The notes under the pieces: generated by a model
Seen by the model: only the letters and a program-made list of their open reading frames with translations
Told to the model about the DNA's origin: nothing
The model's database searches: none
Position numbers and translations under genes: made by a program
Shown here: one piece after another, positions 1-64,000 of the stretch
Numbering within the stretch: position 1 is the first letter of the stretch
How the letters are laid out: each line of letters begins with the position of its first letter
From: Candidatus Zixiibacteriota bacterium
GTDB taxonomy: Bacteria > Zixibacteria > MSB-5A5 > GN15 > FEB-12
Assembly: GCA_040753875.1 (NCBI GenBank)
Contig: JBFMDV010000036.1
Location: forward strand, 1-64,000
DNA length: 64,000 bases
Direction of reading: 5' to 3'

Positions 1-62
1 TTCTCTTCCGGGAAATGCCGTCGAATCTTCTCCCATTGGGCATCGCTTAACGTGATCGCCAT
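1..62 (-). CDS. IS5-family transposase, N-terminal 20 codons (partial, runs off left edge)
   Basis: Read leftward from an ATG at 62, the frame gives MAITLSDAQWEKIRRHFPEE and is open to the window edge. The opening LSDAQWEKI..HFP is the N-terminal helix typical of IS5-family (DUF4096-type) transposases. Only about 20 residues are visible, so subgroup and integrity of the transposase cannot be judged. A matching terminal inverted repeat lies just upstream at about 104-122. The element is therefore inserted into the 3' part of the neighbouring metalloprotease gene, in the same orientation. Confidence 0.8.
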   Translation of the reverse strand, partial: MAITLSDAQWEKIRRHFPEE

Positions 63-122
63 GACGAAATATCGCCACGCTCTTCACGATGACAAATCAA
101 AAACTGATTTTGAGATAGGTTC
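1..122 (-). mobile_element. Left end of an IS5-type insertion sequence (partial)
   Basis: The segment runs from the window edge to the point where the metalloprotease reading frame loses its TSP3 pattern. On the minus strand the boundary reads GAACCTATCTCAAAATCAG (104-122), a good candidate terminal inverted repeat for the IS427-like IS5 subgroup. A TA lies immediately outside it at 123-124 and could be the target dinucleotide. The other end is outside the window, so the repeat pair and target duplication cannot be confirmed here. Confidence 0.65.
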
Positions 123-1787
123 TAGTAACGGGCAATTGTCGCAGGCACTGCCGACCCCATCGGCGTCCGAGTCGACTTGATCACCATTGGCGAACGCGGG
201 GCAATTGTCACATGGGTCACCTATCCCATCATCGTCAACATCGGACTGAGAAGGATTGACCAGTGAAGAACAGTTGTCCGAGGCGTCTGCTATGCCATCG
301 CCGTCCGTATCCGGCTGCTGGATACTCACGTATAACCGCTCCCCGATAATCGAATCGACCGTGATCGTTATGCCGGTTGCACCGCCATAGCCATTGCTGT
401 TCGGGACGGTGTTGGGACCAAAGGTCTCCTGGCCCGGGACATCGCTCGAGAACAACGCTCCTTTGCGAGATTCATAGGGATACCACCACTGCGCACTGTC
501 CGTAACCCGGCCTTCGGGATTGGTGCTGAAATCATGCGAGGGATCATAACCGGCATCCTCCACCTCAACCTGATAATGGGGGTACGATGGCGTGCCGCAA
601 TTGCACGGCATGGCGTCATCGATATGCGTGATCAAAAGTCCTCTGTCCAACCGGTCACAACCGTAAGCGAGATCCGGAAAGAAAAATACGCTGAAATCTG
701 AGTCGAACTTGTCGAAAATTGCTGGTGACTGCGGATTCCGATACTCCAGCAGAAAATACTCGTTGCCATCCCGGCTGATCGGCAGGCGATACAGTGAGCT
801 GTCCTTGGTCGTCTCGACATTGATGATGGCCAGCCCATCGTACACCGGCGTCGTCAGTGTTATTGGCGTAATCCACCCCAGTCGAGCTTTGCTCCAGCCG
901 CAGTGGTGCGACGGGTTCACAGAGCCCAGCGACCACAGCCCGTACCCAAGTTCCCCCATAACACACCAGTCATAGACCGGGTGGTTGTTGTCGTCGTTCG
1001 GATCATAGAAATTCGCCGTGTCCCAGCGAATGTCAAAGTCATAGAGATCGAACAAACCCAGCAGATGCGACGTTTCGTGTGCCGGCAATCGTACTGCCGT
1101 CAAGGCGCTCCCAATTACGAACCGAGGATCCCATGTCGCACGGACCGGTCGAGTCTCGGAGGTCGTCATCCAGGCGTTGACGTATACTCCGTCAAACGGC
1201 CCCGGCCCAGGACCCGGATTAGGCGGATACGTCGTGGCAAATGAATACATGTCGGTAATCACTCCTGATTCACATCTGCTGTTGCCCGACCGAATAAAAA
1301 CGACTCCATCGACATTTCCGTCATGATTGCCGTCATACTGTGAAAAGTCCACTGCCGGATCAAGCAACGGCAAAAGTGTCTCAAAATCAAAATCTGTGGC
1401 ATAGGAGCCGGCATGGTACCAATCGAGTACCTCACCCACAAACTGTAGCTGGCCGTATGACACTTCGCCGAAATAATCAGCGACCGAACCGGACGTAAGA
1501 ACCCCGCGTGAAAAAAACAGCGTGTCGAATGTCTCTCGGGAATAGCTCCCGGGTCTGTCCTGCCAGTCTACCATGATAGCCAGCACCCGAAAGGTATCAC
1601 CGGTGAATATCCGGGTGCGCATAACCGCTGATTGTTCCGAGGTGAGAGCTGATTGCGCCAAACAGCCGAACTGCTCCCTGAGATTGTCAGTCGGCATATC
1701 GAATACAATTCTCTTGGAAGATTCCCCCGAAACTGCGGAAGAAACGACGACTATCGTGCAAATTACGACACTGACGAAAACGCGCAT
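84..1787 (-). CDS. Secreted M6-family metalloprotease with TSP3 repeats, C-terminus truncated by an IS
   Basis: The 567-residue protein starts with a hydrophobic signal peptide (about residues 1-21). The zinc motif is H237-E-T-S-H241 followed by LLG and D247, as in immune-inhibitor-A-like M6 peptidases, with a downstream Met (M277 in WCVMG) fitting the met-turn. Residues about 495-553 are calcium-binding thrombospondin type-3 repeats (DxDxDGxxDxxDNC). The third repeat stops after DNCP-LL; the last 13 residues (from EPISKS) are read from the inserted IS end. A natural product would probably have had more repeats and possibly a sorting domain. The catalytic domain is complete, so activity may survive, but C-terminal anchoring is likely lost. 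An AGGTGG-type SD precedes the ATG. Confidence 0.85.
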   Translation of the reverse strand: MRVFVSVVICTIVVVSSAVSGESSKRIVFDMPTDNLREQFGCLAQSALTSEQSAVMRTRIFTGDTFRVLAIMVDWQDRPGSYSRETFDTLFFSRGVLTSGSVADYFGEVSYGQLQFVGEVLDWYHAGSYATDFDFETLLPLLDPAVDFSQYDGNHDGNVDGVVFIRSGNSRCESGVITDMYSFATTYPPNPGPGPGPFDGVYVNAWMTTSETRPVRATWDPRFVIGSALTAVRLPAHETSHLLGLFDLYDFDIRWDTANFYDPNDDNNHPVYDWCVMGELGYGLWSLGSVNPSHHCGWSKARLGWITPITLTTPVYDGLAIINVETTKDSSLYRLPISRDGNEYFLLEYRNPQSPAIFDKFDSDFSVFFFPDLAYGCDRLDRGLLITHIDDAMPCNCGTPSYPHYQVEVEDAGYDPSHDFSTNPEGRVTDSAQWWYPYESRKGALFSSDVPGQETFGPNTVPNSNGYGGATGITITVDSIIGERLYVSIQQPDTDGDGIADASDNCSSLVNPSQSDVDDDGIGDPCDNCPAFANGDQVDSDADGVGSACDNCPLLEPISKSVFDLSS

Positions 1788-1918
1788 ACGGACCCACCTC
1801 TCAGGGAGTATCTAACCGGGTTGATCAGAAACCGCCTCCCGTGCGTCACACTTGATAATATATCGTTATGCCCACATTGATGCAACCCTTTTATCTTGGA
1901 TGATTATAGCTTGCGGTA

Positions 1919-2416
1919 CTACCGGAAATCGAAATAGACGAAACAGTACATCACGATGCACGCACTGTAATTCAACACCATGAACCACCGTACTCCCCAG
2001 TTGATGCCGTCGAATCGATAGCTCGAAAACGGCCACACAAAAGGCGTGGGAAAGAACCGCTTCGTGTGGGTCGGAATATCTACGAGAATGTGAATCAACC
2101 ATGCGAACGCCGGCCAGGGGACTGACCCACGTAACCACCACCAGAGGAAAAAACCGACCAGCCAGATCGGTATACTGTGAGTGATATCGTAAATGCGGAA
2201 CACCCATCGGGGTATCGTTCGGTTCAATTCGTCATAGGTGGTCTCATCGACCTTCCCCATCACGCGCTTTTTCCCCGATAGCCATCGGCTCGCCATGAGT
2301 GGCCCGAACGCCAATGCGTCCGGCGCGACACCGAGCGCTGTGGCCAAAAGTCGTTCCGGCAGCGTCGACTGGTTATAGATGAGGTTGGTCCAAAGCGCGT
2401 GCGAGATGAAATCCAT
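1919..2416 (-). CDS. Small membrane protein, possible membrane-bound metal-dependent hydrolase
   Basis: The protein is 165 residues from the ATG at 2416, which is preceded by AAAGGG. The open frame extends 28 codons further upstream, but that part reads through an intergenic hairpin and is unlikely to be translated. Early residues FISHALWTN, a later PDALAFGP, and HILVDIPTH give His/Asp motifs flanked by hydrophobic helices, resembling the YdjM-like membrane-bound hydrolase group. The C-terminal third contains two clear membrane segments. It lies downstream of the prolyl oligopeptidase gene on the same strand, separated by about 110 bases. Function is uncertain; the family assignment is from motif resemblance only. 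Confidence 0.6.
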   Translation of the reverse strand: MDFISHALWTNLIYNQSTLPERLLATALGVAPDALAFGPLMASRWLSGKKRVMGKVDETTYDELNRTIPRWVFRIYDITHSIPIWLVGFFLWWWLRGSVPWPAFAWLIHILVDIPTHTKRFFPTPFVWPFSSYRFDGINWGVRWFMVLNYSACIVMYCFVYFDFR

Positions 2417-2459
2417 GGATGTCCCTTTGGAGACTGAAACGCTTACGCAGCCGCCATCG

Positions 2460-2484
2460 TTCCCGCCGCCAGTAGCGGCGGGAA
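2460..2484. repeat. Perfect 10-bp intergenic inverted repeat
   Basis: TTCCCGCCGC and GCGGCGGGAA flank a 5-base loop. There is no T-run on either side, so this is not a canonical rho-independent terminator. It may be an mRNA-stabilising hairpin or a REP-like unit between the prolyl oligopeptidase and the downstream membrane-protein gene. Confidence 0.6.
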
Positions 2485-2525
2485 TCAGCGTATGCTTCAA
2501 CGATTGAGAATCAGAGCTTATACCG

Positions 2526-4682
2526 TCACTGCTTCTGACGGTAGGTCATTCCCAGTTGATCAAACAGAAATGCGAACACGTCGGCGTCCTCTTCGATATT
2601 TTCGCTGAGCGAGGTCCCGATCCCGTGTCCTGCCGTCGCGCTGGTGCGAAGCAATACTGGCTTGCCGGACGATGTCGCTGCCTGCATCCGCGCGGTCATC
2701 TTTCGCGAATTCGCCGGGTCAACTCGACCATCGTGATCACCGGCCAGGAACAGTACCGCCGGGTATTTGGCGCCATCAACCACGTGATGATACGGTGAGT
2801 AGCCATATAGCGCCTCAAACTGCGCCTTGTCTTTCACGGTGCCGAACTCGGTGGTGTTGAATTCACCGTTGGGAGAAAGCTCCACTCGCAACATGTCGTA
2901 GATACCCACGTAGCTGATAACGGCGGCGTAAAACTCAGGATGTTGCGTAAGTGCTGCCCCCATAAGCAATCCCCCATTGCTGCCTCCCTCGATTGCCAGC
3001 TTTGATGGCGATGTGTACCCATTGTCGATCAGCCACCGTGCGCAGGCCGCAAAATCATCGAACACGTTCTGCTTGGTCGTCAGATTCCCGGCCCGGTGCC
3101 ATTCATCGCCAAACTCCCCGCCGCCTCTAAGATTGGCTATAACATAGACGCCCCCCTGGTCGAGCCAAAGCCGATTCCGTTCGTTGAACCCGGGTGTCAT
3201 GCTGATACTGTATCCCCCATAGCCATACAGAATTGTAGGATTCCGCCCGTTCAGTTCGGTCCCTTTTCGATGAATAATATTCATCGGTACTTTTGTGCCA
3301 TCTTTGGAAATCGCAAATTCGCGTCTCACTTCGCAGTCATCGAAATTCACAATCGACTTTTTCGCCAACGCGGTTTTGACCGGCGCACCGGATGATGGGT
3401 CGTATTCGTACCACGCCGATGGCTTCAGATACGATTGCGCGCTGTAGAGAACTTTATCCCCATCAAGCCAAACCGGCTGGCCAACCGATGATATCGGTTC
3501 CACCGGAACTGCCCCTTCTTCCTTGCCGTTCATGTCGAACACTCGCATCCGAGAGGGACCTCCGAGCAAGTCCACCACGTATAAACGCGAAGCCGTCGGC
3601 TCAAACCCCTTGATGGTCGCGTCACTCTCCGGCACCACCGTGCTCGATTTGGAAAGCTCCGTGGCCGACAAGTTCATGCGAAGTAATTTCCCCTTCGGCG
3701 AACCATTAAGCGACAACATATACAGCGCCTGGTCGATCCCAAATTTGGCGGTCGTGATCATGTCCTTGAATTTCGTCAACTGCGTCCACTGGCCGGTGGC
3801 TTCATTCAGCAAATAATGTGCATGCTCGCCGCCGTCGCCGTTCAATACCGTCGCCAGCATATAGTTGCCGTCGTCCGATGCCTCCAACTCAATCTCGGCA
3901 ATGCGCGGAAACTCCTTGCCGATCACATATGTGTCCTGGCTTACGGGTGTCCCGAACTTGTGATAGTACACCTGCTGATAAAAATGCATATCCGCCTCGG
4001 CCCGCTCCCCTTTGTCCGGATACCGAGTGTAGTAAATCCCGGTGTTGTCCTTCGTCCAGGCCACACTCCCCCCGCCGGTAGGATAATTAACTCGCGGAAT
4101 TTGATCCGGAAGCGCTTTGCCGGTGGCAACATCGAACACATGCACCGTACCATCTTCGCTGCCGAATTTCGACAGCGATACCGCGATATATCGTCCATCA
4201 GGCGATGGCACGTAGAAATCCATCGAGGTCGATCCGGTCGTATCGAAAACATTCGGATCGAATACGACCTTTTCGTTGGCAGTGTCATTGGGAGACTTCA
4301 AACAGACTATGAACGATTGCTCTTTTGGCGGCTGGAATTTCTGCGCAAACAGCAGTCCGTGCCGGTATTTCAAATCGTAATAGCTGGTGCTGGCCGCAGT
4401 ATAGAGATTCTTGAAATAGTCACGGATCGCCGGACGGGACGGAATCTTGTCGATAAACGCGTGCGTATACGCGTTCTCCGCATCCGCCCAGGCTCTCACC
4501 TCCGGGTCGTTCAGATTCTCCAGCCAGCGATAGTTCTCAGTAAGCGAAATGCCATGGTAGACATCAGTGACCGGCCGTTTCGCCGTGGAGGGATACGGTT
4601 CAAGAGCAAACACATTCGCACACAACATCGTCACTGCGCCAAGCAGAGTTCTGAGATTGAATCTGACGTTGCCTATTCTCAT
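2526..4682 (-). CDS. Prolyl oligopeptidase family serine peptidase (S9A)
   Basis: The protein is 718 residues, near the usual 680-720 for S9A. A hydrophobic N-terminus (about residues 10-26) suggests export to the periplasm. Residues about 30-440 form the beta-propeller gate and about 445-718 the alpha/beta-hydrolase. Catalytic residues are visible: S568 in GGSNGG, D651 in GDHDGRVDP and H686 in AGHGIG. The enzyme should cleave peptides of roughly 30 residues or less after proline. The ATG overlaps the pyrC stop by 4 bases, so it is the last gene of the pyrimidine operon and probably translationally coupled. There is no obvious pathway link to pyrimidine synthesis. Confidence 0.92.
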   Translation of the reverse strand: MRIGNVRFNLRTLLGAVTMLCANVFALEPYPSTAKRPVTDVYHGISLTENYRWLENLNDPEVRAWADAENAYTHAFIDKIPSRPAIRDYFKNLYTAASTSYYDLKYRHGLLFAQKFQPPKEQSFIVCLKSPNDTANEKVVFDPNVFDTTGSTSMDFYVPSPDGRYIAVSLSKFGSEDGTVHVFDVATGKALPDQIPRVNYPTGGGSVAWTKDNTGIYYTRYPDKGERAEADMHFYQQVYYHKFGTPVSQDTYVIGKEFPRIAEIELEASDDGNYMLATVLNGDGGEHAHYLLNEATGQWTQLTKFKDMITTAKFGIDQALYMLSLNGSPKGKLLRMNLSATELSKSSTVVPESDATIKGFEPTASRLYVVDLLGGPSRMRVFDMNGKEEGAVPVEPISSVGQPVWLDGDKVLYSAQSYLKPSAWYEYDPSSGAPVKTALAKKSIVNFDDCEVRREFAISKDGTKVPMNIIHRKGTELNGRNPTILYGYGGYSISMTPGFNERNRLWLDQGGVYVIANLRGGGEFGDEWHRAGNLTTKQNVFDDFAACARWLIDNGYTSPSKLAIEGGSNGGLLMGAALTQHPEFYAAVISYVGIYDMLRVELSPNGEFNTTEFGTVKDKAQFEALYGYSPYHHVVDGAKYPAVLFLAGDHDGRVDPANSRKMTARMQAATSSGKPVLLRTSATAGHGIGTSLSENIEEDADVFAFLFDQLGMTYRQKQ

Positions 4683-5984
4683 AGCTCAAACACCACCTTC
4701 CCTCCCAGTATCGTTTTATACACCTGTCCACTGAGTTTCCAGCCGATGAACGGCGAGTTCTTGGAACGGGAACGAAACTTCTCCGCGCGAATAGTCCATT
4801 TCTTGTCCGGGTCGATTATCGTAATATCCGCCGCTGCCCCCACCGCCAACGTCCCACCCTTCAACCCGAAAATTCGGGCCGGATTGGAGGTCAACTTGCG
4901 AATCGCATCCCCCCAGTCCAGATACCCCCTATCCACCAGATACGTTTTCACGAGCCCAAGCGTTGTCTCAAGACCGATCATCCCTGATGGCGCCTGGTCA
5001 AACTCGCAGTCCTTCTCTTCCTCGGAGTGCGGCGCGTGGTCCGAGGCGATACAATCGATCGTGCCGTCCACCAGTCCCTCAATCACCGCATCCCGGTCCT
5101 CTTTGGTTCGAATCGGTGGATTGACCCGGAGATTGGTGTTGAACTCCTTACCGATCTCTTCGTCAGTGAGCACAAAATGATGCGGGCACGCCTCTGTCGT
5201 CACATTGACCCCTTCGCGCTTCGCCTGACGTATTGCCTCCACCGCGCGCCGTGTCGATATGTGCTGGATGTGCAGACGCGCTCCAGTGACACGACAAAGC
5301 GCAATATCCCGTAGTACCGCCACTTCCTCCGCCACCGCCGGCGAGCCTTTCAACCCCAAGCGTGTTGACTGGAACGATTCATTCATCACCCCGCCCGAAA
5401 CCAGATATTGATCTTCGGCATGCTGGCAGACCGGTATCTTGAACATCTTGGAATACTCCAGCGCCCGCCGCATTATGTCCGGGTTCTGGACATAATGGCC
5501 GTCATCCGTAATCGCTACCGCGCCCATCTTGACCAGATCCCCAATCTCCGCCAGCTCTTTCCCTTCGATATTCTTGGTAATTGCACCAACAACATACACC
5601 CTCGCCGATGCCCCCTCTGCCCGGTCCTGCACAAACTTGACCGTCTCCTGGTTGTCGATGCGAGGTGTCGTATTCGGCATACAGCAAACCGCTGTGAACC
5701 CACCTGCCGCCGCCGCGCGACAGCCGGACTCAATCGTCTCCTCGTCTTCGCGTCCAGGCTCACGCAAATGCACGTGAATGTCTATCAATCCCGGCACGAC
5801 GAGTTTTTCCGAAGCATCGATTACCTGATCCCCATCGAGCGTCTTGAGCATACGCGACATCTCCGCCGAATCGCTTTCGATCGCCGATATCCGACCATCT
5901 TTGATAAACAGGTGTGCGTCCTGTCCGAATCCCAGCGCCGGATCGACAACCCGTCCCCCCTTGATGACCAAATCGAATTTCTTG

Positions 5985-5992
<8 letters not shown>
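4679..5992 (-). CDS. pyrC: Dihydroorotase
   Basis: This enzyme cyclises N-carbamoyl-L-aspartate to dihydroorotate, step three of de novo UMP synthesis. It has 437 residues, as expected for the type I amidohydrolase form. The metal-binding DIHVHLREPG (H73, H75) follows a VVPGLID strand. TDDGHYVQ, LHIQHIST, EACPHHF and ASDHAPHS supply the remaining conserved blocks, including the late catalytic Asp. It overlaps pyrB upstream by 8 bases and the peptidase gene downstream by 4. Expression is likely set by the PyrR site in the operon leader. Confidence 0.96.
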
Positions 5993-7597
<1,605 letters not shown>

Positions 7598-7638
7598 CTA
7601 ACGAGGCTAAAACGGCTCTCCCGAGCATCACACGTAAC

Positions 7639-7659
7639 CCTTGGCGACCTCGCCGGACC
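7639..7659 (-). promoter_or_regulatory. PyrR-binding RNA motif in pyr leader
   Basis: On the transcript strand this reads GGUCC-GGC-GAGG-UCGCC-AAGG. It follows the known PyrR recognition consensus ARUCCNGNGAGGYU with a downstream AAGG, differing at about two positions. Flanking GGCGG and CCGCC-like segments can form the stem. The site starts about 16 bases after the predicted transcription start. No T-rich terminator follows it before pyrR, so control may act by a non-canonical terminator or at translation. Confidence 0.7.
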
Positions 7660-7681
7660 GCCTTAAAGTGAAAGTTGCCGG

Positions 7682-7709
7682 AGTATATCGAACGCCCGGC
7701 CACAGTCAA
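7682..7709 (-). promoter_or_regulatory. Sigma-70-type promoter of the pyr operon
   Basis: The -35 is TTGACT (7704-7709) and the -10 is TATACT (7682-7687), with a 16-base spacer. Predicted transcription start is near 7675, giving a leader of about 140 bases that contains the PyrR motif. Confidence 0.75.
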
Positions 7710-7736
7710 GATGCAGGGAGGCGATTTTTTTTGGCG

Positions 7737-9230
7737 TCAGCGGCTCGGAGTCGATAGGACGCCCGCATATCCTTTTTCGGCAAACAAGTCTGATGATGTT
7801 GTGTGCGTAAACCGTCCGTCGCCGTACAACTGAAGCACCCGGTCGCACAACTGCTTGATAACATCCCCATCGTGGCTGATAATCACCTGTCCGACCCCAC
7901 GCTCTTTCAGCGCCCTGGACATGACAATGAACCGCCCTACTCCTTCCGGGTCCAAACCGCAGGTCGGCTCATCGAATACTACCAGCGCCGGCGCCACCGA
8001 AAGTACCGCCGCGAACGCCAGCCGCCGCTTTTCCCCCATCGACAACGTAAACGGATCGCGCCCCATGAATCGCCAGGCATCCAGCCCAACCAATTCAAAA
8101 TATGACTCGATCTGATCCTGGCTCAGGGTCAGTCCCGCGTTCTTCGGTCCAAAAGCCACCTCTTCAGCGCACGTCTGGAGGAAAAACTGTCGTTCCGGCT
8201 GCTGAAACGCTCCCACCACGAGAGCGTGACGCTCCCGCCTGGGGATTACTTGACCACCGGCGTCGAGAATTTCATAGCCCCCAGCCACCGGCGCCAGCAG
8301 ACCGCACAACGTGAGTCCAAGTGTGCTCTTGCCGGAGCCAGACGGCCCAATGAGCCCAACGATCTCCCCCGCGCAAAACGTCATGGTCAGTCCGGCCACC
8401 ACCGCATTCCCCCCCTGATAACCAGCCGAAAGGTCGTGCACTCGAATCTCGGAGACACGTTTCGACACCTCAGTCCGCGATGCACCATTGTAGGCAGGCA
8501 CCATCACACGCGTGACTTTTTTCTCGTCAAACCTGAGTCCGGTTCTCAAGCAAAGTTGGCTGTCGGCGAGGATCTTTTCCGGGCGGCCATCGGCCGCGAT
8601 CGAGCCGTCGTGCAGCACGATGAGCCGTGCGTATTGCCGCGCAATCGCCGGATACTGCGTGATCCGGATTTCGATGAGTGATGGATCCTCTCGATGCAAC
8701 CTTTCAAGTTCGTCGCCGAGCATCCGTTTCCCCGGCTCGTCCAAGAACGAATCCGGCTCATCCAGAATGAGAACCGGCGGATGCGTTACCATCACCGAGG
8801 CCAGCGCCACGCGCTGCTTTTCGCCGCCGGATAACTCGGTCGTCAACCGCGATCGAAGATGGCCGATACCGAACCGCTCCAGGGTTTCGGTGATCAGTTG
8901 CTCCATCTCCCCAAGCGGCACCGCAAGATTCTCCAGCCCGAACGCGATTTCCTTTTCGACCGTCGATGCCACCATCTGATTGTCAGGGTTCTGGAAGAGT
9001 ATTGCTGCCAGTGGTGCCGAGCCGGTTTCCGGATTCAGACCGTCAAAGCTGATCGCACCCGAGGTCGGCCTGGCCAGCCCGGCCAAAATTCTCGCGAGCG
9101 TCGACTTGCCGCACCCGTTCGCCCCCATCACACAGACCGATTCCCCCACTCGTATCTCAAGCGTCAACCTTGCCAGAACGGGAGGTTCTGACGCCACGTA
9201 GCCAAAACTGATGTTCTGTAGTCGGATCAT
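7737..9230 (-). CDS. Fused dual-ATPase ABC protein, ECF-transporter type (EcfA-EcfA')
   Basis: Two ABC ATPase domains sit in one 497-residue chain. Domain 1 (about 1-235) has Walker A GANGCGKST, signature LSGGEKQRVALA and Walker B VLILDEPD. Domain 2 (about 262-490) has GPSGSGKST, signature LSMGEKRRLAFA and VVFDEPTCGLD. This arrangement is typical of energy-coupling-factor importers for vitamins or metals. No EcfT or substrate-binding S component is adjacent, so the substrate cannot be named. The gene starts directly after the terminator that ends the gcv operon and has only a weak SD. Confidence 0.85.
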   Translation of the reverse strand: MIRLQNISFGYVASEPPVLARLTLEIRVGESVCVMGANGCGKSTLARILAGLARPTSGAISFDGLNPETGSAPLAAILFQNPDNQMVASTVEKEIAFGLENLAVPLGEMEQLITETLERFGIGHLRSRLTTELSGGEKQRVALASVMVTHPPVLILDEPDSFLDEPGKRMLGDELERLHREDPSLIEIRITQYPAIARQYARLIVLHDGSIAADGRPEKILADSQLCLRTGLRFDEKKVTRVMVPAYNGASRTEVSKRVSEIRVHDLSAGYQGGNAVVAGLTMTFCAGEIVGLIGPSGSGKSTLGLTLCGLLAPVAGGYEILDAGGQVIPRRERHALVVGAFQQPERQFFLQTCAEEVAFGPKNAGLTLSQDQIESYFELVGLDAWRFMGRDPFTLSMGEKRRLAFAAVLSVAPALVVFDEPTCGLDPEGVGRFIVMSRALKERGVGQVIISHDGDVIKQLCDRVLQLYGDGRFTHTTSSDLFAEKGYAGVLSTPSR

Positions 9231-9236
9231 ACGAGC

Positions 9237-9269
9237 AAAAGGCCGACGCTCATTTCAGGAGCATCGGCC
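9237..9269 (-). terminator. Rho-independent terminator after gcvPB
   Basis: On the minus strand, GGCCGATGCTC and GAGCGTCGGCC pair across a 7-base loop with one mismatch, and TTTT follows. It lies 30 bases after the gcvPB stop and just before the ABC ATPase start, so it separates the two transcription units. Confidence 0.8.
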
Positions 9270-9299
9270 CATAATTGAATTCATGGTCAAAAACCGAAA

Positions 9300-10766
9300 T
9301 CAGCCCAGGAAATTGACATCCAAAGTCCGCGCCGCCGTGCTTTCGTCGAGACGACGGACCGGCGTGTTGTACGGCGCCTTGGTGACCAGCTCCGGATTTG
9401 TCTCCGCTTCTCGCGCGATCTGCTTCATGACCGAGGCAAACTCGTCCAGCGTCTCGCGCGTTTCTGTCTCGGTCGGCTCGATCATCATCGCTTCCGGCAC
9501 AATAAGCGGAAAATAATTGGTCGGCGCGTGCACGCCGAAATCCAGTAACCTCTTGGAAATATCGGAAGTCTTCACACCGAGCTTCTTTTGACGATTTCCC
9601 GACAGCACGAATTCGTGCATACAGTGACGCCGATGCGGCAGATCGAAATCATCCTTCAGGAGCTCTTTGAGATAGTTGGCGTTGAGCACCGCCGCTTCCG
9701 ACACCTGACGTAGTCCTACACCGCCATACGTCTTGATATAGGCGTACGCACGAACCATGTTTCCGAAATTGCCGTAGAAACTATGCAGACGGCCAATCGA
9801 GTCAGGCCTGGCATAATTGAAGTACAGCTTGCCTTCAGCATTTCGCTCCAGCACCGGCAGCGGCAGGAATTTCGCCAGATTCGCATTCACCCCAACAGCT
9901 CCCGCGCCAGGTCCTCCGCCGCCGTGCGGTGTCGAGAACGTCTTGTGCAGGTTGAAATGCATGATATCGAATCCGGCATCAGCCGGACGAAATATTCCCA
10001 TGTTCGCGTTTAGATTTGCACCGTCCATGTACATTAAGCCGCCCCGGTCATGAACCACCTTGGCAATCTCGGCGATATGCCGCTCGAACAGCCCCAGTGT
10101 GTTCGGATTGGTCATCATGATACCCGCGACCTCGTCGGTCATAACAGCGGCGACCGCATCGGGCGATATGATCCCCTCTTCATTCGACTTGACCTCGATC
10201 GTCGTAAAGCCAACCGAGGCTACCGACGCCGGGTTCGTACCGTGCGCTGAATCCGGGATAATAATCTTGGTCCTGTGGCTGCCACGCGAGTGATGATACG
10301 CCCGCATAATCAACAAGCCGGCGAACTCCCCCTGCGCCCCCGCCACCGGCTGTAGCGAGACCGCCGGAAATCCGGAGATCTCACCCAGATAGGTCTGCAG
10401 CTCCCACATCAGGTCCAATATGCCCGGTGCGCTGCTGCACGGCGCCAGCGGATGATGGTCCTGAAAATCGGGCAGCGATGCCGCCTTGTCGTTCAATTTG
10501 GGGTTGTACTTCATGGTGCATGACCCAAGTGGATAGAACCCCTTCTCGATATGGTGGTTCTTGACCGACAAGCCCACGAAGTGCCGCATGACTTCCGGTT
10601 CGCTCACCTCCGGAAGACGCGCGTCCTCCGTCCGGCGGAACTTGTCCGGAATAGCTGACAGGATTTCGGCTTCGCCTTCACGGGTGTCCGGGAGCGTGTA
10701 CCCCACGCGTCCCGGCACCGACCTCTCGTAAATCAACAGCGCATGTTTCACTGACGACATTCTCAT
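9300..10766 (-). CDS. gcvPB: Glycine dehydrogenase (decarboxylating) subunit 2
   Basis: This is the C-terminal, PLP-carrying half of the split P-protein of the glycine cleavage system. It has 488 residues, as usual for GcvPB. The PLP lysine is K275 in FNLHKTFSTPHGGGGPG. The enzyme decarboxylates glycine and passes the aminomethyl group to lipoylated GcvH. It lies downstream of gcvPA but is separated from it by two zinc-ribbon genes and the candidate selenoprotein. ATG-AGA-ATG gives two possible starts two codons apart. No gcvT is in the window. Confidence 0.95.
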   Translation of the reverse strand: MRMSSVKHALLIYERSVPGRVGYTLPDTREGEAEILSAIPDKFRRTEDARLPEVSEPEVMRHFVGLSVKNHHIEKGFYPLGSCTMKYNPKLNDKAASLPDFQDHHPLAPCSSAPGILDLMWELQTYLGEISGFPAVSLQPVAGAQGEFAGLLIMRAYHHSRGSHRTKIIIPDSAHGTNPASVASVGFTTIEVKSNEEGIISPDAVAAVMTDEVAGIMMTNPNTLGLFERHIAEIAKVVHDRGGLMYMDGANLNANMGIFRPADAGFDIMHFNLHKTFSTPHGGGGPGAGAVGVNANLAKFLPLPVLERNAEGKLYFNYARPDSIGRLHSFYGNFGNMVRAYAYIKTYGGVGLRQVSEAAVLNANYLKELLKDDFDLPHRRHCMHEFVLSGNRQKKLGVKTSDISKRLLDFGVHAPTNYFPLIVPEAMMIEPTETETRETLDEFASVMKQIAREAETNPELVTKAPYNTPVRRLDESTAARTLDVNFLG

Positions 10767-10802
10767 TCCATCCGAAGATCACGCCCGGCGTGACCCTCCC
10801 AT

Positions 10803-11675
10803 CTATTTGGTCTCCGCCGTCTTGGGCGGAGGATTCTTTAGTTTCTCAATCAGCTCTTTGGTGTATCGCACATCGCCGGTGTCTGCCTCGGGATGCATCG
10901 CCACCCACTCTTCGAACACTTTCACCGCGTTGGCAGTATCTTTCATGCGGCGATACACATCCCCCCGGTACCATTCGGCATCAGCAGCCTGCGACGAACC
11001 CGCGAAATCCGCTGCGAAAGCCCCAAATGCAGCCAGCGCCTTGTCATACTGCTTGTCACGACGAAACAGGTCGGCCACCGCCATCCGGCTTTCTCGGGAC
11101 AGAGAATCCTTGGGTTCACCAAGAGAAATCACCTTGTTGTACCACGTCTCCCCGTCAGCCGCTTCCCCCCGCCCCTTGTATTTCTCGGCAATGTCGAAGG
11201 CCATCGCCCGCTCTGGTTTCGAAGCGAACTTGCCAAGCAAATCATCCAGTGTGCCGATTCCGTTTCGATAATCGGTAACCGTCTTGATCAGCTCGTCAGT
11301 CGGCAAATATCCAAACACGCGATCAATCTCTTTGCCGCTCTTATCGGTTACCACCAGCGTGGGATATCCCATCACCTTGAACTGTCTTGCCGACAACGTA
11401 TCTTTCTCGGCGTTTACCTTTACCAATATCACTTCATTCGTGAAATAGTCGATTGCTTTTGGATCTACGAACACGACCGTGTCCAGACGTTTGCACCAGC
11501 TTCACCAGTCGGCGTAGAAGTCGACCAGTAGCGGTTTGTCCTGCGTCATCGCCGCGGTCTTCGCCTCCGTGAGATCATTGAACCGGGGTGCACTCGGCTT
11601 CTCAGCCGTTGGTTCCGCCGCGACAGCCGCAGCCGTCAATAGGGCCAGGATTACAACGATTGCTGTTCTGCGCAT
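10803..11675 (-). CDS. Thioredoxin-like exported selenoprotein candidate with UxxC motif (in-frame TGA)
   Basis: One frame runs from ATG 11675 (SD GAAGGAG, 5-base spacing) to 10803, interrupted only by TGA at 11502-11504. Residues 1-20 form a signal peptide. The TGA is codon 58 in DFYADW-U-SWCKRLDT, exactly where thioredoxin-fold proteins have the first Cys of WCxWC. Reading it as selenocysteine gives U58-S-W-C61 and a 290-residue protein: a thioredoxin domain (about 30-140, with the cis-Pro segment GYPTLVV) followed by TPR-like helices. A SECIS-like hairpin follows at the right distance. A standard caller would report two pieces. The alternative is a nonsense mutation of TGC or TGT. The gene sits inside the glycine-cleavage operon, directly before gcvPB. 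A periplasmic redox role is inferred. Confidence 0.75.
11469..11484 (-). promoter_or_regulatory. Candidate bacterial SECIS hairpin
   Basis: In the mRNA, GGACAC and GUGUUC form a 6-bp stem (one G-U pair) closing a GGUC loop. The loop begins 23 bases after the UGA. Known bacterial SECIS elements have a short stem-loop within the coding region, an apical loop roughly 16-37 bases after UGA, and a G in its first two positions. All three conditions hold here. Confidence 0.6.
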
Positions 11676-11704
11676 GGTTGCTCCTTCATATGGGTTGTCT
11701 CCGA

Positions 11705-12085
11705 TCATCGAGCGTCCAAAGGGATACAGTCATCCCCAAGTATCGCTTCGATAACCATTTCTGCTTCCTCTCTAAACTCCCTGGGCACCATGATGACATT
11801 CATCTCACTGGCGCTCTGGGTCAACGATACGGCAGAATCCTGGCCCGGAACCGCACCGCTTAGTGTCGACGGCATCAATACCGACGGTATATTATTCGAA
11901 TCCAGCGCCCCCTTGGCCTTCTCGGCACGGGAATTACTCTTCACACCGCACACTTGCACCCAGCTATTATCCGGCACGGCGGCAGCATGGCTCCGTCCTG
12001 AACGGTTCTCCAGAAGTGGCACCTGGCATTCGGGACAGGCGCTCACCCCGCTCGGATATTCATATTCACATAACGGACAGTACAC
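11705..12085 (-). CDS. Zinc-ribbon protein with DUF2007-like domain (paralogue 1)
   Basis: The 126-residue cytoplasmic protein has an N-terminal zinc ribbon (C3-x2-C6 and C17-x2-C20 in CPLCEYEY and CPECQVPL). Residues about 42-120 resemble the DUF2007 putative signal-transducing domain: a WVQVCGVKSN strand, a helix, and NNIPSVL. The next gene upstream encodes a paralogue of the same architecture, 3 bases away. Both lie between gcvPA and the candidate selenoprotein, suggesting co-transcription with glycine cleavage. Molecular function is unknown; a regulatory or protein-interaction role is a guess from domain type. Confidence 0.8.
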   Translation of the reverse strand: MYCPLCEYEYPSGVSACPECQVPLLENRSGRSHAAAVPDNSWVQVCGVKSNSRAEKAKGALDSNNIPSVLMPSTLSGAVPGQDSAVSLTQSASEMNVIMVPREFREEAEMVIEAILGDDCIPLDAR

Positions 12086-12088
12086 GCG

Positions 12089-12442
12089 CTATTCCTTTCG
12101 CTGCCATTTTTCACCGAGCGCCATATTCAGCACGTCCACCGCCTCCTCCACCTGACTCGAGAGCACCGATACCTCGAATCGACCGGTCTTACCGCTATAA
12201 AACGAATGCAAGGGCAAGCCAATGTCGCCGAAAAATCCGGACTTGGAGACTATCACCGCCGGTATCTCATACACTGTCAGTGTCTCCCGCGCAAAGTCCG
12301 CCGACAGTTTGTCTTCTATTGAGCCAATCAACACCCAGTTGTCCTCTTTCTCCTCGTTGTCCTCGGCCATCTCGCGGCCGCAGATGGGGCACTGCTCCGT
12401 CTCGGCCGACCACTCCGCTTTACATGCGGGACAGTACGCCAC
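12089..12442 (-). CDS. Zinc-ribbon protein with DUF2007-like domain (paralogue 2)
   Basis: The 117-residue protein starts MAYCPACKAEW and has a second knuckle CPICGREM, forming a zinc ribbon. An acidic linker (EDNEEKED) leads into a DUF2007-like domain (WVLIGSIEDKLSADFARETL, then YEIPAVIVSKSG). Its 5' end overlaps the gcvPA 3' end by 23 bases, so translation is probably coupled. It is clearly related to the downstream neighbour, which points to a local duplication. No catalytic residues are evident. Confidence 0.8.
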   Translation of the reverse strand: MAYCPACKAEWSAETEQCPICGREMAEDNEEKEDNWVLIGSIEDKLSADFARETLTVYEIPAVIVSKSGFFGDIGLPLHSFYSGKTGRFEVSVLSSQVEEAVDVLNMALGEKWQRKE

Positions 12443-13781
12443 TTGCAGTCAGCTCCTTGAGACCCGTGGCCAGTCGGGCGATCTCTGTTTCGCTGCGCTT
12501 CTCCGTGGACGCCACAATCAGACAGTTGTCCAGACCGGCATACCACCGTCCCGCCTCGATCCCTGGCAGATAACCCCGCTCCACCATCGCGAGAATGATA
12601 TCCCTCGCCGGCACCGGGGTTCTCACGGGGAATTCTCGCACGAACGGCCCCTTGAAATACGGCTCGTAACCGTCAATCTCGAATATCTTCTCGGCCGCTT
12701 GCTGTGCCCGTTCCGCCGACAAAAGCGCCACTTTCTTCAGACCGGTCTTCCCCATCAAGCTGATATACACCGCCGCCGAGGTCGCACAGAGCGCCTGATT
12801 GGTGCAGATATTCGAGGTCGCCTTCTCGCGACGTATATGCTGCTCCCTGGTCTGAAGCGTCAGTACAAAACCGTCTTTGCCGTCAACATCCTTCGTTCGC
12901 GCCACGATCCTCCCCGGCATATGACGTACCAGGTCCTTCTTTACTGCAAAAACGCCCAATAGCGGCCCGCCGAACGAAAGCGATATCCCCAGCGGCTGCC
13001 CCTCGCCAACCGCAATATCCGCTCCATAGTCGCCGGGCGTCTTCAACAACGCCTGGGCGATAGCGTCAAACGTCATGATGAACTTCCCGCCCACCTTGTG
13101 AATCATCTCCGGGATTGCCTCGATATCCTCAAGCAGCCCGAAAAAGTTCGGTTGGCTCACCACCACGCAGGCAGTATTCTCATCAATCACGTCTTCGATT
13201 CTGTTCAGATCGGTCATCCCGTCTTTCATGGGAACGGTGACAATCTCTAGGCTCCGCCCTTGCAGATACGTTCGAGCCACCTCTCGATACAACGGATTGA
13301 CCGTTTCCGAAATGACCACCTTGCTTCGCTTAGTCACGGAGGTCGCAATCAGAATCGCCTCCGCGACTGCACTGGCCCCGTCGTACATCGAGGCGTTTGC
13401 GATATCCATGCCGGTCAATCGGCACATGTGCGTTTGGAACTCGTAGATGACCTGCAAAGTCCCTTGCGCGACCTCCGGCTGATACGGCGTGTAGGCAGTC
13501 AGGAACTCCGGACGATTGACAATCGCACCGACCGCTGCCGGAATAAAATGATCGTACACGCCGCCGCCGGCAAAACAGACCAGCCCCTCGCGATTCCGCG
13601 TGGACATCTCATTGATCTGTTTCAGAAGTTCCAGTTCCGACAGCGCCGGAATCTTGAGCGGGCGTTTCAAACGGAGTTTCTCGGGGATCGCTTCGAGCAA
13701 ATCCTCGAAATTCTTCACCCCGATCGTGGCCAGCATTTTCCGACGGTCCTCGTCGGTCAATGAAAGATATGGATACGGCAT
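12420..13781 (-). CDS. gcvPA: Glycine dehydrogenase (decarboxylating) subunit 1
   Basis: This is the N-terminal half of the split P-protein, 453 residues, and lacks the PLP lysine, as expected for GcvPA. It begins MPYPYLSLTDEDRRKML, the usual start of the family, and contains YTPYQPEVAQGTLQ and SNICTNQALCA, both hallmark segments. It forms an alpha2-beta2 complex with GcvPB. It follows gcvH by 60 bases and overlaps the downstream zinc-ribbon gene. Confidence 0.95.
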   Translation of the reverse strand: MPYPYLSLTDEDRRKMLATIGVKNFEDLLEAIPEKLRLKRPLKIPALSELELLKQINEMSTRNREGLVCFAGGGVYDHFIPAAVGAIVNRPEFLTAYTPYQPEVAQGTLQVIYEFQTHMCRLTGMDIANASMYDGASAVAEAILIATSVTKRSKVVISETVNPLYREVARTYLQGRSLEIVTVPMKDGMTDLNRIEDVIDENTACVVVSQPNFFGLLEDIEAIPEMIHKVGGKFIMTFDAIAQALLKTPGDYGADIAVGEGQPLGISLSFGGPLLGVFAVKKDLVRHMPGRIVARTKDVDGKDGFVLTLQTREQHIRREKATSNICTNQALCATSAAVYISLMGKTGLKKVALLSAERAQQAAEKIFEIDGYEPYFKGPFVREFPVRTPVPARDIILAMVERGYLPGIEAGRWYAGLDNCLIVASTEKRSETEIARLATGLKELTASGVLSRM

Positions 13782-13841
13782 TTCTCTCTACCGCTTTCTA
13801 ATCACTAAGGTGTGAATGACAGGCCATCTGATGCGCTGTCA

Positions 13842-14225
13842 TTAATGCGCTTGTAGTAACTGATTATAACCTTTGGCATCGAGTAATTGTTCTACCTCGC
13901 CCGGCTTTGACACTTCCACTTTGATCATCCAACCATCACCGTACGGGTCCCGATTGATGATCATCGGATCGCCGTCGAGCGCCTTGTTTATCTCGACCAC
14001 CTTGCCGCTGACCGGGCTGAACATCTCGGACACCGCCTTGACGGCTTCGATGGTGCCGAATTTCCCCATCTGCGTCACCGCGACGCCGATCTCCGGCAGC
14101 TCGACAAAAACGATATCGCCCAATTCCCCCTGGGCATAGTCGGTGATCCCGATCGTGGCCACTTTGCCGTCGAGACGAACCCACTCGTGTTCTTTGGTAT
14201 ATTTGAGAGAATCAAGAACCTTCAC
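13842..14225 (-). CDS. gcvH: Glycine cleavage system H protein
   Basis: The 127-residue lipoyl carrier shuttles the aminomethyl group from the P-protein to the T-protein. The lipoylation lysine is K63 in TIEAVKAVSEMFSP, within the hammerhead fold. The N-terminal YTKEHEWV is characteristic. It lies 15 bases after accC and before gcvPA, so biotin carboxylase and glycine cleavage genes share an operon here. Confidence 0.96.
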   Translation of the reverse strand: MKVLDSLKYTKEHEWVRLDGKVATIGITDYAQGELGDIVFVELPEIGVAVTQMGKFGTIEAVKAVSEMFSPVSGKVVEINKALDGDPMIINRDPYGDGWMIKVEVSKPGEVEQLLDAKGYNQLLQAH

Positions 14226-14240
14226 GAAAGACCTCCGAAG

Positions 14241-15722
14241 TCATTCCTTGGTATGTTCAGCAGAAACTGTCTCACTTAGTTCCGCGCGGACCTCTTCGGC
14301 CGGCGCGCCTTCCCCCGGGCGCCTGAACGTGACGGACTTTTTTTTAGCCGTGCTTTTCATGCCCTTCCACTGCAGAGTATTCTCGATAAACGACGTGTTG
14401 TAATTTCCGGCCACAAACTCCGGATTGACAAATATCGCCTGGTGAATCGGCACTGTCGTCGGCACCCCCTCGACAATAAACTCCTCCAGGCACCGGCGCA
14501 TGCGGATAATCGCCTCGTCCCGCGTACGCGCCCGCACGATCAGCTTGGCGATCATGGAATCGTAATACGGCGGGATGAAATACCCCGCGTATACCGCCTT
14601 GTCCACCCGTACCCCGGGACCACCCGGAATGTGAATTGCGTCAATACGGCCCGGTGTCGGACGAAAATCATTCTCCACGTCTTCGGCGTTGATTCGACAC
14701 TCGATCACCGCCCACCGGGGAACCAGTTCTTCCTGGTTGAAGATTATTTCTTCACCCAGCGCCACCCTTATCTGATCGCGCAGCAGGTCAACCTCGTACG
14801 CCTCCTCGGTGACGGGATGTTCCACCTGTATTCGGGTGTTCATTTCCATAAAATAGAAATTCCGGTCGTCATCGACCAAAAACTCGATCGTCCCCACTCC
14901 CAAGTAGTCCACCATCTTCGCGCCCTTGATGGCCGCCTCTCCCATCTTACGGCGAAGTTCCGGCGTTATCAGCGGCGATGGCGTCTCCTCGACCAGTTTC
15001 TGGTGGCGCCGTTGAATCGAACAATCCCTCTCGCCAAAATGGTAGAAGTTGCCGTGTGAATCCCCCAGCAACTGTATCTCAACATGGTGCGGGTTGATTA
15101 TCGCTTTCTCCAGATACAGATCGGGATTCGAGAAAGCATTCTGCGCCTCGGTTGAGGCGATATGAAAATTCCGTTCAAGTTCCGCTTCATCCCGGCAAAG
15201 CCGCATTCCTTTGCCGCCCCCGCCGGCCACCGCCTTGAGCATAACCGGGAACCCGACTGAATAGGCAACCTCGCGGGCATCTTCGAATGTCGGAACCACC
15301 CCATCGGACCCCGGGATCACCGGCACGCCTGCTTTCCTCATGACATCTTTGGCGATCGCCTTGTCCCCCATCTGACGAATCTGATTCGGTTTTGGCCCGA
15401 TAAACGTAATCCCGCACGATTCGCAAATCTCGGCAAAATCGGCGTTCTCAGCCAGAAAACCGTATCCCGGATGAATCGCCCCCGCGTTAGTCACTTCGGC
15501 CGCCGCAATGATTCTCTTGAAATCAAGATACGACTGCGCCGGAGCGGGAGGTCCGATACACACGTCTTCGTCGGCAAACCGGACATGAACAGCATCCCGG
15601 TCAGCCTCGGAATAAACCGCCACGGTCGTCAGTCCCAGTTCGCGACATGCCCGGATTATACGCAAGGCGATTTCGCCCCGGTTGGCGATCAGGACTTTAT
15701 TAAACAGACGTTCTCCTTCCAC
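14241..15722 (-). CDS. accC: Acetyl-CoA carboxylase biotin carboxylase subunit
   Basis: This ATP-grasp enzyme carboxylates biotin on AccB for fatty-acid synthesis. It starts with the typical [16 protein letters not shown] and contains the ATP loop GGGGKGMRL and the catalytic [14 protein letters not shown]. The frame is 493 residues against about 450 for the family. The excess is a charged C-terminal tail ([19 protein letters not shown] onward). The chosen start is GTG 15722 with GAGGGG 7 bases before it. A CTG at 15707, preceded by AAGGAG and followed directly by TTT-AAT-AAA, would give the canonical MFNK start instead. accB lies in the neighbouring operon, not adjacent. Confidence 0.95.
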
Positions 15723-15899
15723 GTCACAACCCCTCTATTATGGGATTTCGGTGTCCAGCCTCGCCAGTCATTGCGAGCCACGCCGTTCTCGTCAGCTTTC
15801 TCGACGGAACAAATCAAGGGCGTGGCGAAGCAATCTCGTACGCTGCGGCACCGCGTAGACAACTCCTTATACGGGAGTCGTATCCCTTGTTCGGCGGCA

Positions 15900-15928
15900 A
15901 AGATAACGCTTTTCTAATGAAACGACAA
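15900..15928 (-). promoter_or_regulatory. Possible promoter of the accC-gcv operon
   Basis: TTGTCG (15923-15928) and TATCTT (15900-15905) are separated by 17 bases, about 180 bases before accC. Each hexamer matches consensus at 4 of 6 positions, so this is a moderate candidate. Confidence 0.4.
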
Positions 15929-16111
15929 CATCTAAACGCCCTGTGACAACTGTCTGTTGCCGAGCAGGTTAGGGGTGCTTCGTCGCCGTAGGTCGGGTTC
16001 CACAGCGAGCCTCGCAGGTTCTTCCAAAGCGCGAGCGAGGAAACCCGACACCGTTGCCCAACGATGTCATTCCGGCCGCCAAGAGCCGGAATCCAGCCGC
16101 TGCCCCGGGTC

Positions 16112-16360
16112 GTCGGTTCGAGCGAAGACGAGAATCGACAGACCAGAGGTTCGCGTCTCGTCTGCGCTCGACGCGACGACAACAAAGGGGCTGTCCCATC
16201 GTCGGTTCGAGCGAAGACGAGAATCGACAGACCAGAGGTTCGCGTCTCGTCTGCGCTCGACGCGACGACAACAGAGGGGCTGTCCCATCGTCGGTTCGAG
16301 CGAAGACGAGAACCGGCGGACCAAAGATTTGCGTCCCGTCTGCGCTCGACGCGACGGAAA
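16112..16360. repeat. Tandem repeat, three units of 89 bp, with internal hairpin
   Basis: Units begin GTCGGTTCGAGCGAAGACGA at 16112, 16201 and 16290, an exact 89-base period; the third is diverged and shorter. Within each unit TCGAGCGAAGACGAGA and TCTCGTCTGCGCTCGA are 15/16 complementary and can fold back over a loop of about 22 bases. The same unit recurs at 51466-51638, 51991-52255 and 59087-59236, so it is a dispersed family. Confidence 0.9.
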
Positions 16361-16498
16361 GGCTTGGCACGTCGCCTCCGCCTTCTGTGCCATCACCTCA
16401 CCACGACGCTATCGGCAGAACCAGAAGCGGTTCTGCCCTACGGCTCCGTTGTCGGCGGTACTTGCATCACGTGAACACCAGTCAAAAATACTAACGTA

Positions 16499-16540
16499 TT
16501 GCAGGGCAACGAACAGGTTGGGTTCGTTTCGTCATTTTTT
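16499..16540 (+). repeat. 40-bp dispersed repeat, plus-strand copy of an inverted pair
   Basis: TTGCAGGGCAACG, a short variable spacer, then TTGGGTTCGTTTCGTCATTT. A close copy lies in opposite orientation at 17445-17484. The pair encloses about 0.9 kb. Confidence 0.75.
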
Positions 16541-17149
16541 ATTTCGCGACATGTCGTTTTCGCAGCCGCAACGTGAAGTCCGCCAAGTAGTAACGAGGAC
16601 GAAGCGGTGCGGTCACCGTGCGACACCGTTCGTGAATGTCGATTGCTGATATAGAGTTGCGGCGAAAACACCATGGCACGACATCTCCTGATCATTGACA
16701 AATCTCATGCTCTTACATATGGGTCGGAGCTACAATCAGCATGGAAGTGGTGGGGGAAATGCGAGGGGGGGGCACTGTTGTGTCAGGGCATGCCGATTGT
16801 CGCCAGACATTCGGTGTGACCCGACATCCCCTTTGTCATTCCGGCCTTCGAGAGCTGGCATCCAGAACATAGGCACTGGACTGGACCCCAGCTTTCGCTG
16901 GGGTGACACAGGGCACACGGCCACGCCCTGGGGTCGGGGTACCCCACCGCTTGCGGTGGGTTCACACGGCCACCCCGCCGCTGTCCTGGGCGCAGCTGAA
17001 GGATTGCTGTGGGTTTCACCGTACCGTCAGCCGTCTCTGGCTGACGGCTGTTGAATGTGCAATGTGCATGGCACGCGTCCTCGTGTGCCAGTTCTTTGTA
17101 GGTCCAAACCCCCACGCTGTAAACCCGCGGGAAACGGGTTTCCGCTGTG

Positions 17150-17217
17150 GTGTCGGGCGTCACCGCCCGACACCCGTTTGGACTCGCAGGAGCCGTCAGG
17201 CGTCCCCGCCTGACGGC
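17150..17217. repeat. Two adjacent GC-rich palindromes
   Basis: GTGTCGGGCG/CGCCCGACAC (17150-17173) is a perfect 10-bp stem. GCCGTCAGGCG/CGCCTGACGGC (17192-17217) is a perfect 11-bp stem. Neither is followed by a T-run. They resemble REP-type units and interrupt the transposase-like frame upstream of them. Confidence 0.75.
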
Positions 17218-17221
17218 ACAT

Positions 17222-17317
17222 TAAACAACGCACACACAGCTTCCACGTCCGCTTGACATCTTCCAATCCAACAATAACCCGCTTGCCCGCCACCACCCAG
17301 TCTTGCATCTTCCGCAT
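17222..17317 (-). pseudogene. 5' remnant of an IS110-like transposase gene
   Basis: An ATG at 17317 with SD GGAGG (17325-17329) opens a frame whose first 32 residues include VAGKRVIVGLEDVKRTWKLC. The pattern V-V-G-(I/L)-x-D-x-x-K-x-T-W resembles the N-terminus of IS110-family DEDD transposases. After residue 32 the frame runs into the GCCGTCAGGCG palindromes and loses all similarity, so only a fragment remains. The match is from motif recognition alone. Confidence 0.4.
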
Positions 17318-17444
17318 GAGGTTACCTCCATTTAGTTTGTGACGTACTAACGACCACGTTACCTGTTGACCTTTGACAGGAAAGGTAGCCTCGTTCATTT
17401 CCCGCCACAACGACACCCATACCATAGCGACTAATCAGGTGTGC

Positions 17445-17484
17445 AAAAATGACAAAACGAACCCAATCGCCCGTTGTCCTGCAA
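17445..17484 (-). repeat. 40-bp dispersed repeat, minus-strand copy of the inverted pair
   Basis: On the minus strand it reads TTGCAGGACAACG, a spacer, then TTGGGTTCGTTTTGTCATTT, nearly identical to the copy at 16499-16540. Confidence 0.75.
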
Positions 17485-17621
17485 CAGGATAGCCAGACCT
17501 TACCCCATAACGAACCGAGCCAAAGTTGACCGAAACCTGCTCGCCACCAACTGTCAAGAATGGTCCATTAAGGTCCGATATACGAAATAAAGACCAGTAA
17601 TCGTGAGTTGCGGAGCCCAAT

Positions 17622-17981
17622 ATGAGAGAACAGCGCAAGAACCACCGGGCAGATGTATTTGAGGATTTTGCCGTTATCGACCAGGCCACTGGCGACACCC
17701 TGGGGACTCTCCGCAATATCTCCAGCGGCGGGATGATGCTTCTCGGCCCACGGACAGTCAAGGTTGACCAGCCCTACCGTCTGACTGTTTATCTCCCCAA
17801 GCCGATCTCTGGAATCTCGAAACTCGAGCTGGCCACCGTCTGCAAGTGGCACACGTACGACAAAGAGCACATGCTTCACAAAGCCGGCTTCAAGTTCTCG
17901 ACCCTTACTCCCAGGGATGAAGAGTTGATCGTGATGCTTCAGACCGAGTACGAATTCCTGGCCACTATTACGGAACGGTAG
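17622..17981 (+). CDS. PilZ domain protein
   Basis: The 119-residue single-domain protein has an Arg-rich start (REQRKNHRA) and the NISSGGM motif (D/NxSxxG), the two c-di-GMP contact regions of PilZ domains. No membrane segment is present. It may link c-di-GMP to motility or surface behaviour; the type IV pilus ATPase gene pilT is the next gene downstream, on the opposite strand. A repeat-rich region lies upstream. Confidence 0.85.
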   Translation: MREQRKNHRADVFEDFAVIDQATGDTLGTLRNISSGGMMLLGPRTVKVDQPYRLTVYLPKPISGISKLELATVCKWHTYDKEHMLHKAGFKFSTLTPRDEELIVMLQTEYEFLATITER

Positions 17982-18029
17982 CACTTTCTATAGAGCACTT
18001 ACAGCTCCTCACCTGTCGCTTCGCGACAT

Positions 18030-18055
18030 CCTCTCCCAGAGGGGGAGGAATTTTT
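18030..18055 (+). terminator. Terminator-like hairpin after the PilZ gene
   Basis: CCTCTCCC and GGGGGAGG pair over a 3-base loop and are followed by AATTTTT. Confidence 0.55.
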
Positions 18056-18393
18056 CGCCGTTCGGTCAGGTTCTGCGGGCCGATGTTGCATTGTGCTCAC
18101 TTTCGAATGCTGCAGTTCCTCAACATGCAAAGACTCACACCAGATTGTCACACCGGCCCGTGTGACCTGACCGACATGCGGGAACTTGGCAAGGACCGGC
18201 AGTTCACACGCTCCCTCGACAACCAAGCGTCACCTATAACAGTGTGAGCAGCTAGTGTCTCGGTCGCGCAAGAACTGCCGGAACGAATGAAGGAAACGCC
18301 ATATCCTGAATCCTTCTCCCTCCGGGAGAAGGTGCCCGAAGAGCCTGCCCTGAGCGAAGTCGAAGGGGCTGATGAGGGGAAATTCAAGCAAGA

Positions 18394-18421
18394 CAAAGGC
18401 AGGCGCCCACGCACCTGCCTG
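18394..18421 (-). terminator. Terminator after pilT
   Basis: On the minus strand AGGCAGG...CCTGCCT forms a stem followed by TTTGTCTTG, about 25 bases after the pilT stop. Confidence 0.55.
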
Positions 18422-18444
18422 ACACTATCGCTATGATACCAATC

Positions 18445-19593
18445 TCAGTACTTCGTAAATCCGCCCGGCAGTTCTCTTCCCTTGGATTCAGACTTGGCGG
18501 CAGACTCGTCCCAGCGGTCGGCAGCGCCGGTGATTCCGCGCAGACGGAGATCGAAGTCATCCGGGTTGGTCGCTTGCGACATCGCTTCCTCAAACGAGAT
18601 CATACCGTTCTTATAGAGCTTCATGATAGCCTGGTCAAACGTCTGCATCCCGTACTGCACGCCTCCCTGCGCCATGAAATCCGGGATATCGACGGTCTTC
18701 TCCGAATTCATGAGGCAATCCTTGATCGCGCCGGAATTGATCATGATCTCGAGCGCCGGGGCGCGTCCGGCCATATCGCTGCGCGCCAGCAGACGCTGGC
18801 AGACTATCGCCTTCATTGTCCCGGCCAGAAGCAACCGTATCTGCTGATGCTGGTGCGGCGGGAAAAACGAAATGATACGCGTAATTGTCTCCACCACGTT
18901 CAACGTATGCAGCGTGGTCAGCACCAGGTGCCCCGTGTCTGCGGCCGTCAGCGCGATGGACATCGTTTCCAGATCGCGCACCTCTCCCACGAGGATCACG
19001 TCGGGGTCCTGCCGAAACGCGTGGCGAAGAGCCGAGGCGAATGTCTCGGTGTCGCCGCCCACCTCGCGTTGCGAGATGATCGCCCGCTTGTCGCGATAGA
19101 TATATTCGATCGGGTCTTCAACTGTCAGGATATTAACCGGCCGATTGGAATTCATTTCTTCGATAATCGCCGCCAGCGTCGTGGACTTACCCGAACCCGT
19201 GGTACCGGTGATGATAATCAGCCCACGGCTTTCGTTGGAGAGTTTTTTGACGATCGGCGGGAGATTTAACTCCTCAAACGAGGGAACCGTCGTGTTGACG
19301 GCGCGGATGGCGATACCGGTGGTGCCGCGCTGGCGGAACAGGTTGATACGGAATCGCCCCAGCTTGGCCACCGAGAGCGCCAAATCCATTTCGTTCTTGC
19401 GCTGGAAACGCTCGAGTTGCTTTTCGTTGAGAATCTGACCGACCACCTGCTCCATGGAGTCGATCGTGATCGGATCGGTGGCGATCTGCTCCAGCGTGCC
19501 GTTGACTCGGATATGCGGGCGCACCCCCACCCGGACATGCAAGTCGGAGGCCCGCCGGTTGAGCATTTCAACCAGCATCTGTTTGAGTGTCAT
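18445..19593 (-). CDS. pilT: Type IV pilus retraction ATPase PilT
   Basis: The 382-residue hexameric secretion ATPase powers pilus retraction. Walker A is GTTGSGKSTTL (K136), the Asp box lies in TVEDPIEYIYRDKRA, Walker B is DPDVILVGEVRD, and the His box is TTLHTLNV. The C-terminal TNPDDFDLRLRGI matches the usual PilT end, extended by about 27 residues. It is the last gene of an apparent operon beginning with hldE1. No other pilus genes are in the window. Confidence 0.95.
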   Translation of the reverse strand: MTLKQMLVEMLNRRASDLHVRVGVRPHIRVNGTLEQIATDPITIDSMEQVVGQILNEKQLERFQRKNEMDLALSVAKLGRFRINLFRQRGTTGIAIRAVNTTVPSFEELNLPPIVKKLSNESRGLIIITGTTGSGKSTTLAAIIEEMNSNRPVNILTVEDPIEYIYRDKRAIISQREVGGDTETFASALRHAFRQDPDVILVGEVRDLETMSIALTAADTGHLVLTTLHTLNVVETITRIISFFPPHQHQQIRLLLAGTMKAIVCQRLLARSDMAGRAPALEIMINSGAIKDCLMNSEKTVDIPDFMAQGGVQYGMQTFDQAIMKLYKNGMISFEEAMSQATNPDDFDLRLRGITGAADRWDESAAKSESKGRELPGGFTKY

Positions 19594-19629
19594 AAGCTCC
19601 GGAGTCCTTTCCGGTATTATATCGGCAGA

Positions 19630-20124
19630 TCAGCCCTTGGGATCAATCCTGAAAAGCACCTGGCCGAACTCCACTGGCTTGGCGTTTTCCGCCAGGATCT
19701 CCACCACTCGCCCGGACACTTCCGACTCGATCTCATTCATCAGCTTCATCGCCTCGACAATGCAAACCACCTGGCCAACCGTGATCCGCTCATTAACCGA
19801 CACGTACGGCGGTGCATCTGGCGAGGGTGCCGCGTAGAACGTGCCGACCATAGGAGACTTGATCTCTACAAGTTGACCGGTATCGACCGGTGTCGGCGGC
19901 GCCGCTTGCGGCCCAGCAGGCGCAGGAGCGGTCGAAGGGACTGGAGCCGCAGCCGGCGACGGGACCACCGCGGTGAGTACCGCCGGAGTCTCACTATGGC
20001 CGTTCGACTTGGCTTCCAGCCTCTTCTTTATGCTTATCTTGCGCCCCCATCGGGTCACCTCAAGCGACTCGATCTCCGACTCCTCGACGAGGCGTATCAA
20101 TTTTCTTATATACTTTTCATTCAT
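19630..20124 (-). CDS. accB: Biotin carboxyl carrier protein of acetyl-CoA carboxylase
   Basis: The 164-residue protein has an N-terminal helix (residues 1-20), a Pro/Ala-rich linker (about 45-80) and a C-terminal biotinyl domain with K127 in VEAMKLMNEIES. It carries carboxybiotin between AccC and the carboxyltransferase. The usual partner accC is about 4 kb away in the next transcription unit, which is unusual since accB-accC are commonly adjacent. Confidence 0.96.
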   Translation of the reverse strand: MNEKYIRKLIRLVEESEIESLEVTRWGRKISIKKRLEAKSNGHSETPAVLTAVVPSPAAAPVPSTAPAPAGPQAAPPTPVDTGQLVEIKSPMVGTFYAAPSPDAPPYVSVNERITVGQVVCIVEAMKLMNEIESEVSGRVVEILAENAKPVEFGQVLFRIDPKG

Positions 20125-20157
20125 ATCTAATCCTCACGGAATAGAATCCATGATGAC

Positions 20158-20176
20158 TGGCCGGCGAAACCGGCCA
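20158..20176. repeat. Intergenic 7-bp hairpin between pepP and accB
   Basis: TGGCCGG and CCGGCCA pair over a 5-base loop in the 95-base gap. There is no T-run, so it is more likely a processing or stability hairpin than a terminator. Confidence 0.5.
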
Positions 20177-20218
20177 CATGGTTATACCTTCCCAGCGAAT
20201 GATTATACCGGCGTTAGA

Positions 20219-21292
20219 CTACAGCTCCAACAAGTTTTTTGGCGCCCGGTTCAGCACCTTTCCGCCAGTCCTGGTGACCAGAACATCGTCCTCGATCCGG
20301 ACCCCGCCCCAACCGGAAATGTAGATTCCTGGCTCTATCGTTATCACGTTGTTGGGCTTCAACTTATCCTTGGAAATCGCCGACACCCGAGGACCCATGT
20401 GGATAAAAAAGCCTATCCCATGCCCTGTCCCGTGCCCAAACTCCTTCCCATATCCGGCCTTCTTGATAAGCGACCGGCAGGCCTCATCGACAGCCTTGGC
20501 AGCAACCCCGGCCCTGACCCGTCGAATACCGGCCAACTGGGCTTTCAGCACGATGCCGTATATCTTCTTCTGTCTCGGCGTCGCTTTTCCCACGACCACG
20601 GTGCGCGTGATGTCGGAAACGAATCCGTTAACTCTGGCCCCGAAATCGAACGTGACAAAATCCCCCTTCTCGAGCCGCTTGGCCGAAGCAACTCCGTGGG
20701 GCATGGCTGCCCGATAGCCGGAGGCAACGATGGTATCAAACGCCGGTTTCTCCGAACCGAGCATCATCATCTGGTACTCCATCTCGGCCGCCAGCTCGTT
20801 TTCGCGCACCCCGGGGCGGACCAGTTCGAGTATCCGCCTGAAAACCGTGTCGGAAATTTCCACCGCCTTTCGAATGTTGGTCAGTTCCGCGGTATCTTTC
20901 ACCCACCCCATCTCGGCAAACAGGCTGTCGGCATTCACCGGTAGCGCCTCCGGGAGGTTGGCCGCCAGCTTGTCCCGGTTAGTGACGGAAAGATGGTCGC
21001 CACAGAATCCCACCCGTTGGTTCCGACCTTTGAGGATCGCAACTTCCTTAAGATTAACGTACAGATCCCCCGTGACGATGGAGACCCTGGCGCCTCGTAC
21101 CTGTTTTTTCGCCTGGTCCGTGAAACGAAAATCGGTCAGAAACTCGGCCCCATGCCCCGACAACACCAGCATGCCGGAGTCGCCGGAAAAGCCGGTTAGG
21201 TACCGTACCTGTTCCATATTGGTGACAATAATAGCATCGAGATTCGCAGCCCGACATTTGGCCCGGAGTTCATTGATCCGTGAAGTGGACAT
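20219..21292 (-). CDS. Xaa-Pro aminopeptidase / Xaa-Pro dipeptidase (M24B)
   Basis: The 357-residue cytoplasmic metallopeptidase has a creatinase-like N-terminal domain (about 1-130) and a pita-bread catalytic domain. Metal ligands are visible in FDFGARVNGFVSDITRT (two Asp), FGHGTGHGIGF (His), TIEPGIYI (Glu) and VRIEDDVLVT (Glu). It removes N-terminal residues preceding proline. The start overlaps the upstream TPR gene by 23 bases. accB follows, an arrangement seen in many bacteria. Confidence 0.93.
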   Translation of the reverse strand: MSTSRINELRAKCRAANLDAIIVTNMEQVRYLTGFSGDSGMLVLSGHGAEFLTDFRFTDQAKKQVRGARVSIVTGDLYVNLKEVAILKGRNQRVGFCGDHLSVTNRDKLAANLPEALPVNADSLFAEMGWVKDTAELTNIRKAVEISDTVFRRILELVRPGVRENELAAEMEYQMMMLGSEKPAFDTIVASGYRAAMPHGVASAKRLEKGDFVTFDFGARVNGFVSDITRTVVVGKATPRQKKIYGIVLKAQLAGIRRVRAGVAAKAVDEACRSLIKKAGYGKEFGHGTGHGIGFFIHMGPRVSAISKDKLKPNNVITIEPGIYISGWGGVRIEDDVLVTRTGGKVLNRAPKNLLEL

Positions 21293-21911
21293 GATCGAGA
21301 TTCCTCTTATCTTTTTCTTTTATGTGCCGCTCGGCCGAGGCAAGTTTCTCCAAAAGCCGAGGGTGTCGATTGTTGACCGCAAGTTTTTGGTAGATCATCG
21401 CCGCCAGGCGCGAGTGGCCTTGATTTAGATACAGGTCAGCCATGGTTTCAGTGAAGAACGGAATTCGCCGATACGCCGCCGTGGTCTCCGCATCGCCGAT
21501 TTCCTCGCCGCGCGTGATCGTGATCGTGCGGACCGTCTCTTTGCTTGGCGACGCCAGGTCAGAGCGCAGAGCCTGACAGGCAGGGTCGATCTCAAGGATA
21601 CGCTGATATGTGGCTATGGCGCTCATCTCATCGCCCGACGCAAACCGGATGTCGGCAAGATATTTGAGGGCAGCAATATTCTCCGGGTCTGCCGCCAGAA
21701 CCTGGTAAAACTCTTCGATGGCCGATTCCGTCTGGCCAGCGGCGTACAGCGCCTTGGCCAGCAGTAATCGCCCGGCGAGCGAGTACGGCTCCTCAGCCAG
21801 TTGCTGTCGGCACAATTCAACCGCACCGGCGTACCGTTCGCTCTCAAGCAGCCGTGCGGCCTGTGCCGGCCAGTACCCATGCGATGCCAGTTGTTGCGTG
21901 AGACTGTTCAT
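21270..21911 (-). CDS. Tetratricopeptide-repeat protein
   Basis: The 213-residue protein has at least three TPR units: about 18-50 (RYAGAVELCRQQLAEEPYS), 52-85 (YAAGQTESAIEEFYQVLAADP) and 87-119 (SGDEMSAIATYQRILEIDP), plus a possible fourth near 155-190. No signal peptide or membrane helix is evident. It is presumably a protein-interaction scaffold. It overlaps pepP and lies 13 bases downstream of hldE2. Confidence 0.8.
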   Translation of the reverse strand: MNSLTQQLASHGYWPAQAARLLESERYAGAVELCRQQLAEEPYSLAGRLLLAKALYAAGQTESAIEEFYQVLAADPENIAALKYLADIRFASGDEMSAIATYQRILEIDPACQALRSDLASPSKETVRTITITRGEEIGDAETTAAYRRIPFFTETMADLYLNQGHSRLAAMIYQKLAVNNRHPRLLEKLASAERHIKEKDKRNLDHVHFTDQ

Positions 21912-21924
21912 TCCTGCCGACCGA

Positions 21925-22395
21925 TCAGGCGTGTCCGAGTCGCGCGAGTATTTTGCTGGTCGAGCGTCCCGGTGTCAGACGAATACGCCGCACCCGACCC
22001 CCGTACGAGCGGACGAACGTCGCCCCCACGATCTCGGCAGCCTGGTAGTCCGCACCTTTGACAAGCACATCGGGGCGGATCGTTCGAATCAATTTGTCCG
22101 GCGTATCCTCACCGAAGATGACGACGTAATCGACCGCTCGAAGCGCCAGCAGCACGGCTGCCCGGTCCTCTTGTCTCTGGAAGGGTCTCCCCTTGCCTTT
22201 CAGGCGGCGCGCCGAGGTATCACTGTTGAGGCCCACGATCAGCACATCTCCCAACGACTTTGCTCTCGCCAGATACTGAACGTGCCCGCGATGCAGTATG
22301 TCGAAAACGCCATTGGTGAAGACGACGTGTTGATGGCGCCTGCGATAGCGCCGTATCATGGCGGGAATCATCCGCGCGGACAGGAGCCGTTCCAT
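21925..22395 (-). CDS. rfaE2: D-glycero-beta-D-manno-heptose 1-phosphate adenylyltransferase
   Basis: The 156-residue nucleotidyltransferase corresponds to the C-terminal half of E. coli HldE. It has the FTNGVFDILHRGHVQYL block with the HxGH motif and VGLNSDTSARRLKGKGRPF. It makes ADP-heptose for the LPS inner core. The kinase half is a separate gene upstream (23344-24387), with an unrelated exported protein between them. Confidence 0.94.
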   Translation of the reverse strand: MERLLSARMIPAMIRRYRRRHQHVVFTNGVFDILHRGHVQYLARAKSLGDVLIVGLNSDTSARRLKGKGRPFQRQEDRAAVLLALRAVDYVVIFGEDTPDKLIRTIRPDVLVKGADYQAAEIVGATFVRSYGGRVRRIRLTPGRSTSKILARLGHA

Positions 22396-22412
22396 GGTAT
22401 AGGTTACTCGTC

Positions 22413-23342
22413 CTACCGACCGGCGTATAGGTAGGCTTTCCGGATCGTTTCCATCATGCTCATGGGGACCTTTGTTCCACTACGATCCGGCATCAGAAAG
22501 CTGATCTTGCGCGAGGAGATCTCTGAACGGAAAAGCATCGTGGCCACCTCAACCACCGATTCCACGTTGGCGTGCATCTGGGCCGCAGAGTCATTTCTCA
22601 TCTCCGGCAACGAGTCAGATACCTCGAACTCCCGGCAGATGTCCTGCAGTTCGACGCCAATCGCCTGGCAGAGACTTCCAATCCTCACATCGGTCGTAAA
22701 CGCGACTCTGGCACAAAGTATCCCGTTGATTCGGAGAGTGTCCTTCACCTGTGTCGCACAATACGCCAGGGCCTCGGTCCCGTTGGGAAATGAAATAGTG
22801 GTGGTGTCATAGCTCACGGATCCTATCGCCGTGGACCGACCCCGCAGCCGGAGCATTCGTCCATTCCACTCCTCCAGGTCCCGTTTCGCAATTGCGTCCG
22901 GGTTGATCAGCCGCTTGACCATGGTTGCCTGGTCTGAAGACATCGAGGAATCGATGCGCCCTATGATGGCGTCATACCCTTCGACCCTGATCGCCGTCCC
23001 GATGCTGTCAATCTCGGTAGTGACAGTCAGGCCGACGAGGATATTGAGCAGCGGATCGTCAACCGTCTCACCGTCCCGCTTCATGGAGATGGCGGCGCTT
23101 TTCTCCCGCAAAGCCCAGCCCGAGGCGGTCCGGGTCAATGTCCCTTCGCCACTGAGCAAGGCGCTGTCTAAGATGGCCGCCGCGGTATCGGCCGTGCGGG
23201 AACGGGCCGTCACTGCGGAAACCTGGTAACTGACAGAATCCGGCGGCGCAAACGCAAACTGCCCTGTTTCACCCGGCGCCGACGCTGCAATCGCGAGCAG
23301 ACTTCCGGACAGGAGAACGACAGCGGAGACTCGTATGGACAT
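22413..23342 (-). CDS. Exported protein of unknown function
   Basis: From ATG 23342 (SD AGAGGA) the product is about 309 residues with a clear signal peptide (SIRVSAVVLLSGSLLAIAASA). An 18-codon upstream extension was rejected because it lacks an SD. The rest is mixed alpha/beta with no recognised catalytic motif; LLNILVGLTVTTEIDSIG and CARVAFTTDVRIGSLCQ suggest a beta-rich periplasmic domain. It begins 1 base after hldE1 and ends 17 bases before hldE2, so it is co-transcribed with both. A cell-envelope role is inferred from context only. Confidence 0.75.
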   Translation of the reverse strand: MSIRVSAVVLLSGSLLAIAASAPGETGQFAFAPPDSVSYQVSAVTARSRTADTAAAILDSALLSGEGTLTRTASGWALREKSAAISMKRDGETVDDPLLNILVGLTVTTEIDSIGTAIRVEGYDAIIGRIDSSMSSDQATMVKRLINPDAIAKRDLEEWNGRMLRLRGRSTAIGSVSYDTTTISFPNGTEALAYCATQVKDTLRINGILCARVAFTTDVRIGSLCQAIGVELQDICREFEVSDSLPEMRNDSAAQMHANVESVVEVATMLFRSEISSRKISFLMPDRSGTKVPMSMMETIRKAYLYAGR

Positions 23343-23343
23343 G

Positions 23344-24387
23344 TTATTTCCTCTGACCCGGCTGAACCACGGGGCCGGCTGCAGTGAGATTCCCATTTGC
23401 GAAATTCATCTCGAGTTCGTGCCGAAGCTGCGGAAGTGTGATAGTGGCCGTGCCGATCTCGCCGACCGTGTATCCGGCCGCAGCATTGGCAATGACCGCG
23501 GCCTCAACGAGACTCGCTCCGGCACAGACCGCAGACACGAATGTTGCGATCACCGTATCACCGGCGCCAGTGACATCAAATACCTGGCGCGCGAAAGTGG
23601 GAATATGCGTCGGCTCATCGCCACTCTGAAACAGCGACATCCCCTGCGCACCGCGCGTGATCAGGATCGCCTCCGCCTGAAGTTTCGCCAGCAGTCCGGC
23701 GCCGACCTCCAGCAGGTCCAGCTCGGTCCTGATCCGTTTGCCGAACGCGAATCCGGCTTCATGGTGATTCGGCGTGATCAGCGACACGTGTTGATAGCTG
23801 AAGAAGTGCGTTTCCTTCGGGTCGACCGCGACGAATATGCCGCGTGACCGGCAGGCCCCAATGATTCGCTCGAGCAACGAGCGCGTGATCACACCCTTAC
23901 CATAATCCGATATGATAACCGCCTTGATGCTGTCGGCGGCCGCGAGAAACCGGTTGACCACCCGATCCTCGATGGCGGCATCCAGCTCGTGCGTGTTTTC
24001 CCGATCGGCCCGGACCACCTGCTGGCTGTGCGCGATGATGCGTGTTTTGATCGTGGTCTGACGGGATGAGTCGTTGATAAGAAAATCGCGCCCGATATTC
24101 TTTTCTTTCAGGAGCTGGCTTAGTTTGACCGCGGCCTCGTCCTCGCCGACCGCGCCCAGCAAGAGCGCTTCATCCCCAAGCGCATGAATGTTGGCCGCGA
24201 CGTTTGCCGCGCCGCCCAATAGCAGCCGGGTCGTGGTAATCTCAACGACCGGCACGGGCGCTTCCGGCGAAATACGATTGACCGAACCCAGCAGGTATTC
24301 GTCGAGCATGATGTCGCCGAGGATCATGATCCGTGAACGGCCCATGCTCGTCAGCACCGCATCGATTCGCTCTTTCGTCACCGGCAT
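23344..24387 (-). CDS. rfaE1: D-glycero-beta-D-manno-heptose-7-phosphate kinase
   Basis: The 347-residue PfkB/ribokinase-family protein corresponds to the N-terminal half of HldE. The N-terminal ILGDIMLDEYLLGSVNRISPEAPVPV and the catalytic VFDVTGAGDTVIATF (anion hole plus catalytic Asp) are diagnostic. It phosphorylates heptose-7-phosphate at C1. It is the first gene of the operon, with a candidate promoter about 60 bases upstream. Confidence 0.95.
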   Translation of the reverse strand: MPVTKERIDAVLTSMGRSRIMILGDIMLDEYLLGSVNRISPEAPVPVVEITTTRLLLGGAANVAANIHALGDEALLLGAVGEDEAAVKLSQLLKEKNIGRDFLINDSSRQTTIKTRIIAHSQQVVRADRENTHELDAAIEDRVVNRFLAAADSIKAVIISDYGKGVITRSLLERIIGACRSRGIFVAVDPKETHFFSYQHVSLITPNHHEAGFAFGKRIRTELDLLEVGAGLLAKLQAEAILITRGAQGMSLFQSGDEPTHIPTFARQVFDVTGAGDTVIATFVSAVCAGASLVEAAVIANAAAGYTVGEIGTATITLPQLRHELEMNFANGNLTAAGPVVQPGQRK

Positions 24388-24439
24388 CCGAATGTCCTTT
24401 GTCTGGTGTATTCAACCCGCAGGTCCGCGGCTTCCGGGG

Positions 24440-24467
24440 TTGACACAGCGGCCAAATATATTACACT
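24440..24467 (+). promoter_or_regulatory. Promoter for the DUF3467 gene
   Basis: TTGACA (24440-24445), a 16-base spacer and TACACT (24462-24467). The start would be near 24474, about 48 bases before the ATG. Confidence 0.6.
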
Positions 24468-24483
24468 GCCCTGGCGGAGACAA
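24455..24483 (-). promoter_or_regulatory. Promoter for hldE1, overlapping the divergent one
   Basis: On the minus strand TTGTCT (24478-24483), a 17-base spacer and TATATT (24455-24460). It overlaps the plus-strand promoter, so the two polymerases would compete for the same DNA. Confidence 0.5.
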
Positions 24484-24521
24484 GGAAGAAGCACACGTAA
24501 TTGAATAGAGAGAAGCCGTGT

Positions 24522-24848
24522 ATGGAACAGACCGCACCCCAGCAGATCAATATCGAACTTGGCGAGAAGGAAGCCGAGGGCATTTACGCCAATCTGGCGA
24601 TGATCACGCACTCCCCGACGGAGATAGTCATCGATTTTTCCCGCATCATGCCGCGAACCGCCAAAGCCCGCGTGCTGGCACGCATCATCATGACACCGAT
24701 GCACGCCAAGCTGCTGCAACGCGCGCTCGAGGAAAACCTCAAGAAATACGAAAGTCAGTTCGGCGAGATCAAGATCCATGGCGCGCCGCCCACGCCCAAG
24801 ACGATCGGGTTCGGTGTCGGCCCGGAAAACGATACCGACAAGAAGTAA
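24522..24848 (+). CDS. DUF3467 family protein
   Basis: The 108-residue protein from ATG 24522 (preceded by AGAGAG) fits DUF3467: an N-terminal GEKEAEGIYANLAMITHSPTE strand-helix, EIVIDFSRIMP, a PRTAKARVLARIIMTPMHAKLL helix region, then an amphipathic helix ending KKYE. The family is short, cytoplasmic and of unknown function. An in-frame TTG at 24501 is possible but less likely. Confidence 0.85.
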   Translation: MEQTAPQQINIELGEKEAEGIYANLAMITHSPTEIVIDFSRIMPRTAKARVLARIIMTPMHAKLLQRALEENLKKYESQFGEIKIHGAPPTPKTIGFGVGPENDTDKK

Positions 24849-24908
24849 CTGGCTGACTCGATCCATTTTTTGGTTGACCCTGCCCTGTCCGGTCAGTGCA
24901 TTGGGGCG

Positions 24909-25130
24909 ATGAGTGTAGCCAAAAGCACCGCCATCTGCCCGTTCTGCAAAGAACCGATCAATGCCGGAGCGGTCAAATGCAAACATTGTCAGTCCGATCT
25001 GTCCGGGATCAGGAAAACGCGCACGAATTATTTCGCGCGTTATAACACGTTTCGGTATGGCTTCCTGGCAGGCATTCTGTTCACTGTAGCAGTCGCACTA
25101 CTTGGTTACTTCCAGTTCTTCCGCGATTAG
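24909..25130 (+). CDS. Small zinc-ribbon membrane protein
   Basis: The 73-residue protein from ATG 24909 has a zinc ribbon (CPFCKEPINAGAVKCKHC, two CxxC knuckles) and one C-terminal transmembrane helix (FLAGILFTVAVALLGYFQF). Such proteins are common and mostly uncharacterised. The start is uncertain; an earlier codon would add 13 residues. It lies 60 bases after the DUF3467 gene. Confidence 0.65.
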   Translation: MSVAKSTAICPFCKEPINAGAVKCKHCQSDLSGIRKTRTNYFARYNTFRYGFLAGILFTVAVALLGYFQFFRD

Positions 25131-25254
25131 CGCTTGTTTTTCGACGGCCGGTCGCCGCTCGGAAACAGCATCATTCCATTAACATCACACGCATCTTGTC
25201 CGATATATGTCCATATGGAATTGACGACATATTCCTTTGGCCACCGGACGGCCT

Positions 25255-28200
25255 ATGCATAACACAAGGGTGGAGCCCGTCGAACAGGGGGGCAACGACC
25301 AGGCCGCCGAACCCGCTGGTAGACCGGCCCCTCGCGGCACCGGTCCGGTCAGGATGGCGCTTCGGGAAACCGATGAAGCGTTGCGCGTCATTTTCAACAG
25401 TGTCCACGACGCAATCTTCATCCACGACGAAGACGGGACCGTTGTTGACGTCAACGACCGCATGCTGCGCATGTACGATCTCACGCGCCAGCAGGCGCTT
25501 GGATATTCCATCCTGAACGACTACAGCGGTTCGGGAAATCCGGCCGGTCAGGTTCGGGAGATCTGGGCGCGCACCTTGGCCGGTGAGGACCAATTGTTCG
25601 AATGGAAGGCCAGGCGCCCGCGCGACGGCTCTCAATTCGATTGCGAGGTGTTTCTCACGGCCATCAAGTATCGTGGACGGCGATTGATCCTGGCAACCGT
25701 GCGGGATATCACAGTCCGAAAACAAGAACAGGAAGTGCTACGGGCCGCAACCATGCAGCTGCAGGCGCTGTTCAACGCTTCACCTTTAGGGATCATGGCC
25801 GTGGATCGGCAGGGGCGGGTAACACTGTGGAACGCCGCCGCCGAGCGCATGTTCGGTTGGACGCGCGAGGAAGTTATCGGCCGATCCAACCCCCTGGCGT
25901 CCGAAACGAGGCAGAGTGAGTTTGAAACGCTGCGTGCCCGTGTCGTTCGAGGTGAGTCGTCGTCCACCGTGGCAACGACGCGCCGCCGCAAGGACGGCAC
26001 CTCGATCGAGATAAGTCTCTCCACGGCGCCCCTTCGCGATGCCGCCGGCACGATTATCGGGCACATGGCGGTCATGGCGGATATCACGGCGCAGAAGCAG
26101 GCCGAGAAAGCGCTTCGCGAATCGGAAGAGAAATACCGTACCTTGATCGAGAATATCAATGACGTCGCGTACGCGTATGATCCCGACGGCGTGATCACGT
26201 ACATCACGCCGAATGTCGAGCGGATCGCCGGCTATTCGCCCGGCGAGATCGTGGGCCGCAACCTGCGGGATTTTGTTCATGCCGACGACATCCCCCAGGT
26301 CGAAAAGGGTCTGGCGGCAATCACGCAGGAGGGCAAGACGGTCCCCTTCCTCGGGCGCATCCACACGAAATCGGGTGGTTTGCTTTCCGTCGAAGAACTC
26401 AGCCGGCCGGTCCGGGATGCCGAAGGCAGCATCACACATGTCGTCGGGATTATCCGCGACATTTCCGCCCGCATGCGGGATCAGGATGAGATTCGAAAAC
26501 TATCTCAGGCGGTCGAACAGAGTCCCATCTCCATCATCATCACGGACCTGAACGGGAACATCGAATATGCCAACCGGCGCTTCGCCGAGCTGACGGGGTA
26601 CAGCCTTGACGAGGTCAGGGGGAAAAACCCGCGGCTTTTGAAATCCGGACTCATGTCGGAAGACGTCTATCGCGACCTCTGGAGCACTATCCGCCGAGGG
26701 GAGCGATGGCAGGGGATACTTCATAATCGCAAGAAGAACGGCGAACTCTACTGGGAAATGGCGTCGATTTGCGCCATCACCGACGAGCACGGTCGTATCA
26801 CGCATTACCTCGCGCTCAAGGAGAATATCACCGAAAGAGTTCTCAACGAACGGGAATTCCGCAAACTCTCAACGGCGATGGTGCAATCGGCCAATCTCAT
26901 TTCGATGATCAACGCCGACGGCTTCATCGAGTTTGTCAATCCGCGCTTCTGTCAGGTCACCGGCTACGGCCTGCCGGAAGTCATTGCCAAACCTCTCAGC
27001 GTACTCCAATCGCCGGACAACGACGAAGAGGTCATTGCAGCCGTCTGGGGCGCCATCAGAAGCGGGGCCACCTGGTCCGGACGTCTCCGCAGTCGTCGCA
27101 AGAACGGCGAGATATTCTGGGAGCACGTGACACTAACTCCGGTCCGGGACGAAACGGGCCGCCTAATGAACTTCGTGCTGATCGGCGAGGATATCACCGC
27201 CGAAATCGCCGCCCAGCAACAGCTCCTCGAATCGGACAAGTTGGCCGCTATCGGCGTGCTGGCCGCCGGCGTCTCCCACGAGTTCAAGAATTATCTGGGC
27301 GGGATCATTGGCAACGCCTCCTTCACCCTCGACCAGTTGGCTGCGGGAAGTTCCCCCGGCCTCGATCTGGCAAAAGAGACGCTCTCACAGATCATCGATC
27401 TTGGCGAGAAGGCGAACCAGGTCGCCATGACACTGCTCAGCTACTCCAAATCGCGAACACAGGACCGGGTCCGCACCAACCTCCACCCTATCATCACTGA
27501 CACGCTGAATCTGGTCGAGAAGGAGATGCGCGGACGCGGCATTGAGGTAGTGACCTATCTGGAAGCGATTCCGGATGTTGAAGTCTCCCCCTCCAAGATC
27601 CAGCAGTTGCTCCTCAATTTGCTCATCAACGCCCAGGATGCTATCGAAGGAATGGGTGTCGTGAGTATCGTACTCACGGCTGATGATACCTACGCCTGGT
27701 TGAAGGTTGGGGATACCGGCATAGGCATTCCCGCGAAGAATCTGGCGCGCATCTTTGATCCGTTCTTCTCGACGAAGGGGGTGTGGGGCCAGGACAGAAT
27801 ATCGGGCACCGGCATGGGGCTGGCGATCTGCCGCAACATAGCTCGCGAGCACAGCGGCGACATGCTGGTGGAATCACTGGTGGGGATCGGCTCCACCTTC
27901 AGTCTTCGCCTGCCGCTCAGCACAGCGCCGAATCCGGAGCATACGTCAATCGATCCGCCACGTCACCTTAGACTGCTGATCTTCTCGTCCGACCAGGCTC
28001 TGTACCAGCATTATTTCAAACCGGCCTGTAGTGCAGGTGCGTCACTTCATATGGTGGACGATGTTGCCAGAATCGAAGGGGATCTCCGCCTGATCTGCGA
28101 CCTGGTCATTTGCGACGCTCGATTCTCCGGGAAAATTGAGTTGCTCAAGATGGCCGAATCGAGCCGGCTGGCGCAGGTCCCGTACGTCATGGTCCAGTGC

Positions 28201-28329
28201 GGCGCGCTGGAGTACCAGCTGTCGCATCTCTACGACCACGCCCTGGCCAACTACAAAGAACTGCCTGAATTCGACAAGATCCTGTCCGTGGCGGTGACCA
28301 CCGCAAGCGCGGACGCCGGCAAACCCTAA
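25255..28329 (+). CDS. Multi-PAS sensor histidine kinase with degenerate C-terminal receiver
   Basis: The roughly 1024-residue protein has five successive PAS/PAC modules (about 40-655), e.g. HDAIFIHDEDGTVVDVNDRM and DVAYAYDPDGVITYITPN. A HisKA-like helix follows with phospho-acceptor H675 in AAGVSHEFKNYLGG. The ATPase domain shows N-box LLNLLINAQDAIE, G1 VGDTGIGIP, and G2 SGTGMGLAI. The last ~115 residues (LRLLIFSSDQALYQ... LVICDARF) have receiver-like spacing but no convincing acidic pocket. No transmembrane segment is seen, so sensing is probably cytoplasmic. No cognate regulator is adjacent. The gene overlaps waaF tail-to-tail by 4 bases. ATG 25255 was preferred over TTG 25237. Confidence 0.9.
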   Translation: MHNTRVEPVEQGGNDQAAEPAGRPAPRGTGPVRMALRETDEALRVIFNSVHDAIFIHDEDGTVVDVNDRMLRMYDLTRQQALGYSILNDYSGSGNPAGQVREIWARTLAGEDQLFEWKARRPRDGSQFDCEVFLTAIKYRGRRLILATVRDITVRKQEQEVLRAATMQLQALFNASPLGIMAVDRQGRVTLWNAAAERMFGWTREEVIGRSNPLASETRQSEFETLRARVVRGESSSTVATTRRRKDGTSIEISLSTAPLRDAAGTIIGHMAVMADITAQKQAEKALRESEEKYRTLIENINDVAYAYDPDGVITYITPNVERIAGYSPGEIVGRNLRDFVHADDIPQVEKGLAAITQEGKTVPFLGRIHTKSGGLLSVEELSRPVRDAEGSITHVVGIIRDISARMRDQDEIRKLSQAVEQSPISIIITDLNGNIEYANRRFAELTGYSLDEVRGKNPRLLKSGLMSEDVYRDLWSTIRRGERWQGILHNRKKNGELYWEMASICAITDEHGRITHYLALKENITERVLNEREFRKLSTAMVQSANLISMINADGFIEFVNPRFCQVTGYGLPEVIAKPLSVLQSPDNDEEVIAAVWGAIRSGATWSGRLRSRRKNGEIFWEHVTLTPVRDETGRLMNFVLIGEDITAEIAAQQQLLESDKLAAIGVLAAGVSHEFKNYLGGIIGNASFTLDQLAAGSSPGLDLAKETLSQIIDLGEKANQVAMTLLSYSKSRTQDRVRTNLHPIITDTLNLVEKEMRGRGIEVVTYLEAIPDVEVSPSKIQQLLLNLLINAQDAIEGMGVVSIVLTADDTYAWLKVGDTGIGIPAKNLARIFDPFFSTKGVWGQDRISGTGMGLAICRNIAREHSGDMLVESLVGIGSTFSLRLPLSTAPNPEHTSIDPPRHLRLLIFSSDQALYQHYFKPACSAGASLHMVDDVARIEGDLRLICDLVICDARFSGKIELLKMAESSRLAQVPYVMVQCGALEYQLSHLYDHALANYKELPEFDKILSVAVTTASADAGKP

Positions 28330-29384
28330 CGCGGCGCCGGTCCGAAGGCACGCTTTTCAAGCGCCGTTACTTCATTCATGACCATCGGCACGGTAAGTTC
28401 GGTCATGCATCGCATACGGGCGGTTCCCCTGAGAGGGCAGCTATTGCGAACACATCCGATGCATTCCAAATGAGCCAGTCGCGCCACTCGCACATACTCC
28501 CCGAGGGGAGCTGTTTCGGCCGGATCCCCGGCTCCGAACAATACGATCGTCGGTACGCCGGTCGCGGCCGCCATGTGCGCCGGTCCGGAATCATCGCCCA
28601 CAAATAACTGCGCGCGGGCCATCACCGCCGCTGATTCCCGCACGGAACATTTTCCGGCCAGATTGACGGTCCTGGCGACGCCGACGCTCTCAACGATCTC
28701 ATCGCCCCAGCGGGTATCCTCGGCTGCACCGATCAACACGACCTTCACATCGTATTTCACAACCAGCTCCTTCCCCAGGGCCGCATAATTGGCAGTTCCC
28801 CAGCGACGTGATTCGGCGACCGCTCGAAACGCCAGGCACGCGTAGCGCTCGCCCGAAGTGAGACCGAAATCGGCAAGCACTGTAACGGCCCGCTCATTGT
28901 CGTTGTCGTTCAGAAACAGGCGGGGCGGGGTGTATTCCAGGTTGCGCCCGATCGCGCGACGGAGCAGTTCGAAGTAGGTGGCGGACCGGTGCTGGCAGTT
29001 AAGCGGTGTCGGCATGGCAAAGGGACGGGTCAGCAGAAGCCGCCGCCCATCGGCGATATAGCCCACACGCTCCTTGATACCGGCCAGCTTGAATCCGGCC
29101 GCGGCGCCAAACGACGGTGGCAGGATATAGCCGATATCGAAGTTGTGCCGCGAGAGTATCTCCTTGATCTTTACCACCGCCATCAGGCCATGCACATGCT
29201 GCGTTGGAATCCGTATGGTCGCGTCGATTGCCGGGTTCTGCTCGTACAGTTCGGCCAACGACTCGGGCGCCAGCACGGTGACCGTAGCGCCGGGGTGTGC
29301 CTCGCGCGTTTCGTTGATCATGGGAAGCGCCATGATACAATCCCCCAGATGATTGGGGGTTCTGATGACTATGCGAGAGCTCAT
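28326..29384 (-). CDS. waaF: ADP-heptose:LPS heptosyltransferase (GT9, WaaF-like)
   Basis: The 352-residue GT9 glycosyltransferase starts RIVIRTPNHLGDCIMALPMI, typical of the donor-domain entry. VGDDSGPAHMAAATGVPTIVLFGAGDP is the diagnostic C-terminal block. It transfers heptose to the LPS inner core. C-terminal Cys residues (ECIGCVRNSCPL) are shared with several WaaF homologues. The start TAATG overlaps the TolC-like gene stop by one base. It uses the product of hldE1/hldE2 encoded 4-6 kb away. Confidence 0.9.
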   Translation of the reverse strand: MSSRIVIRTPNHLGDCIMALPMINETREAHPGATVTVLAPESLAELYEQNPAIDATIRIPTQHVHGLMAVVKIKEILSRHNFDIGYILPPSFGAAAGFKLAGIKERVGYIADGRRLLLTRPFAMPTPLNCQHRSATYFELLRRAIGRNLEYTPPRLFLNDNDNERAVTVLADFGLTSGERYACLAFRAVAESRRWGTANYAALGKELVVKYDVKVVLIGAAEDTRWGDEIVESVGVARTVNLAGKCSVRESAAVMARAQLFVGDDSGPAHMAAATGVPTIVLFGAGDPAETAPLGEYVRVARLAHLECIGCVRNSCPLRGTARMRCMTELTVPMVMNEVTALEKRAFGPAPR

Positions 29385-30844
29385 TATCCGGAGAATTTAC
29401 TTTCGAGATCAAGCCGGGTCACCAGAAAATTACGCAATTCGTCCAGGTATTTGTCTTTGGTCTGCAGAAAAAAGATTTGCGCATCAAGCAGCGTGATGTC
29501 GGATATCTCGCCGTTATCGAACCGCTTCTGCGCAATATCGAGTTTGTTCTGAGCCAGCCCGATCTGCTGACGAATAACGGCCAGCTTTCGGTGGCTGACA
29601 TCAAGGCGGTTCAGCAGGCTTTCGATCTCCGCCTTGGCCGCCTTCTGTGCTTTCTCGAATTCGAGCCGGGAGGATTCCTCGGCCAGACGTGCCGCCTTCA
29701 CCGACGCCCCCGATGCCCCGCCATCCCAGATGGGGAATGTAAAATTGAGCGCCACCGTCCAACTGTTGGTGTTGATATCCGGAAGCTGGGTGCCGTCCAC
29801 GTCCACCTTGCCCCGGCCGAATGAATAATTGGCCGCCAGATCGCCGGAAAGACCGTGCGCTGACGCTGCGTAGTCGGCGGCACGTTTCGCCTTCTTGTAT
29901 CGATACTCCGCTTGCCTGATCGATACGGTCGAAGACCAGTTCTCCTGTAGGCTTCGCCGCGTCGCTTCACCCAGCACCACCAACGTCTCAGGCATGAATA
30001 GGCGCAACGTGTCCGAAGCATCCAGGTCCAGCAGAATCGCCATCTGGCGCCGTTTTTCTGCTAACTGGTTTTCCATGTCGAAATGGTTCAACTCGTTGTC
30101 GAGCTTGAGTGACGACGTCTCGAGGAACTTCTCCTCAGCGATCACCCCATCGGCCAGCTTCGCCGAGTCGACAGCGGTCTTGAGTCGCGACGATTCAAAC
30201 TTCACGCGGGCCAGGTCCGCTCGCAACTCCGTCTGCAGGACCCCGACATATGCTTCTATGACTTCCTTGCGGAGCTTCCCTTCTTCTTCAATCCGGGTGA
30301 AGCGGGCAATCTCGTAATCGTCCCGGCGATTGTGCAGCTCGTATTTGGATTCCGATGGCTTCAGAAGAGGCTGGGCGTACGAGAAGCTGAACGAGCCTTG
30401 TTTCGTGTACGATATCGGATAGATGAGATTCCCCAGCGTGTCGGAGTCGGGATATTTCTCATCACGTTTGGTAAGGTTGGCCCGCACTGTGAAATCGCCG
30501 CCGAAGATCAGACTCTGTTTCAGGCTGATGTCCGAGGTGAGACCGAAATCGGTCGATGTGTACAAACCTCTCCCCTTGAAACCGAATACACCACGATAGG
30601 ATTTGTCCTCCGAGTACGATGGCAGCGAACCCTCCAGTTTGATCTCGGGAACATAGAAATTCACCCGCTTGGCGAAATAGTTCTGCTCGGCCACTTCCAG
30701 GTTGCCGCGGATGACACTCCCCCGCGCGGTACGGTTGACGGCCAGATCGAGTGCCTGGTCCAGTGTCAGATCTCTGCTTTGAAGCCCGGCAGCCGTCAAC
30801 AGAGAACCTATCGCCATGCCGCAAATCACTACCACACGTTTCAT
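29384..30844 (-). CDS. TolC-family outer-membrane efflux protein
   Basis: The 486-residue protein has a signal peptide (about 1-23) followed by LTLDQALDLAVNR, the typical OEP start. Two long helical repeats follow (coiled-coil rich segments about 190-270 and 400-470), and a beta-barrel strand pattern near SFSFSYAQPLLKPSE. It would form the outer-membrane duct for the HlyD-like/MacB-like components encoded just upstream, 41 bases away. Confidence 0.88.
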   Translation of the reverse strand: MKRVVVICGMAIGSLLTAAGLQSRDLTLDQALDLAVNRTARGSVIRGNLEVAEQNYFAKRVNFYVPEIKLEGSLPSYSEDKSYRGVFGFKGRGLYTSTDFGLTSDISLKQSLIFGGDFTVRANLTKRDEKYPDSDTLGNLIYPISYTKQGSFSFSYAQPLLKPSESKYELHNRRDDYEIARFTRIEEEGKLRKEVIEAYVGVLQTELRADLARVKFESSRLKTAVDSAKLADGVIAEEKFLETSSLKLDNELNHFDMENQLAEKRRQMAILLDLDASDTLRLFMPETLVVLGEATRRSLQENWSSTVSIRQAEYRYKKAKRAADYAASAHGLSGDLAANYSFGRGKVDVDGTQLPDINTNSWTVALNFTFPIWDGGASGASVKAARLAEESSRLEFEKAQKAAKAEIESLLNRLDVSHRKLAVIRQQIGLAQNKLDIAQKRFDNGEISDITLLDAQIFFLQTKDKYLDELRNFLVTRLDLESKFSG

Positions 30845-30885
30845 AACGAACCCTCACACGGAACATTCACCGGCATAACATAACG

Positions 30886-32193
30886 CTATTCGTAACGGAG
30901 CGCCTCGATCACGTCCAGGTGCGCCGCCTTACGCGCCGGGTAGATGCCGAACACGATACCCACCGCCGTCGAAACTCCCACCGCCAGCACAATTGAGAAC
31001 GCCGACACGATCGTGGCCCAGCCGGCATAGAACGAGATCGCCCGCGAAATAATCAGACCCAACGCCAAACCGATAGCGCACCCTACCAGGCAGATAGCCA
31101 CCGCCTCGAGAAGAAACTGCTGCAGTATATCCCCTTGCGAGGCGCCGACCGCCCGCCGCACGCCGATCTCTCTCGTCCGCTCGAGGACTGTCGCGAGCAT
31201 GATATTCATGATGCCGATACCTCCGACCAGCAGCGACAAGCCGGCGATAGCTCCCATCACGATATTGAATATCCGCTGCGTCTTCTGCGACTGCCGGAGC
31301 AGTGACTCCGGCACGACTATCTCATAATCGGCCACGTCGGCATGGCGACGTTTCATCACCCGCTCGACCAGTTTCGTCACCAACGGCACATCGTTGAAAT
31401 TGCCGACTGTGATTGTCAGTTGATCGATCTCCGGCGTGTTGTAAGCCTGCTGGGGCTGGCCATCGTTGTCGCCGAAAAAGACCAGTTGCTGCTGTGACGC
31501 TCCCGGCTGCACGCGGTCGAGCTTCTTTGCCGCCGTCTGAAACGGGATATATACGTCTTCATTGAGATTCTTGAGCTCCAGCCCCTCCACCTTGCCGCGA
31601 CCGATATACTTGTCCGCCATGACGCCGATGACCGTGAAGTCGATCTCGCCCATCCGGACCGTCTTGCCGATCGGATCGGCAAAGGCAAACAGACTGCGCT
31701 TGGCCTTCGCCCCAAGCACGCACACCTGGCTGCAATTGGCGTTGTCGAAACCATTCAGAAAACGGCCCGTCGCGACTTCTATCGACGACGAATTGACGAA
31801 ATTCGGCAGCGTGGCAACAACGCGCGCGGGCGCCTCGTTGCTGCCGGCGCGGATCTTGGTGATGCCGGCCTCGATCCGCTGCGGCACGACATTCACCACT
31901 GCCGGAGACAACTTGGCAATGTTCTCACCGTCAAGGCGAGACAATCCTGCCGAGCGGGACAATCCGCCTTCAGCGTTGGGCATTTCATCGGGGATCTTGG
32001 CGTTGACGATGATGTTGTTGATGCCGAGGATCGATATTTGCTCCAGCACCTCCTGCTTGGCCCCCTCGCCTATCGAGAGCATCGATACCACTGCGGCGAC
32101 ACCAAATATCACGCCCAGCATGGTCAGAAGCGTGCGGAGTTTATGGGCGGTCAACGATTCAAACGAGACCGCAAAAATGCGTCGATATTCCAT
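30886..32193 (-). CDS. MacB/FtsX-type ABC transporter permease
   Basis: The 435-residue protein has an N-terminal transmembrane helix (LRTLLTMLGVIFGVAAVVSM), a periplasmic MacB-PCD domain (about 45-290), and three C-terminal helices (IVMGAIAGLSLLVGGIGIMN; LLEAVAICLVGCAIGLALGLI; IVSAFSIVLAVGVSTAVGIVFG). The GIMNIMLATVLERTREIGVRRAVGA segment is the FtsX signature. There is no fused ATPase, and no separate ATPase gene lies in this operon. It starts 8 bases after the HlyD-like gene. Confidence 0.92.
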   Translation of the reverse strand: MEYRRIFAVSFESLTAHKLRTLLTMLGVIFGVAAVVSMLSIGEGAKQEVLEQISILGINNIIVNAKIPDEMPNAEGGLSRSAGLSRLDGENIAKLSPAVVNVVPQRIEAGITKIRAGSNEAPARVVATLPNFVNSSSIEVATGRFLNGFDNANCSQVCVLGAKAKRSLFAFADPIGKTVRMGEIDFTVIGVMADKYIGRGKVEGLELKNLNEDVYIPFQTAAKKLDRVQPGASQQQLVFFGDNDGQPQQAYNTPEIDQLTITVGNFNDVPLVTKLVERVMKRRHADVADYEIVVPESLLRQSQKTQRIFNIVMGAIAGLSLLVGGIGIMNIMLATVLERTREIGVRRAVGASQGDILQQFLLEAVAICLVGCAIGLALGLIISRAISFYAGWATIVSAFSIVLAVGVSTAVGIVFGIYPARKAAHLDVIEALRYE

Positions 32194-32201
32194 CCGATCC
32201 G

Positions 32202-33446
32202 CTACCTGGAACTCTTTACCTGGACCTGACCGCCTTCGCCTCGACCTTTGTTCAGTTCCGGCTCAGTCGCGCGGTCGCCGGGGAACCCCTGCTCACCCAG
32301 GGTAGGATCAACCAGACAGATCGACTCACCCCCTTTAAGTCCCTCGGTCACTTCGATCTCCATATCATTCTTGCGACCCACCTGCACCTCGCGCTTGTCT
32401 TTACTATCCAGATACACGAAGGTTTTCCCTTCTTTCTCGAAAACTGCCTCCAAAGGCACGGTGACGATATCAGGGAAACGACCAATGACCACGTCGCACG
32501 ACGCCGACATCCCGGGCTTGACATTCTCGTCATGATCGGTGATCGCCACTTCGACATCGAAAACGTTCACTTTGGATTGATAGTCTTTCTTGCGGGCCAG
32601 CGTCCCCTTCTTCTGCACCACTCCCTTGTATTGCTTGTCGGGGAATGCATCCAGTCGCACGATGACCTCCTGCCCGGAGTCAACCTTGGCGGCATCAACC
32701 TCGGAGACAGCGGCTTTCACCACCATCTCGGTCAGATCGGGCAGGTTGATCAGCCCCTGCCCCGGCCACGGCGAGTCACCCTCCTGAACTTTACCCATCG
32801 AGCCCCCCTTCCAGATTTCGAGGTATACGACCATACCGGGGATCGGCGCCGTCACGGTGAGTTGGTCCAATTCTCGCTGCGCCATGTTCACTTTGTCCTG
32901 GGCCCTCTTCACTTCCAGCTCGGCCTTGGCGACATCGGATTTTATCTGTTCCAGTTTGGCGTTGAAATTCAGTTGGGCCAGTTCCAACTCAAGTCTGGCT
33001 TCCTCCGCCAGCTTGGGCGCTTCGTGTTTTTTCTCATCGTAGTTCCGCTCAGCTTTCTGCAGCTCCAGCCTCAGCTGTTTCTCCTGGATTGTCAGCTCCT
33101 GTTTCGCCCGTTCGAGAGCGGTTTGATTAATCTTCAGGGCCGATTCATGATCGCGCAAGTCGGCCTGCTGCTGGGTGGCATCGAACTTGATCACCGAATC
33201 TTTCACTTTCACCATCGAGCCCTCCGGCGCCAGCCACGTGATCTGCAATCCGCGAATACGCGGCGCCGTGAGCGAATAGGCTCGCTTGGCGTCAACAGTG
33301 CCGCTCGCCTTCTGAGAGATCAGAAACTCCCCCTTCTTCACCGTGCTGGTGGGGATATCGATATCCTTGGTGAAAATCGCATTGACGCCGTAGTAGCTGC
33401 CGAGCAATACGACGGCAAACACGACGATAAAGATATACTTTTTCAT
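32202..33446 (-). CDS. HlyD-like periplasmic adaptor (membrane fusion protein)
   Basis: The 414-residue protein has one N-terminal membrane anchor (YIFIVVFAVVLLGSYYGVNAIF), a barrel/lipoyl half-motif (SGTVDAKRAYSLTAPRIRG), a long coiled-coil hairpin (about 85-205, EHALKINQTALERAKQEL-type heptads), then the second lipoyl half (LTVTAPIPGMVVY) and beta-barrel domains. It should bridge the permease and the TolC-like duct. It is the first gene of the three-component set. Confidence 0.88.
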   Translation of the reverse strand: MKKYIFIVVFAVVLLGSYYGVNAIFTKDIDIPTSTVKKGEFLISQKASGTVDAKRAYSLTAPRIRGLQITWLAPEGSMVKVKDSVIKFDATQQQADLRDHESALKINQTALERAKQELTIQEKQLRLELQKAERNYDEKKHEAPKLAEEARLELELAQLNFNAKLEQIKSDVAKAELEVKRAQDKVNMAQRELDQLTVTAPIPGMVVYLEIWKGGSMGKVQEGDSPWPGQGLINLPDLTEMVVKAAVSEVDAAKVDSGQEVIVRLDAFPDKQYKGVVQKKGTLARKKDYQSKVNVFDVEVAITDHDENVKPGMSASCDVVIGRFPDIVTVPLEAVFEKEGKTFVYLDSKDKREVQVGRKNDMEIEVTEGLKGGESICLVDPTLGEQGFPGDRATEPELNKGRGEGGQVQVKSSR

Positions 33447-33543
33447 AGATATGTCACTCTCTGGCCACCCCTGCGCGACCGTTCACAACCTCATTCTTGA
33501 TACTGCATTGTACGCAAGTTATTATCTGTCGGTTGCCTGACGG

Positions 33544-34419
33544 CTACAGTTTCCATCTCCTGTGCGTCCACATCCACTGGTCCGGAAACTGCCGAATGCA
33601 GTTTTCAAAAAACCCCGTGTACTGCTCCGTCATCGTGCGAATATCTGCTTCTTCGTCGCCGCTGTTCGGCGGATAGATCGGCTCTCCGGCCATGGCAACG
33701 TGTCGATCAAACGACTCCCGACGCAACATATACGGCAACAACGGGCAATTTGCCCGGATTGCAAAGAGCGCCGGTCCTCTGGGTGTCGCGGCCGGCCGGC
33801 CGAAGAATTCCAGCCGCACGCCACCGGATGAGGCATGCTGGTCGGACACCAGGCCGGTGATGCGATTCGCCTTGAGCGCCTTGAACACCTGCCTCGTACT
33901 CGTGGCCAAGGGAATAATACCGACCCCCATCTCGCGACGAAACCCGATCAGCAGGTCATCAACCTTTTGATTGTGCTGTCGGCCAACAAGAAAGTCCATT
34001 GGATATCCCATGGCGCCGAACCAGGCTCCCAGAAGCTCCCAGTTGCCGAAATGCGCCGTCACGATTATCCCACCATTGCCTTTGGCGCGCGCCTGTTCCA
34101 CACCAGTGAGATCGCCCGCAACCAGACTTCGCGCCCCCTCCGCCTTGATCTTGCCGAATCGCGCGAACTCGACCAGCGTCCGACCGATATTCTGGAACAC
34201 ACGTCGCGTGATCTGCTGCAGTTCTGGTTCCGAGTATCTGTCGCCGAACGCGCGACGGAGGTTTTCCATGGCGATCCGCTGGCGTGAAGTCAGCATCAGG
34301 TACGCCAGATCGCCAAGCCCGGCGCCGAGCCGATCAGCCGCACGAGGCGAAAGCAGATTCGCCACCGCTATGCCGAACCGTGTCGCCAGGTATTCGACGT
34401 GGTGGCTTAGCTTCGCCAT
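33544..34419 (-). CDS. Lysophospholipid/lipid A acyltransferase (LpxL/HtrB family)
   Basis: The 291-residue protein has the HxxxxE catalytic motif in TAHFGNWELLG and the acceptor-side block VSDQHASSGGVRLEFFGRPAATPRGPALFA. An N-terminal hydrophobic helix anchors it to the inner membrane. It should add a secondary acyl chain to lipid A or a related lipid. It overlaps the peptidase gene upstream by 13 bases and precedes the efflux operon. Confidence 0.9.
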   Translation of the reverse strand: MAKLSHHVEYLATRFGIAVANLLSPRAADRLGAGLGDLAYLMLTSRQRIAMENLRRAFGDRYSEPELQQITRRVFQNIGRTLVEFARFGKIKAEGARSLVAGDLTGVEQARAKGNGGIIVTAHFGNWELLGAWFGAMGYPMDFLVGRQHNQKVDDLLIGFRREMGVGIIPLATSTRQVFKALKANRITGLVSDQHASSGGVRLEFFGRPAATPRGPALFAIRANCPLLPYMLRRESFDRHVAMAGEPIYPPNSGDEEADIRTMTEQYTGFFENCIRQFPDQWMWTHRRWKL

Positions 34420-35378
34420 GGTTCTTCATCGTCCGTCTGTTCAGGGCGGTCCGGATCGCCGTAGTCGAAATCGGTCGATTCGAACTTCTCTTCATCGCGC
34501 CACTTTTTGTAATACGTGCGCCGCTTGCGCCATTTCAGATACGCCCCAACCACTACCAGGATCGCCAGGGCAGTCCAAAAATACACAGTGTCCATAAACA
34601 GACTCGTTATGTTGAAGCGCGACGATAACGCCGCGCGAAGGTCCTGGTCGAACTCCGATTCCGTCGCACCGGTCGATATAATCAACGCCGAGTCGACACT
34701 CTTCCCCCGAGCTATTTCGTCAAGGAACCGGTTAACCGCATCAAGGCCATATTGCCGTACAAAATACTCCAGCGCCAGATACGACGTAGCATAAGCGACA
34801 TGCGCCTTCCCCTCGCCAAAGCGATTGACATTGTCTATCTGGTTCAGGTTTATAAACTGCCCGAACACCGCCGCCTGGCTCATGGCCAGGTTGTCCGACC
34901 AGCTCCACTCCATCGACATGGTCATAGCCATCCCCTCGTCAAACCATCGGGGAGGACGATAAAACCCGGTCCTCTTTTCTACCACCAAGTGCGTGTATTC
35001 GTGCGCCAGCAACTCGCCAAGGCTCCGGTTCACGCGAAACCGGTCCGGCGACTTGATGACTATCCGCCTGAGCGGCGCCACCGCCGCGGCCGCACCCCAG
35101 TCCGGGAATCCACCCCCGATCAGGCTTTGGAAATACGCCAGGTCTCCGACCACGTAGATGTCCGGTCGATAATCCAGACTGTCTCGTATCAAGGCAATTA
35201 GACGGCGGCGAGTGCTAACCACAATCGAATCTGCCGCGCTCAGATACGTTTTGTTGTCCAGATGGTACACCGCATACTCGCGCGCCACCGACTCCGGAGG
35301 CTCATAGGCGCCACCTGTACCGCACACGAATAACAGCACCAGTAGCAGTGCCGGGCAGACCGCCCGCAAGACATTCAT
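34407..35378 (-). CDS. Membrane-anchored gluzincin-like peptidase (peptidase MA-like)
   Basis: The 323-residue protein has a signal peptide (about 1-24). The zinc motif is HEYTH in LGELLAHEYTHLVVEKRTG, and the downstream Glu ligand is probably in WFDEGMAM. A C-terminal transmembrane helix (FWTALAILVVVGAYLKW) is followed by a charged cytoplasmic tail. This fits the peptidase-MA-like group. The substrate is unknown. It is the first gene of the envelope operon, divergent from the ferritin-like gene. Confidence 0.82.
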   Translation of the reverse strand: MNVLRAVCPALLLVLLFVCGTGGAYEPPESVAREYAVYHLDNKTYLSAADSIVVSTRRRLIALIRDSLDYRPDIYVVGDLAYFQSLIGGGFPDWGAAAAVAPLRRIVIKSPDRFRVNRSLGELLAHEYTHLVVEKRTGFYRPPRWFDEGMAMTMSMEWSWSDNLAMSQAAVFGQFINLNQIDNVNRFGEGKAHVAYATSYLALEYFVRQYGLDAVNRFLDEIARGKSVDSALIISTGATESEFDQDLRAALSSRFNITSLFMDTVYFWTALAILVVVGAYLKWRKRRTYYKKWRDEEKFESTDFDYGDPDRPEQTDDEEPWRS

Positions 35379-35477
35379 GGTGTCAAGATAACTGCATTTG
35401 TGTGTGAATCAAGCTGCCCGCGTTGCTGCTAACGGACGCTTTCCCCTTATCGCCTGTAAACGTCTGCTCAACCGCGG

Positions 35478-35504
35478 TTGACATCGCCCGTACACGCTTA
35501 TACC
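35478..35504 (+). promoter_or_regulatory. Promoter for the ferritin-like gene
   Basis: TTGACA (35478-35483) and TATACC (35499-35504) with a 15-base spacer, slightly short. It lies 40 bases before the ATG. Confidence 0.45.
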
Positions 35505-35543
35505 TTGTGTGCGCAAAAAGCAATACTGACAAAGGAGACGACC

Positions 35544-36035
35544 ATGAGCATTTTCGAATACGCTATGAAGATGGAACAGGATGGCCGGGCGTTTTATCTG
35601 GAGCACGCGGCCAAAATCCGCCAACCCGAGTTAAAACGAATCCTGGAAGAGCTCGCTCATGACGAACTCAAGCACTATAACATCTTCAAGGCGATGCACG
35701 AAGGGCTTCAAGCGGACTATAAGGAATCGGAGAAAACTACCATTCTCAACACCGTTAAGAACGTCTTTGAGGAACTAAAAGCGGCCGACAAGGAGTTCTC
35801 TTTTCCGCCTGAGGCAAAGAGGATTTGGGAGCAGGCGCAAGAAGTTGAAAAGAAAACCGAGGACTTCTACCGTGTGAAAGCCGCCGAAGTGACCGATCCC
35901 CGCCAGAAAAACGTGCTCAGCCGGATCGCCGATGAAGAACATCGCCATTGGGTGACGATGCAGAACGTCATTGAATTCCTGGATCGCCCCAACCACTGGC
36001 TTGAGGACGCCGAGTGGAGTGACTTGGGAGAGTAG
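35544..36035 (+). CDS. Rubrerythrin/ferritin-like diiron protein
   Basis: From ATG 35544 (SD AAAGGAG) the 163-residue protein is a four-helix bundle with the ExxH pairs of erythrin-type diiron proteins: E and H in AHDELKHYNIF, and E, E, H in DEEHRHW, with further Glu in EQDGRAFYLEHA and KKTEDFYRVKA. It lacks the rubredoxin Cys domain of full rubrerythrins. It probably reduces peroxide or handles iron under oxidative stress. The C-terminal FLDRPNHWLEDAEW is common in this group. Confidence 0.88.
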   Translation: MSIFEYAMKMEQDGRAFYLEHAAKIRQPELKRILEELAHDELKHYNIFKAMHEGLQADYKESEKTTILNTVKNVFEELKAADKEFSFPPEAKRIWEQAQEVEKKTEDFYRVKAAEVTDPRQKNVLSRIADEEHRHWVTMQNVIEFLDRPNHWLEDAEWSDLGE

Positions 36036-36069
36036 TAACGACTACGAACGAAATCGCTTCACCTCGGTT

Positions 36070-36121
36070 CCACCCCTTCTCCCTTTCAGGGAGAAGGTGC
36101 CCGAAGGGCGGATGAGGGTCA
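36070..36121. repeat. Dispersed hairpin repeat
   Basis: CCTTCTCCCT and AGGGAGAAGG form a 10-bp stem followed by TGCCCGAAGGGCGGATGAGG. A related copy is at 18310-18378. This unit type is common in intergenic DNA of many bacteria. Confidence 0.65.
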
Positions 36122-36144
36122 ATAGACCCTCTCCAACCGCATTC

Positions 36145-37290
36145 TCACCCCACCTCCCCATAAATCTTCTCCGCATACCGATCGGTCATGCCCGCAATGT
36201 AGTCTGCTATCACCACCTCTTTTCGTTCCGTCAACAGCATCTCCTGAAAACGGGGCGGCAGCAGGTCCGGATGGTGAATGAAATGTACGAACAGCCGCTC
36301 AAGTATCTCTCGCGCCCACTGCGTCATGTCAAGCAGCCGGGGATGGCGGTACAGCTTCACCGTGAGGAACTGCTTGAGTGCTGCCACTTGCTCCTGTATC
36401 CGGGGCGAGTACCGGCCGACTCGCTCCGGCGCATGCCGTAACTGGTCAAGAGTTGTGATGCCAAGACGGTTCAGTTGCCGGTCCGTTTCTTCCAGCACGT
36501 CGGTCACCAGCAGGTTCACCAGGTGACGCACCAGTAGATACCGCTTCTGGTCATCCACCAACATCGCTGCCTGACCGGACTGCGCGAAGAGATTCCCTGC
36601 CCCGTGCGCCCAAATGGACAACTCTCGCAACTCATCCAGTCTGATGATCCCGGCTGACAGTCCGTCGTCCACATCGTGTGCATTGTACGCGATCTCATCC
36701 GCGATATCCACAAGTGATGTTTCCAAGGTTGGCCGAGTGAAGGGATCGAATTCCGACAGGTCAAGCCGCACCTTGGTCTCGTGCTTGGCTATCCCTTCGC
36801 GCAGTTCGAACGACAGATTCAGTCCCGGATGCTCGGCATACCGCTGCTCCAGCAAGTCCACCACGCGCAGCGATTGCCGATTGTGATTGAACCCGCCGCA
36901 ATCTTTCAGAAGTTCGTCCAGCACGTCTTCCCCAGCGTGTCCGAACGGCGTGTGTCCCAGGTCATGAGCCAGCGCAATCGCTTCGCTCAGGTCCTCATTG
37001 AGCCGAAGGCTCCGCGCCAGTGTCCGGCTGATCTGTGCCACTTCGATCGTGTGTGTGAGCCGGGTGCGAAAATGGTCCCCCTCGTGCGGCAAAAATACCT
37101 GCGTCTTGTATTCCATCCGGCGAAAAGCGGTGGAGTGGATAACCCTGTCCCGGTCACGCTGAAAGGCGGTTCGCAGCGGATGTTCCGGTTGGGGAAACAC
37201 CCGTCCGCGCGACTCGCATGCTTTCGCCGCGTAGCCGGCCAGATGCTCACGCTCCCAGCGCTCGATATCCTCGCGCTTACTTAAACTCAT
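36145..37290 (-). CDS. Deoxyguanosinetriphosphate triphosphohydrolase-like dNTPase
   Basis: The 381-residue HD-domain enzyme hydrolyses dNTPs to deoxynucleoside and triphosphate. Motifs in order: HSTAFRRMEYKTQV, RLTHTIEVAQI, AHDLGHTPFGHAGE (HD pair) and VDIADEIAYNAHDVDDG (late Asp). The start is ATG 37290 (MSLSKREDIERWE). The frame is open 60 codons further, but that part overlaps the upstream gene and has no family similarity. It overlaps the barrel-protein gene by 14 bases. Confidence 0.92.
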   Translation of the reverse strand: MSLSKREDIERWEREHLAGYAAKACESRGRVFPQPEHPLRTAFQRDRDRVIHSTAFRRMEYKTQVFLPHEGDHFRTRLTHTIEVAQISRTLARSLRLNEDLSEAIALAHDLGHTPFGHAGEDVLDELLKDCGGFNHNRQSLRVVDLLEQRYAEHPGLNLSFELREGIAKHETKVRLDLSEFDPFTRPTLETSLVDIADEIAYNAHDVDDGLSAGIIRLDELRELSIWAHGAGNLFAQSGQAAMLVDDQKRYLLVRHLVNLLVTDVLEETDRQLNRLGITTLDQLRHAPERVGRYSPRIQEQVAALKQFLTVKLYRHPRLLDMTQWAREILERLFVHFIHHPDLLPPRFQEMLLTERKEVVIADYIAGMTDRYAEKIYGEVG

Positions 37291-38113
37291 CGCCCCCAGC
37301 CTTCGGCAGCTTCGACCCGTACGAGACCGCCACCGTGTGGGAAAGCCCCAGTACCGGATGATACGATACAGTGTAGCTGATTGTGCTTTCTTTGATCGCC
37401 AGATCGACACCGCCGCCGAACTGGATCGGCGCGGTCGAGAAACCCCAAAGCAAACTCCCACCCCTCCCAAGGACGATCCGCTGGCCGATCGCGAACTGCG
37501 GTGTCTCTCGGTTCTGAAATGTCATTCGCCCCACCACGGACATCGACCGCGAACTGACATATTCAAAGTACGTTGCATAATTCGGCTCGATTCGCGGACT
37601 GCCGCGCTCCAGCCGAGGGGATGTCAGGTTATCGGCGCTGACCGCCGCATAGTAGGGATGTTTCCGAAATCCCACCCCCACGCCAAACGACGCCGCACTC
37701 AGATTGCCATAGTGACCACCGAACGAGGCCATCAGTACCGAACCGGTCAGCCCGATCGATACCAATTGCTCCTGCCAGCCCAGCGAGAGTTTGGCAATTC
37801 GTTCGGAATACAGGTCCCCCTCGCCGAACTGAGAAAAGCCTATTGCGGACAAGACTTTCTTCCATCTGCCCCCGGCGGCAACGAACACCTGATCGAACTC
37901 GCTCATATCGAACTGCCGATTGAACCCGGTCTCCACCCGCCATTCATTCTGATACAACCCACCGCTCGGCGCGCTCAGGAGCATCGACGGGCTGGAGTGG
38001 GACAGGAGCAGACCATTCCCCATTCCGGTTCCCTGCCCGAGCACAAACTCGAATGCCGACACACCCGGCGCAGGCAGCGCTATCAACAGGAGTATGGAAA
38101 TGAACCTCTTCAT
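37277..38113 (-). CDS. Outer-membrane beta-barrel protein, PorV/PorQ-like
   Basis: The 278-residue protein has a signal peptide (1-20) and alternating amphipathic strands through the chain, e.g. GFSQFGEGDLY, SFGVGVGFRKHPYYAAVSADNL and TISYTVSYHPVLGLSHTVAVSYGSKLP. The N-terminal GQGTGMGNGLLLSHSSPSML resembles the start of PorV/PorQ-type proteins used in type IX-like secretion. It lies 3 bases after the lamin-tail/FlgD-like protein gene, which would be a plausible partner. The assignment rests on pattern and context. Confidence 0.65.
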   Translation of the reverse strand: MKRFISILLLIALPAPGVSAFEFVLGQGTGMGNGLLLSHSSPSMLLSAPSGGLYQNEWRVETGFNRQFDMSEFDQVFVAAGGRWKKVLSAIGFSQFGEGDLYSERIAKLSLGWQEQLVSIGLTGSVLMASFGGHYGNLSAASFGVGVGFRKHPYYAAVSADNLTSPRLERGSPRIEPNYATYFEYVSSRSMSVVGRMTFQNRETPQFAIGQRIVLGRGGSLLWGFSTAPIQFGGGVDLAIKESTISYTVSYHPVLGLSHTVAVSYGSKLPKAGGDEFK

Positions 38114-38116
38114 TGT

Positions 38117-39751
38117 TCACCGTGCGATCACGACAGGTCGCTTCACCGACTCAACACCCTTGGCCTCGAAATAGACAATATAGAGGCCGATCGGCAGCCG
38201 CACACCGCCGTCGGAACGCCCATTCCATTCGTATTCGTCCCGGAGAAATTGCTCGTTGTCCACCAGTGTCCGTACCAGCCTCCCTTTGCGATCGTAGATC
38301 TTCAAGTCGTACCCAGATGCCGATGGCGCCGCAATGATGATCGATGTTTGTTCGTCCTGTCCATCACCATCAGGGGAGAACAGTTCCGGCTGGACCGAGA
38401 GTCTGATCCCCGAGGCATCCTGCTCGAACACGACATCGTTGATAGCACCCGGAGAACCGCCGGGAACGGTAGATTTTCCCCAGTCGTCGAGCCGGGGCGG
38501 CTCTTCGCCGCGACACCAGGTGTGGTTGTCCTCGAATACTTTCTGGTATGCAAACTGATCCGCAAGGATCCCGAAACTGTCCACTAATCGCACCGTGTCG
38601 CCGCCGTCATTGAGAGCCGGCCACGGTGTCGGTTGCACGAGCATCCCCTGATACGCAGGATATGCACTGCGAAACGCCGAGCTGTCTTCCGCGAGGACGA
38701 ACCGTTCCTGAGCCGCTACTACAACCGGCCCAGGGTCGATTCGATACATGGAACCGGCATCTCCGATCCACCAGTTTTGCAGGACAAGAGCGCTGTCCAG
38801 CCTGTTGTGAAGCTCGATCCACTCCGTCCCAATCACACCAGCAGGATTAGCAAGCAGTTCGGACAACCGCAGCGGCGGGTACGCATCACCGGGCGCCACG
38901 ATATCCCGACTGTCGTTGTACGTTCGGTCATCCGGCTCCAGCGCCACGTGAAGCGAAACGTAGACACCCGGCAGAGTCAGCACACGCTGCACCAGGGTCA
39001 CGAAACCTGAATCAATCGGCGGCAGCGAATCGGAGAACACGATCGTATCCGCTGTCATCAAATCCAGCCCTGCCAGCGAAACAGTAAGCGTTCGGTTCGT
39101 CTGCGTGTTCCGACCATTGTTGCGAATGAAAAACGCCATCACTGTCAAGCCATGGTCCGCTGCAACCTGGACGGAGTCCAGCGACAGGTCATCCGGCAGC
39201 GGTACCAGTGAGTTGAGCCTTGCTGGAGTTGAACCTGACGGGTCAATCGACTGGCCTATGAACTGCGAGGTGGGCGTCTGCCGCTCCCAGGAATAACCGT
39301 CTTGCCCGTCTTGCGACCACGACAGGGTTGAAACAGGGGCGAGAAGTTGCAGCAATTCGACCGTGCCGCCCCCATTGGCCAGCGAGAAAGTAGTGTCCAA
39401 CGGTTCTGGAAACTGTTCGCGCGGATCATCTCCCCAAACACCGGAATTGTTCCCCCAGATTTCTTCAAATCCCGGCGTACCGCCTGAAGAAAACAACCGT
39501 CGACAAACGATGAAATACCCCTGCCCCAGAATTGTCCCTGTCAGTGGCAGCGTACTGGCGCCAATTTGCAGCTGAAAGAAATTGTCAAGCGGCACCGGCG
39601 CAGCTCCGGAGTTATACAACTCGATCCATTGGAGACTGATACTTGCTCCGGGTTCATTGGCCATAACTTCATTGACTATCACATCCCCGTGCGAGGAATT
39701 GGCGAGCCCAACCACCATCAGCACGCCGAGTATGATGCCGGTCCTGTTCAC
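38117..39751 (-). CDS. Secreted lamin-tail-domain protein with FlgD-like C-terminal sorting domain
   Basis: The start is GTG 39751, overlapping the upstream stop as GTGA, and gives a clean signal peptide (VNRTGIILGVLMVVGLANSSHG) in a 544-residue protein. Two lamin-tail domains are suggested by VIVNEVMANEPGASISLQWIELYNSG and RLSELLANPAGVIGTEWIELHN. A CARDB-like middle segment (about 210-290) lies between. The C-terminus (ELFSPDGDGQDE, then GYDLKIYDRKGRLVRTL, EWNGRSDGGVRLPIGLY) is the FlgD-like/T9SS-associated domain. Surface display or secretion is inferred. Confidence 0.8.
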   Translation of the reverse strand: MNRTGIILGVLMVVGLANSSHGDVIVNEVMANEPGASISLQWIELYNSGAAPVPLDNFFQLQIGASTLPLTGTILGQGYFIVCRRLFSSGGTPGFEEIWGNNSGVWGDDPREQFPEPLDTTFSLANGGGTVELLQLLAPVSTLSWSQDGQDGYSWERQTPTSQFIGQSIDPSGSTPARLNSLVPLPDDLSLDSVQVAADHGLTVMAFFIRNNGRNTQTNRTLTVSLAGLDLMTADTIVFSDSLPPIDSGFVTLVQRVLTLPGVYVSLHVALEPDDRTYNDSRDIVAPGDAYPPLRLSELLANPAGVIGTEWIELHNRLDSALVLQNWWIGDAGSMYRIDPGPVVVAAQERFVLAEDSSAFRSAYPAYQGMLVQPTPWPALNDGGDTVRLVDSFGILADQFAYQKVFEDNHTWCRGEEPPRLDDWGKSTVPGGSPGAINDVVFEQDASGIRLSVQPELFSPDGDGQDEQTSIIIAAPSASGYDLKIYDRKGRLVRTLVDNEQFLRDEYEWNGRSDGGVRLPIGLYIVYFEAKGVESVKRPVVIAR

Positions 39752-41403
39752 AGTGCCGCCGTGAGCTCGAATGCCACCGACCATTGTTCGCTCGCCGTGC
39801 GATAACGCGAATATGAACGCATAATCTTGATTCTCCCTTCCCATTTCCGGGCCAGACTCTGCGTGTTCTCCAAAAATAAATACCAGTAGTCCAGTCTGCC
39901 ACGCATGACCCGCCCCATATTTGACCAGAGCCGCCAGTTTCCCGCGCTACCGCTGCGCCACTCCACCGAAATGAACTGCGACAGCACTCCTGCCTGACGC
40001 TGCCTGAGTTTGAGCCCGATATAGCTTCGCACTGACAGCGGCTTCGTCTGAACACGGGCCTCAAGCCGCACCCGGTGATCGGTCACTTCGCCGGCATGAT
40101 CGACCCCCTCCCGTATTCGGGCATCCGCCAGATAATCGGCGCGCAAAGACAACTTTCGATTTAGTCGCCGTACGACAGCAGCCAAAAACTGACCGTTCGC
40201 CGTGTCCCGGTCGAACGCGGCCAGAGCTATCGCACCGCTGAACTCCGTTCTTTCATTCGACCTTAAAAGCGTCCGCATCAACAGCCCGGTCTGCCCCGCC
40301 CGCTTGTCCGAGAATCTCAAATCCACCGCGTCAAGTTCCACTTCATGCCGAAGATTGCCTGCTTTGGAGCCTCCTGTCAAATCAAGATATCGGGCGGCAT
40401 ATCGCCAGACAGCGTAGGATATGTTGCATTTATCGACCGCATGTCCCCCCTCAAGCACCATCGCGCCAAGCCCATTCCGTGCACCGGCCTGTCCGCTGAT
40501 CTCCAAATTAACCACACCCCGCTTGCTTCGATAGCTGGTCAGCATACCGAACTTGAGATCGGTGATCGACTTATCCGTCAACCGATTGGCCAGCCGGTTC
40601 AGACCAAGTATGAGCGACGGAGTCAGCCTCCAGCCCGCCGGACGAATCATAGCGCCGGTCGACAGAAGCGTGTGCGCTGAATCACGCATGATCGAAGCCA
40701 TCGATGATATCGCGATGTCTCCTGCCTGACCGCGCACCGAGATGCCGTTGAAGCCACCGTAGTTCGGAAACAGTATCGATACGTCATCGAGCCCCGTCGA
40801 TGGCTTCAGCAGTCGCCCGCGATAGCCGATCACGCTCCCCAGCCCGTATCGTTCCACAAAATTTCCCAGCGTTATTTCGCGTATCGTTCCCGTTTCGGTG
40901 CGATATCTGACGCAGCGCGACAGCATATGCTCGCTGCCGTCGATATCGCGACGCAGTTTCAGGTCGGATCGCCAGCGTCCGTTTGCATCGGCGCGTATGG
41001 TCAGCCTCTGGCTCTGCCCCTCGGAGTCATCCAACCGCTGCACGAACCGGTACCGTGTCCTTACCGCTCTCCCTGGCACCGGCGAATCGGGTCGTACAAA
41101 CGGTTCTGACTGGTCGGCCTCAAGGCGCGTTTCCGATAGTCGCGTCAGGTTGAGCACGTGCCAAAGGTTCGGGATCTCGTCAAGCAAGTACTGATCACCT
41201 GACTCGACTCCCTGTAGATACAGCTCGTACAGCGTCTGATACTGATCGTAATCGATATCCCCAAGCTGGAGCGCCTCGTATAACTCATCCTCGGACGGTA
41301 GTATGTCAGTGGACAGGACTTGCGCACAGGCTGTGGCACCTCCCAGACCAGCCGCAATATATAGCAGGCTTCCGATAATTCTCCCTCGTGCGCGGTCGGA
41401 CAT
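39748..41403 (-). CDS. Putative outer-membrane beta-barrel protein of unknown function
   Basis: The product is about 551 residues from ATG 41403, with a GTG five codons earlier as alternative. It has a signal peptide (IIGSLLYIAAGLGGATACA), an acidic helical N-terminal region (about 30-75, LPSEDELYEALQLGDIDYDQYQ), then regularly spaced amphipathic strands to the C-terminus. Aromatic and Arg residues at strand ends (FISVEWRSG, RLDYWYLFLENT) fit an outer-membrane barrel. The end is coupled to the lamin-tail gene by GTGA. No named family was recognised. Confidence 0.6.
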   Translation of the reverse strand: MSDRARGRIIGSLLYIAAGLGGATACAQVLSTDILPSEDELYEALQLGDIDYDQYQTLYELYLQGVESGDQYLLDEIPNLWHVLNLTRLSETRLEADQSEPFVRPDSPVPGRAVRTRYRFVQRLDDSEGQSQRLTIRADANGRWRSDLKLRRDIDGSEHMLSRCVRYRTETGTIREITLGNFVERYGLGSVIGYRGRLLKPSTGLDDVSILFPNYGGFNGISVRGQAGDIAISSMASIMRDSAHTLLSTGAMIRPAGWRLTPSLILGLNRLANRLTDKSITDLKFGMLTSYRSKRGVVNLEISGQAGARNGLGAMVLEGGHAVDKCNISYAVWRYAARYLDLTGGSKAGNLRHEVELDAVDLRFSDKRAGQTGLLMRTLLRSNERTEFSGAIALAAFDRDTANGQFLAAVVRRLNRKLSLRADYLADARIREGVDHAGEVTDHRVRLEARVQTKPLSVRSYIGLKLRQRQAGVLSQFISVEWRSGSAGNWRLWSNMGRVMRGRLDYWYLFLENTQSLARKWEGRIKIMRSYSRYRTASEQWSVAFELTAAL

Positions 41404-41436
41404 GCTGGATCGTCCCACTCCCCACCAAGAAGTCCG

Positions 41437-42855
41437 TCAACTCAGACCGTATTTCGTCAGCTTTCGATACAGCGTCCGCTCGCCGATCCCGAGGCGCCGC
41501 GCCGTTTCCTTGCGATTTCCCCGGGTTTCCACCAGCGTTCGTTTGATGAGGTTCTTTTCCATTTCATCAACTGTCGCCAGGCCATCGGGAGAACTCGCCT
41601 CCGCCACCGCCGAAGGCACCGCCCCCTCCGGAAGATGCGCAGTGATCAGATCGCGAAGAAGCCTGACCTCGTTTCCTAACGACAGTATCGCGCGGTAGAT
41701 CAACTCCTGCCCGGCTTCCTCAACTGTCCGACCGGTGCTGACCGGCAAATGCGTCGAAGCCGAATGCTGCTCAGTGATAAACCGTTCGACATCATGCACA
41801 TCGACCAGCCCCTTTGGCTTGAGCGCTGCCATGCGTGCAGCGAAGTTGCGCAGCTGGCGAATGTTCCCCGGCCAGTCATAACGGCAGAGCAGATCGAGCG
41901 CCGAATCGCTGTACTCAAGTCCCTTGCGGTCTGCCCAAAAATGCTGGAGGAGCGGCTGAATATCTTGTTTTCTTTCCAACAGCGGCGGCAGGACTATTTT
42001 CACGACACTGATGCGGAAATAGAGGTCCTCGCGGAATTGACGCTCGGCTATGGCCTCGGTGAGGTCCCGGTTCGTGGCAGCTATCACACGGACGTCGGCG
42101 CGGCGGGGTGTCGACGAACCAACCGGATAATATGTGCCATCCTCCAATACTCGCAGAAGTTTCACCTGCATCTCCGGTTTGATCTCCCCAATCTCATCGA
42201 GGAAAATCGTTCCCCTCTCGGCTTTGTGGAACAGTCCTTCACGCCGGGCCACCGAACCGGTGAACGCGCCCTTTTCATGTCCGAACAGTTCTGATTCCAA
42301 AACCCCTTCTGCAAGTGCGCCGCAGTTGATCGCCACATACGGGTGCCCCCGCCTTTGCGAATGTCCGTGAAGCGCCTGGGCGACCAGCTCTTTGCCCGAT
42401 CCCGAGGGCCCTACGATGAGCACCGAAACCTCGGTCGGTGCGATCCGTTCAATCGTCTTCGCTACCGATTTCAGCTTGGCGGATCGACCCACCATCTGGT
42501 AACTTGCCAGCAGTTCTTTTTCGGCGAGAATGTCCTCGATCTTACGCGCGATCCCCGTTTCGCCCAGATCGTATTCGAGCTGGCCGTCGATGAAATCTTT
42601 GACCGGCGGAACCGTATTCTCCTGGCTGACCAGCCGCCAGATCTCCGTCTGGCCGTTGAACCGTCGGATCTTCACCGCCACCGCATGGGTGAGGTCGTGG
42701 CGGTTTTCGTCGATCACGACGATATCGATCGTTCGCTCTTTGACCGCCTGATACAGCTCGGCAACCTCCGTCACCACCTGCCCCATGTTCGCCCAGGTGA
42801 TGTCGCCGCGCGAGAGCGAGGCGCGGTCAAGAAGGATCACCACTCGACTGGTCAT
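41437..42855 (-). CDS. Sigma-54-dependent transcriptional activator
   Basis: The 472-residue protein has a receiver-like N-terminus (about 1-110) with a possible phospho-Asp in DIVVIDENRHD but without the usual acidic pair. A sigma-54 AAA+ domain follows (about 118-345) with Walker A GPSGSGKE, the sigma-54 contact loop GAFTGS (A-to-S at the last position of GAFTGA), Walker B GTIFLDEIGE and YDWPGNIRQLRN. A Fis-type HTH ends it (NRKETARRLGIGERTLYRKL). It may control the surface-protein genes downstream; it starts 12 bases after rnr. Confidence 0.92.
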   Translation of the reverse strand: MTSRVVILLDRASLSRGDITWANMGQVVTEVAELYQAVKERTIDIVVIDENRHDLTHAVAVKIRRFNGQTEIWRLVSQENTVPPVKDFIDGQLEYDLGETGIARKIEDILAEKELLASYQMVGRSAKLKSVAKTIERIAPTEVSVLIVGPSGSGKELVAQALHGHSQRRGHPYVAINCGALAEGVLESELFGHEKGAFTGSVARREGLFHKAERGTIFLDEIGEIKPEMQVKLLRVLEDGTYYPVGSSTPRRADVRVIAATNRDLTEAIAERQFREDLYFRISVVKIVLPPLLERKQDIQPLLQHFWADRKGLEYSDSALDLLCRYDWPGNIRQLRNFAARMAALKPKGLVDVHDVERFITEQHSASTHLPVSTGRTVEEAGQELIYRAILSLGNEVRLLRDLITAHLPEGAVPSAVAEASSPDGLATVDEMEKNLIKRTLVETRGNRKETARRLGIGERTLYRKLTKYGLS

Positions 42856-42867
42856 TCCGATTTCATC

Positions 42868-45090
42868 TCACTGTCTCTTGCGGCGTCCCTGCCGTGCGCT
42901 CGTGCGCTTCTGAGAGAATTTTTTCTTTGGCGATGGTTTCTTCTCTTTGGCACGGGGCGCGGTCACACCCGGCTTGGCAGCCACCCCGGCGCCGACCACA
43001 AAAAGATCGACCTCGTTGCGAGTTGTATTCACATTCATGACGCCGACCCGGATGGCATCGCCGAGGCGGAATGTCCGCTTCTTGCGCCGGCCGATGATTC
43101 GGTAGTTGGTTTCGTCATAAGTGTAATAATCATCATCGATCGCCGAGATCCGCACCATCCCTTCCACGCCCAGGTTGTCGAGCCTGACAAAGAATCCGTA
43201 GGACGTCACACCACTGATTATCCCTGAATATTCGTCCCCCAAATGCCTGGCCATAAACGCAACTTGTTTGACCTTGATCGCCTGGCGCTCGGCTGCCTCG
43301 GCCGTACGCTCCGTTTCCGAGCAATGCGTTCCGACGTGGTCGATAACCGACCCAACCCGCCGGGCGAATGCCGGGGGGTATTTGCCATGCCTGAGTTTGC
43401 GCAGCAACCGGTGGACGATCAGGTCGGGATAGCGACGGATAGGCGACGTGAAATGCGTATAGTGCGAGAACGCCAGCCCGAAATGTCCGATATTCTGCTG
43501 CTGATACACCGCCTTCTGCATGGAGCGGAGCATCAACTCGTTGATGAATTCCTCCTCGGGCACCCCTTCGATTTCCTTCAGAAACCGCGCAAACTGCCCC
43601 GGCCGCATGGTGGGCGAGACCGCGAACTTATATCCCAACCGACTCACCATATATGAAAACGCTTCGAGTTTTTCCAGGTCCGGGCGATCGTGAACGCGAT
43701 ACAGAAACGGCTGGCTGTTGCGAAACACTTCCAGCGCCACCGCTCGATTCGCCGCCAGCATGAATTCCTCGATCAGGCGGTGTGCCTCCAGCCGCACCCG
43801 ATGTCCTAGCTCCAGCACTTCACCCTTTTCGTTCATGATGATCTTTGCTTCCGGCAGATCGAAATCAAGCGAACCCTCCGCGAACCGCCGTTTGCTCAAA
43901 AGGTCGGCCAGTTCTCTGGCCAGAAGGAGGTTCTCGGCCACCGGAACGATCTTCGGAGTCACCGCGCGTGTGTCAAAGAATTGCTGCACCTCCTCGTACG
44001 ACAGCTTTGCCTGCGAGTTGATCACGCTATCCGCCAACCGCCACGAGAGCATCTTTCCTTTCGCATCGTAATCGATGAAGATCGAATGAGCCAGACGCTT
44101 TCTATCCGGCTTTAACGAGCAGACGTCGTTGGACAATACCTCCGGCAGCATCGGTATCACCATGCCGGGCAAATACACGGAGTTGCCGCGAGTGAACGCC
44201 TCCGTATCGAGCGCTGTCCCCTCCTTCACGAAGTGCGAGACATCGGCGATATGGACACCGAGCTGATATCCACCGGCACTCTTCGCCACCGAGACCGCGT
44301 CATCGTGGTCCTTGGCGTTCTCAGGGTCGATCGTGTAGATACACTCTCGCGTCAGGTCGAGTCGTTCTGTAATATCGATGCCGTGGAATTCCGCCGCGGC
44401 TCGCTCCGCCTCTTCGAGCACGTCCGGTGGAAACGATTCCGGCAGGTCAAATCCGCGGATCACCGTCAACATGTCGACACCCGGATCCCCAGGCCGACCC
44501 AGAATCTCGAGTATTTCTCCTTCCGGATTCAGATACGGATCCTCCCAACTCACCAGCCGCGCCACTACTTTCACACCTTCTTCGGCGCCCAAGGTCCGCT
44601 CCGGGTGTATATAAATGTCCCTATGGATTCGCGGGTTATCCGGCACGACATACGAAAACATCTTCCCCACTCTGAACAGCCCGACTATCTTGCGTGGCGC
44701 TCGCTCCAGTACTTTGATGACTACGGCTGCGTCGCGCCCCGTCACCTGCCCGGAGAGACGGACCATGACTTTATCACCATCCATTGCCGTCCCGAGACCG
44801 GTGGCTGGGATCAGCAGATCCACTTCTTTCCCCTCTCGCGCAACAAACCCGGTGCCGCCGCGACTTACTGAGATCGTACCCACCGCCACATTGAGTTGCC
44901 CCGCCAGACCGATGCGGTTTCGCTTCAGAACCACCAGTTCGCCGGACTCAATGAGCCGCTTGACCGCCTTCCGGAACGGCGGATATTCTTCGACACCGAT
45001 TTCCAGCGCCCGGGCCATCTCTTTGAGCTTCATTGGCCGGTCTGAGCTCGAAGCGATAAACCTGAGGATCGTCTTGTCGTCAAGAGGCAT
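42868..45090 (-). CDS. rnr: Ribonuclease R
   Basis: This 740-residue 3'-5' exoribonuclease has cold-shock domains (about 60-220), an RNB catalytic domain with IDPENAKDHDDAVS supplying the Mg-binding Asp residues, VHDRPDLEKLEAF, FTSPIRRYPDLIVHRLL, and a C-terminal S1 domain (YSGIISGVTSYGFFVRL). It ends in a Lys/Arg-rich tail (KEKKPSPKKKFSQKR) typical of RNase R. It is probably the first gene of the operon with the sigma-54 activator. Confidence 0.95.
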   Translation of the reverse strand: MPLDDKTILRFIASSSDRPMKLKEMARALEIGVEEYPPFRKAVKRLIESGELVVLKRNRIGLAGQLNVAVGTISVSRGGTGFVAREGKEVDLLIPATGLGTAMDGDKVMVRLSGQVTGRDAAVVIKVLERAPRKIVGLFRVGKMFSYVVPDNPRIHRDIYIHPERTLGAEEGVKVVARLVSWEDPYLNPEGEILEILGRPGDPGVDMLTVIRGFDLPESFPPDVLEEAERAAAEFHGIDITERLDLTRECIYTIDPENAKDHDDAVSVAKSAGGYQLGVHIADVSHFVKEGTALDTEAFTRGNSVYLPGMVIPMLPEVLSNDVCSLKPDRKRLAHSIFIDYDAKGKMLSWRLADSVINSQAKLSYEEVQQFFDTRAVTPKIVPVAENLLLARELADLLSKRRFAEGSLDFDLPEAKIIMNEKGEVLELGHRVRLEAHRLIEEFMLAANRAVALEVFRNSQPFLYRVHDRPDLEKLEAFSYMVSRLGYKFAVSPTMRPGQFARFLKEIEGVPEEEFINELMLRSMQKAVYQQQNIGHFGLAFSHYTHFTSPIRRYPDLIVHRLLRKLRHGKYPPAFARRVGSVIDHVGTHCSETERTAEAAERQAIKVKQVAFMARHLGDEYSGIISGVTSYGFFVRLDNLGVEGMVRISAIDDDYYTYDETNYRIIGRRKKRTFRLGDAIRVGVMNVNTTRNEVDLFVVGAGVAAKPGVTAPRAKEKKPSPKKKFSQKRTSARQGRRKRQ

Positions 45091-45341
45091 ACCGTCAACC
45101 TATAGACCAGGACTCCCAGCGTCAAGCACTAATGGCATAGATACGCCAAAATGGCAGACGATTGCCACGTCGCCAATCTGACACAGTGGAGTCTCCCCGA
45201 ACAAAGCCGGGGATTGCGATGCATTCTCCTCATGCCGCTCCGGCTGGGCGCCACAAATATAGGTTGCATCGGTCCATTTCTCTGCTAAGTTGTTTACAGA
45301 CCAATTGTCCCAGGTGGTCCGGGCGGAAAGGGGTCAGAGCC

Positions 45342-45638
45342 ATGATTTTGGTATGGGACATTTTTCAACTCAAGTTCGGTAAGGCCAAAGAAGCGGTAAC
45401 GCTCATGAAACATGCCATGACGACGCTGCAGAAAGCCGGGCATCAACCGATGCGGCTGTTGACGGACCTCACTGGTCCGTACTACACGCTGGTGCTTGAA
45501 AGCAGCTTCAAAAGCCTCGCCGAGTTTGAGCAGGGGCATTCATCGACCCGTCAGTCTCCGGAATGGAAGACGCTGTACCAGCAGTTCGTGCTGCTGGTGG
45601 AGTCCGGTCGACGGGAGATATTCACCATCGTCGAATGA
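45342..45638 (+). CDS. Small dimeric alpha/beta-barrel (NIPSNAP/ABM-like) protein
   Basis: From ATG 45342 (SD AAAGGGG) the 98-residue protein has the ferredoxin-like pattern of the dimeric alpha-beta barrel superfamily: ILVWDIFQLKFGKAKEAVTL strand-helix, PYYTLVLESSF, SLAEFEQG helix, and a final REIFTIVE strand. The function is not identifiable. A strong terminator follows. Confidence 0.65.
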   Translation: MILVWDIFQLKFGKAKEAVTLMKHAMTTLQKAGHQPMRLLTDLTGPYYTLVLESSFKSLAEFEQGHSSTRQSPEWKTLYQQFVLLVESGRREIFTIVE

Positions 45639-45664
45639 CAATCCCCCCACCGTCGATTAGCGAG

Positions 45665-45690
45665 AAGGCCCGCCGATGTGCGGGCCTTTC
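45665..45690. terminator. Bidirectional terminator between converging genes
   Basis: AAGGCCCGC and GCGGGCCTT pair perfectly over 6 bases, with TTTC on the plus side and TTCTC on the minus side. It serves the small barrel-protein gene and probably the Spy-like operon. Confidence 0.8.
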
Positions 45691-45721
45691 GCAACTGAGA
45701 AAATGATAGGGATGAGGAGGT

Positions 45722-46321
45722 CTAAAGTTCGCTTCGTCCACCGTGCGGGCCGGGAGTCGGGGCATCTTCATCATCATCTTCCATCATCCGCTGCATCATT
45801 CTCCCACGACGGTCATTGCGCATATCTTTGAGCATCCCAAGCTGCTTTTCGTTCAATACGCCTTTAGCCTGGCGCAGATGTGCGGCGTGCATCTTGGCCA
45901 CATCGGCTTTCATCTTCGCAGCCTGATCGATGGCCGCGTTGATTTCCTGTTCGGAAGTCTTGTCGTCCCGCATAAGATCTTTGAGACGAACATTGGCCTT
46001 CTGCACAGCGGCCCGAGCGTCAATTGCCTGAAGCTGAAAATCGGTGTGCATCTTTTCGAGTTGCGCTTTCTGCTGATCGGTCAGTTCCAGCTTGTCGGCC
46101 ATGCCGAGGATCATGCCGATCCCGGCCCCGCCGCCCATTCCCTGCCGCCCCATGTGTCCCATCCGACCCATTCCGCAACCGTTACAATCATGGCGCATCC
46201 CCATTCCAGGCCCTTTACCGTCGCACATTGCTCCCATGCCCGCTCCCGGTCCAGGCTGGGCGTACACCAGCATCGCCACGAGTGCGACCGCCGCCGCTGT
46301 CATCAACAAGATCCGTTTCAT
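45722..46321 (-). CDS. Periplasmic Spy/CpxP-like protein with Met/His/Cys-rich segment
   Basis: The 199-residue protein has a signal peptide (1-21) and an unusual Gly/Met/His/Cys-rich stretch (about 24-73, e.g. GMRHDCNGCGMGRMGHMGRQ) likely to bind a soft metal. It continues with LTXXQ-type helices: LELTDQQKAQLEKM and LNEKQLGMLKDM. The family includes Spy, CpxP and ZraP, periplasmic chaperones or metal sensors. It is the last gene of the sigma/anti-sigma operon. Confidence 0.82.
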   Translation of the reverse strand: MKRILLMTAAAVALVAMLVYAQPGPGAGMGAMCDGKGPGMGMRHDCNGCGMGRMGHMGRQGMGGGAGIGMILGMADKLELTDQQKAQLEKMHTDFQLQAIDARAAVQKANVRLKDLMRDDKTSEQEINAAIDQAAKMKADVAKMHAAHLRQAKGVLNEKQLGMLKDMRNDRRGRMMQRMMEDDDEDAPTPGPHGGRSEL

Positions 46322-46374
46322 TTGTTCATTGCTCCTTTCATTGTTTCTCTTAACGAATGTTCATCGAATGCATT

Positions 46375-47025
46375 TCAACTGTCGCTGTTATCTCCGCCCG
46401 GATTCCCCATCGGTCCCATCCGCTCGCGGAACTCCCGCACCCGCTCCAGAAGCTCGAGCTCGAACCGCTCCTGAAACAGGATGAACTTGGCCAACTGGTC
46501 CGGATCAAGCACCTGCTTCATTTGATTCAGAAACTGCTGTCTGGCCTCCCGGTGTTTCCCCTCGAGGTCCACCAACTTGGCGGTAACGGCATCAATCTTT
46601 CGCGCATCAACCGTGTGCGCTTTCACTTCTTGTGATAGCTCCCTCACTGTCTGCGCCCGCTCCCTCTCGATCGCCCGCATATCCCTCCGCAAACCGCGGA
46701 ACGACTCCACGAACCTGCTCTCCTGATCCTCTCTCAGGTCGAGCAATTCCAATAGCTTGAGCAGTCGAAGCTGCTCCAGGTGTTTCCGCCGCTGCTCGAA
46801 ATCCCCCCGCATCCGCCGCTTGACCTGCGTCTGCGCACCTTCACCGGGCTCAGGCAAAGGCTCTTCATCGGCGAGTGCCAGCAGCATCGGTATATCGCAC
46901 ATCGACTGATGGTGCGAGGAATTTCCCGAAGGCACACCCATCGGGCACTCATTCTGGCCGATCGCTATCGCCGGCATCACTAGCAGCATCGCTGCCGTCA
47001 ACAACACAAATATTCTTGTATTCAC
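46375..47025 (-). CDS. Periplasmic Spy/CnrX-like helical protein
   Basis: The 216-residue protein has a signal peptide (1-23) followed by a mostly helical, charged domain. LLKLLELLDLREDQESRFVESF and LDPDQLAKFILFQERFELELLERVREF fit the LTXXQ/heavy-metal-resistance sensor fold. It starts 4 bases inside the anti-sigma gene end, implying translational coupling. Its position between anti-sigma and the Spy-like protein suggests a periplasmic sensor role, as CnrX has for CnrY/CnrH; that is inference. Confidence 0.72.
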   Translation of the reverse strand: MNTRIFVLLTAAMLLVMPAIAIGQNECPMGVPSGNSSHHQSMCDIPMLLALADEEPLPEPGEGAQTQVKRRMRGDFEQRRKHLEQLRLLKLLELLDLREDQESRFVESFRGLRRDMRAIERERAQTVRELSQEVKAHTVDARKIDAVTAKLVDLEGKHREARQQFLNQMKQVLDPDQLAKFILFQERFELELLERVREFRERMGPMGNPGGDNSDS

Positions 47026-47603
47026 AACAAGTCCCCTACCTTGAGATTTGCTTCTAAGTATTTCAGTTCATCTTCGCTGAGCCCGTTCAGCAGCGTATCG
47101 CTCGCCTGCTGGCCGTTCTGGCTCACCAGGTCGTACATCAAAGCGCCCACCGCGTCATCATCGAGACTTTCGTCCGCGGTTCCCAGATCATAGGCGGCAT
47201 CGGTGATACTGTAGACCGCGCTGTCACTCGTATCCACCCCTGCCGATGGCACCGTCGGTGCCATGTCGGAATAATTCAGTGCGCTCAGAATCGCAATCAA
47301 CCCGAGCAAGAGTACGGCCGCTACCGCTGCTGCATACTGAATCCACCGGCGCGGCCGAATATCGGTTATTCGCGTGACGCCAATCCGCTCCTCAATCCGC
47401 GCCACCATTTCATCTTGTTCCGATTTGTCGACAGCGAACAGCGAATCGTTTCCAAGATGGCTGGCCGCGAGCAATAATTCTCCCCATGCCTTCCGACATG
47501 CCTCACAGCCGTTCAGATGCGCCCGGAACTCTTCCGGCAATTGTTCCTGCCCTACATACAGCGCCATCTCATCACGGAATTGTGTGCAGTTCATGGCCGC
47601 CAT
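47022..47603 (-). CDS. Anti-sigma factor with zf-HC2 zinc finger
   Basis: The 193-residue protein has a zf-HC2 zinc-binding anti-sigma domain (H-x3-C-x2-C in AHLNGCEACRKAW, plus C6). A single transmembrane helix follows (AAAVAAVLLLGLIAILSAL, about 92-110), then an acidic periplasmic domain ending LSEDELKYLEANLKVGDLL. It should hold the ECF sigma factor inactive at the membrane. Two ATGs are possible (47603 and 47594); both overlap the sigma gene. Confidence 0.86.
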   Translation of the reverse strand: MAAMNCTQFRDEMALYVGQEQLPEEFRAHLNGCEACRKAWGELLLAASHLGNDSLFAVDKSEQDEMVARIEERIGVTRITDIRPRRWIQYAAAVAAVLLLGLIAILSALNYSDMAPTVPSAGVDTSDSAVYSITDAAYDLGTADESLDDDAVGALMYDLVSQNGQQASDTLLNGLSEDELKYLEANLKVGDLL

Positions 47604-48220
47604 CCCCGTTTCTCCGCGTACTCGCGAAGTTTCGCAACGGCTTCTCTATAGTTGGTCTTGACTGTACCTAATGCCCGATCTGTAGCATTTGATATCTCTT
47701 CAAATGACATCTGGCGATAAAACCGAAGCTCGAACACTGCCCGCTGTTGCGGCGGAAGTTCGTTCATGAACGCCAGCACATCCTGCCGAAGTTCTTCGCG
47801 GGCGAGCGCCTTTTCCGGCGAGCCGTAGTCCGGCGCCATGATCTGTTCGTCCTGAATGCTATCGAGTGGAGCCGCTTTGCGTGATTCCAAAAAGTTGAGG
47901 CATTTATTAATCGCGATGCGGTACAGCCAGCTTTCGAATTTCGAGTCTCCCCGGAATTTCGCCAGGTTCTCCCAGGCCGACACGAACGATTCCTGCGCCA
48001 GATCGTGGGCGGAATCCCGGTTGCCGGTCATTCGATATGTCAGAGCCACTACCGCGTTCATGTTCTTTCTTACCAGGTCCGAAAACGCCTGCCTATCTCC
48101 TCGGCGGGCTTTTTCGACCAGTTCGTCTGTCTTTCCATGGTCCACACTTGCCACGTTGCTAATTTCTGAGAGTAAGACAGACCGGGCCAGAAAAAGATTA
48201 ATGGGGGTTTGGCGCTTCAT
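47591..48220 (-). CDS. ECF-type RNA polymerase sigma factor
   Basis: The 209-residue protein has sigma region 2 (RGDRQAFSDLVRKNMNAVVALTYRMTGN and DLAQESFVSAWENLAKF) and region 4 (LPPQQRAVFELRFYRQMSFEEIS, ATDRALGTVKTNYREA). It has no region 1 or 3. The gene overlaps the anti-sigma gene by 13 bases, the usual arrangement. It probably directs its own four-gene operon in response to envelope or metal stress. A region of about 250 bases without genes precedes it. Confidence 0.92.
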   Translation of the reverse strand: MKRQTPINLFLARSVLLSEISNVASVDHGKTDELVEKARRGDRQAFSDLVRKNMNAVVALTYRMTGNRDSAHDLAQESFVSAWENLAKFRGDSKFESWLYRIAINKCLNFLESRKAAPLDSIQDEQIMAPDYGSPEKALAREELRQDVLAFMNELPPQQRAVFELRFYRQMSFEEISNATDRALGTVKTNYREAVAKLREYAEKRGWRP

Positions 48221-48477
48221 GTGGGCTCATGATACAAAGGATCGGCCCTCTCGCCGCTCCCCGGAACTGCTTTAACGGTAACGACTTGTAGCTGTCTGCG
48301 GGCGACGGACCAACCATAAATGGTGGGTCACCAGCCTATGGCAGTACTGCCACCACACCGAACTCCCCTCACGAGAAAACGCTCTATAACTTGCCGCTTG
48401 ACCGGCTCAGGGGCCAATCGCCTTGTTAAGCGAATACCTGGCGGATGAGTGCATACGAGAGCACTTGTCCGATCAGG

Positions 48478-50391
48478 TTACACCTTGATACTCTCGCTTG
48501 AGTCCCCATCCTTCAATCGGAAGCGGCTCAACCTCATTATGCCAAGGAAAAGCAAATGCGCCTTTCCCAGGTCGTATGCGCTCCGAGTCATCAAACAATG
48601 GGCAATCTTATGACGAAGATTGATCCCTGATTTCTCCACCAGAAGATATTTGAGGAATTCGATTTCAGTCTTTCCCAAGAGCTGTTCAAAGATGGGTTCT
48701 CTCAGCAGCCTATTGATGTCCTTTTCGTATGTAACCATCAAGCCGGAGCTCTCTTCTGGCTTGTCGAAAGTTGTTATCACCCCATTCAACTTACAGAGAT
48801 CCCGGACTATGCCTTCGAATTTAACCGTCAAGGAGTCAATTACAAGCACCAACTCTGACGGCTCCGGCTTTCCTTCAAGGTAGTCTCGAAGAACCGCTTC
48901 ATATGCTCTTAGGCCCGGTTGGAGCAAATCGATCCATCGGTACTCGATGACTTTCTCTGCCACAATATAGCTGACAGGTTGACAGTACCACGATTTCTGC
49001 TCCAATGCATTGAACAGCGACTCGCAATTAAGTTTTCCTGATGAAAAACAAGCACATATCACCTCATGAATCAGATGAAGCTTGTCCCTCCTGATGTAAG
49101 AATCGTACAAATTCAAGAACTCCCGTCGCTCTTTTTGTTCGGGCGTTACAATGTGCTGCACGACATGTCCCCGCGAATCCATAACTGTGCTGTTCATCAA
49201 GGAAGTCAAAGGATGATTCTTTAGACTCTCCTTCGCCGTCGTTGATACGTCGTCAGGGTCTGGCAATAGCCCCGTGTCTACGACGAGTCTCCCGACGATT
49301 TCATCAATTTCCTTCGTGGCCAGTTCACGACCAATTGCCTTACACCATTCCAAGTGCTCAGTCAGGTCTACCTTAGTCTCGACCGTCTGAAGCTGGATTT
49401 TCTTGGCGAACTCCTCGCGTTTCTTCTCAAGCTCCTGGACCTTCTCCGACACTTTTGCCTTTCGGTAGTACCGCAACGCCTCCTCGCAGAAGTGTCCCGC
49501 CGCCATAGATTCATTTCCCCGTCGTATCATTAACTCCTCGAAGGCTTGCGCAATGAGCAGGTACCAAGCAGAAGTGTCCCGCCGCTCAGCCGTTACCAAG
49601 CCCAGCTTCTTATCTGCGGATTCGCCCAGTTCGTACATTGTGATCGCGTTGTGGATATTCGTATTCTTGTAGTGTTCTGCAGTAGCAAGACAGAATGGCG
49701 GTATAGACCTTAGTTCCGACTCAGTGAAGTTTCTCTTGCTGTCGAGTATCAGCGCTATAAGATCATGTCGGAGTCTGAACCAAGATGGGCTTTTCGGATC
49801 ATAGTCCTTAAGCAGCCGGAATAGTTCTGATTTGGGCCGTGCTAAGTCAAATTTGCACTGCACAGCCAAAAGAAAGGATGCCTTCACAACTGCAATCAAC
49901 TCGTGCCCATTCCCGGTTCGCCCGTGGTCTGTCAGCGCCCGTTCGATGATCGGAATAGCAAGAAGGTAAGCGTCAACTGCATCTTGTGCGTACTGGCTGT
50001 TCTTGGTTGGTCCTTGCCATAGCAAGTGGGCATACCTTGCCTTTAAGACTGGGTGCGTAACCGTCAGGAGGCGAGCTCCAAAGTGGTCAAAGGCAGCTGC
50101 TTCAAGCTTCTCTAAGTCTGGATATACTACCGTGTCGCCTTTGTCGTTAGTGCCGGAAAACTGCCAGTGGAGAATACCATCTTTGAGGACGGCATCGAAT
50201 GCGTTCATCTCCCACCAGGCTTCGGATAGCTCGGCTTTCTTATCTGCCGCCTTGAACTGCTCTGCAAGCGGCTTCAACAAGTCTGACCCCTCGGAGATAT
50301 CTCGCAGGTCTTCGACGTGATCATCAAGCCAGGCATAGAAGTCTGCGAGGCTCACAAATTCTGGTCGGTCTGTCGACATCGATACTTCCAT
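48478..50391 (-). CDS. DUF4209-like protein with C-terminal HEPN-type RX4H motif
   Basis: The 637-residue cytoplasmic protein is mostly helical. The N-terminal ~130 residues look like a separate domain, the middle has TPR-like helices and a coiled coil (about 315-335, EKVQELEKKREEFAKK), and the C-terminal ~220 residues resemble DUF4209. Near the end, R593-HKIA-H598 matches the R-x4-6-H nuclease motif of HEPN domains. Base composition is visibly more AT-rich than neighbours, and it stands alone between repeat clusters, suggesting horizontal acquisition. A toxin or defence role is possible but unproven. Confidence 0.6.
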   Translation of the reverse strand: MEVSMSTDRPEFVSLADFYAWLDDHVEDLRDISEGSDLLKPLAEQFKAADKKAELSEAWWEMNAFDAVLKDGILHWQFSGTNDKGDTVVYPDLEKLEAAAFDHFGARLLTVTHPVLKARYAHLLWQGPTKNSQYAQDAVDAYLLAIPIIERALTDHGRTGNGHELIAVVKASFLLAVQCKFDLARPKSELFRLLKDYDPKSPSWFRLRHDLIALILDSKRNFTESELRSIPPFCLATAEHYKNTNIHNAITMYELGESADKKLGLVTAERRDTSAWYLLIAQAFEELMIRRGNESMAAGHFCEEALRYYRKAKVSEKVQELEKKREEFAKKIQLQTVETKVDLTEHLEWCKAIGRELATKEIDEIVGRLVVDTGLLPDPDDVSTTAKESLKNHPLTSLMNSTVMDSRGHVVQHIVTPEQKERREFLNLYDSYIRRDKLHLIHEVICACFSSGKLNCESLFNALEQKSWYCQPVSYIVAEKVIEYRWIDLLQPGLRAYEAVLRDYLEGKPEPSELVLVIDSLTVKFEGIVRDLCKLNGVITTFDKPEESSGLMVTYEKDINRLLREPIFEQLLGKTEIEFLKYLLVEKSGINLRHKIAHCLMTRSAYDLGKAHLLFLGIMRLSRFRLKDGDSSESIKV

Positions 50392-50632
50392 AACGTTTCA
50401 TCAAATAGCTTGAATACGCATCAGGACTTCAGTAAAGTAGGTTGGGTTTCGAGCGTCAATAGCCAAGTTCTGGACCAACCGCTTAAAGTATTTTGAAAAT
50501 TCCCTATCGGTCCCGCTTTTGTCGAGCGAGAAACCCGACAGCGGTTGGCCCGTGGTGTCGGGTTTGCCGCCTACGCAGACACAGTATTCGTTGTCAGTCC
50601 AATCCGACAATATGCGCCGTATCAACAAGCCA

Positions 50633-50745
50633 TGTAGGTCAAGACCCCATCATGGGTTCGGCCGCGGGTAGGGGTCTTGACACGTGGGGCAACATTCGTC
50701 AAAACCCCTCGCCACGGAATAGCATCGTTGGGGTTTTGACCTACA
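50633..50745. repeat. 113-bp palindrome-ended element, copy 1
   Basis: The ends are TGTAGGTCAAGACCCC and GGGGTTTTGACCTACA, 15/16 complementary. Internal GTAGGGGTCTTGACA and GTCAAAACCCCTCG repeat the end sequence, so two nested hairpins are possible. No ORF is inside. The structure is MITE- or REP-doublet-like. Confidence 0.85.
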
Positions 50746-50796
50746 ACAACTCAACAGCATCATGGTCGAGGACCAAGGCAAAGCATAGGCATTCTG

Positions 50797-50910
50797 TGTA
50801 GGTCAAGACCCCATCAGTGGTTCAAACGTGGGTAGGGGTCTTGACATCTGCGCCAACGAATCGTCACAACCCCTCGCGAGGGAGTGGCATCGTTGGGGTT
50901 TTGACCTACA
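50797..50910. repeat. 114-bp palindrome-ended element, copy 2
   Basis: Same orientation and ends as copy 1, 51 bases downstream. Internal bases differ at many positions while the ends and nested GGGG/CCCC arms are conserved. It ends 24 bases before the DinB-like gene start. Confidence 0.85.
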
Positions 50911-50934
50911 AATCTTGATTACAAAGGAGGTGCA

Positions 50935-51435
50935 GTGAACATTCGCGACATTCGTACGCTCTACGACTACAACTATTGGGCGACACGACAGATCCTGGCA
51001 GCCGCCGCGCACGTGAGCTCGGAGCAATTTGTAGCCGCAACCGCCCATAGCTTCGGCAGCCTGCGCGGGACACTCGTGCATATCCTGGACTCCGAGTGCG
51101 GCTGGCGTATGCTGTGTCAACACCAGACCCTCAAATCCTTCGGGGCGATGGATGAAGGTGATTTCCCAACCCTCGACGTATTGCAGCAGCGATGGAATGA
51201 GGAAGAACGCGCCATGCGGGACTACCTCGCCGGCCTCACCGACAACGATCTGACCGGTTACGTGCGATACACGACGGACGAGGGGGACAAGCGGGAACGG
51301 CTGCTGTGGCATTGCCTGCTGCATGTCGTCAACCACGGAACACATCACCGGAGCGATGCCGCAGCAATCCTGAGGGAGTACGGTCACCCACCGGAAGGCT
51401 TGGATTTCACGGCCTTCTTGAACGAACAGCGCTGA
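50935..51435 (+). CDS. DinB-family protein
   Basis: The 166-residue four-helix protein starts at GTG with a strong SD (AAAGGAGGT). The DinB metal triad His residues appear in GTLVHILDSECGW and LLHVVNHGTHHRSDAAAILREYG. The family includes bacillithiol transferases and damage-induced proteins; the substrate cannot be told. It lies in a repeat-rich accessory region. Confidence 0.88.
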   Translation: MNIRDIRTLYDYNYWATRQILAAAAHVSSEQFVAATAHSFGSLRGTLVHILDSECGWRMLCQHQTLKSFGAMDEGDFPTLDVLQQRWNEEERAMRDYLAGLTDNDLTGYVRYTTDEGDKRERLLWHCLLHVVNHGTHHRSDAAAILREYGHPPEGLDFTAFLNEQR

Positions 51436-51465
51436 GGGTTATGTCGCAAATCGGTCGCCTGTACA

Positions 51466-51638
51466 CGGTTCGAGCGAAGTCGAGAACCGAACCATGGCTA
51501 ATCGCGTCTCGTCTGCGCTCGACGCGACGAAAACGACGGGGCTGTACCACCTTCAGTTCGAGCCCTCTTGCGTCGGTTCGAGCGAAGTCGAGAACCGAAC
51601 CAAGGCTGAACGCGTCTCGTCTGCGCTCGACGCGACGA
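51466..51638. repeat. Dispersed GGTTCGAGCGAAG hairpin repeat, two units
   Basis: Units start at 51466 and 51572, each with CGAGCGAAGTCGAGA and TCTCGTCTGCGCTCGA arms. An extra CAGTTCGAGCCCTCTTGCGT spacer lies between. Same family as 16112-16360. Confidence 0.85.
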
Positions 51639-51661
51639 AAGGAACAATGTGACTTGTAGCG

Positions 51662-51973
51662 ATGAAACGACCTTGTGTATACATTCTGAAGTGCGTTGAC
51701 GGCCTGTACTATACTGGGTCTACAACCAACCTCGAGCAGCGATTGCGTCAGCATGAAGCCGGCGTCGCTGACTCATTTACAGCTCGGCGCCTACCCGTTG
51801 AGCTTGTGTACTGCCTGGAGTTTCAGACAATTCGAGAGGCAGCAGAAGCCGAGAAAAGGATCAAAGACTGGTCACGAGCCAAAAAGGAAGCTCTAATGAG
51901 AAATGACACTGACGCCTTGAAGGCCCTTTCTGCTTGTAAGAACGCGTCACACTATCAGCGTTCCAAGAGTTAG
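51662..51973 (+). CDS. GIY-YIG nuclease superfamily protein
   Basis: The 103-residue single-domain protein is of the UPF0213/YhbQ type. The GIY-YIG equivalents are VYILKCVDGLYYTGST, followed by NLEQRLRQHEAG (Arg and His) and the late Glu in EAAEAEKRIKDWSRAKKEAL. Such stand-alone proteins are common and often sit in mobile or repeat-rich DNA. It is flanked on both sides by the dispersed hairpin repeat. Confidence 0.9.
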   Translation: MKRPCVYILKCVDGLYYTGSTTNLEQRLRQHEAGVADSFTARRLPVELVYCLEFQTIREAAEAEKRIKDWSRAKKEALMRNDTDALKALSACKNASHYQRSKS

Positions 51974-51990
51974 AAGGGGTTGGCCAAGGG

Positions 51991-52255
51991 TTCGCGTCTC
52001 GTCTGCGCTCGACGCGACGAGAACAACGCGCCCGCCCCGTCGTCAGTTCGAGCCCTCTTGCGTCGGTCCGAGCCCCCTGCGTCGGTTCGAGCGAAGACGA
52101 GAACCGGACCAAGGTTGATCGCGTCTCGACTGCGCTCGACGCGACGAAAGGAACGGGGCAGACCCGCTGTCGGTTCGAGCCCTCTTGCGTCGGTTCGAGC
52201 ACCCCCGTCGTCGGTTCGAGCGTCACCGTCGGTTCGAGCGAAGTCGAGAACCGAA
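51991..52255. repeat. Degenerate cluster of the dispersed hairpin repeat
   Basis: A half unit (51991-52020), a full unit (about 52081-52149) and several short CGTCGGTTCGAGC units near 52041, 52060, 52169, 52188, 52209 and 52228. The short units lack the second arm, as if expanded or eroded. With the neighbouring terminator it fills the 366-base gap before mreB. Confidence 0.8.
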
Positions 52256-52288
52256 CTTCATACCACGCTTTTTGTCGCAGTACCAAAC

Positions 52289-52314
52289 AAAAAAACAGGC
52301 GCCGAGGGCGCCTG
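52289..52314 (-). terminator. Rho-independent terminator of mreB
   Basis: On the minus strand CAGGCGCC and GGCGCCTG pair perfectly over a 3-base loop, followed by a run of seven T. Confidence 0.9.
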
Positions 52315-52339
52315 CGTTACATTCGATTGATAGTTCTTG

Positions 52340-53407
52340 TCAGTCCTTGCGGCTCTTCTCGAGTACCTTCGAGTACTTCTCGAAATTCTCGAGCACCTTG
52401 CCCGTGCCGCGTACCACGCAGGTCAGCGGGTCCTCGGCGACATTCACCGGGAGGTTCGTCTCCTGCCGGAGTCGCTTATCGAGATTGCGAAGAAGCGCGC
52501 CGCCGCCGGTCAGGATAATGCCGCGCTCCAGAATGTCTGAGGCTAGTTCTGGAGGGGTCTGCTCAAGGGTCTGGCGTACTGCCTCGACCACGATATTGAT
52601 CGTCTCTTCCAGCGCCTCGCGTATCTGCACCGAGGAAATTTTGAGATTCTTGGGGACACCCGCCACCAGATCGCGGCCACGGACTTCCATGGAGAGCTCT
52701 TTCTCCATCGGGAATGCCGAGCCGATTTTGATCTTGATATCCTCGGCGGTCAGTTCGCCGATCAGCAGGTTGTAATTCTTCTTGAGATAGTTGATGATGG
52801 CATCGTTGAACTCATCACCGGCCACGCGGATAGAGGTATCGTTGACAATCCCGTTAAGCGCAATCACCGCGATCTCCGAGGTACCGCCGCCGATATCGAT
52901 CACCATTATGCCGGTGGGCTGGTCAACCGGAAGTCCCACACCAATTGCAGCCGCCATCGGCTCGGAGAGCAGATACACCTCGCGGGCGCCGGCATTCTCG
53001 GCCGAGTCGCGCACCGCGCGTTTCTCCACCTCGGTTATCCCTGATGGCACCGAGATAACCACGCGGGGTTTCATCAGGTACCGGTGTTTGACCACCCGGC
53101 GGAGAAAATCCGCAATCAGTTTTTCGGAGATTTCAAAATCGGCGATCACGCCGTCTTTGAGCGGACGGACGGCTTCGATTCCGCCCGGCGTGCGCCCCAT
53201 CATTTCCTTGGCTGCCGAGCCGATCGCCAGCACCTTGCCGGAGCTTTTTTCGACCGCGACTACCGATGGTTCATTGAGTACGATCCCCTGGTTGCGCACA
53301 TACACGAGGGTATTGGCTGTCCCGAGGTCAATCCCGATGTCATTAGACAGAACGTCGAAAAATCCCACGCGCTTTTCCTGTTCAGGTTGTGTCAATACCG
53401 CCGGCAT
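52340..53407 (-). CDS. mreB: Rod shape-determining protein MreB
   Basis: The 355-residue actin-like filament protein organises cell-wall synthesis. The phosphate-1 loop is [16 protein letters not shown], phosphate-2 is [15 protein letters not shown], and the adenosine motif is LTGGGALL. About 20 extra N-terminal residues precede the fold. It stands alone, with its own promoter and terminator; mreC and mreD are not adjacent. Confidence 0.96.
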
Positions 53408-53437
53408 ACTTCTTTGTTTCGGCGGTTTTAGGGGAGT

Positions 53438-53466
53438 AGTTTAGGGGGTAATGGGAACAGGGGCAA
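53438..53466 (-). promoter_or_regulatory. Promoter of mreB
   Basis: TTGCCC (53461-53466), a 17-base spacer and TAAACT (53438-53443), about 30 bases before the ATG. Confidence 0.5.
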
Positions 53467-53544
53467 CGAAAAACTGACCGGACCGGCCCCTTTTTGGCAA
53501 GCTTCGGCACAAAGTTCATGCGAGGTAACCCACCGGCGAATCGC

Positions 53545-53573
53545 AAAAAAAACGGGGCCCGCTTTCGGGCCCC
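53545..53573 (-). terminator. Rho-independent terminator of the arsR micro-operon
   Basis: On the minus strand GGGGCCCG-AAAG-CGGGCCCC followed by G and a run of eight T, 25 bases after the micro-ORF stop. Confidence 0.92.
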
Positions 53574-53597
53574 AGGTGTTTGAATCTCTCAAGCCTT

Positions 53598-53672
53598 TTA
53601 ACGTCCTGCCTGGGACGAACATTGCGAGCCGGAGCAGCAGTGGGCTACCCGGGGAATCTGATACCGGATCAT
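53598..53672 (-). CDS. 24-residue Cys-rich micro-ORF coupled to arsR
   Basis: The ATG at 53672 overlaps the arsR stop as ATGA, with SD GGAGG about 7 bases upstream inside the arsR 3' end. The peptide begins MIRYQIPRVAHCCSGSQC and ends in Arg, with three Cys and one His in eight residues (HCCSGSQC). The stop TAA is followed by a strong terminator. The combination of coupling, SD and terminator supports real translation. No known family is recognised. It could be a metal- or metalloid-binding peptide or a regulatory peptide. Confidence 0.55.
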   Translation of the reverse strand: MIRYQIPRVAHCCSGSQCSSQAGR

Positions 53673-54076
53673 GATTGACCTCCTCTCGTCTTGACAGGTT
53701 CAGCTTTGCTTGTCTTATCTGCAGTGCGTCTCGACGCGTTTTGTTTTGTCTTCCTGCCTGATTCCGTCAGGTGGATCGGGACTTTGACACAACAGCAGGG
53801 GAAACAGGCCATAAGTTCGACACAGACATCGCTCAGATGTTCGGCGTTCAACTCGTAGCGGACATGCTGCCCCTTGCGGGTTCGTTTCACCAGCCTGGCC
53901 GAAAGAAGCCCCTGCAGGTGACGGGTAATGGTGGGCTGGGAAAGGTCGAAGAAGTCGACGATCTCCCCTACTGTCCGGGGTTTCGCCTCCAGCATAAGGA
54001 GAATCTTGAGGCGGGTATTGTCGGCCATCGCCTTGAAAGCGGCCGGAAGCCGGGTATTGTCGCAGGTCTTTTTCAT
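53669..54076 (-). CDS. ArsR/SmtB-family transcriptional repressor
   Basis: The 135-residue protein has a winged helix with recognition segment TVGEIVDFFDLSQPTITRHLQGLLSARLV and wing TRKGQHVRYEL. A Cys cluster after the wing (DVCVELMACFPCCC) could be the metal or metalloid sensor site. A basic, Lys/Arg-rich tail of about 35 residues follows. The promoter contains a palindromic operator over the -10 element, so the gene is probably autorepressed. Inducer unknown. Confidence 0.9.
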   Translation of the reverse strand: MKKTCDNTRLPAAFKAMADNTRLKILLMLEAKPRTVGEIVDFFDLSQPTITRHLQGLLSARLVKRTRKGQHVRYELNAEHLSDVCVELMACFPCCCVKVPIHLTESGRKTKQNASRRTADKTSKAEPVKTRGGQS

Positions 54077-54086
54077 ACGTTCATAA

Positions 54087-54104
54087 ACATATACGCATAT
54101 ATGT
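54087..54104. promoter_or_regulatory. Candidate ArsR operator
   Basis: ACATATA-CGCA-TATATGT is a perfect 7-bp inverted repeat of the AT-rich type bound by ArsR/SmtB repressors. It overlaps the -10 box of the arsR promoter. Confidence 0.7.
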
Positions 54105-54130
54105 ATATATTGGCTTCAGGTTTACGTCAA
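54102..54130 (-). promoter_or_regulatory. Promoter of arsR
   Basis: TTGACG (54125-54130), a 17-base spacer and TATACA (54102-54107). The predicted start is about 20 bases before the ATG, with no clear SD in that short leader. Confidence 0.75.
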
Positions 54131-54141
54131 GTATTTCCGTT

Positions 54142-54179
54142 AAAAAAACGGCCCGGGCCGCAACGAGGACCAAGCCGTT
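54142..54179 (-). terminator. Terminator upstream of arsR
   Basis: On the minus strand AACGGC...GCCGTT with an inner CGGCCCGGGCCG, followed by a run of seven T. It isolates arsR from the upstream hypothetical gene. Confidence 0.7.
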
Positions 54180-54197
54180 GTGGGATATGCTGTTGTG

Positions 54198-54701
54198 TCA
54201 GAAACTGGCCAGCCTGATAATCACCGCCGAACCGTGCATCCGAATCGGGTTTTTATCCGGCCGGAAGTCGAGTCTCCCGTGATACTCGCCATTGTAGATG
54301 GCCACCGCCCGCTTCATGTGACGGTTAGCAGTAGCTTCGAAAACTATCGAGGCAATGAAAAGCGGAGCACCAACGGCCAACATGGTCTGTTCCGTGCTTT
54401 CGAATTTGCCGGCTATTGCGGAACCGGTCGCCCATCCCACAAGAAAACCGCCAGGAATTCCCGTGACCAGCGCCCAGGTTTTCTGGCTCTTGTACGAGCT
54501 CATTTCACTGACGGCATCCTGGTTGTCACTCATTTCGTTGCGGAGACCGTTGCCACTGAAACCGACACCTTTGAATTGCAGGCTGTCGGTGGAGTATTTC
54601 CACCCTCCGAAAAATGTCTTCTTCAAATAGATGTGCTTGGCATTGATAGTTGACGTCCCCCCAAGAATTGCGATGAAGATCAGAAGCAGAACCCGGTACA
54701 T
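54198..54701 (-). CDS. Exported/membrane hypothetical protein
   Basis: The 167-residue protein has a signal peptide (1-21, YRVLLLIFIAILGGTSTINA). A middle segment has two hydrophobic stretches (WALVTGIPGGFLVGWATGSAI and TMLAVGAPLFIASIVFEA), and a C-terminal soluble part ends HGSAVIIRLASF. It resembles small hypothetical proteins of FCB bacteria, but no named family was recognised. It lies 112 bases after maeB on the same strand and has its own terminator. Confidence 0.65.
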   Translation of the reverse strand: MYRVLLLIFIAILGGTSTINAKHIYLKKTFFGGWKYSTDSLQFKGVGFSGNGLRNEMSDNQDAVSEMSSYKSQKTWALVTGIPGGFLVGWATGSAIAGKFESTEQTMLAVGAPLFIASIVFEATANRHMKRAVAIYNGEYHGRLDFRPDKNPIRMHGSAVIIRLASF

Positions 54702-54813
54702 AGTTTCCCCTTACTTGTGTTATATCACTCAGTTTTGAGATGTGTGTCAGTTTCGCGGACAGCGGCCTGGGCCGGAGCAATGCCCAAGCCCAAGTCGCTG
54801 AGAATTTCCGTCC

Positions 54814-57057
54814 CTACTTCTGCGCGTCGACCACGGCGAACGCCGCCATGTCGACAATCTCGTTCACTTCAAGCGTGCGATGCAGCACGTGGACCGGCTT
54901 GGAAAGGCCCATGAGAATCGGCCCTATCGCGGTCAGTCCACCCACTCGCTGCGAGAGTTTGTACGCGATGTTGGCGGCATCCAGATTCGGGAACACGAAC
55001 ACGTTGGCCGGTTCTTTCAGCCGTGAAAACGGGAAATGCCGTTCCATATATTCCGGCATGACGGCCGTGTCGGCCTGCATTTCACCATCGACAATGAGCT
55101 CCGGGGCCCGCTCGTGGATGATCTCAGTTGCCCGCGCCACTTTGGCCGACTCCGGATAGGGCGCCGAACCAAAGTTCGAGAACGACAGCATGGCAATCCG
55201 TGGTTCGATATTGAACCGCTTGGCCACTTTGGAGGACAGGATGGCGATCTCGGCGAGGTCCTCGGCAGTGGGATTGATGTTCACAGTCGTATCGGCGAAC
55301 ATGTAGACTCTGTCTTTCTGAATCATGGCGAACAGCCCGGACACCCGCTTCACTCCCTGGGCCAGTTCAACAATCTGCAAAGCGGGCCGAATGGTCGTTG
55401 GATATTCGGACGTGACGCCCGAAAGGACAGCATCGCAGTCCCCCATTTCGAGCATCATGATGCCGAAATAGGTGCGGTCTTCCATCATGAATTTCGCCTT
55501 GTCGCGCGTGATCCCTTTGCGGCGGCGCTTTTCATAGAATCGTTCGGCATACAAGTCGCGCTTGTCGGAGGTGGCCGGGTTAATCACCTTGATGCCGTTC
55601 AACTCGACGTCGCTCTGCATGGCGACCGTTTTGATCTCTTCCGGATCTCCAAGCACGATCGGCATGGCGATCCCTTCGGACTTAATGATATGCGCGGCGC
55701 GGAGGATGCGGCGAGAGTTCCCCTCTGGGAACACGATCCGTTTCGGGCTTTTCTTGGCCTTCTCGTGGATCGCACTCATGATGACCCGCCCCTTGCCGAT
55801 TCGCTGGGACAGTATCTTACGGTACTGCTCAATATCCACCGGCTTCCGTGCCACACCGGTCTTCATGGCCGCTTCGGCCACCGCCGAGGCTTCCCACACC
55901 AGGATGCGGCTGTCGAACGGCTTGGGAATAATATACTCGCGACCGAATTTGAAGTGGTCCACGCCATAGGCGCGCGCCACTTCTTCCGGAACATCTTCTT
56001 TCGCAAGCCGGGCCAGAGCATGGACAGCTGCAACTTTCATCTCCTCGTTGATGGCCGTGGCGTGCACATCGAGCGCCCCCCGGAAAATAAACGGGAACCC
56101 GAGCACGTTGTTCACCTGGTTGGGATAGTCCGAGCGACCGGTCGCCATTATCAGATCCTTGCGGGCATCGCAGGCGTCCGGATAGGTAATCTCCGGATCA
56201 GGATTCGCCATGGCGAAAATGATCGGCTCGCGCGCCATCGAGCGGACCATTTCCTTGGTGACGGTGTCCTTGACGGAAACGCCGACAAACACATCGGCTT
56301 CTTTCATGGCATCGGCGAGTGAGCGGCGATCCGATTTGCGAACAAACTCCTGCTTGTACTTGTTGAACTGCTCGCGTCCTTCGTACATGACGCCTTTCGA
56401 ATCCACCATGAGCAGATTCTCGTGACGCACGCCGAGGCGGCAGTACAATTTCGCGCAGGCGATTCCGGCTGCGCCGGCACCGGAAAACACCACCCGGACC
56501 TGGGAGATGTCCTTATTGACCAGTTCCAGTGCGTTCAGTAGAGCTGCCGCCGAAATAATCGCCGTTCCATGCTGGTCATCGTGGAACACCGGGATTTTCA
56601 TCGTGGCTTTGAGTGTCTCTTCGATATAGAAGCACTCCGGCCCCTTGATATCTTCGAGGTTGATGCCGCCGAAGGTCGGCTCCAGAAGCTGGCAGGCGCG
56701 AATGATTTCGTCGGCGTCGTGCGTGTCCAGTTCGATATCGAACACATCGATATCCGCAAACCGTTTGAACAGAACTCCCTTGCCTTCCATAACCGGCTTG
56801 CCGGCGGCGGCACCGATATCCCCCAAACCGAGCACGGCAGTGCCGTTGGAGACTACCGCCACCAGATTCCCTTTGGCGGTGTATTTGTAGACGTCATCCG
56901 GATTGTTGTGAATCTCCAGACATGGCTGGGCCACGCCCGGAGTATAAGCGAGCGAGAGGTCAAGCTGGGTAGTGCATGGTTTGGTCGGGTTGACCTCGAC
57001 CTTCCCCGGTTTACCGAGACTATGGTAATCCAACGCCTGTTGTTTTGTGATTAGCAT
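54814..57057 (-). CDS. maeB: NADP-dependent malic enzyme, MaeB type with phosphotransacetylase-like domain
   Basis: The 747-residue fusion has a malic enzyme part (about 1-430): [49 protein letters not shown] phosphotransacetylase-like part follows (about 430-747): [19 protein letters not shown] and [15 protein letters not shown]. It converts malate to pyruvate, CO2 and NADPH; the PTA-like domain is usually regulatory (acetyl-CoA). A candidate promoter lies about 110 bases upstream. Confidence 0.95.
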
Positions 57058-57161
57058 GGAAAACTCCTATGATCCATCGGACCAGCGCCAGAACTCCGGT
57101 GAGTAGTCTTAGCGAATCTGGCTGAACCGATGGCGTCGCGTGTTACATTTTTCACAAGCGC

Positions 57162-57191
57162 AATATAGGTACGTTGCACGAAAGCCGTCAA
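57162..57191 (-). promoter_or_regulatory. Promoter of maeB
   Basis: TTGACG (57186-57191), an 18-base spacer and TATATT (57162-57167). The -35 box lies in an AGCCGTCAA/TTGACGGCT palindrome (about 57183-57205), which could be an operator. Confidence 0.5.
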
Positions 57192-57407
57192 GGTCTTTGA
57201 CGGCTCGCTTGAAGCCCTGTGGCATATCAGGATAGTGTATGTTTCCGTTGAACTTACAGAAAAATGTACCTTTGACTTGACAGAATTGTGGAACTTTTGT
57301 TAATTGAAACCGATAATAATATTTAGAACTTGGAGGGCTGCGTTCGCGCGGTTCGTTGGGCTTACGCCCACCAGGTTCTCTTTCTTTTTCACTTGAGCGG
57401 GGACAGT
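57192..57407. other. Intergenic region between maeB promoter and DUF3800 pseudogene
   Basis: With 57058-57191 this makes a gene-free gap of about 350 bases. It is AT-richer in the middle (57240-57330) and has a TTGGGCTTACGCCCA hairpin near 57357. No credible gene is seen. Confidence 0.5.
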
Positions 57408-58163
57408 TTGTATCTCCTGTACGTAGACGAATCCGGCGAGCCAACTAATCAAAACGAGCAATATTTCGTCTTGGGGGCTGTAGCTGTCTACGAGAACAAT
57501 GCCTACTTCCTGAGTCAAGCCGTCGATAAGATACAAGAAAAGTGGTTTCCTGCAGCAACCGAGTCAATAGAGTTCCACGCAGCGAAAATTCACAATCATA
57601 GTGATGAACCTTGGAGATCCCTTTCGTTTGAAGCCCGCAAGGAAATTCTGTTAGATTTGTGTTCTGCATTGAACTCAGTAGGCCCCAGAGGGCTGAGTTT
57701 GTTTGGAGTGGCAGTGCACAAACAGTCGTTTCAGGCTGAAAACCCTGTCGAGAAAGCCTTTCACGAAATCTGTGGGCATTTTGACGAATTTATTGATCAG
57801 TCAAATCTTAATTCGGAGAGAGACCATAAGAATCGAGGTCTAATGATCTTGGATTCAGCAAAGTATTAAGGCCACTTAGATACGCTTTTGCTTGAATATA
57901 GACAGGCCGGCAAAACCAAGTTCGGAAGGGTTAAGAACTTCGCTGATGCCCCGACTTTCGCGAACTCCAAGACAACGAGGTTGATACAAGTGGCTGACTT
58001 GGTATCCTACGCGATCTTCAGACGTTACGAGCGCGCGGACGCTGCCTTGCTTGATCAGTTAATCCCTCGCTTTCAACGAAAGGGTAAAGTCATTCACGGA
58101 CTGATGCATCATGTTGCACGGTACAAAACATGTACTTGCCCAGCATGTCTGTCCAGGCAGTAG
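57408..58163 (+). pseudogene. DUF3800 protein gene interrupted by an in-frame TAA
   Basis: The frame opens at TTG 57408 with YLLYVDESGEP, the DUF3800 signature, and continues to a late VADLVSYAIFRRYE motif that carries the family's conserved C-terminal acidic residue. A TAA at 57867-57869 interrupts it; the frame resumes at once (GHLDTLLLEYRQAGKT), so one point change separates it from a full 251-codon gene. TAA is not a known recoding codon here, and no hairpin suggests otherwise. DUF3800 proteins are often linked to mobile or defence regions. AT-rich composition suggests transfer. Confidence 0.82.
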
Positions 58164-58229
58164 ACCAGTGCGAGCATCTTGAACTGAATCGCATTTCAGT
58201 TGCTCTCCCAGTGCGATCCTGCAATTGAC

Positions 58230-59045
58230 ATGCAGATTCTCTGGCTGATTCCTCTAGGATTCGTGGTGGGCGCTTATGGCACGCTGATCGGCGCCGGCGG
58301 CGGGTTTGTGCTGGTGCCGTTGCTTCTCCTGCTATATCCACACCAGAGTCCGGAGACCATAACCGCGATTTCTTTGGCTGTCGTCTTCTTCAACGCCTTC
58401 TCCGGCAGTGCGGCCTATGCTCGGATGAAGAGGATCGATTATCGCTCCGGTCTGCTTTTCGCCGCCGCCACTATTCCCGGCGCCGTGCTGGGAGCATTCT
58501 CAACGGAGTTGTTTCCTCGGCGTCTCTTCGATGGTGTCCTGGGAGTTGTTCTGGTGGTCATTGCGTTCTACTTATATGTCCGCCCCTTTGGCAACGGCGG
58601 CAAGCATCGCGAACACAAACCCGGTAGGACGATAGGGAATCTGGTCGAGGCCGATGGCACGACTCACGCATACAGTTTCAATCCAATCACTGGTGTTGTG
58701 CTGAGTCTGTTCGTGGGATTTCTTTCCAGCCTGCTTGGGATCGGCGGGGGGATCATCCACGTACCGGCCCTTGTGCAACTGCTGGATTTTCCGGTGCATA
58801 TCGCCACTGCGACTTCGCATTTCATCCTGGCAATCATGGCGTTGGCCGGCTCGGCGGTCCATCTGGCGAACGGGGATCTGCTTTCGGTCATCAAGCCGAC
58901 GGCAGCGTTGGCGGTAGGCGTAGTTATTGGCGCGCAGCTTGGCGCGCGACTGTCGAACAGGGTACGGGGGGTCTGGATACTTCGGGGTCTGGCGATTGCG
59001 CTGGGGCTGGTGGGGATCCGCGTGCTGATTCTTGCCTTCTCATGA
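58230..59045 (+). CDS. Sulfite exporter TauE/SafE-family membrane protein
   Basis: The product is about 271 residues with seven to eight transmembrane helices. Two TauE repeats each carry a Gly-rich motif: YGTLIGAGGGFVLVPLLLLLYP near the N-terminus and SSLLGIGGGIIHVPAL near residue 170. It is predicted to export or import a small anion such as sulfite or an organosulfonate. ATG 58230 was chosen over TTG 58200. The hairpin repeat family follows it downstream. Confidence 0.9.
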   Translation: MQILWLIPLGFVVGAYGTLIGAGGGFVLVPLLLLLYPHQSPETITAISLAVVFFNAFSGSAAYARMKRIDYRSGLLFAAATIPGAVLGAFSTELFPRRLFDGVLGVVLVVIAFYLYVRPFGNGGKHREHKPGRTIGNLVEADGTTHAYSFNPITGVVLSLFVGFLSSLLGIGGGIIHVPALVQLLDFPVHIATATSHFILAIMALAGSAVHLANGDLLSVIKPTAALAVGVVIGAQLGARLSNRVRGVWILRGLAIALGLVGIRVLILAFS

Positions 59046-59086
59046 CCGGCGCACTCAAGCGCCATGTAATCGCTGCGAAATAAGAA

Positions 59087-59236
59087 TCGGTTCGAGCGAA
59101 GACGAGAACCGGACCACGGCGCGTCTCGTCTGCGCTCGACGCGACGAAAACAATGGAGCTATACCACCGTCGGTTCGAGCAAAGACGAGAACCGGCTGAC
59201 CCGGTGTACTCGTCTCGTCTGCGCTCGACCCGCCGA
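59087..59236. repeat. Dispersed GGTTCGAGCGAAG hairpin repeat, two units
   Basis: Units at about 59087-59148 and 59169-59236, about 80 bases apart, with the same arms as at 16112 and 51466. They fill most of the gap between the TauE/SafE and DinB-like genes. Confidence 0.85.
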
Positions 59237-59268
59237 ATACGGGGGGACCGTCCTCCCACCCGCGGCGG

Positions 59269-59748
59269 TCAATCGAACTCGTATTTCGGATTCGCCGGAG
59301 TCTGGTCGGATCCGACGCGGCCTATCACGATGTCTGCGCGGGAGTAGCTCTCCCCTTTCATGGGGGAACCGTGGAGTCGACGAAGCATGGCAAGCTGCCC
59401 AGTGTGGGTGAGAGCATCGGCAATAGGCCCCTGAAAAACCTTCGTCAATTCTCCCCGAATCGGTTTTCCCGACGCTAGAGCATCATCGAATCGTTTCAGC
59501 GCCGCAAAGAACCGTTCGCATTCGGATTGCCAGTTCTGAGGCGCGGCGGTATTCCATTTCGACTCCCCTTCAAGCAGTGTGAGCGCCCAATCGAACAGGT
59601 CTCCCAAATGCGCCACGATCTGGAGAGGTGTATTGGATGTCAGCCCGGGTTTGAACGAAGCAAATGAATCCGACGCGCCACGCATTGTCTTGGCGGCCCG
59701 GTAGGCCAGCGTGGCTACCGTGTGTCTGAGCAGTTGCAGATCAGTCAT
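59269..59748 (-). CDS. DinB-like four-helix protein
   Basis: From ATG 59748 the 159-residue protein shows the DinB/YfiT-like fold pattern: LRHTVATLAYRAAKTM, IVAHLGDLFDWALTLL (first His) and DALTHTGQLAMLRRLHGSP (second His region). The open frame extends 12 codons upstream without an SD. It is the second DinB-type gene in the window and shares little sequence with the one at 50935. Confidence 0.72.
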   Translation of the reverse strand: MTDLQLLRHTVATLAYRAAKTMRGASDSFASFKPGLTSNTPLQIVAHLGDLFDWALTLLEGESKWNTAAPQNWQSECERFFAALKRFDDALASGKPIRGELTKVFQGPIADALTHTGQLAMLRRLHGSPMKGESYSRADIVIGRVGSDQTPANPKYEFD

Positions 59749-59806
59749 GGGACAAAGGTCAGGGTAAGTATGGCAAGATGTCAATCACATTTGACATTCG
59801 TAATTG

Positions 59807-60517
59807 TCACCACTGCATCCTGTAAATCCGCTGGCGGCCGCCGATATTGCCGCCGCCGCGAATCTTGACAAACGCTTTCAGCACAAGCCAACCGAATATG
59901 AACCCTCCCACATGAGCCAGCCAGGCTACGCCGCCTCCGGAAGAACTACCGATCATGGCCATCACCACCTGGATCGCAAACCAGATTCCCAGCACCACTT
60001 TGGCGGGCAGCGTCACGAATTGGATGAAGAAAAAGACAATCAGGCAGGTTATCTCCGCTCGCGGGTGAAGTACGATGTACGCCCCCATCACCCCGGCTAT
60101 CGCCCCTGACGCCCCCACCAGCGGCACCTGCGAAGTTGGATCAAAAGCGCTATAGAGAGCGATGGCCGCGAGTCCGGACAGAATATAGAAAAACAGGAAT
60201 TTGATCGGGCCGAAGTAATCCTCGATGTTGTTGCCGAATATCCACAGAAACAACATGTTGCCGATCAGATGCATCCAGCCACCATGCATGAACATCGATG
60301 TCAGCGGCGTGAGATACACCGAGGTCGGCACGATATACTCGCCCTGAAGATTCAGAAAGTAATCCGGTGTGTAGCCGTAAGCGAGCGTGAGCTGCTGAAA
60401 ACCACGCGCGCCCAGTGATATGGAATACAGAAACACCGCAACGTTTGCAGCCATGATGGCCACGGTCAGAATCGGTTTGCGGACCGTGGGGTTGTCGTCG
60501 CGAATGGGGAAAAACAT
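59807..60517 (-). CDS. Rhomboid-family intramembrane serine protease
   Basis: The 236-residue protein has six transmembrane helices. The catalytic Ser is S137 in VGASGAIAGVMGAY and the His is H202 in AWLAHVGGFIFGW; the N-terminal HGGWMHLIGNMLFLWIFG motif is present. It cleaves transmembrane substrates within the membrane. It starts 12 bases after the M23 gene, so the two are probably co-transcribed. Confidence 0.93.
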   Translation of the reverse strand: MFFPIRDDNPTVRKPILTVAIMAANVAVFLYSISLGARGFQQLTLAYGYTPDYFLNLQGEYIVPTSVYLTPLTSMFMHGGWMHLIGNMLFLWIFGNNIEDYFGPIKFLFFYILSGLAAIALYSAFDPTSQVPLVGASGAIAGVMGAYIVLHPRAEITCLIVFFFIQFVTLPAKVVLGIWFAIQVVMAMIGSSSGGGVAWLAHVGGFIFGWLVLKAFVKIRGGGNIGGRQRIYRMQW

Positions 60518-60529
60518 TGTCCCTGCCCC

Positions 60530-62836
60530 TCACTTTTTCCCTTGGGCTGACGGCGCCGGCGCGGCAACCCGGAATTTGAGATACCGGTGCGCTTCGTTGC
60601 CGACCCGGTCTTTCACTTCGATGCTCAGATGATGTTCGCCATCGGCGAGCGGTTCCACAGGTTGGGTCTGGCAGATCTCGGCCTCGGGATCATATTCCGG
60701 GATGACCCACTTGCCGTCGATCTTGAGCACGATGCTGCGGTCATCCTCGATACCGGACAGGCTGTCCCACAGGGTGAAACGGACCAACGGCATGCGGTCC
60801 CGAAGCAATTGGCCGTCGGTGACATTCAGATTCTTCATCGTGGGCGCATCAAAGTCGAACACCGCAGCGTAGGTGCCGCAGCGATCCGCTGAGGCGTGCA
60901 AGAGCGAGTCTTTTTCCATGCCCCCTTGCCAGAGCCAGGTGTTGCCGGAATCATCGAGTCGACACAACCCCGATTTCGAGTTGGACTCGTTGGGGATCAG
61001 CATGCGGTAACTCAACGAGAGGTTTTGCCTGAGCGGGAAATCGGGCGGTGAAATAATATAGGCATCGGAGTTCAGGTTCATGGTGCCTTTGGTGACAATC
61101 GGGCTTTTCTTGAGTTCGATGAACTGCGGTTCATAGAATGCGTCCCGGCCACAATGCAAAACAAACAGGCTGTCAACGGTGATCTCCTGCCGGTCATCCA
61201 GACCGACAAGTCGGACATCTACTCTCTGCGCCATCCCGTAACTCTGCATGGTGTCTTGTCCCATCCGTACGACCAGGCTGTCGATCCGTCGGTATTCCGG
61301 TTTTGGCGCGACAAAAAACAGGTGTCGCATCTGGTTCGTGAATCGCTTCGCCCGCTGAATCCCGAGCAGCTTCCCCTGGTAATATAACTCAACCTGAGAA
61401 GGTCCCGGGTTGGGGCGAAGATGTTCCGTCCAGACAAGCAGGCCGTCATCGAGCACCTGGTGATGAACGCTGTACTTGGTCACCCCGGTCTCACGCAAAC
61501 CGCAAAAGACAATATCGCCAAAATGCCCGCCGAGGCGCGGATACAGCTCAAGCCGGAGGACTACGCGATCGATGTAACGGCCGTTGACCACGACTTTCAA
61601 ACGGTCGCCTTCAGAACGGTGTACCCAGGCGGTTGGCGGACGACCCCACCTGCCCTGCTTGCCGACAAACACGACCACTGAATCGAACTGTAGCGGGGTC
61701 GGATCGACGGCCGGTGACAGAAAGAAATGCATGGTGGTATCGTTGATGACGACACTGGAGTCAGTCCGATACACAAAATCGGGGGGACCCCAGAGGAATT
61801 CAAAGCGGACTTCGGTGCTGTTGTCGGAAACATCGGTCCCGACAATGCGCACCTGGTGTTTTCCGACAGTCGCGTGACCATCCCGTCCAAAAATACCCTT
61901 CGTGACCGAATCAGCAGTCACGCCTTTGAAGGAATCACCGGCCCGCCAGAAGAGACTTCGTACGCGCGGTTCTCCATCGACCGCCGACACATAGTCGTAG
62001 ACAAAGTCAGCCGCCTTGCCGTCGGAAAAATCCAGCGTGTCCAGCACAACCTCGTAGTACTTGGCGCCATCGACATACAGCGCCAGGCGATAGATCGCCT
62101 GTTTCAAGCCGTCACGTCGCATCAGGTCGAATCCATCGATAAGAATCCCAAATGGTGCGTTGAGAAGGAGCGGCGTCTTGAGGACATAGGTATTTGACTT
62201 GGAGGGGACTAGGTCGAGGAACACACGCCGGCTGCCGTCGTCGAACAACGAGCGGTCATCCATTAGTTGTACCCCCACCCGGCTGAAGACCGGCCTCACT
62301 TTGTCCTTGAGCTCGAACCCATGTGTAAGCGGGTTGACCGGGACGTTACCGCCCGAACGTTTTTCGAAATGCAGGTGTGGTGCACCGGCGCCTGTCTGGC
62401 CTGAATAGGCCAGCAGTTCTCCGGCCTTAACCCGGACGGAATCAGCCGGGAGATTCCAATCGACGTAGTAGCGTCGCTGCGCCAGTTGCATGGCTTTGAC
62501 GCGGGAGTCGAGGAGATCGACGAACCGTGACAGGTGGCCAAAGACATAGAGGGAGCCATCGTCCCCCTGGAGGTACAGCCCCTTGCCGTAGCCGGTATAG
62601 GACATTTTTATGCGCAGGATCCACCCGCTTACCGGCGCGAATACCGGTTTCCCCGAGACACCCCCGGTTCGGAGGTCGAGTCCGGCATGAAAGCGGCTCC
62701 GCCGGAAATCTCCGAAGCCGGAAGAGAGATCGATCTGTCCTTTCAGGGGCCAGCGCGGTGGCACAGCATAACTGATTGCCGAAGATAGCATTAGGAGTAC
62801 TAAGCAGCGGTTGATAACGGTCGATAATTGGTTCAT
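60530..62836 (-). CDS. M23-family (LytM-type) peptidase domain protein with long C-terminal region
   Basis: The product is about 768 residues with a signal peptide (CLVLLMLSSAISYAVP). The peptidase part (about 28-185) has SGFGDFRRSRFHAGLDLRTG (H50, D54) and GAPHLHFEKR, the zinc ligands of M23 endopeptidases. It also has VFAPVSGWILRI, as in LytM factors. The remaining ~580 residues are beta-rich repeats of unknown function, ending in a cadherin/Ig-like segment (DGEHHLSIEVKDRVGNEAHRY). It probably cleaves or remodels peptidoglycan. Confidence 0.85.
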   Translation of the reverse strand: MNQLSTVINRCLVLLMLSSAISYAVPPRWPLKGQIDLSSGFGDFRRSRFHAGLDLRTGGVSGKPVFAPVSGWILRIKMSYTGYGKGLYLQGDDGSLYVFGHLSRFVDLLDSRVKAMQLAQRRYYVDWNLPADSVRVKAGELLAYSGQTGAGAPHLHFEKRSGGNVPVNPLTHGFELKDKVRPVFSRVGVQLMDDRSLFDDGSRRVFLDLVPSKSNTYVLKTPLLLNAPFGILIDGFDLMRRDGLKQAIYRLALYVDGAKYYEVVLDTLDFSDGKAADFVYDYVSAVDGEPRVRSLFWRAGDSFKGVTADSVTKGIFGRDGHATVGKHQVRIVGTDVSDNSTEVRFEFLWGPPDFVYRTDSSVVINDTTMHFFLSPAVDPTPLQFDSVVVFVGKQGRWGRPPTAWVHRSEGDRLKVVVNGRYIDRVVLRLELYPRLGGHFGDIVFCGLRETGVTKYSVHHQVLDDGLLVWTEHLRPNPGPSQVELYYQGKLLGIQRAKRFTNQMRHLFFVAPKPEYRRIDSLVVRMGQDTMQSYGMAQRVDVRLVGLDDRQEITVDSLFVLHCGRDAFYEPQFIELKKSPIVTKGTMNLNSDAYIISPPDFPLRQNLSLSYRMLIPNESNSKSGLCRLDDSGNTWLWQGGMEKDSLLHASADRCGTYAAVFDFDAPTMKNLNVTDGQLLRDRMPLVRFTLWDSLSGIEDDRSIVLKIDGKWVIPEYDPEAEICQTQPVEPLADGEHHLSIEVKDRVGNEAHRYLKFRVAAPAPSAQGKK

Positions 62837-63044
62837 GGTTGTTCGTCGTTGCAGGTCCATCGGTAGTTGTACCGAAAGTACTGTCAGGCGAAGCGAAAAG
62901 ACAGCATTTTTTCGAAGTCGACGACTGGCAGGGCCTTGCGGAAGCCGGTGACTTGGTTATATTTAGCGGCTTGGCGACCCGACTGGCCGCTGTGGGTACA
63001 ATGCAGCAGTGAAAGAGTATTCGTGCAGATAGGAGTCCCGCCGC

Positions 63045-64000
63045 ATGTTTGAAACCTTACGCAAGATGATCTTCCCGATCATCATTATTGTCCTGGTGTT
63101 TTTCGTGGCCATGATCATCCTCCAATGGGGTCTCGAATTTACCGGACGACAGCAGTTTGCCGTCAAGAACATCGCCGGCACGATAAACGGCGAAGAGATT
63201 CTGCTGGAGACGTACAATCGTGTCTACAACAATCTGGTACAGCAGGAGACGCAGCGTTCGGGCGGCGAGGTCACGGATTCGCGTCTGCGCGAACTTGAGC
63301 AGTCCGCGTGGCAGCAGTTGGTTTACGATCGCCTGCTCGCTCAGGAAGCGGCGAAGTACAACATCGTGGTGACCGACCAGGAACTGTATTCGTTCCTACG
63401 CATGTCTCCCCCTCAATATCTGCAGTCCATGCCGGCGTTTCAGACCAACGGCCAGTTTGACTACCAAAAGTACGTGAACGCCATGGCAGACCCGCAGGCC
63501 TCTTCGTTCTGGTCGCAGATCGAGCCGATGGTGCATGCGGACATGCAGAAGATGAAGATGCAGGAGATGGTCATTCAGGCGGTGGAGGTCAGCGAGGATG
63601 AACTGAAGGATGCATACGTGGCCGCGAACGAGAAGATCAAGGTCGGCTACATCAACGTGCCGTACAATCGGTTCACGACTGCCAGTCACAACGCGAGCGA
63701 AGACGAACTGAAAGCGTTTTACGATGCGCACAAGGATCAGTACAAGCTTGACGACCGGGCCGTGGTGTCCTTCGCGCTGGTGGAGAAACAGCCCAGTGCC
63801 GCCGACTCAGCCGAGGCCTACAACACAATCAAGGCGCTTTACGATTCGGCAGCGGCCGGTGCCGATTTCGCCGAGCTGGCCCGTACCTACTCGCAGGATG
63901 GTTCAGCGGCAGCAGGTGGGGACCTTGGTTCGTTTGCGCCAGGGCAAATGATCCCCGAGTTCGATCGCGTCGTGTTCACTATGAAAGACGGAGACCTGTC
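63045..64000 (+). CDS. SurA/PpiD-type periplasmic peptidyl-prolyl isomerase (partial)
   Basis: The frame opens at ATG 63045 with SD AGGAG and runs off the right edge. The N-terminal MFETLRKMIFPIIIIVLVFF is a single membrane anchor, followed by a SurA_N-like helical chaperone domain (INGEEILLETYNRVYNNLVQQ to about residue 200). A parvulin-type PPIase domain begins at about residue 245 (ADFAELARTYSQDGSAAAGGDLG, GQMIPEFDRVVF). It should assist folding of outer-membrane or secreted proteins. The C-terminus is not visible. Confidence 0.9.
   Translation, partial: MFETLRKMIFPIIIIVLVFFVAMIILQWGLEFTGRQQFAVKNIAGTINGEEILLETYNRVYNNLVQQETQRSGGEVTDSRLRELEQSAWQQLVYDRLLAQEAAKYNIVVTDQELYSFLRMSPPQYLQSMPAFQTNGQFDYQKYVNAMADPQASSFWSQIEPMVHADMQKMKMQEMVIQAVEVSEDELKDAYVAANEKIKVGYINVPYNRFTTASHNASEDELKAFYDAHKDQYKLDDRAVVSFALVEKQPSAADSAEAYNTIKALYDSAAAGADFAELARTYSQDGSAAAGGDLGSFAPGQMIPEFDRVVFTMKDGDL

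Follow-up and report, generated by a model that had tools for sequence, protein, structure and literature searches.

The gene at positions 10,803–11,675 (minus strand) of the window, a 64,000-nucleotide stretch of DNA from a Candidatus Zixiibacteriota bacterium, very likely encodes a genuine exported selenoprotein, in which a SECIS hairpin and SelB would direct the decoding of an in-frame UGA as selenocysteine (Sec) at residue 58. The product would act as a UxxC thiol-disulfide reductase of the cell envelope and would owe its place among glycine cleavage (gcv) genes to co-expression. An earlier reading, made from the sequence alone, had proposed a probable thioredoxin-fold UxxC selenoprotein here, and this is supported by the Sec machinery of the genome, by codon 58 in homologues and by comparison of the hairpin across relatives; of the refuting outcomes named in that reading, none that we could check was observed.

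The gene runs from an ATG at 11675–11673 to a TAG stop at 10805–10803 and specifies 290 residues including Sec58. A mechanical list of open reading frames splits it into 11708–11502 and 11474–10803; that these two same-frame segments form one gene of 290 codons, as first suggested from the sequence, is borne out by the reading frame. The intervening TGA (11502–11504) is codon 58 and, by sequence and homologue alignment, occupies the first position of UxxC, so the earlier assignment of the TGA to the first Cys of a WCxWC motif holds, with U58 in DW-U-SWCK. The strand, which that reading did not state, is minus for every feature of the gene. Also as described there, translation signals are strong: a Shine–Dalgarno sequence, AAGGAG, lies at 11681–11686, 5 nt upstream of the ATG, and residues 1–20 (11616–11675; MRRTAIVVILALLTAAAVAA) form a signal peptide, judged from the sequence and from homologue N-termini. 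When the TGA is read through, the signal peptide is followed by a DsbD-gamma-like thioredoxin domain carrying DW-U-SWCK (residues 33–137, 11265–11579; profiles, alignment and predicted structure) and then by a TPR-like helical domain (residues 143–280, 10836–11249; profiles and predicted structure). Elsewhere in this genome TGA serves as an ordinary stop, ending 7 of the 15 genes around the window gene, which argues against a simple reassignment of the code.

Homologues were found in all 61 genomes of a first search and, at a stricter cut-off, in 120 of the 132 genomes of the phylum. For 115 homologous genes, whose source genomes are often fragmented, we determined the codon that aligns with the first Cys; one gene, L157, was scored as Cys by hand on the basis of its stop-free frame and its Cys-encoding sister. 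The codon was TGA in 65 genes and Cys (TGC or TGT) in 44, with six genes in which the motif was neither or half-lost. Within the window's own order only TGA (37 genes) or Cys (28 genes) was seen and no other residue, the pattern that the sequence-only reading had named as a check on its proposal. The six exceptions are distant members with Ser replacing the first Cys (L158, L161 and L170) or the second (L166, L169 and L175), suggesting that redox function is not universal in the family. Recurrence of TGA at this position in 65 of the 115 homologues rules out a chance, sporadic stop.

On the family tree, Sec and Cys have interchanged at least 18 times, and the well-supported branches alone force at least eight changes of the Sec label. 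Loss of the Sec machinery was considered as the cause of the Cys versions and rejected: Cys versions were unrelated to the presence of selB (Fisher p = 1.0), and most Cys-bearing genomes retain it. Seven Sec-bearing genomes had no detected selB, one of them scored as 100% complete; they are mostly fragmented assemblies, and the missing gene is probably an effect of that fragmentation of metagenome-assembled genomes.

The window genome itself (3.29 Mb and scored as 100% complete) contains all four of the components in which the earlier reading had sought confirmation. We found tRNA-Sec (64 bits, above the cut-off, with ARAGORN concurring), selA and selB adjoining each other on the same contig, and selD (L117, G000:C19:36270-37196, minus strand). 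The selD gene has an in-frame TGA of its own at the active site (AGUASKLAP), a position that is usually Sec or Cys in SelD proteins, and the genome's SelD is therefore predicted to be a selenoprotein as well.

A published rule for bacterial SECIS elements specifies a loop of 3–9 nt with a G in its first two positions, 16–37 nt from the UGA, on a stem of 4–16 bp with a minimum free energy (MFE) of −7.5 or lower (PMC13188914). The hairpin in the window (11468–11485, minus strand) conforms to this rule, with a 7-bp stem, an MFE of −7.9 kcal/mol and a GGUC loop (11475–11478) that begins after 23 nt. The earlier description of a SECIS-like hairpin was thus right as to the hairpin, its loop and the distance, and the SECIS-like character holds across relatives, but it placed the structure loosely: the stem extends from +17 to +34 downstream of the TGA. 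Folded alone, the hairpin was no better than shuffled sequences (MFE −7.9; z = −0.09 in a 36-nt context and −1.15 for the tight hairpin), and an Rfam search returned no SECIS match; as a candidate SECIS element it is convincing only through comparison with relatives.

That comparison separated Sec from Cys genes clearly. Rule-conforming stems of at least 6 bp were present in 52 of 65 Sec genes and 6 of 44 Cys genes (p = 4 × 10−12), with 13 Sec genes lacking a clear hairpin by this simple rule. The MFE of a 48-nt segment relative to synonymous shuffles was lower in Sec than in Cys genes (p = 0.0016) but weak per gene, and we replaced this test with comparative tests and a position-specific hairpin score, which also distinguished the two groups (p = 8 × 10−10). 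In 22 Sec genes of the family, the four-fold degenerate third base is fully conserved at T66 and at V67 (100% each) and 95% conserved at V68, against a mean of 47% for all four-fold columns, whereas Cys genes show relaxation to 64% at T66 and V68. The stem also covaries, with G–C to C–G and C–G to U–A changes and 99% of cells still paired; sliding the pairing partner abolished this, and no slid register kept the pairing. (MAFFT misplaced the loop gap in one alignment, and an N-padded alignment was used instead.) Other families have a similar hairpin of different sequence, for example GGACUCU-GGC-AGAGUCC. Several Cys genes (L065, L080, L083, L085 and L102) retain the hairpin, likely as a fossil, which suggests that Sec gave way to Cys recently in these lineages. 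On this comparative evidence, UGA at codon 58 would be read as selenocysteine by SelB and tRNA-Sec, with the hairpin, its loop 23 nt downstream of the UGA, guiding the recoding.

The product is very probably exported, because every homologue (115 of 115) has a hydrophobic N-terminus; 62 of them also have a lipobox-like motif. Its destination would be the periplasm, in many relatives probably as a lipoprotein. The window protein matches Pfam PF00085 with 60.5 bits, and its AlphaFold model (mean pLDDT of 93.7) comprises a thioredoxin fold (residues 35–137) and a TPR-like helical array (residues 143–280). Pro105, the cis-proline, is invariant in the alignment, so that the three hallmarks of an oxidoreductase, the thioredoxin fold, the CxxC or UxxC motif and the cis-proline, occur together. 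By sequence, the thioredoxin part is nearest to DsbD/TsoB and the TPR part to YbgF/CpoB and BamD, which are envelope proteins. Fold and motif suggest that the thioredoxin domain works as a thiol-disulfide reductase in which Sec makes the nucleophilic attack. A CcdA/DsbD-type protein may pass electrons to it across the membrane; the genome encodes two DsbD_TM proteins, one of them CcdA-like and 246 amino acids long. The TPR domain may hold substrate or partner proteins, much as the same two domains are joined in CnoX/YbbN in the cytoplasm.

That resemblance suggests a further reading, in which the protein would be an exported chaperedoxin: a CnoX-like holdase whose TPR domain binds unfolding envelope proteins and whose UxxC motif repairs their thiols. 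We consider this rather unlikely. E. coli YbbN/CnoX (3qou) and its Salmonella homologue (3qdn) were the best whole-protein Foldseek matches in the PDB, aligning over both domains, with DsbD-gamma also among the best, and YbbN has the same order of thioredoxin and TPR domains at a similar length. CnoX joins a thioredoxin domain to TPRs, and certain of them retain an active CXXC (PMC8129009). However, identity to YbbN is 17%, whole-chain TM-scores are about 0.3 because the two domains pack in a different orientation, and the TPR part is closer by sequence to the envelope proteins named above. YbbN itself has an SxxC motif, whereas members of the window family have UxxC or CxxC and all carry an export signal. 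CnoX is also a cytoplasmic protein that passes its clients to GroEL.

The exported reductase that we favour is encoded within a conserved block of genes, all on the minus strand in the window. Upstream lie a biotin carboxylase gene (accC-like, 14241–15722), which marks the upstream end of the block, gcvH for the glycine cleavage H protein (13842–14225) and gcvPA for P-protein subunit 1 (12420–13781). Two small genes for DUF2007-like zinc-ribbon proteins follow (12089–12442 and 11705–12085), assigned from weak matches that are below threshold in Pfam, and gcvPB, for P-protein subunit 2 (9300–10766), lies directly downstream, starting 36 nt beyond the stop of the selenoprotein gene. Across the phylum, 97 of 116 loci have the gene between gcvPA and gcvPB, usually in the order accC, gcvH, gcvPA, zinc-ribbon gene(s), the selenoprotein-family gene, gcvPB, an ABC ATPase gene, pyrR and pyrB; a relative of one or both zinc-ribbon genes is usually retained between gcvPA and the selenoprotein gene. 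Contig ends interrupt seven of the 116 loci, two loci of family f18 have gcvPA without gcvPB, and in one locus gcvPB is present but no gcvPA was detected. A further nine copies are located away from the operon, all of them with Sec, six being second copies in family f19. The f19 genomes (L178–L183) thus have two copies, one with Cys in the gcv operon and one with Sec elsewhere.

The sequence-only reading correctly placed the gene in a gcv operon, but the functional link that this implied is not upheld, given an exported protein and nine off-operon copies. A selenoprotein with a direct role in glycine cleavage, such as reduction of GcvH's lipoyl group or protection of the P-protein, would fit a position between gcvPA and gcvPB that is kept throughout the phylum. 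Glycine cleavage takes place in the cytoplasm, however, and the export signal in all 115 homologues makes a direct part in it unlikely; as the copies outside the operon are moreover all of the Sec type, we hold this reading to be improbable. The location would instead reflect an ancient, phylum-wide gene order, probably one of co-expression rather than of glycine cleavage chemistry.

The same arrangement could in principle turn the UGA into a gauge of selenium, low selenium causing early termination, so that about 735 nt ahead of gcvPB would go untranslated and polarity would lower gcvPB expression. The 36-nt spacing to gcvPB and the conserved gene order are compatible with such a device, but the window's order includes 28 Cys genes that have no UGA and still occupy the gcv location, and the off-operon copies are all Sec; Sec and location are therefore not coupled, and we give the gauge little credence. 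A composite of these ideas, an envelope selenoprotein chaperedoxin fixed in the gcv operon of the whole phylum that, through recoding of its UGA, would also make gcvPB expression depend on selenium supply, seems more doubtful still. That the TGA is an ordinary stop, a sequencing error or a mark of gene decay, with the downstream frame separate or dead, is extremely improbable: TGA is indeed a normal stop in this genome, but it recurs at this codon in 65 homologues spread over many families, Cys takes its place elsewhere, homology runs on through the TPR domain, the Sec machinery is present, and synonymous sites 3′ of the TGA are constrained.

Thioredoxin-fold selenoproteins with UxxC are already known; what is new in the present family is its domain architecture, export and fixed operon setting. 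It shares the thioredoxin fold, the Sec at the first position of UxxC and the existence of Cys homologues with the catalogued Sec-containing thioredoxins and thiol:disulfide interchange proteins (PF00085 and PF13098; PMC13188914, Table 1). The catalogue gives those entries thioredoxin domains alone, to which the window family adds a C-terminal TPR domain, export and the constant gcv location. DsbD-gamma and the selenoprotein TsoB (NF045694) are nearest in thioredoxin-domain sequence, and all 45 members scanned match both models, but the window protein has TPRs in place of their membrane or rhodanese part and scores far below both cut-offs (62 and 67 bits against 330 and 805). The Trx7/PDZ selenoprotein (NF041199) shares a Thioredoxin_7-like domain and is a weak match (20 bits, cut-off 300); its catalogued motif is CxxU, and it has a PDZ domain where the window family has TPRs. 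No NCBIfam model (June 2026) reached its cut-off for the window protein. The 2026 catalogue of 119 prokaryotic selenoprotein families includes no thioredoxin–TPR family and does not mention glycine cleavage (PMC13188914). Our literature search found neither a selenoprotein in a gcv operon nor a thioredoxin–TPR selenoprotein, within a coverage that mostly excluded subscription journals, which may describe one.

The family adds an exported thioredoxin–TPR protein to the selenoproteins, from a gene that standard gene calling splits in two. Its exchanges of Sec and Cys within the same operon, nearly always with the Sec machinery retained, offer matched natural pairs for studying the choice between selenium and sulfur, and its phylum-wide gene order raises the question of why an envelope redox protein accompanies glycine cleavage genes. 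A search of genome contigs returned distant thioredoxin-domain matches only (Omnitrophota and others).

Several further features were recorded alongside this gene. A second thioredoxin–TPR-like UxxC gene lies at L112:5370-6545 (plus strand), with about 400 codons and one in-frame TGA (FFRDDUEYC), and TGA-containing matches of similar length occur in G016:C7, G040:C11 and G054:C319. Within the window, positions 57326–57378 match the DUF3800-VI RNA motif (50 bits), the window's only Rfam match above the gathering score. Finally, dockerin-like repeats (GDxxxDGxIxxxDxxxLxxFLFxGG), which may be reminiscent of Zixibacteria, were seen in proteins of this genome and a relative (L122:23-1312 and L145:9152-9877).

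Follow-up and report, generated by a model that had tools for sequence, protein, structure and literature searches.

What does a small repressor operon make besides its repressor? The question is raised by a locus on contig JBFMDV010000036.1 of Candidatus Zixiibacteriota bacterium, of which the first 64,000 nucleotides (hereafter, the window) were analyzed. A micro-operon on the minus strand (53545–54130, from promoter-like site to terminator) forms a transcript unit of about 0.6 kb with arsR, a micro-ORF, and an intrinsic terminator. A preliminary description proposed that this arrangement could be a minimal metal(loid) response unit, in which a 24-residue peptide was the only evident output besides the repressor.

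The arsR micro-operon in the window

The operon parts listed in that description were all present. The repressor gene, arsR1 (53669–54076, minus strand), encodes 135 amino acids, and its stop codon overlaps the start of the micro-ORF as ATGA. The micro-ORF (53598–53672, minus strand; 24 aa, MIRYQIPRVAHCCSGSQCSSQAGR) has its own Shine-Dalgarno sequence, AGGAGG, 6 nt upstream of the start (53679–53684, minus strand), and matched the profile of its family at E = 1.1e-13 in its own genome. A terminator scan placed an intrinsic terminator at 53545–53574 (minus strand), with a stem at 53574–53553 of nine pairs, eight of them G-C, followed by a T run. The promoter-like site (54102–54130, minus strand) consists of TTGACG (54130–54125) and TATACA (54107–54102) separated by 17 nt; this is a plausible promoter, but its description as strong is unconfirmed because a consensus promoter scan of the window did not report the pair.

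The repressor belongs to the ArsR/SmtB family by its ArsR-type HTH domain (PF01022, E = 1.6e-12, Pfam; NF033788, 78.2 bits versus a cut-off of 55, NCBIfam), and it carries the previously noted CFPCCC cluster at residues 91–96, after the last helix. It scored below the cut-off of the SdpR autorepressor subfamily (NF033789, 78.7 versus 100 bits). The palindrome noted over the -10 was likewise found (ACATATATGCGTATATGT, ACATATA-TGCG-TATATGT, 54104–54087, minus strand), where it overlaps the -10-like TATACA. Its core, ATATNCGTATAT, recurred in 14 out of 16 arsR1 loci (L065 and L058 fail); no more than 1% of shuffles reached this level, the core having been chosen by eye from the same 16 loci. This conserved palindrome within the operon's own promoter is a putative ArsR site. 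Judged by sequence comparison, both its recurrence in arsR1 loci and the conservation of the peptide with third-position variation (see below) exceed chance.

Close relatives of arsR1 (E ≤ 1e-20) were found in 25 of the 132 Zixibacteria genomes, and the arsR genes near the peptide in this phylum are of two kinds. Loci with the second kind, arsR2 (e.g., L111, L115, and L128), often contain an unannotated Cys-rich ORF of about 55–85 aa (TETDxGxRIxVxGK...CC) between arsR2 and the peptide; the one member that was searched had no Pfam or NCBIfam match. In another genome (G126; L026/L061), an arsM-like gene directly follows arsR, and the peptide is absent. Elsewhere in the window (51400–52300), several overlapping ORFs contain recurring stretches resembling RAKSRTEPRLIASRLRSTRRK, which suggests short repeats interspersed in the DNA.

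A conserved micropeptide within and beyond Zixibacteria

Conservation of the peptide in related arsR loci had been proposed as a check on the preliminary description, and it was borne out. Using a 16-peptide profile searched in 386 genomes including this phylum, the peptide, M-x-R-[FY]-x-x-P-R-x-A-H-C-(C-x-G-[AS] or x-x-G-C), was identified at E < 1e-6 in 48 of the 132 Zixibacteria genomes, two of which carry two copies each, with a further decayed copy in G053. At a loose threshold (E ≤ 1), the profile matched 216 of the 386 genomes, although most of the weak matches were judged to be chance and were not used. A scan of close relatives yielded eight loci (Zixibacteria/Zixiibacteriota or GN15, one labeled "uncultured bacterium"), all with the peptide after arsR. 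Linkage to arsR in Zixibacteria was near complete: an upstream arsR on the same strand was present in 49 of 51 peptide loci examined (the arsR match in L135 being weak, E = 2e-6), and the other two were a locus (L106) with no more than 210 bases available upstream and a decayed copy (L139). L013 encodes an in-frame fusion of ArsR and the peptide, and arsM comes after the peptide in three loci (G127, G128, and G043). The conserved core comprises residues 1–16 (MIRYQIPRVAHCCSGS). The CC-x4-C pattern that had been proposed for searching does not describe the family: the last Cys of the window peptide (HCCSGSQC) is not shared, and what is conserved is PRxAHC with CxG[AS] or xxGC after it.

The peptide is constrained at the amino acid level. 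Across 95 loci (L257 was missed by the script and left out), the mean pairwise difference over codons 2–16 was 0.287, 0.259, and 0.598 at codon positions 1, 2, and 3, respectively, and Arg8 was encoded by all six Arg codons. This third-position excess leaves the proposal of a coding micro-ORF standing. At least four contiguous Shine-Dalgarno bases precede the peptide in 93 of the 95 loci, and ATG, GTG, TTG, or CTG occupies the aligned start position in 88. On these comparisons, the micro-ORF is a real gene, and its peptide is almost certainly translated and conserved for its sequence. A chance ORF was ruled out by the codon-position test and the profile matches in Zixibacteria, and a dispersed repeat by the first pattern used, which occurred in 11 of 132 genomes, a single time in each. 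A conserved C-terminal SRAG, considered as an arrest motif, was dropped because L011 and L013 stop before it, yet the nucleotides stay conserved.

Searches outside the phylum, based on a profile of 55 peptides, extended the family to seven phylum-level groups, comprising Zixibacteria and six others. The peptide was present in all seven genomes of G310's phylum, in 29 of 247 in that of G300 (E ≤ 1e-3), 8 of 327 in that of G213 (E ≤ 1e-5), 4 of 12 in that of G374, 1 of 4 in that of G240, and 1 of 3 in that of G203. The majority motif is HCxxGC, with tandem Cys limited to the HCC class. A tblastn search of plasmids gave a single partial match at chance level.

ArsR linkage did not extend beyond Zixibacteria. 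No arsR was found at 26 of 27 outside-phylum loci tested (the sole exception being in G213), nor at any of seven further loci. Neighbors there include genes for a PDZ and Metal_resist protein, a geranylgeranyl-reductase-family protein, hemerythrin, rubrerythrin, a GRDB-like protein, and a multicopper oxidase, as well as Bax-inhibitor and DUF445-like genes (named by eye), an upstream RNase P RNA, and others. A recurring set was seen in L177, L180, L183, and L188, consisting of rubrerythrin, the geranylgeranyl-reductase family, PDZ/Metal_resist, the micropeptide, and a hemerythrin or GRDB-like gene. Because neighborhoods outside Zixibacteria are mixed, a metal role is not general across the family.

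These results support the original proposal in part. A metal(loid)-responsive unit remains reasonable in Zixibacteria given the coupled, conserved coding peptide, the ArsR linkage, and the three arsM loci. The idea of a self-contained ArsR unit, however, covers too little, since 26 of the 27 outside loci lack arsR and the unit also includes a conserved RNA structure whose distance is fixed (see below). In its strict form, an ArsR-specific metal-binding peptide for which RNA structure is irrelevant, the proposal draws on the linkage in 49 of 51 Zixibacteria loci and is very improbable in view of the outside loci and of the covariation of the RNA.

Known systems resemble the locus only in part. 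ArsR/SmtB metalloregulator operons share the small wHTH repressor with a C-terminal Cys cluster, the palindromic operator over the -10, and, in three loci, arsM next door; in contrast to them, the output here consists of a micropeptide and an RNA structure, and efflux or methylase genes are usually absent next to it. The peptide had no match in NCBIfam or PHROGs, nor, for the window peptide, in Pfam, although very short queries are hard for such tools. Literature searches found nothing on a small protein beside ArsR in Zixibacteria or on arsR with a small ORF and a pseudoknot, and the peptide strings PRVAHC, PRTAHC, PRIAHC, RPVSHC, and PVSHCKEGC were unmatched. The micro-ORF is thus, as far as sequence comparison can place it, a member of an unrecorded family of tiny stand-alone bacterial genes.

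An RNA pseudoknot at a fixed distance from the start codon

The 3′ end of the micro-ORF overlaps an H-type pseudoknot (53617–53590, minus strand; S1 CGUCC/GGACG, S2 CAGGC/GCUUG, with an A-rich last loop). The preliminary description overlooked this element. The window pairs were read from the sequence, and relatives define the consensus GUCC-YGGGCA-NGAC-nn-(U)AAA-C-UGCCC, where S1 is GUC/GAC, extended on both sides, and S2 forms between the S1 loop and the downstream strand. The pairs covary. In 54 sequences, 39 double-change cells were counted versus 19.4 ± 3.4 after shuffling (reached in 0 of 500 shuffles), even with L099 and L051 included, whose differing loop lengths count against the fold. 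The corresponding values were 22 versus 9.3 ± 2.5 for 33 sequences outside the phylum and 38 versus 16.4 ± 3.0 for the window plus 41 outside sequences, where S2 was 93% paired (L256, L259–L263, and loci without the pseudoknot were left out of this set of 42). Slid controls were 22%–44% paired versus 77% for the true pairing. With partners slid by +2, the covariation score was still fair (0.131 versus 0.138 for 33 sequences, 0.110 versus 0.155 for 54, and 0.124 versus 0.211 for 42), but paired cells dropped to 37%–41%. At S2 position 2, 25 of the 42 sequences have G-C and 16 have A-U; at the outer pair of the S1 core, 37 have G-C, 4 have A-U, and 1 has C-G. RNAalifold recovered S2 unprompted. 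The predicted fold is thus very probably real. No Rfam 15 family matched the element above its gathering cut-off in 25 sources, where the only hits elsewhere were RNase P RNA and tRNAs.

The pseudoknot and the peptide travel together, with exceptions. A pseudoknot search in Zixibacteria returned 42 sites in 40 of the 132 genomes, every one at a peptide locus (backward control, 0), and the same search in G300's phylum returned 32 sites in 27 of the 247 genomes (backward control, 1). The peptide accompanies 22 of these 32 sites (L236 weakly), a variant (MRWMFPHATHCSxCG or near it) occurs at six, five of them in one family and one (G559) in another, and one site lies at a contig edge (L246). At the remaining three (L248–L250), all second copies from a single genus, the pseudoknot is unchanged, but the only ORF is a short and different one (MAHLCSSPP or MAHPR). 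Conversely, structure is absent or weak at 4 of the 95 peptide loci (L056, L057, L060, and L163; one more locus is decayed). Given these four loci and L248–L250, neither part strictly needs the other. The three sites without the canonical peptide could point to a dual-function or trans-acting small RNA, in which the pseudoknot and 3′ end do the work and the peptide is secondary, as could the conservation of the structure's sequence beyond what pairing needs. This reading is distinctly unlikely, as the peptide is conserved at the amino acid level with free synonymous change and is retained where an unrelated hairpin replaces the pseudoknot or structure is lost.

The distance between start codon and structure is fixed. 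Measured from the start-codon A to the first S1 core base, it is 56 nt in 79 of the 95 loci (76 by script and 3 by eye: L058, L064, and L099), 55 nt in four, and 54 nt in one. In six others, a hairpin (-17 to -23 kcal/mol) starting at nt 56–58 takes the place of the pseudoknot; five of these are in one family and one is in another phylum, and two reach only z = -1.9 and -2.3. As a hairpin can substitute at the same start, place appears to matter more than sequence. The intervening spacer is unconstrained (differences of 0.68, 0.68, and 0.52 at the three positions of codons 17–19, with the coding pattern absent), whereas constraint in the pseudoknot stretch extends to every codon position, and the stop codon moves between codon 17 and codon 32 while the spacing holds. 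The constant distance over this spacer and the hairpin swap suggest a roadblock to a ribosome at codons 15–16.

Luteovirus-type frameshift pseudoknots have a compact H-type fold, a short first loop, an A-rich last loop, and a similar spacer to the decoding site. The present element is like them in fold, loops, and spacer; unlike them, no recoding product is seen here. Pseudoknot-stimulated recoding (frameshifting, readthrough, or selenocysteine insertion) would fit a spacer of this length, which is within the range for such stimulators, but the variable stop and a spacer with no codon pattern, and hence no conserved product beyond the site, rule it out as the main reading and make it extremely improbable overall.

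What the predicted pause may serve

A conserved nascent peptide, an RNA structure at a fixed distance, and a terminator form the classic layout of a leader peptide acting in cis, where nascent-chain arrest or a tandem-Cys attenuator would sense a metal(loid) or Cys-tRNA and switch the pseudoknot or terminator for a downstream gene. In keeping with this layout, arsM follows in G127, G128, and G043, a GRDB-like gene follows in L159, L183, and L187 (Pfam for L183), and some arsR1 loci allow, by eye, an alternative pairing of the S2 3′ strand. In several such loci (L006 835–997, L009 3398–3563, L017 1885–2050, L018 1893–2059, and L024 1326–1476, minus strand), a GGCCCAUyCGAC stretch immediately past the pseudoknot can pair with sequence on the far side of the terminator hairpin, excluding S2; by eye, this pairing seems to covary. 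Against a leader, the next downstream ORF is co-directional in only 22 of 47 Zixibacteria loci and 4 of 7 others (naive calls of ORFs of at least 120 aa in loci of at least 4 kb), no consistent downstream gene was found across the peptide loci inspected, and most members have HCxxGC rather than the tandem Cys codons, or other single-codon run, of an attenuator. Terminator-like sites lie within 147 nt past the structure in 55 of the 95 loci versus 5 of 95 shuffled (29 of 51 in Zixibacteria and 26 of 44 elsewhere). Given the mixed orientation of the downstream genes and the terminators after the structure, we conclude that the micro-ORF is not the leader of a downstream gene, and we keep the leader only as an unlikely alternative.

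Two motifs in Brewer et al. (2021, PMC8632094) illustrate the difference. The odc1 motif also joins an RNA pseudoknot to a conserved short peptide, an 11-residue uORF product, but there the RNA lies mostly before the uORF and the main ORF starts beside it, whereas here the RNA follows the peptide and a main ORF is absent. The uORFC-8-2 attenuator of the same paper (PMC8632094) likewise combines RNA stems and a terminator with a short ORF whose Cys codons are conserved, but it has tandem Cys codons and precedes cysS; here, tandem Cys is confined to the HCC class and a target gene is absent.

The pause might instead affect only its own transcript, for example through decay or autoregulation of the ArsR operon. 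The fixed distance even where translation stops earlier and the position of the micro-ORF as last cistron behind arsR are consistent with such control, but in many outside-phylum loci it is apparently a separate gene, which renders this explanation quite improbable.

The explanation that we tentatively prefer, and that as a whole is possible rather than probable, is a micropeptide gene that stands alone and on which the RNA makes the ribosome pause as soon as the His-Cys motif is complete, with the peptide acting in trans and ArsR control acquired in Zixibacteria. The product would be basic, with roughly 16 essential residues that include His-Cys and a second Cys. As the roadblock (the pseudoknot, or a hairpin in some lineages) begins 8 nt past codon 16, a ribosome at about codons 15–16 would meet it when the His-Cys motif has just been made, and translation would probably, though by no means certainly, pause there. 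Such a pause may serve the making, loading, or handing over of the peptide, not the control of a following gene. In trans, the peptide would most likely act as a thiol/imidazole ligand or a signal in soft-metal(loid) or redox stress. Our best guess for its role is metal(loid) or thiol stress, perhaps through metal binding, because of its ligands, its association with ArsR in one phylum, and the metal or redox genes beside some other loci. In Zixibacteria, the gene would have become the last cistron of autoregulated ArsR operons, and the window gene would be induced once ArsR is released by its putative metal(loid).

In a more speculative and rather improbable variant, the micro-gene itself would be a widespread sensor of metal(loid)s or thiols that works at the level of translation. 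The roadblock would hold the ribosome with the nascent HC(C)xxG(C) just past the peptidyl-transferase center, and soft metal(loid) binding to the nascent chain would decide between release and arrest, whatever gene lies downstream.

Genes this short escape annotation. Here, the peptide and the RNA are each backed by strong comparative evidence, the two lines being independent of one another and spanning seven phylum-level groups. The fixed spacing leads to one sharp prediction, a ribosome pause at codons 15–17. If the preferred explanation is true, the family would consist of bacterial genes of a new kind, with product and pausing signal made as a single unit, and ArsR operons would gain an unsuspected output.
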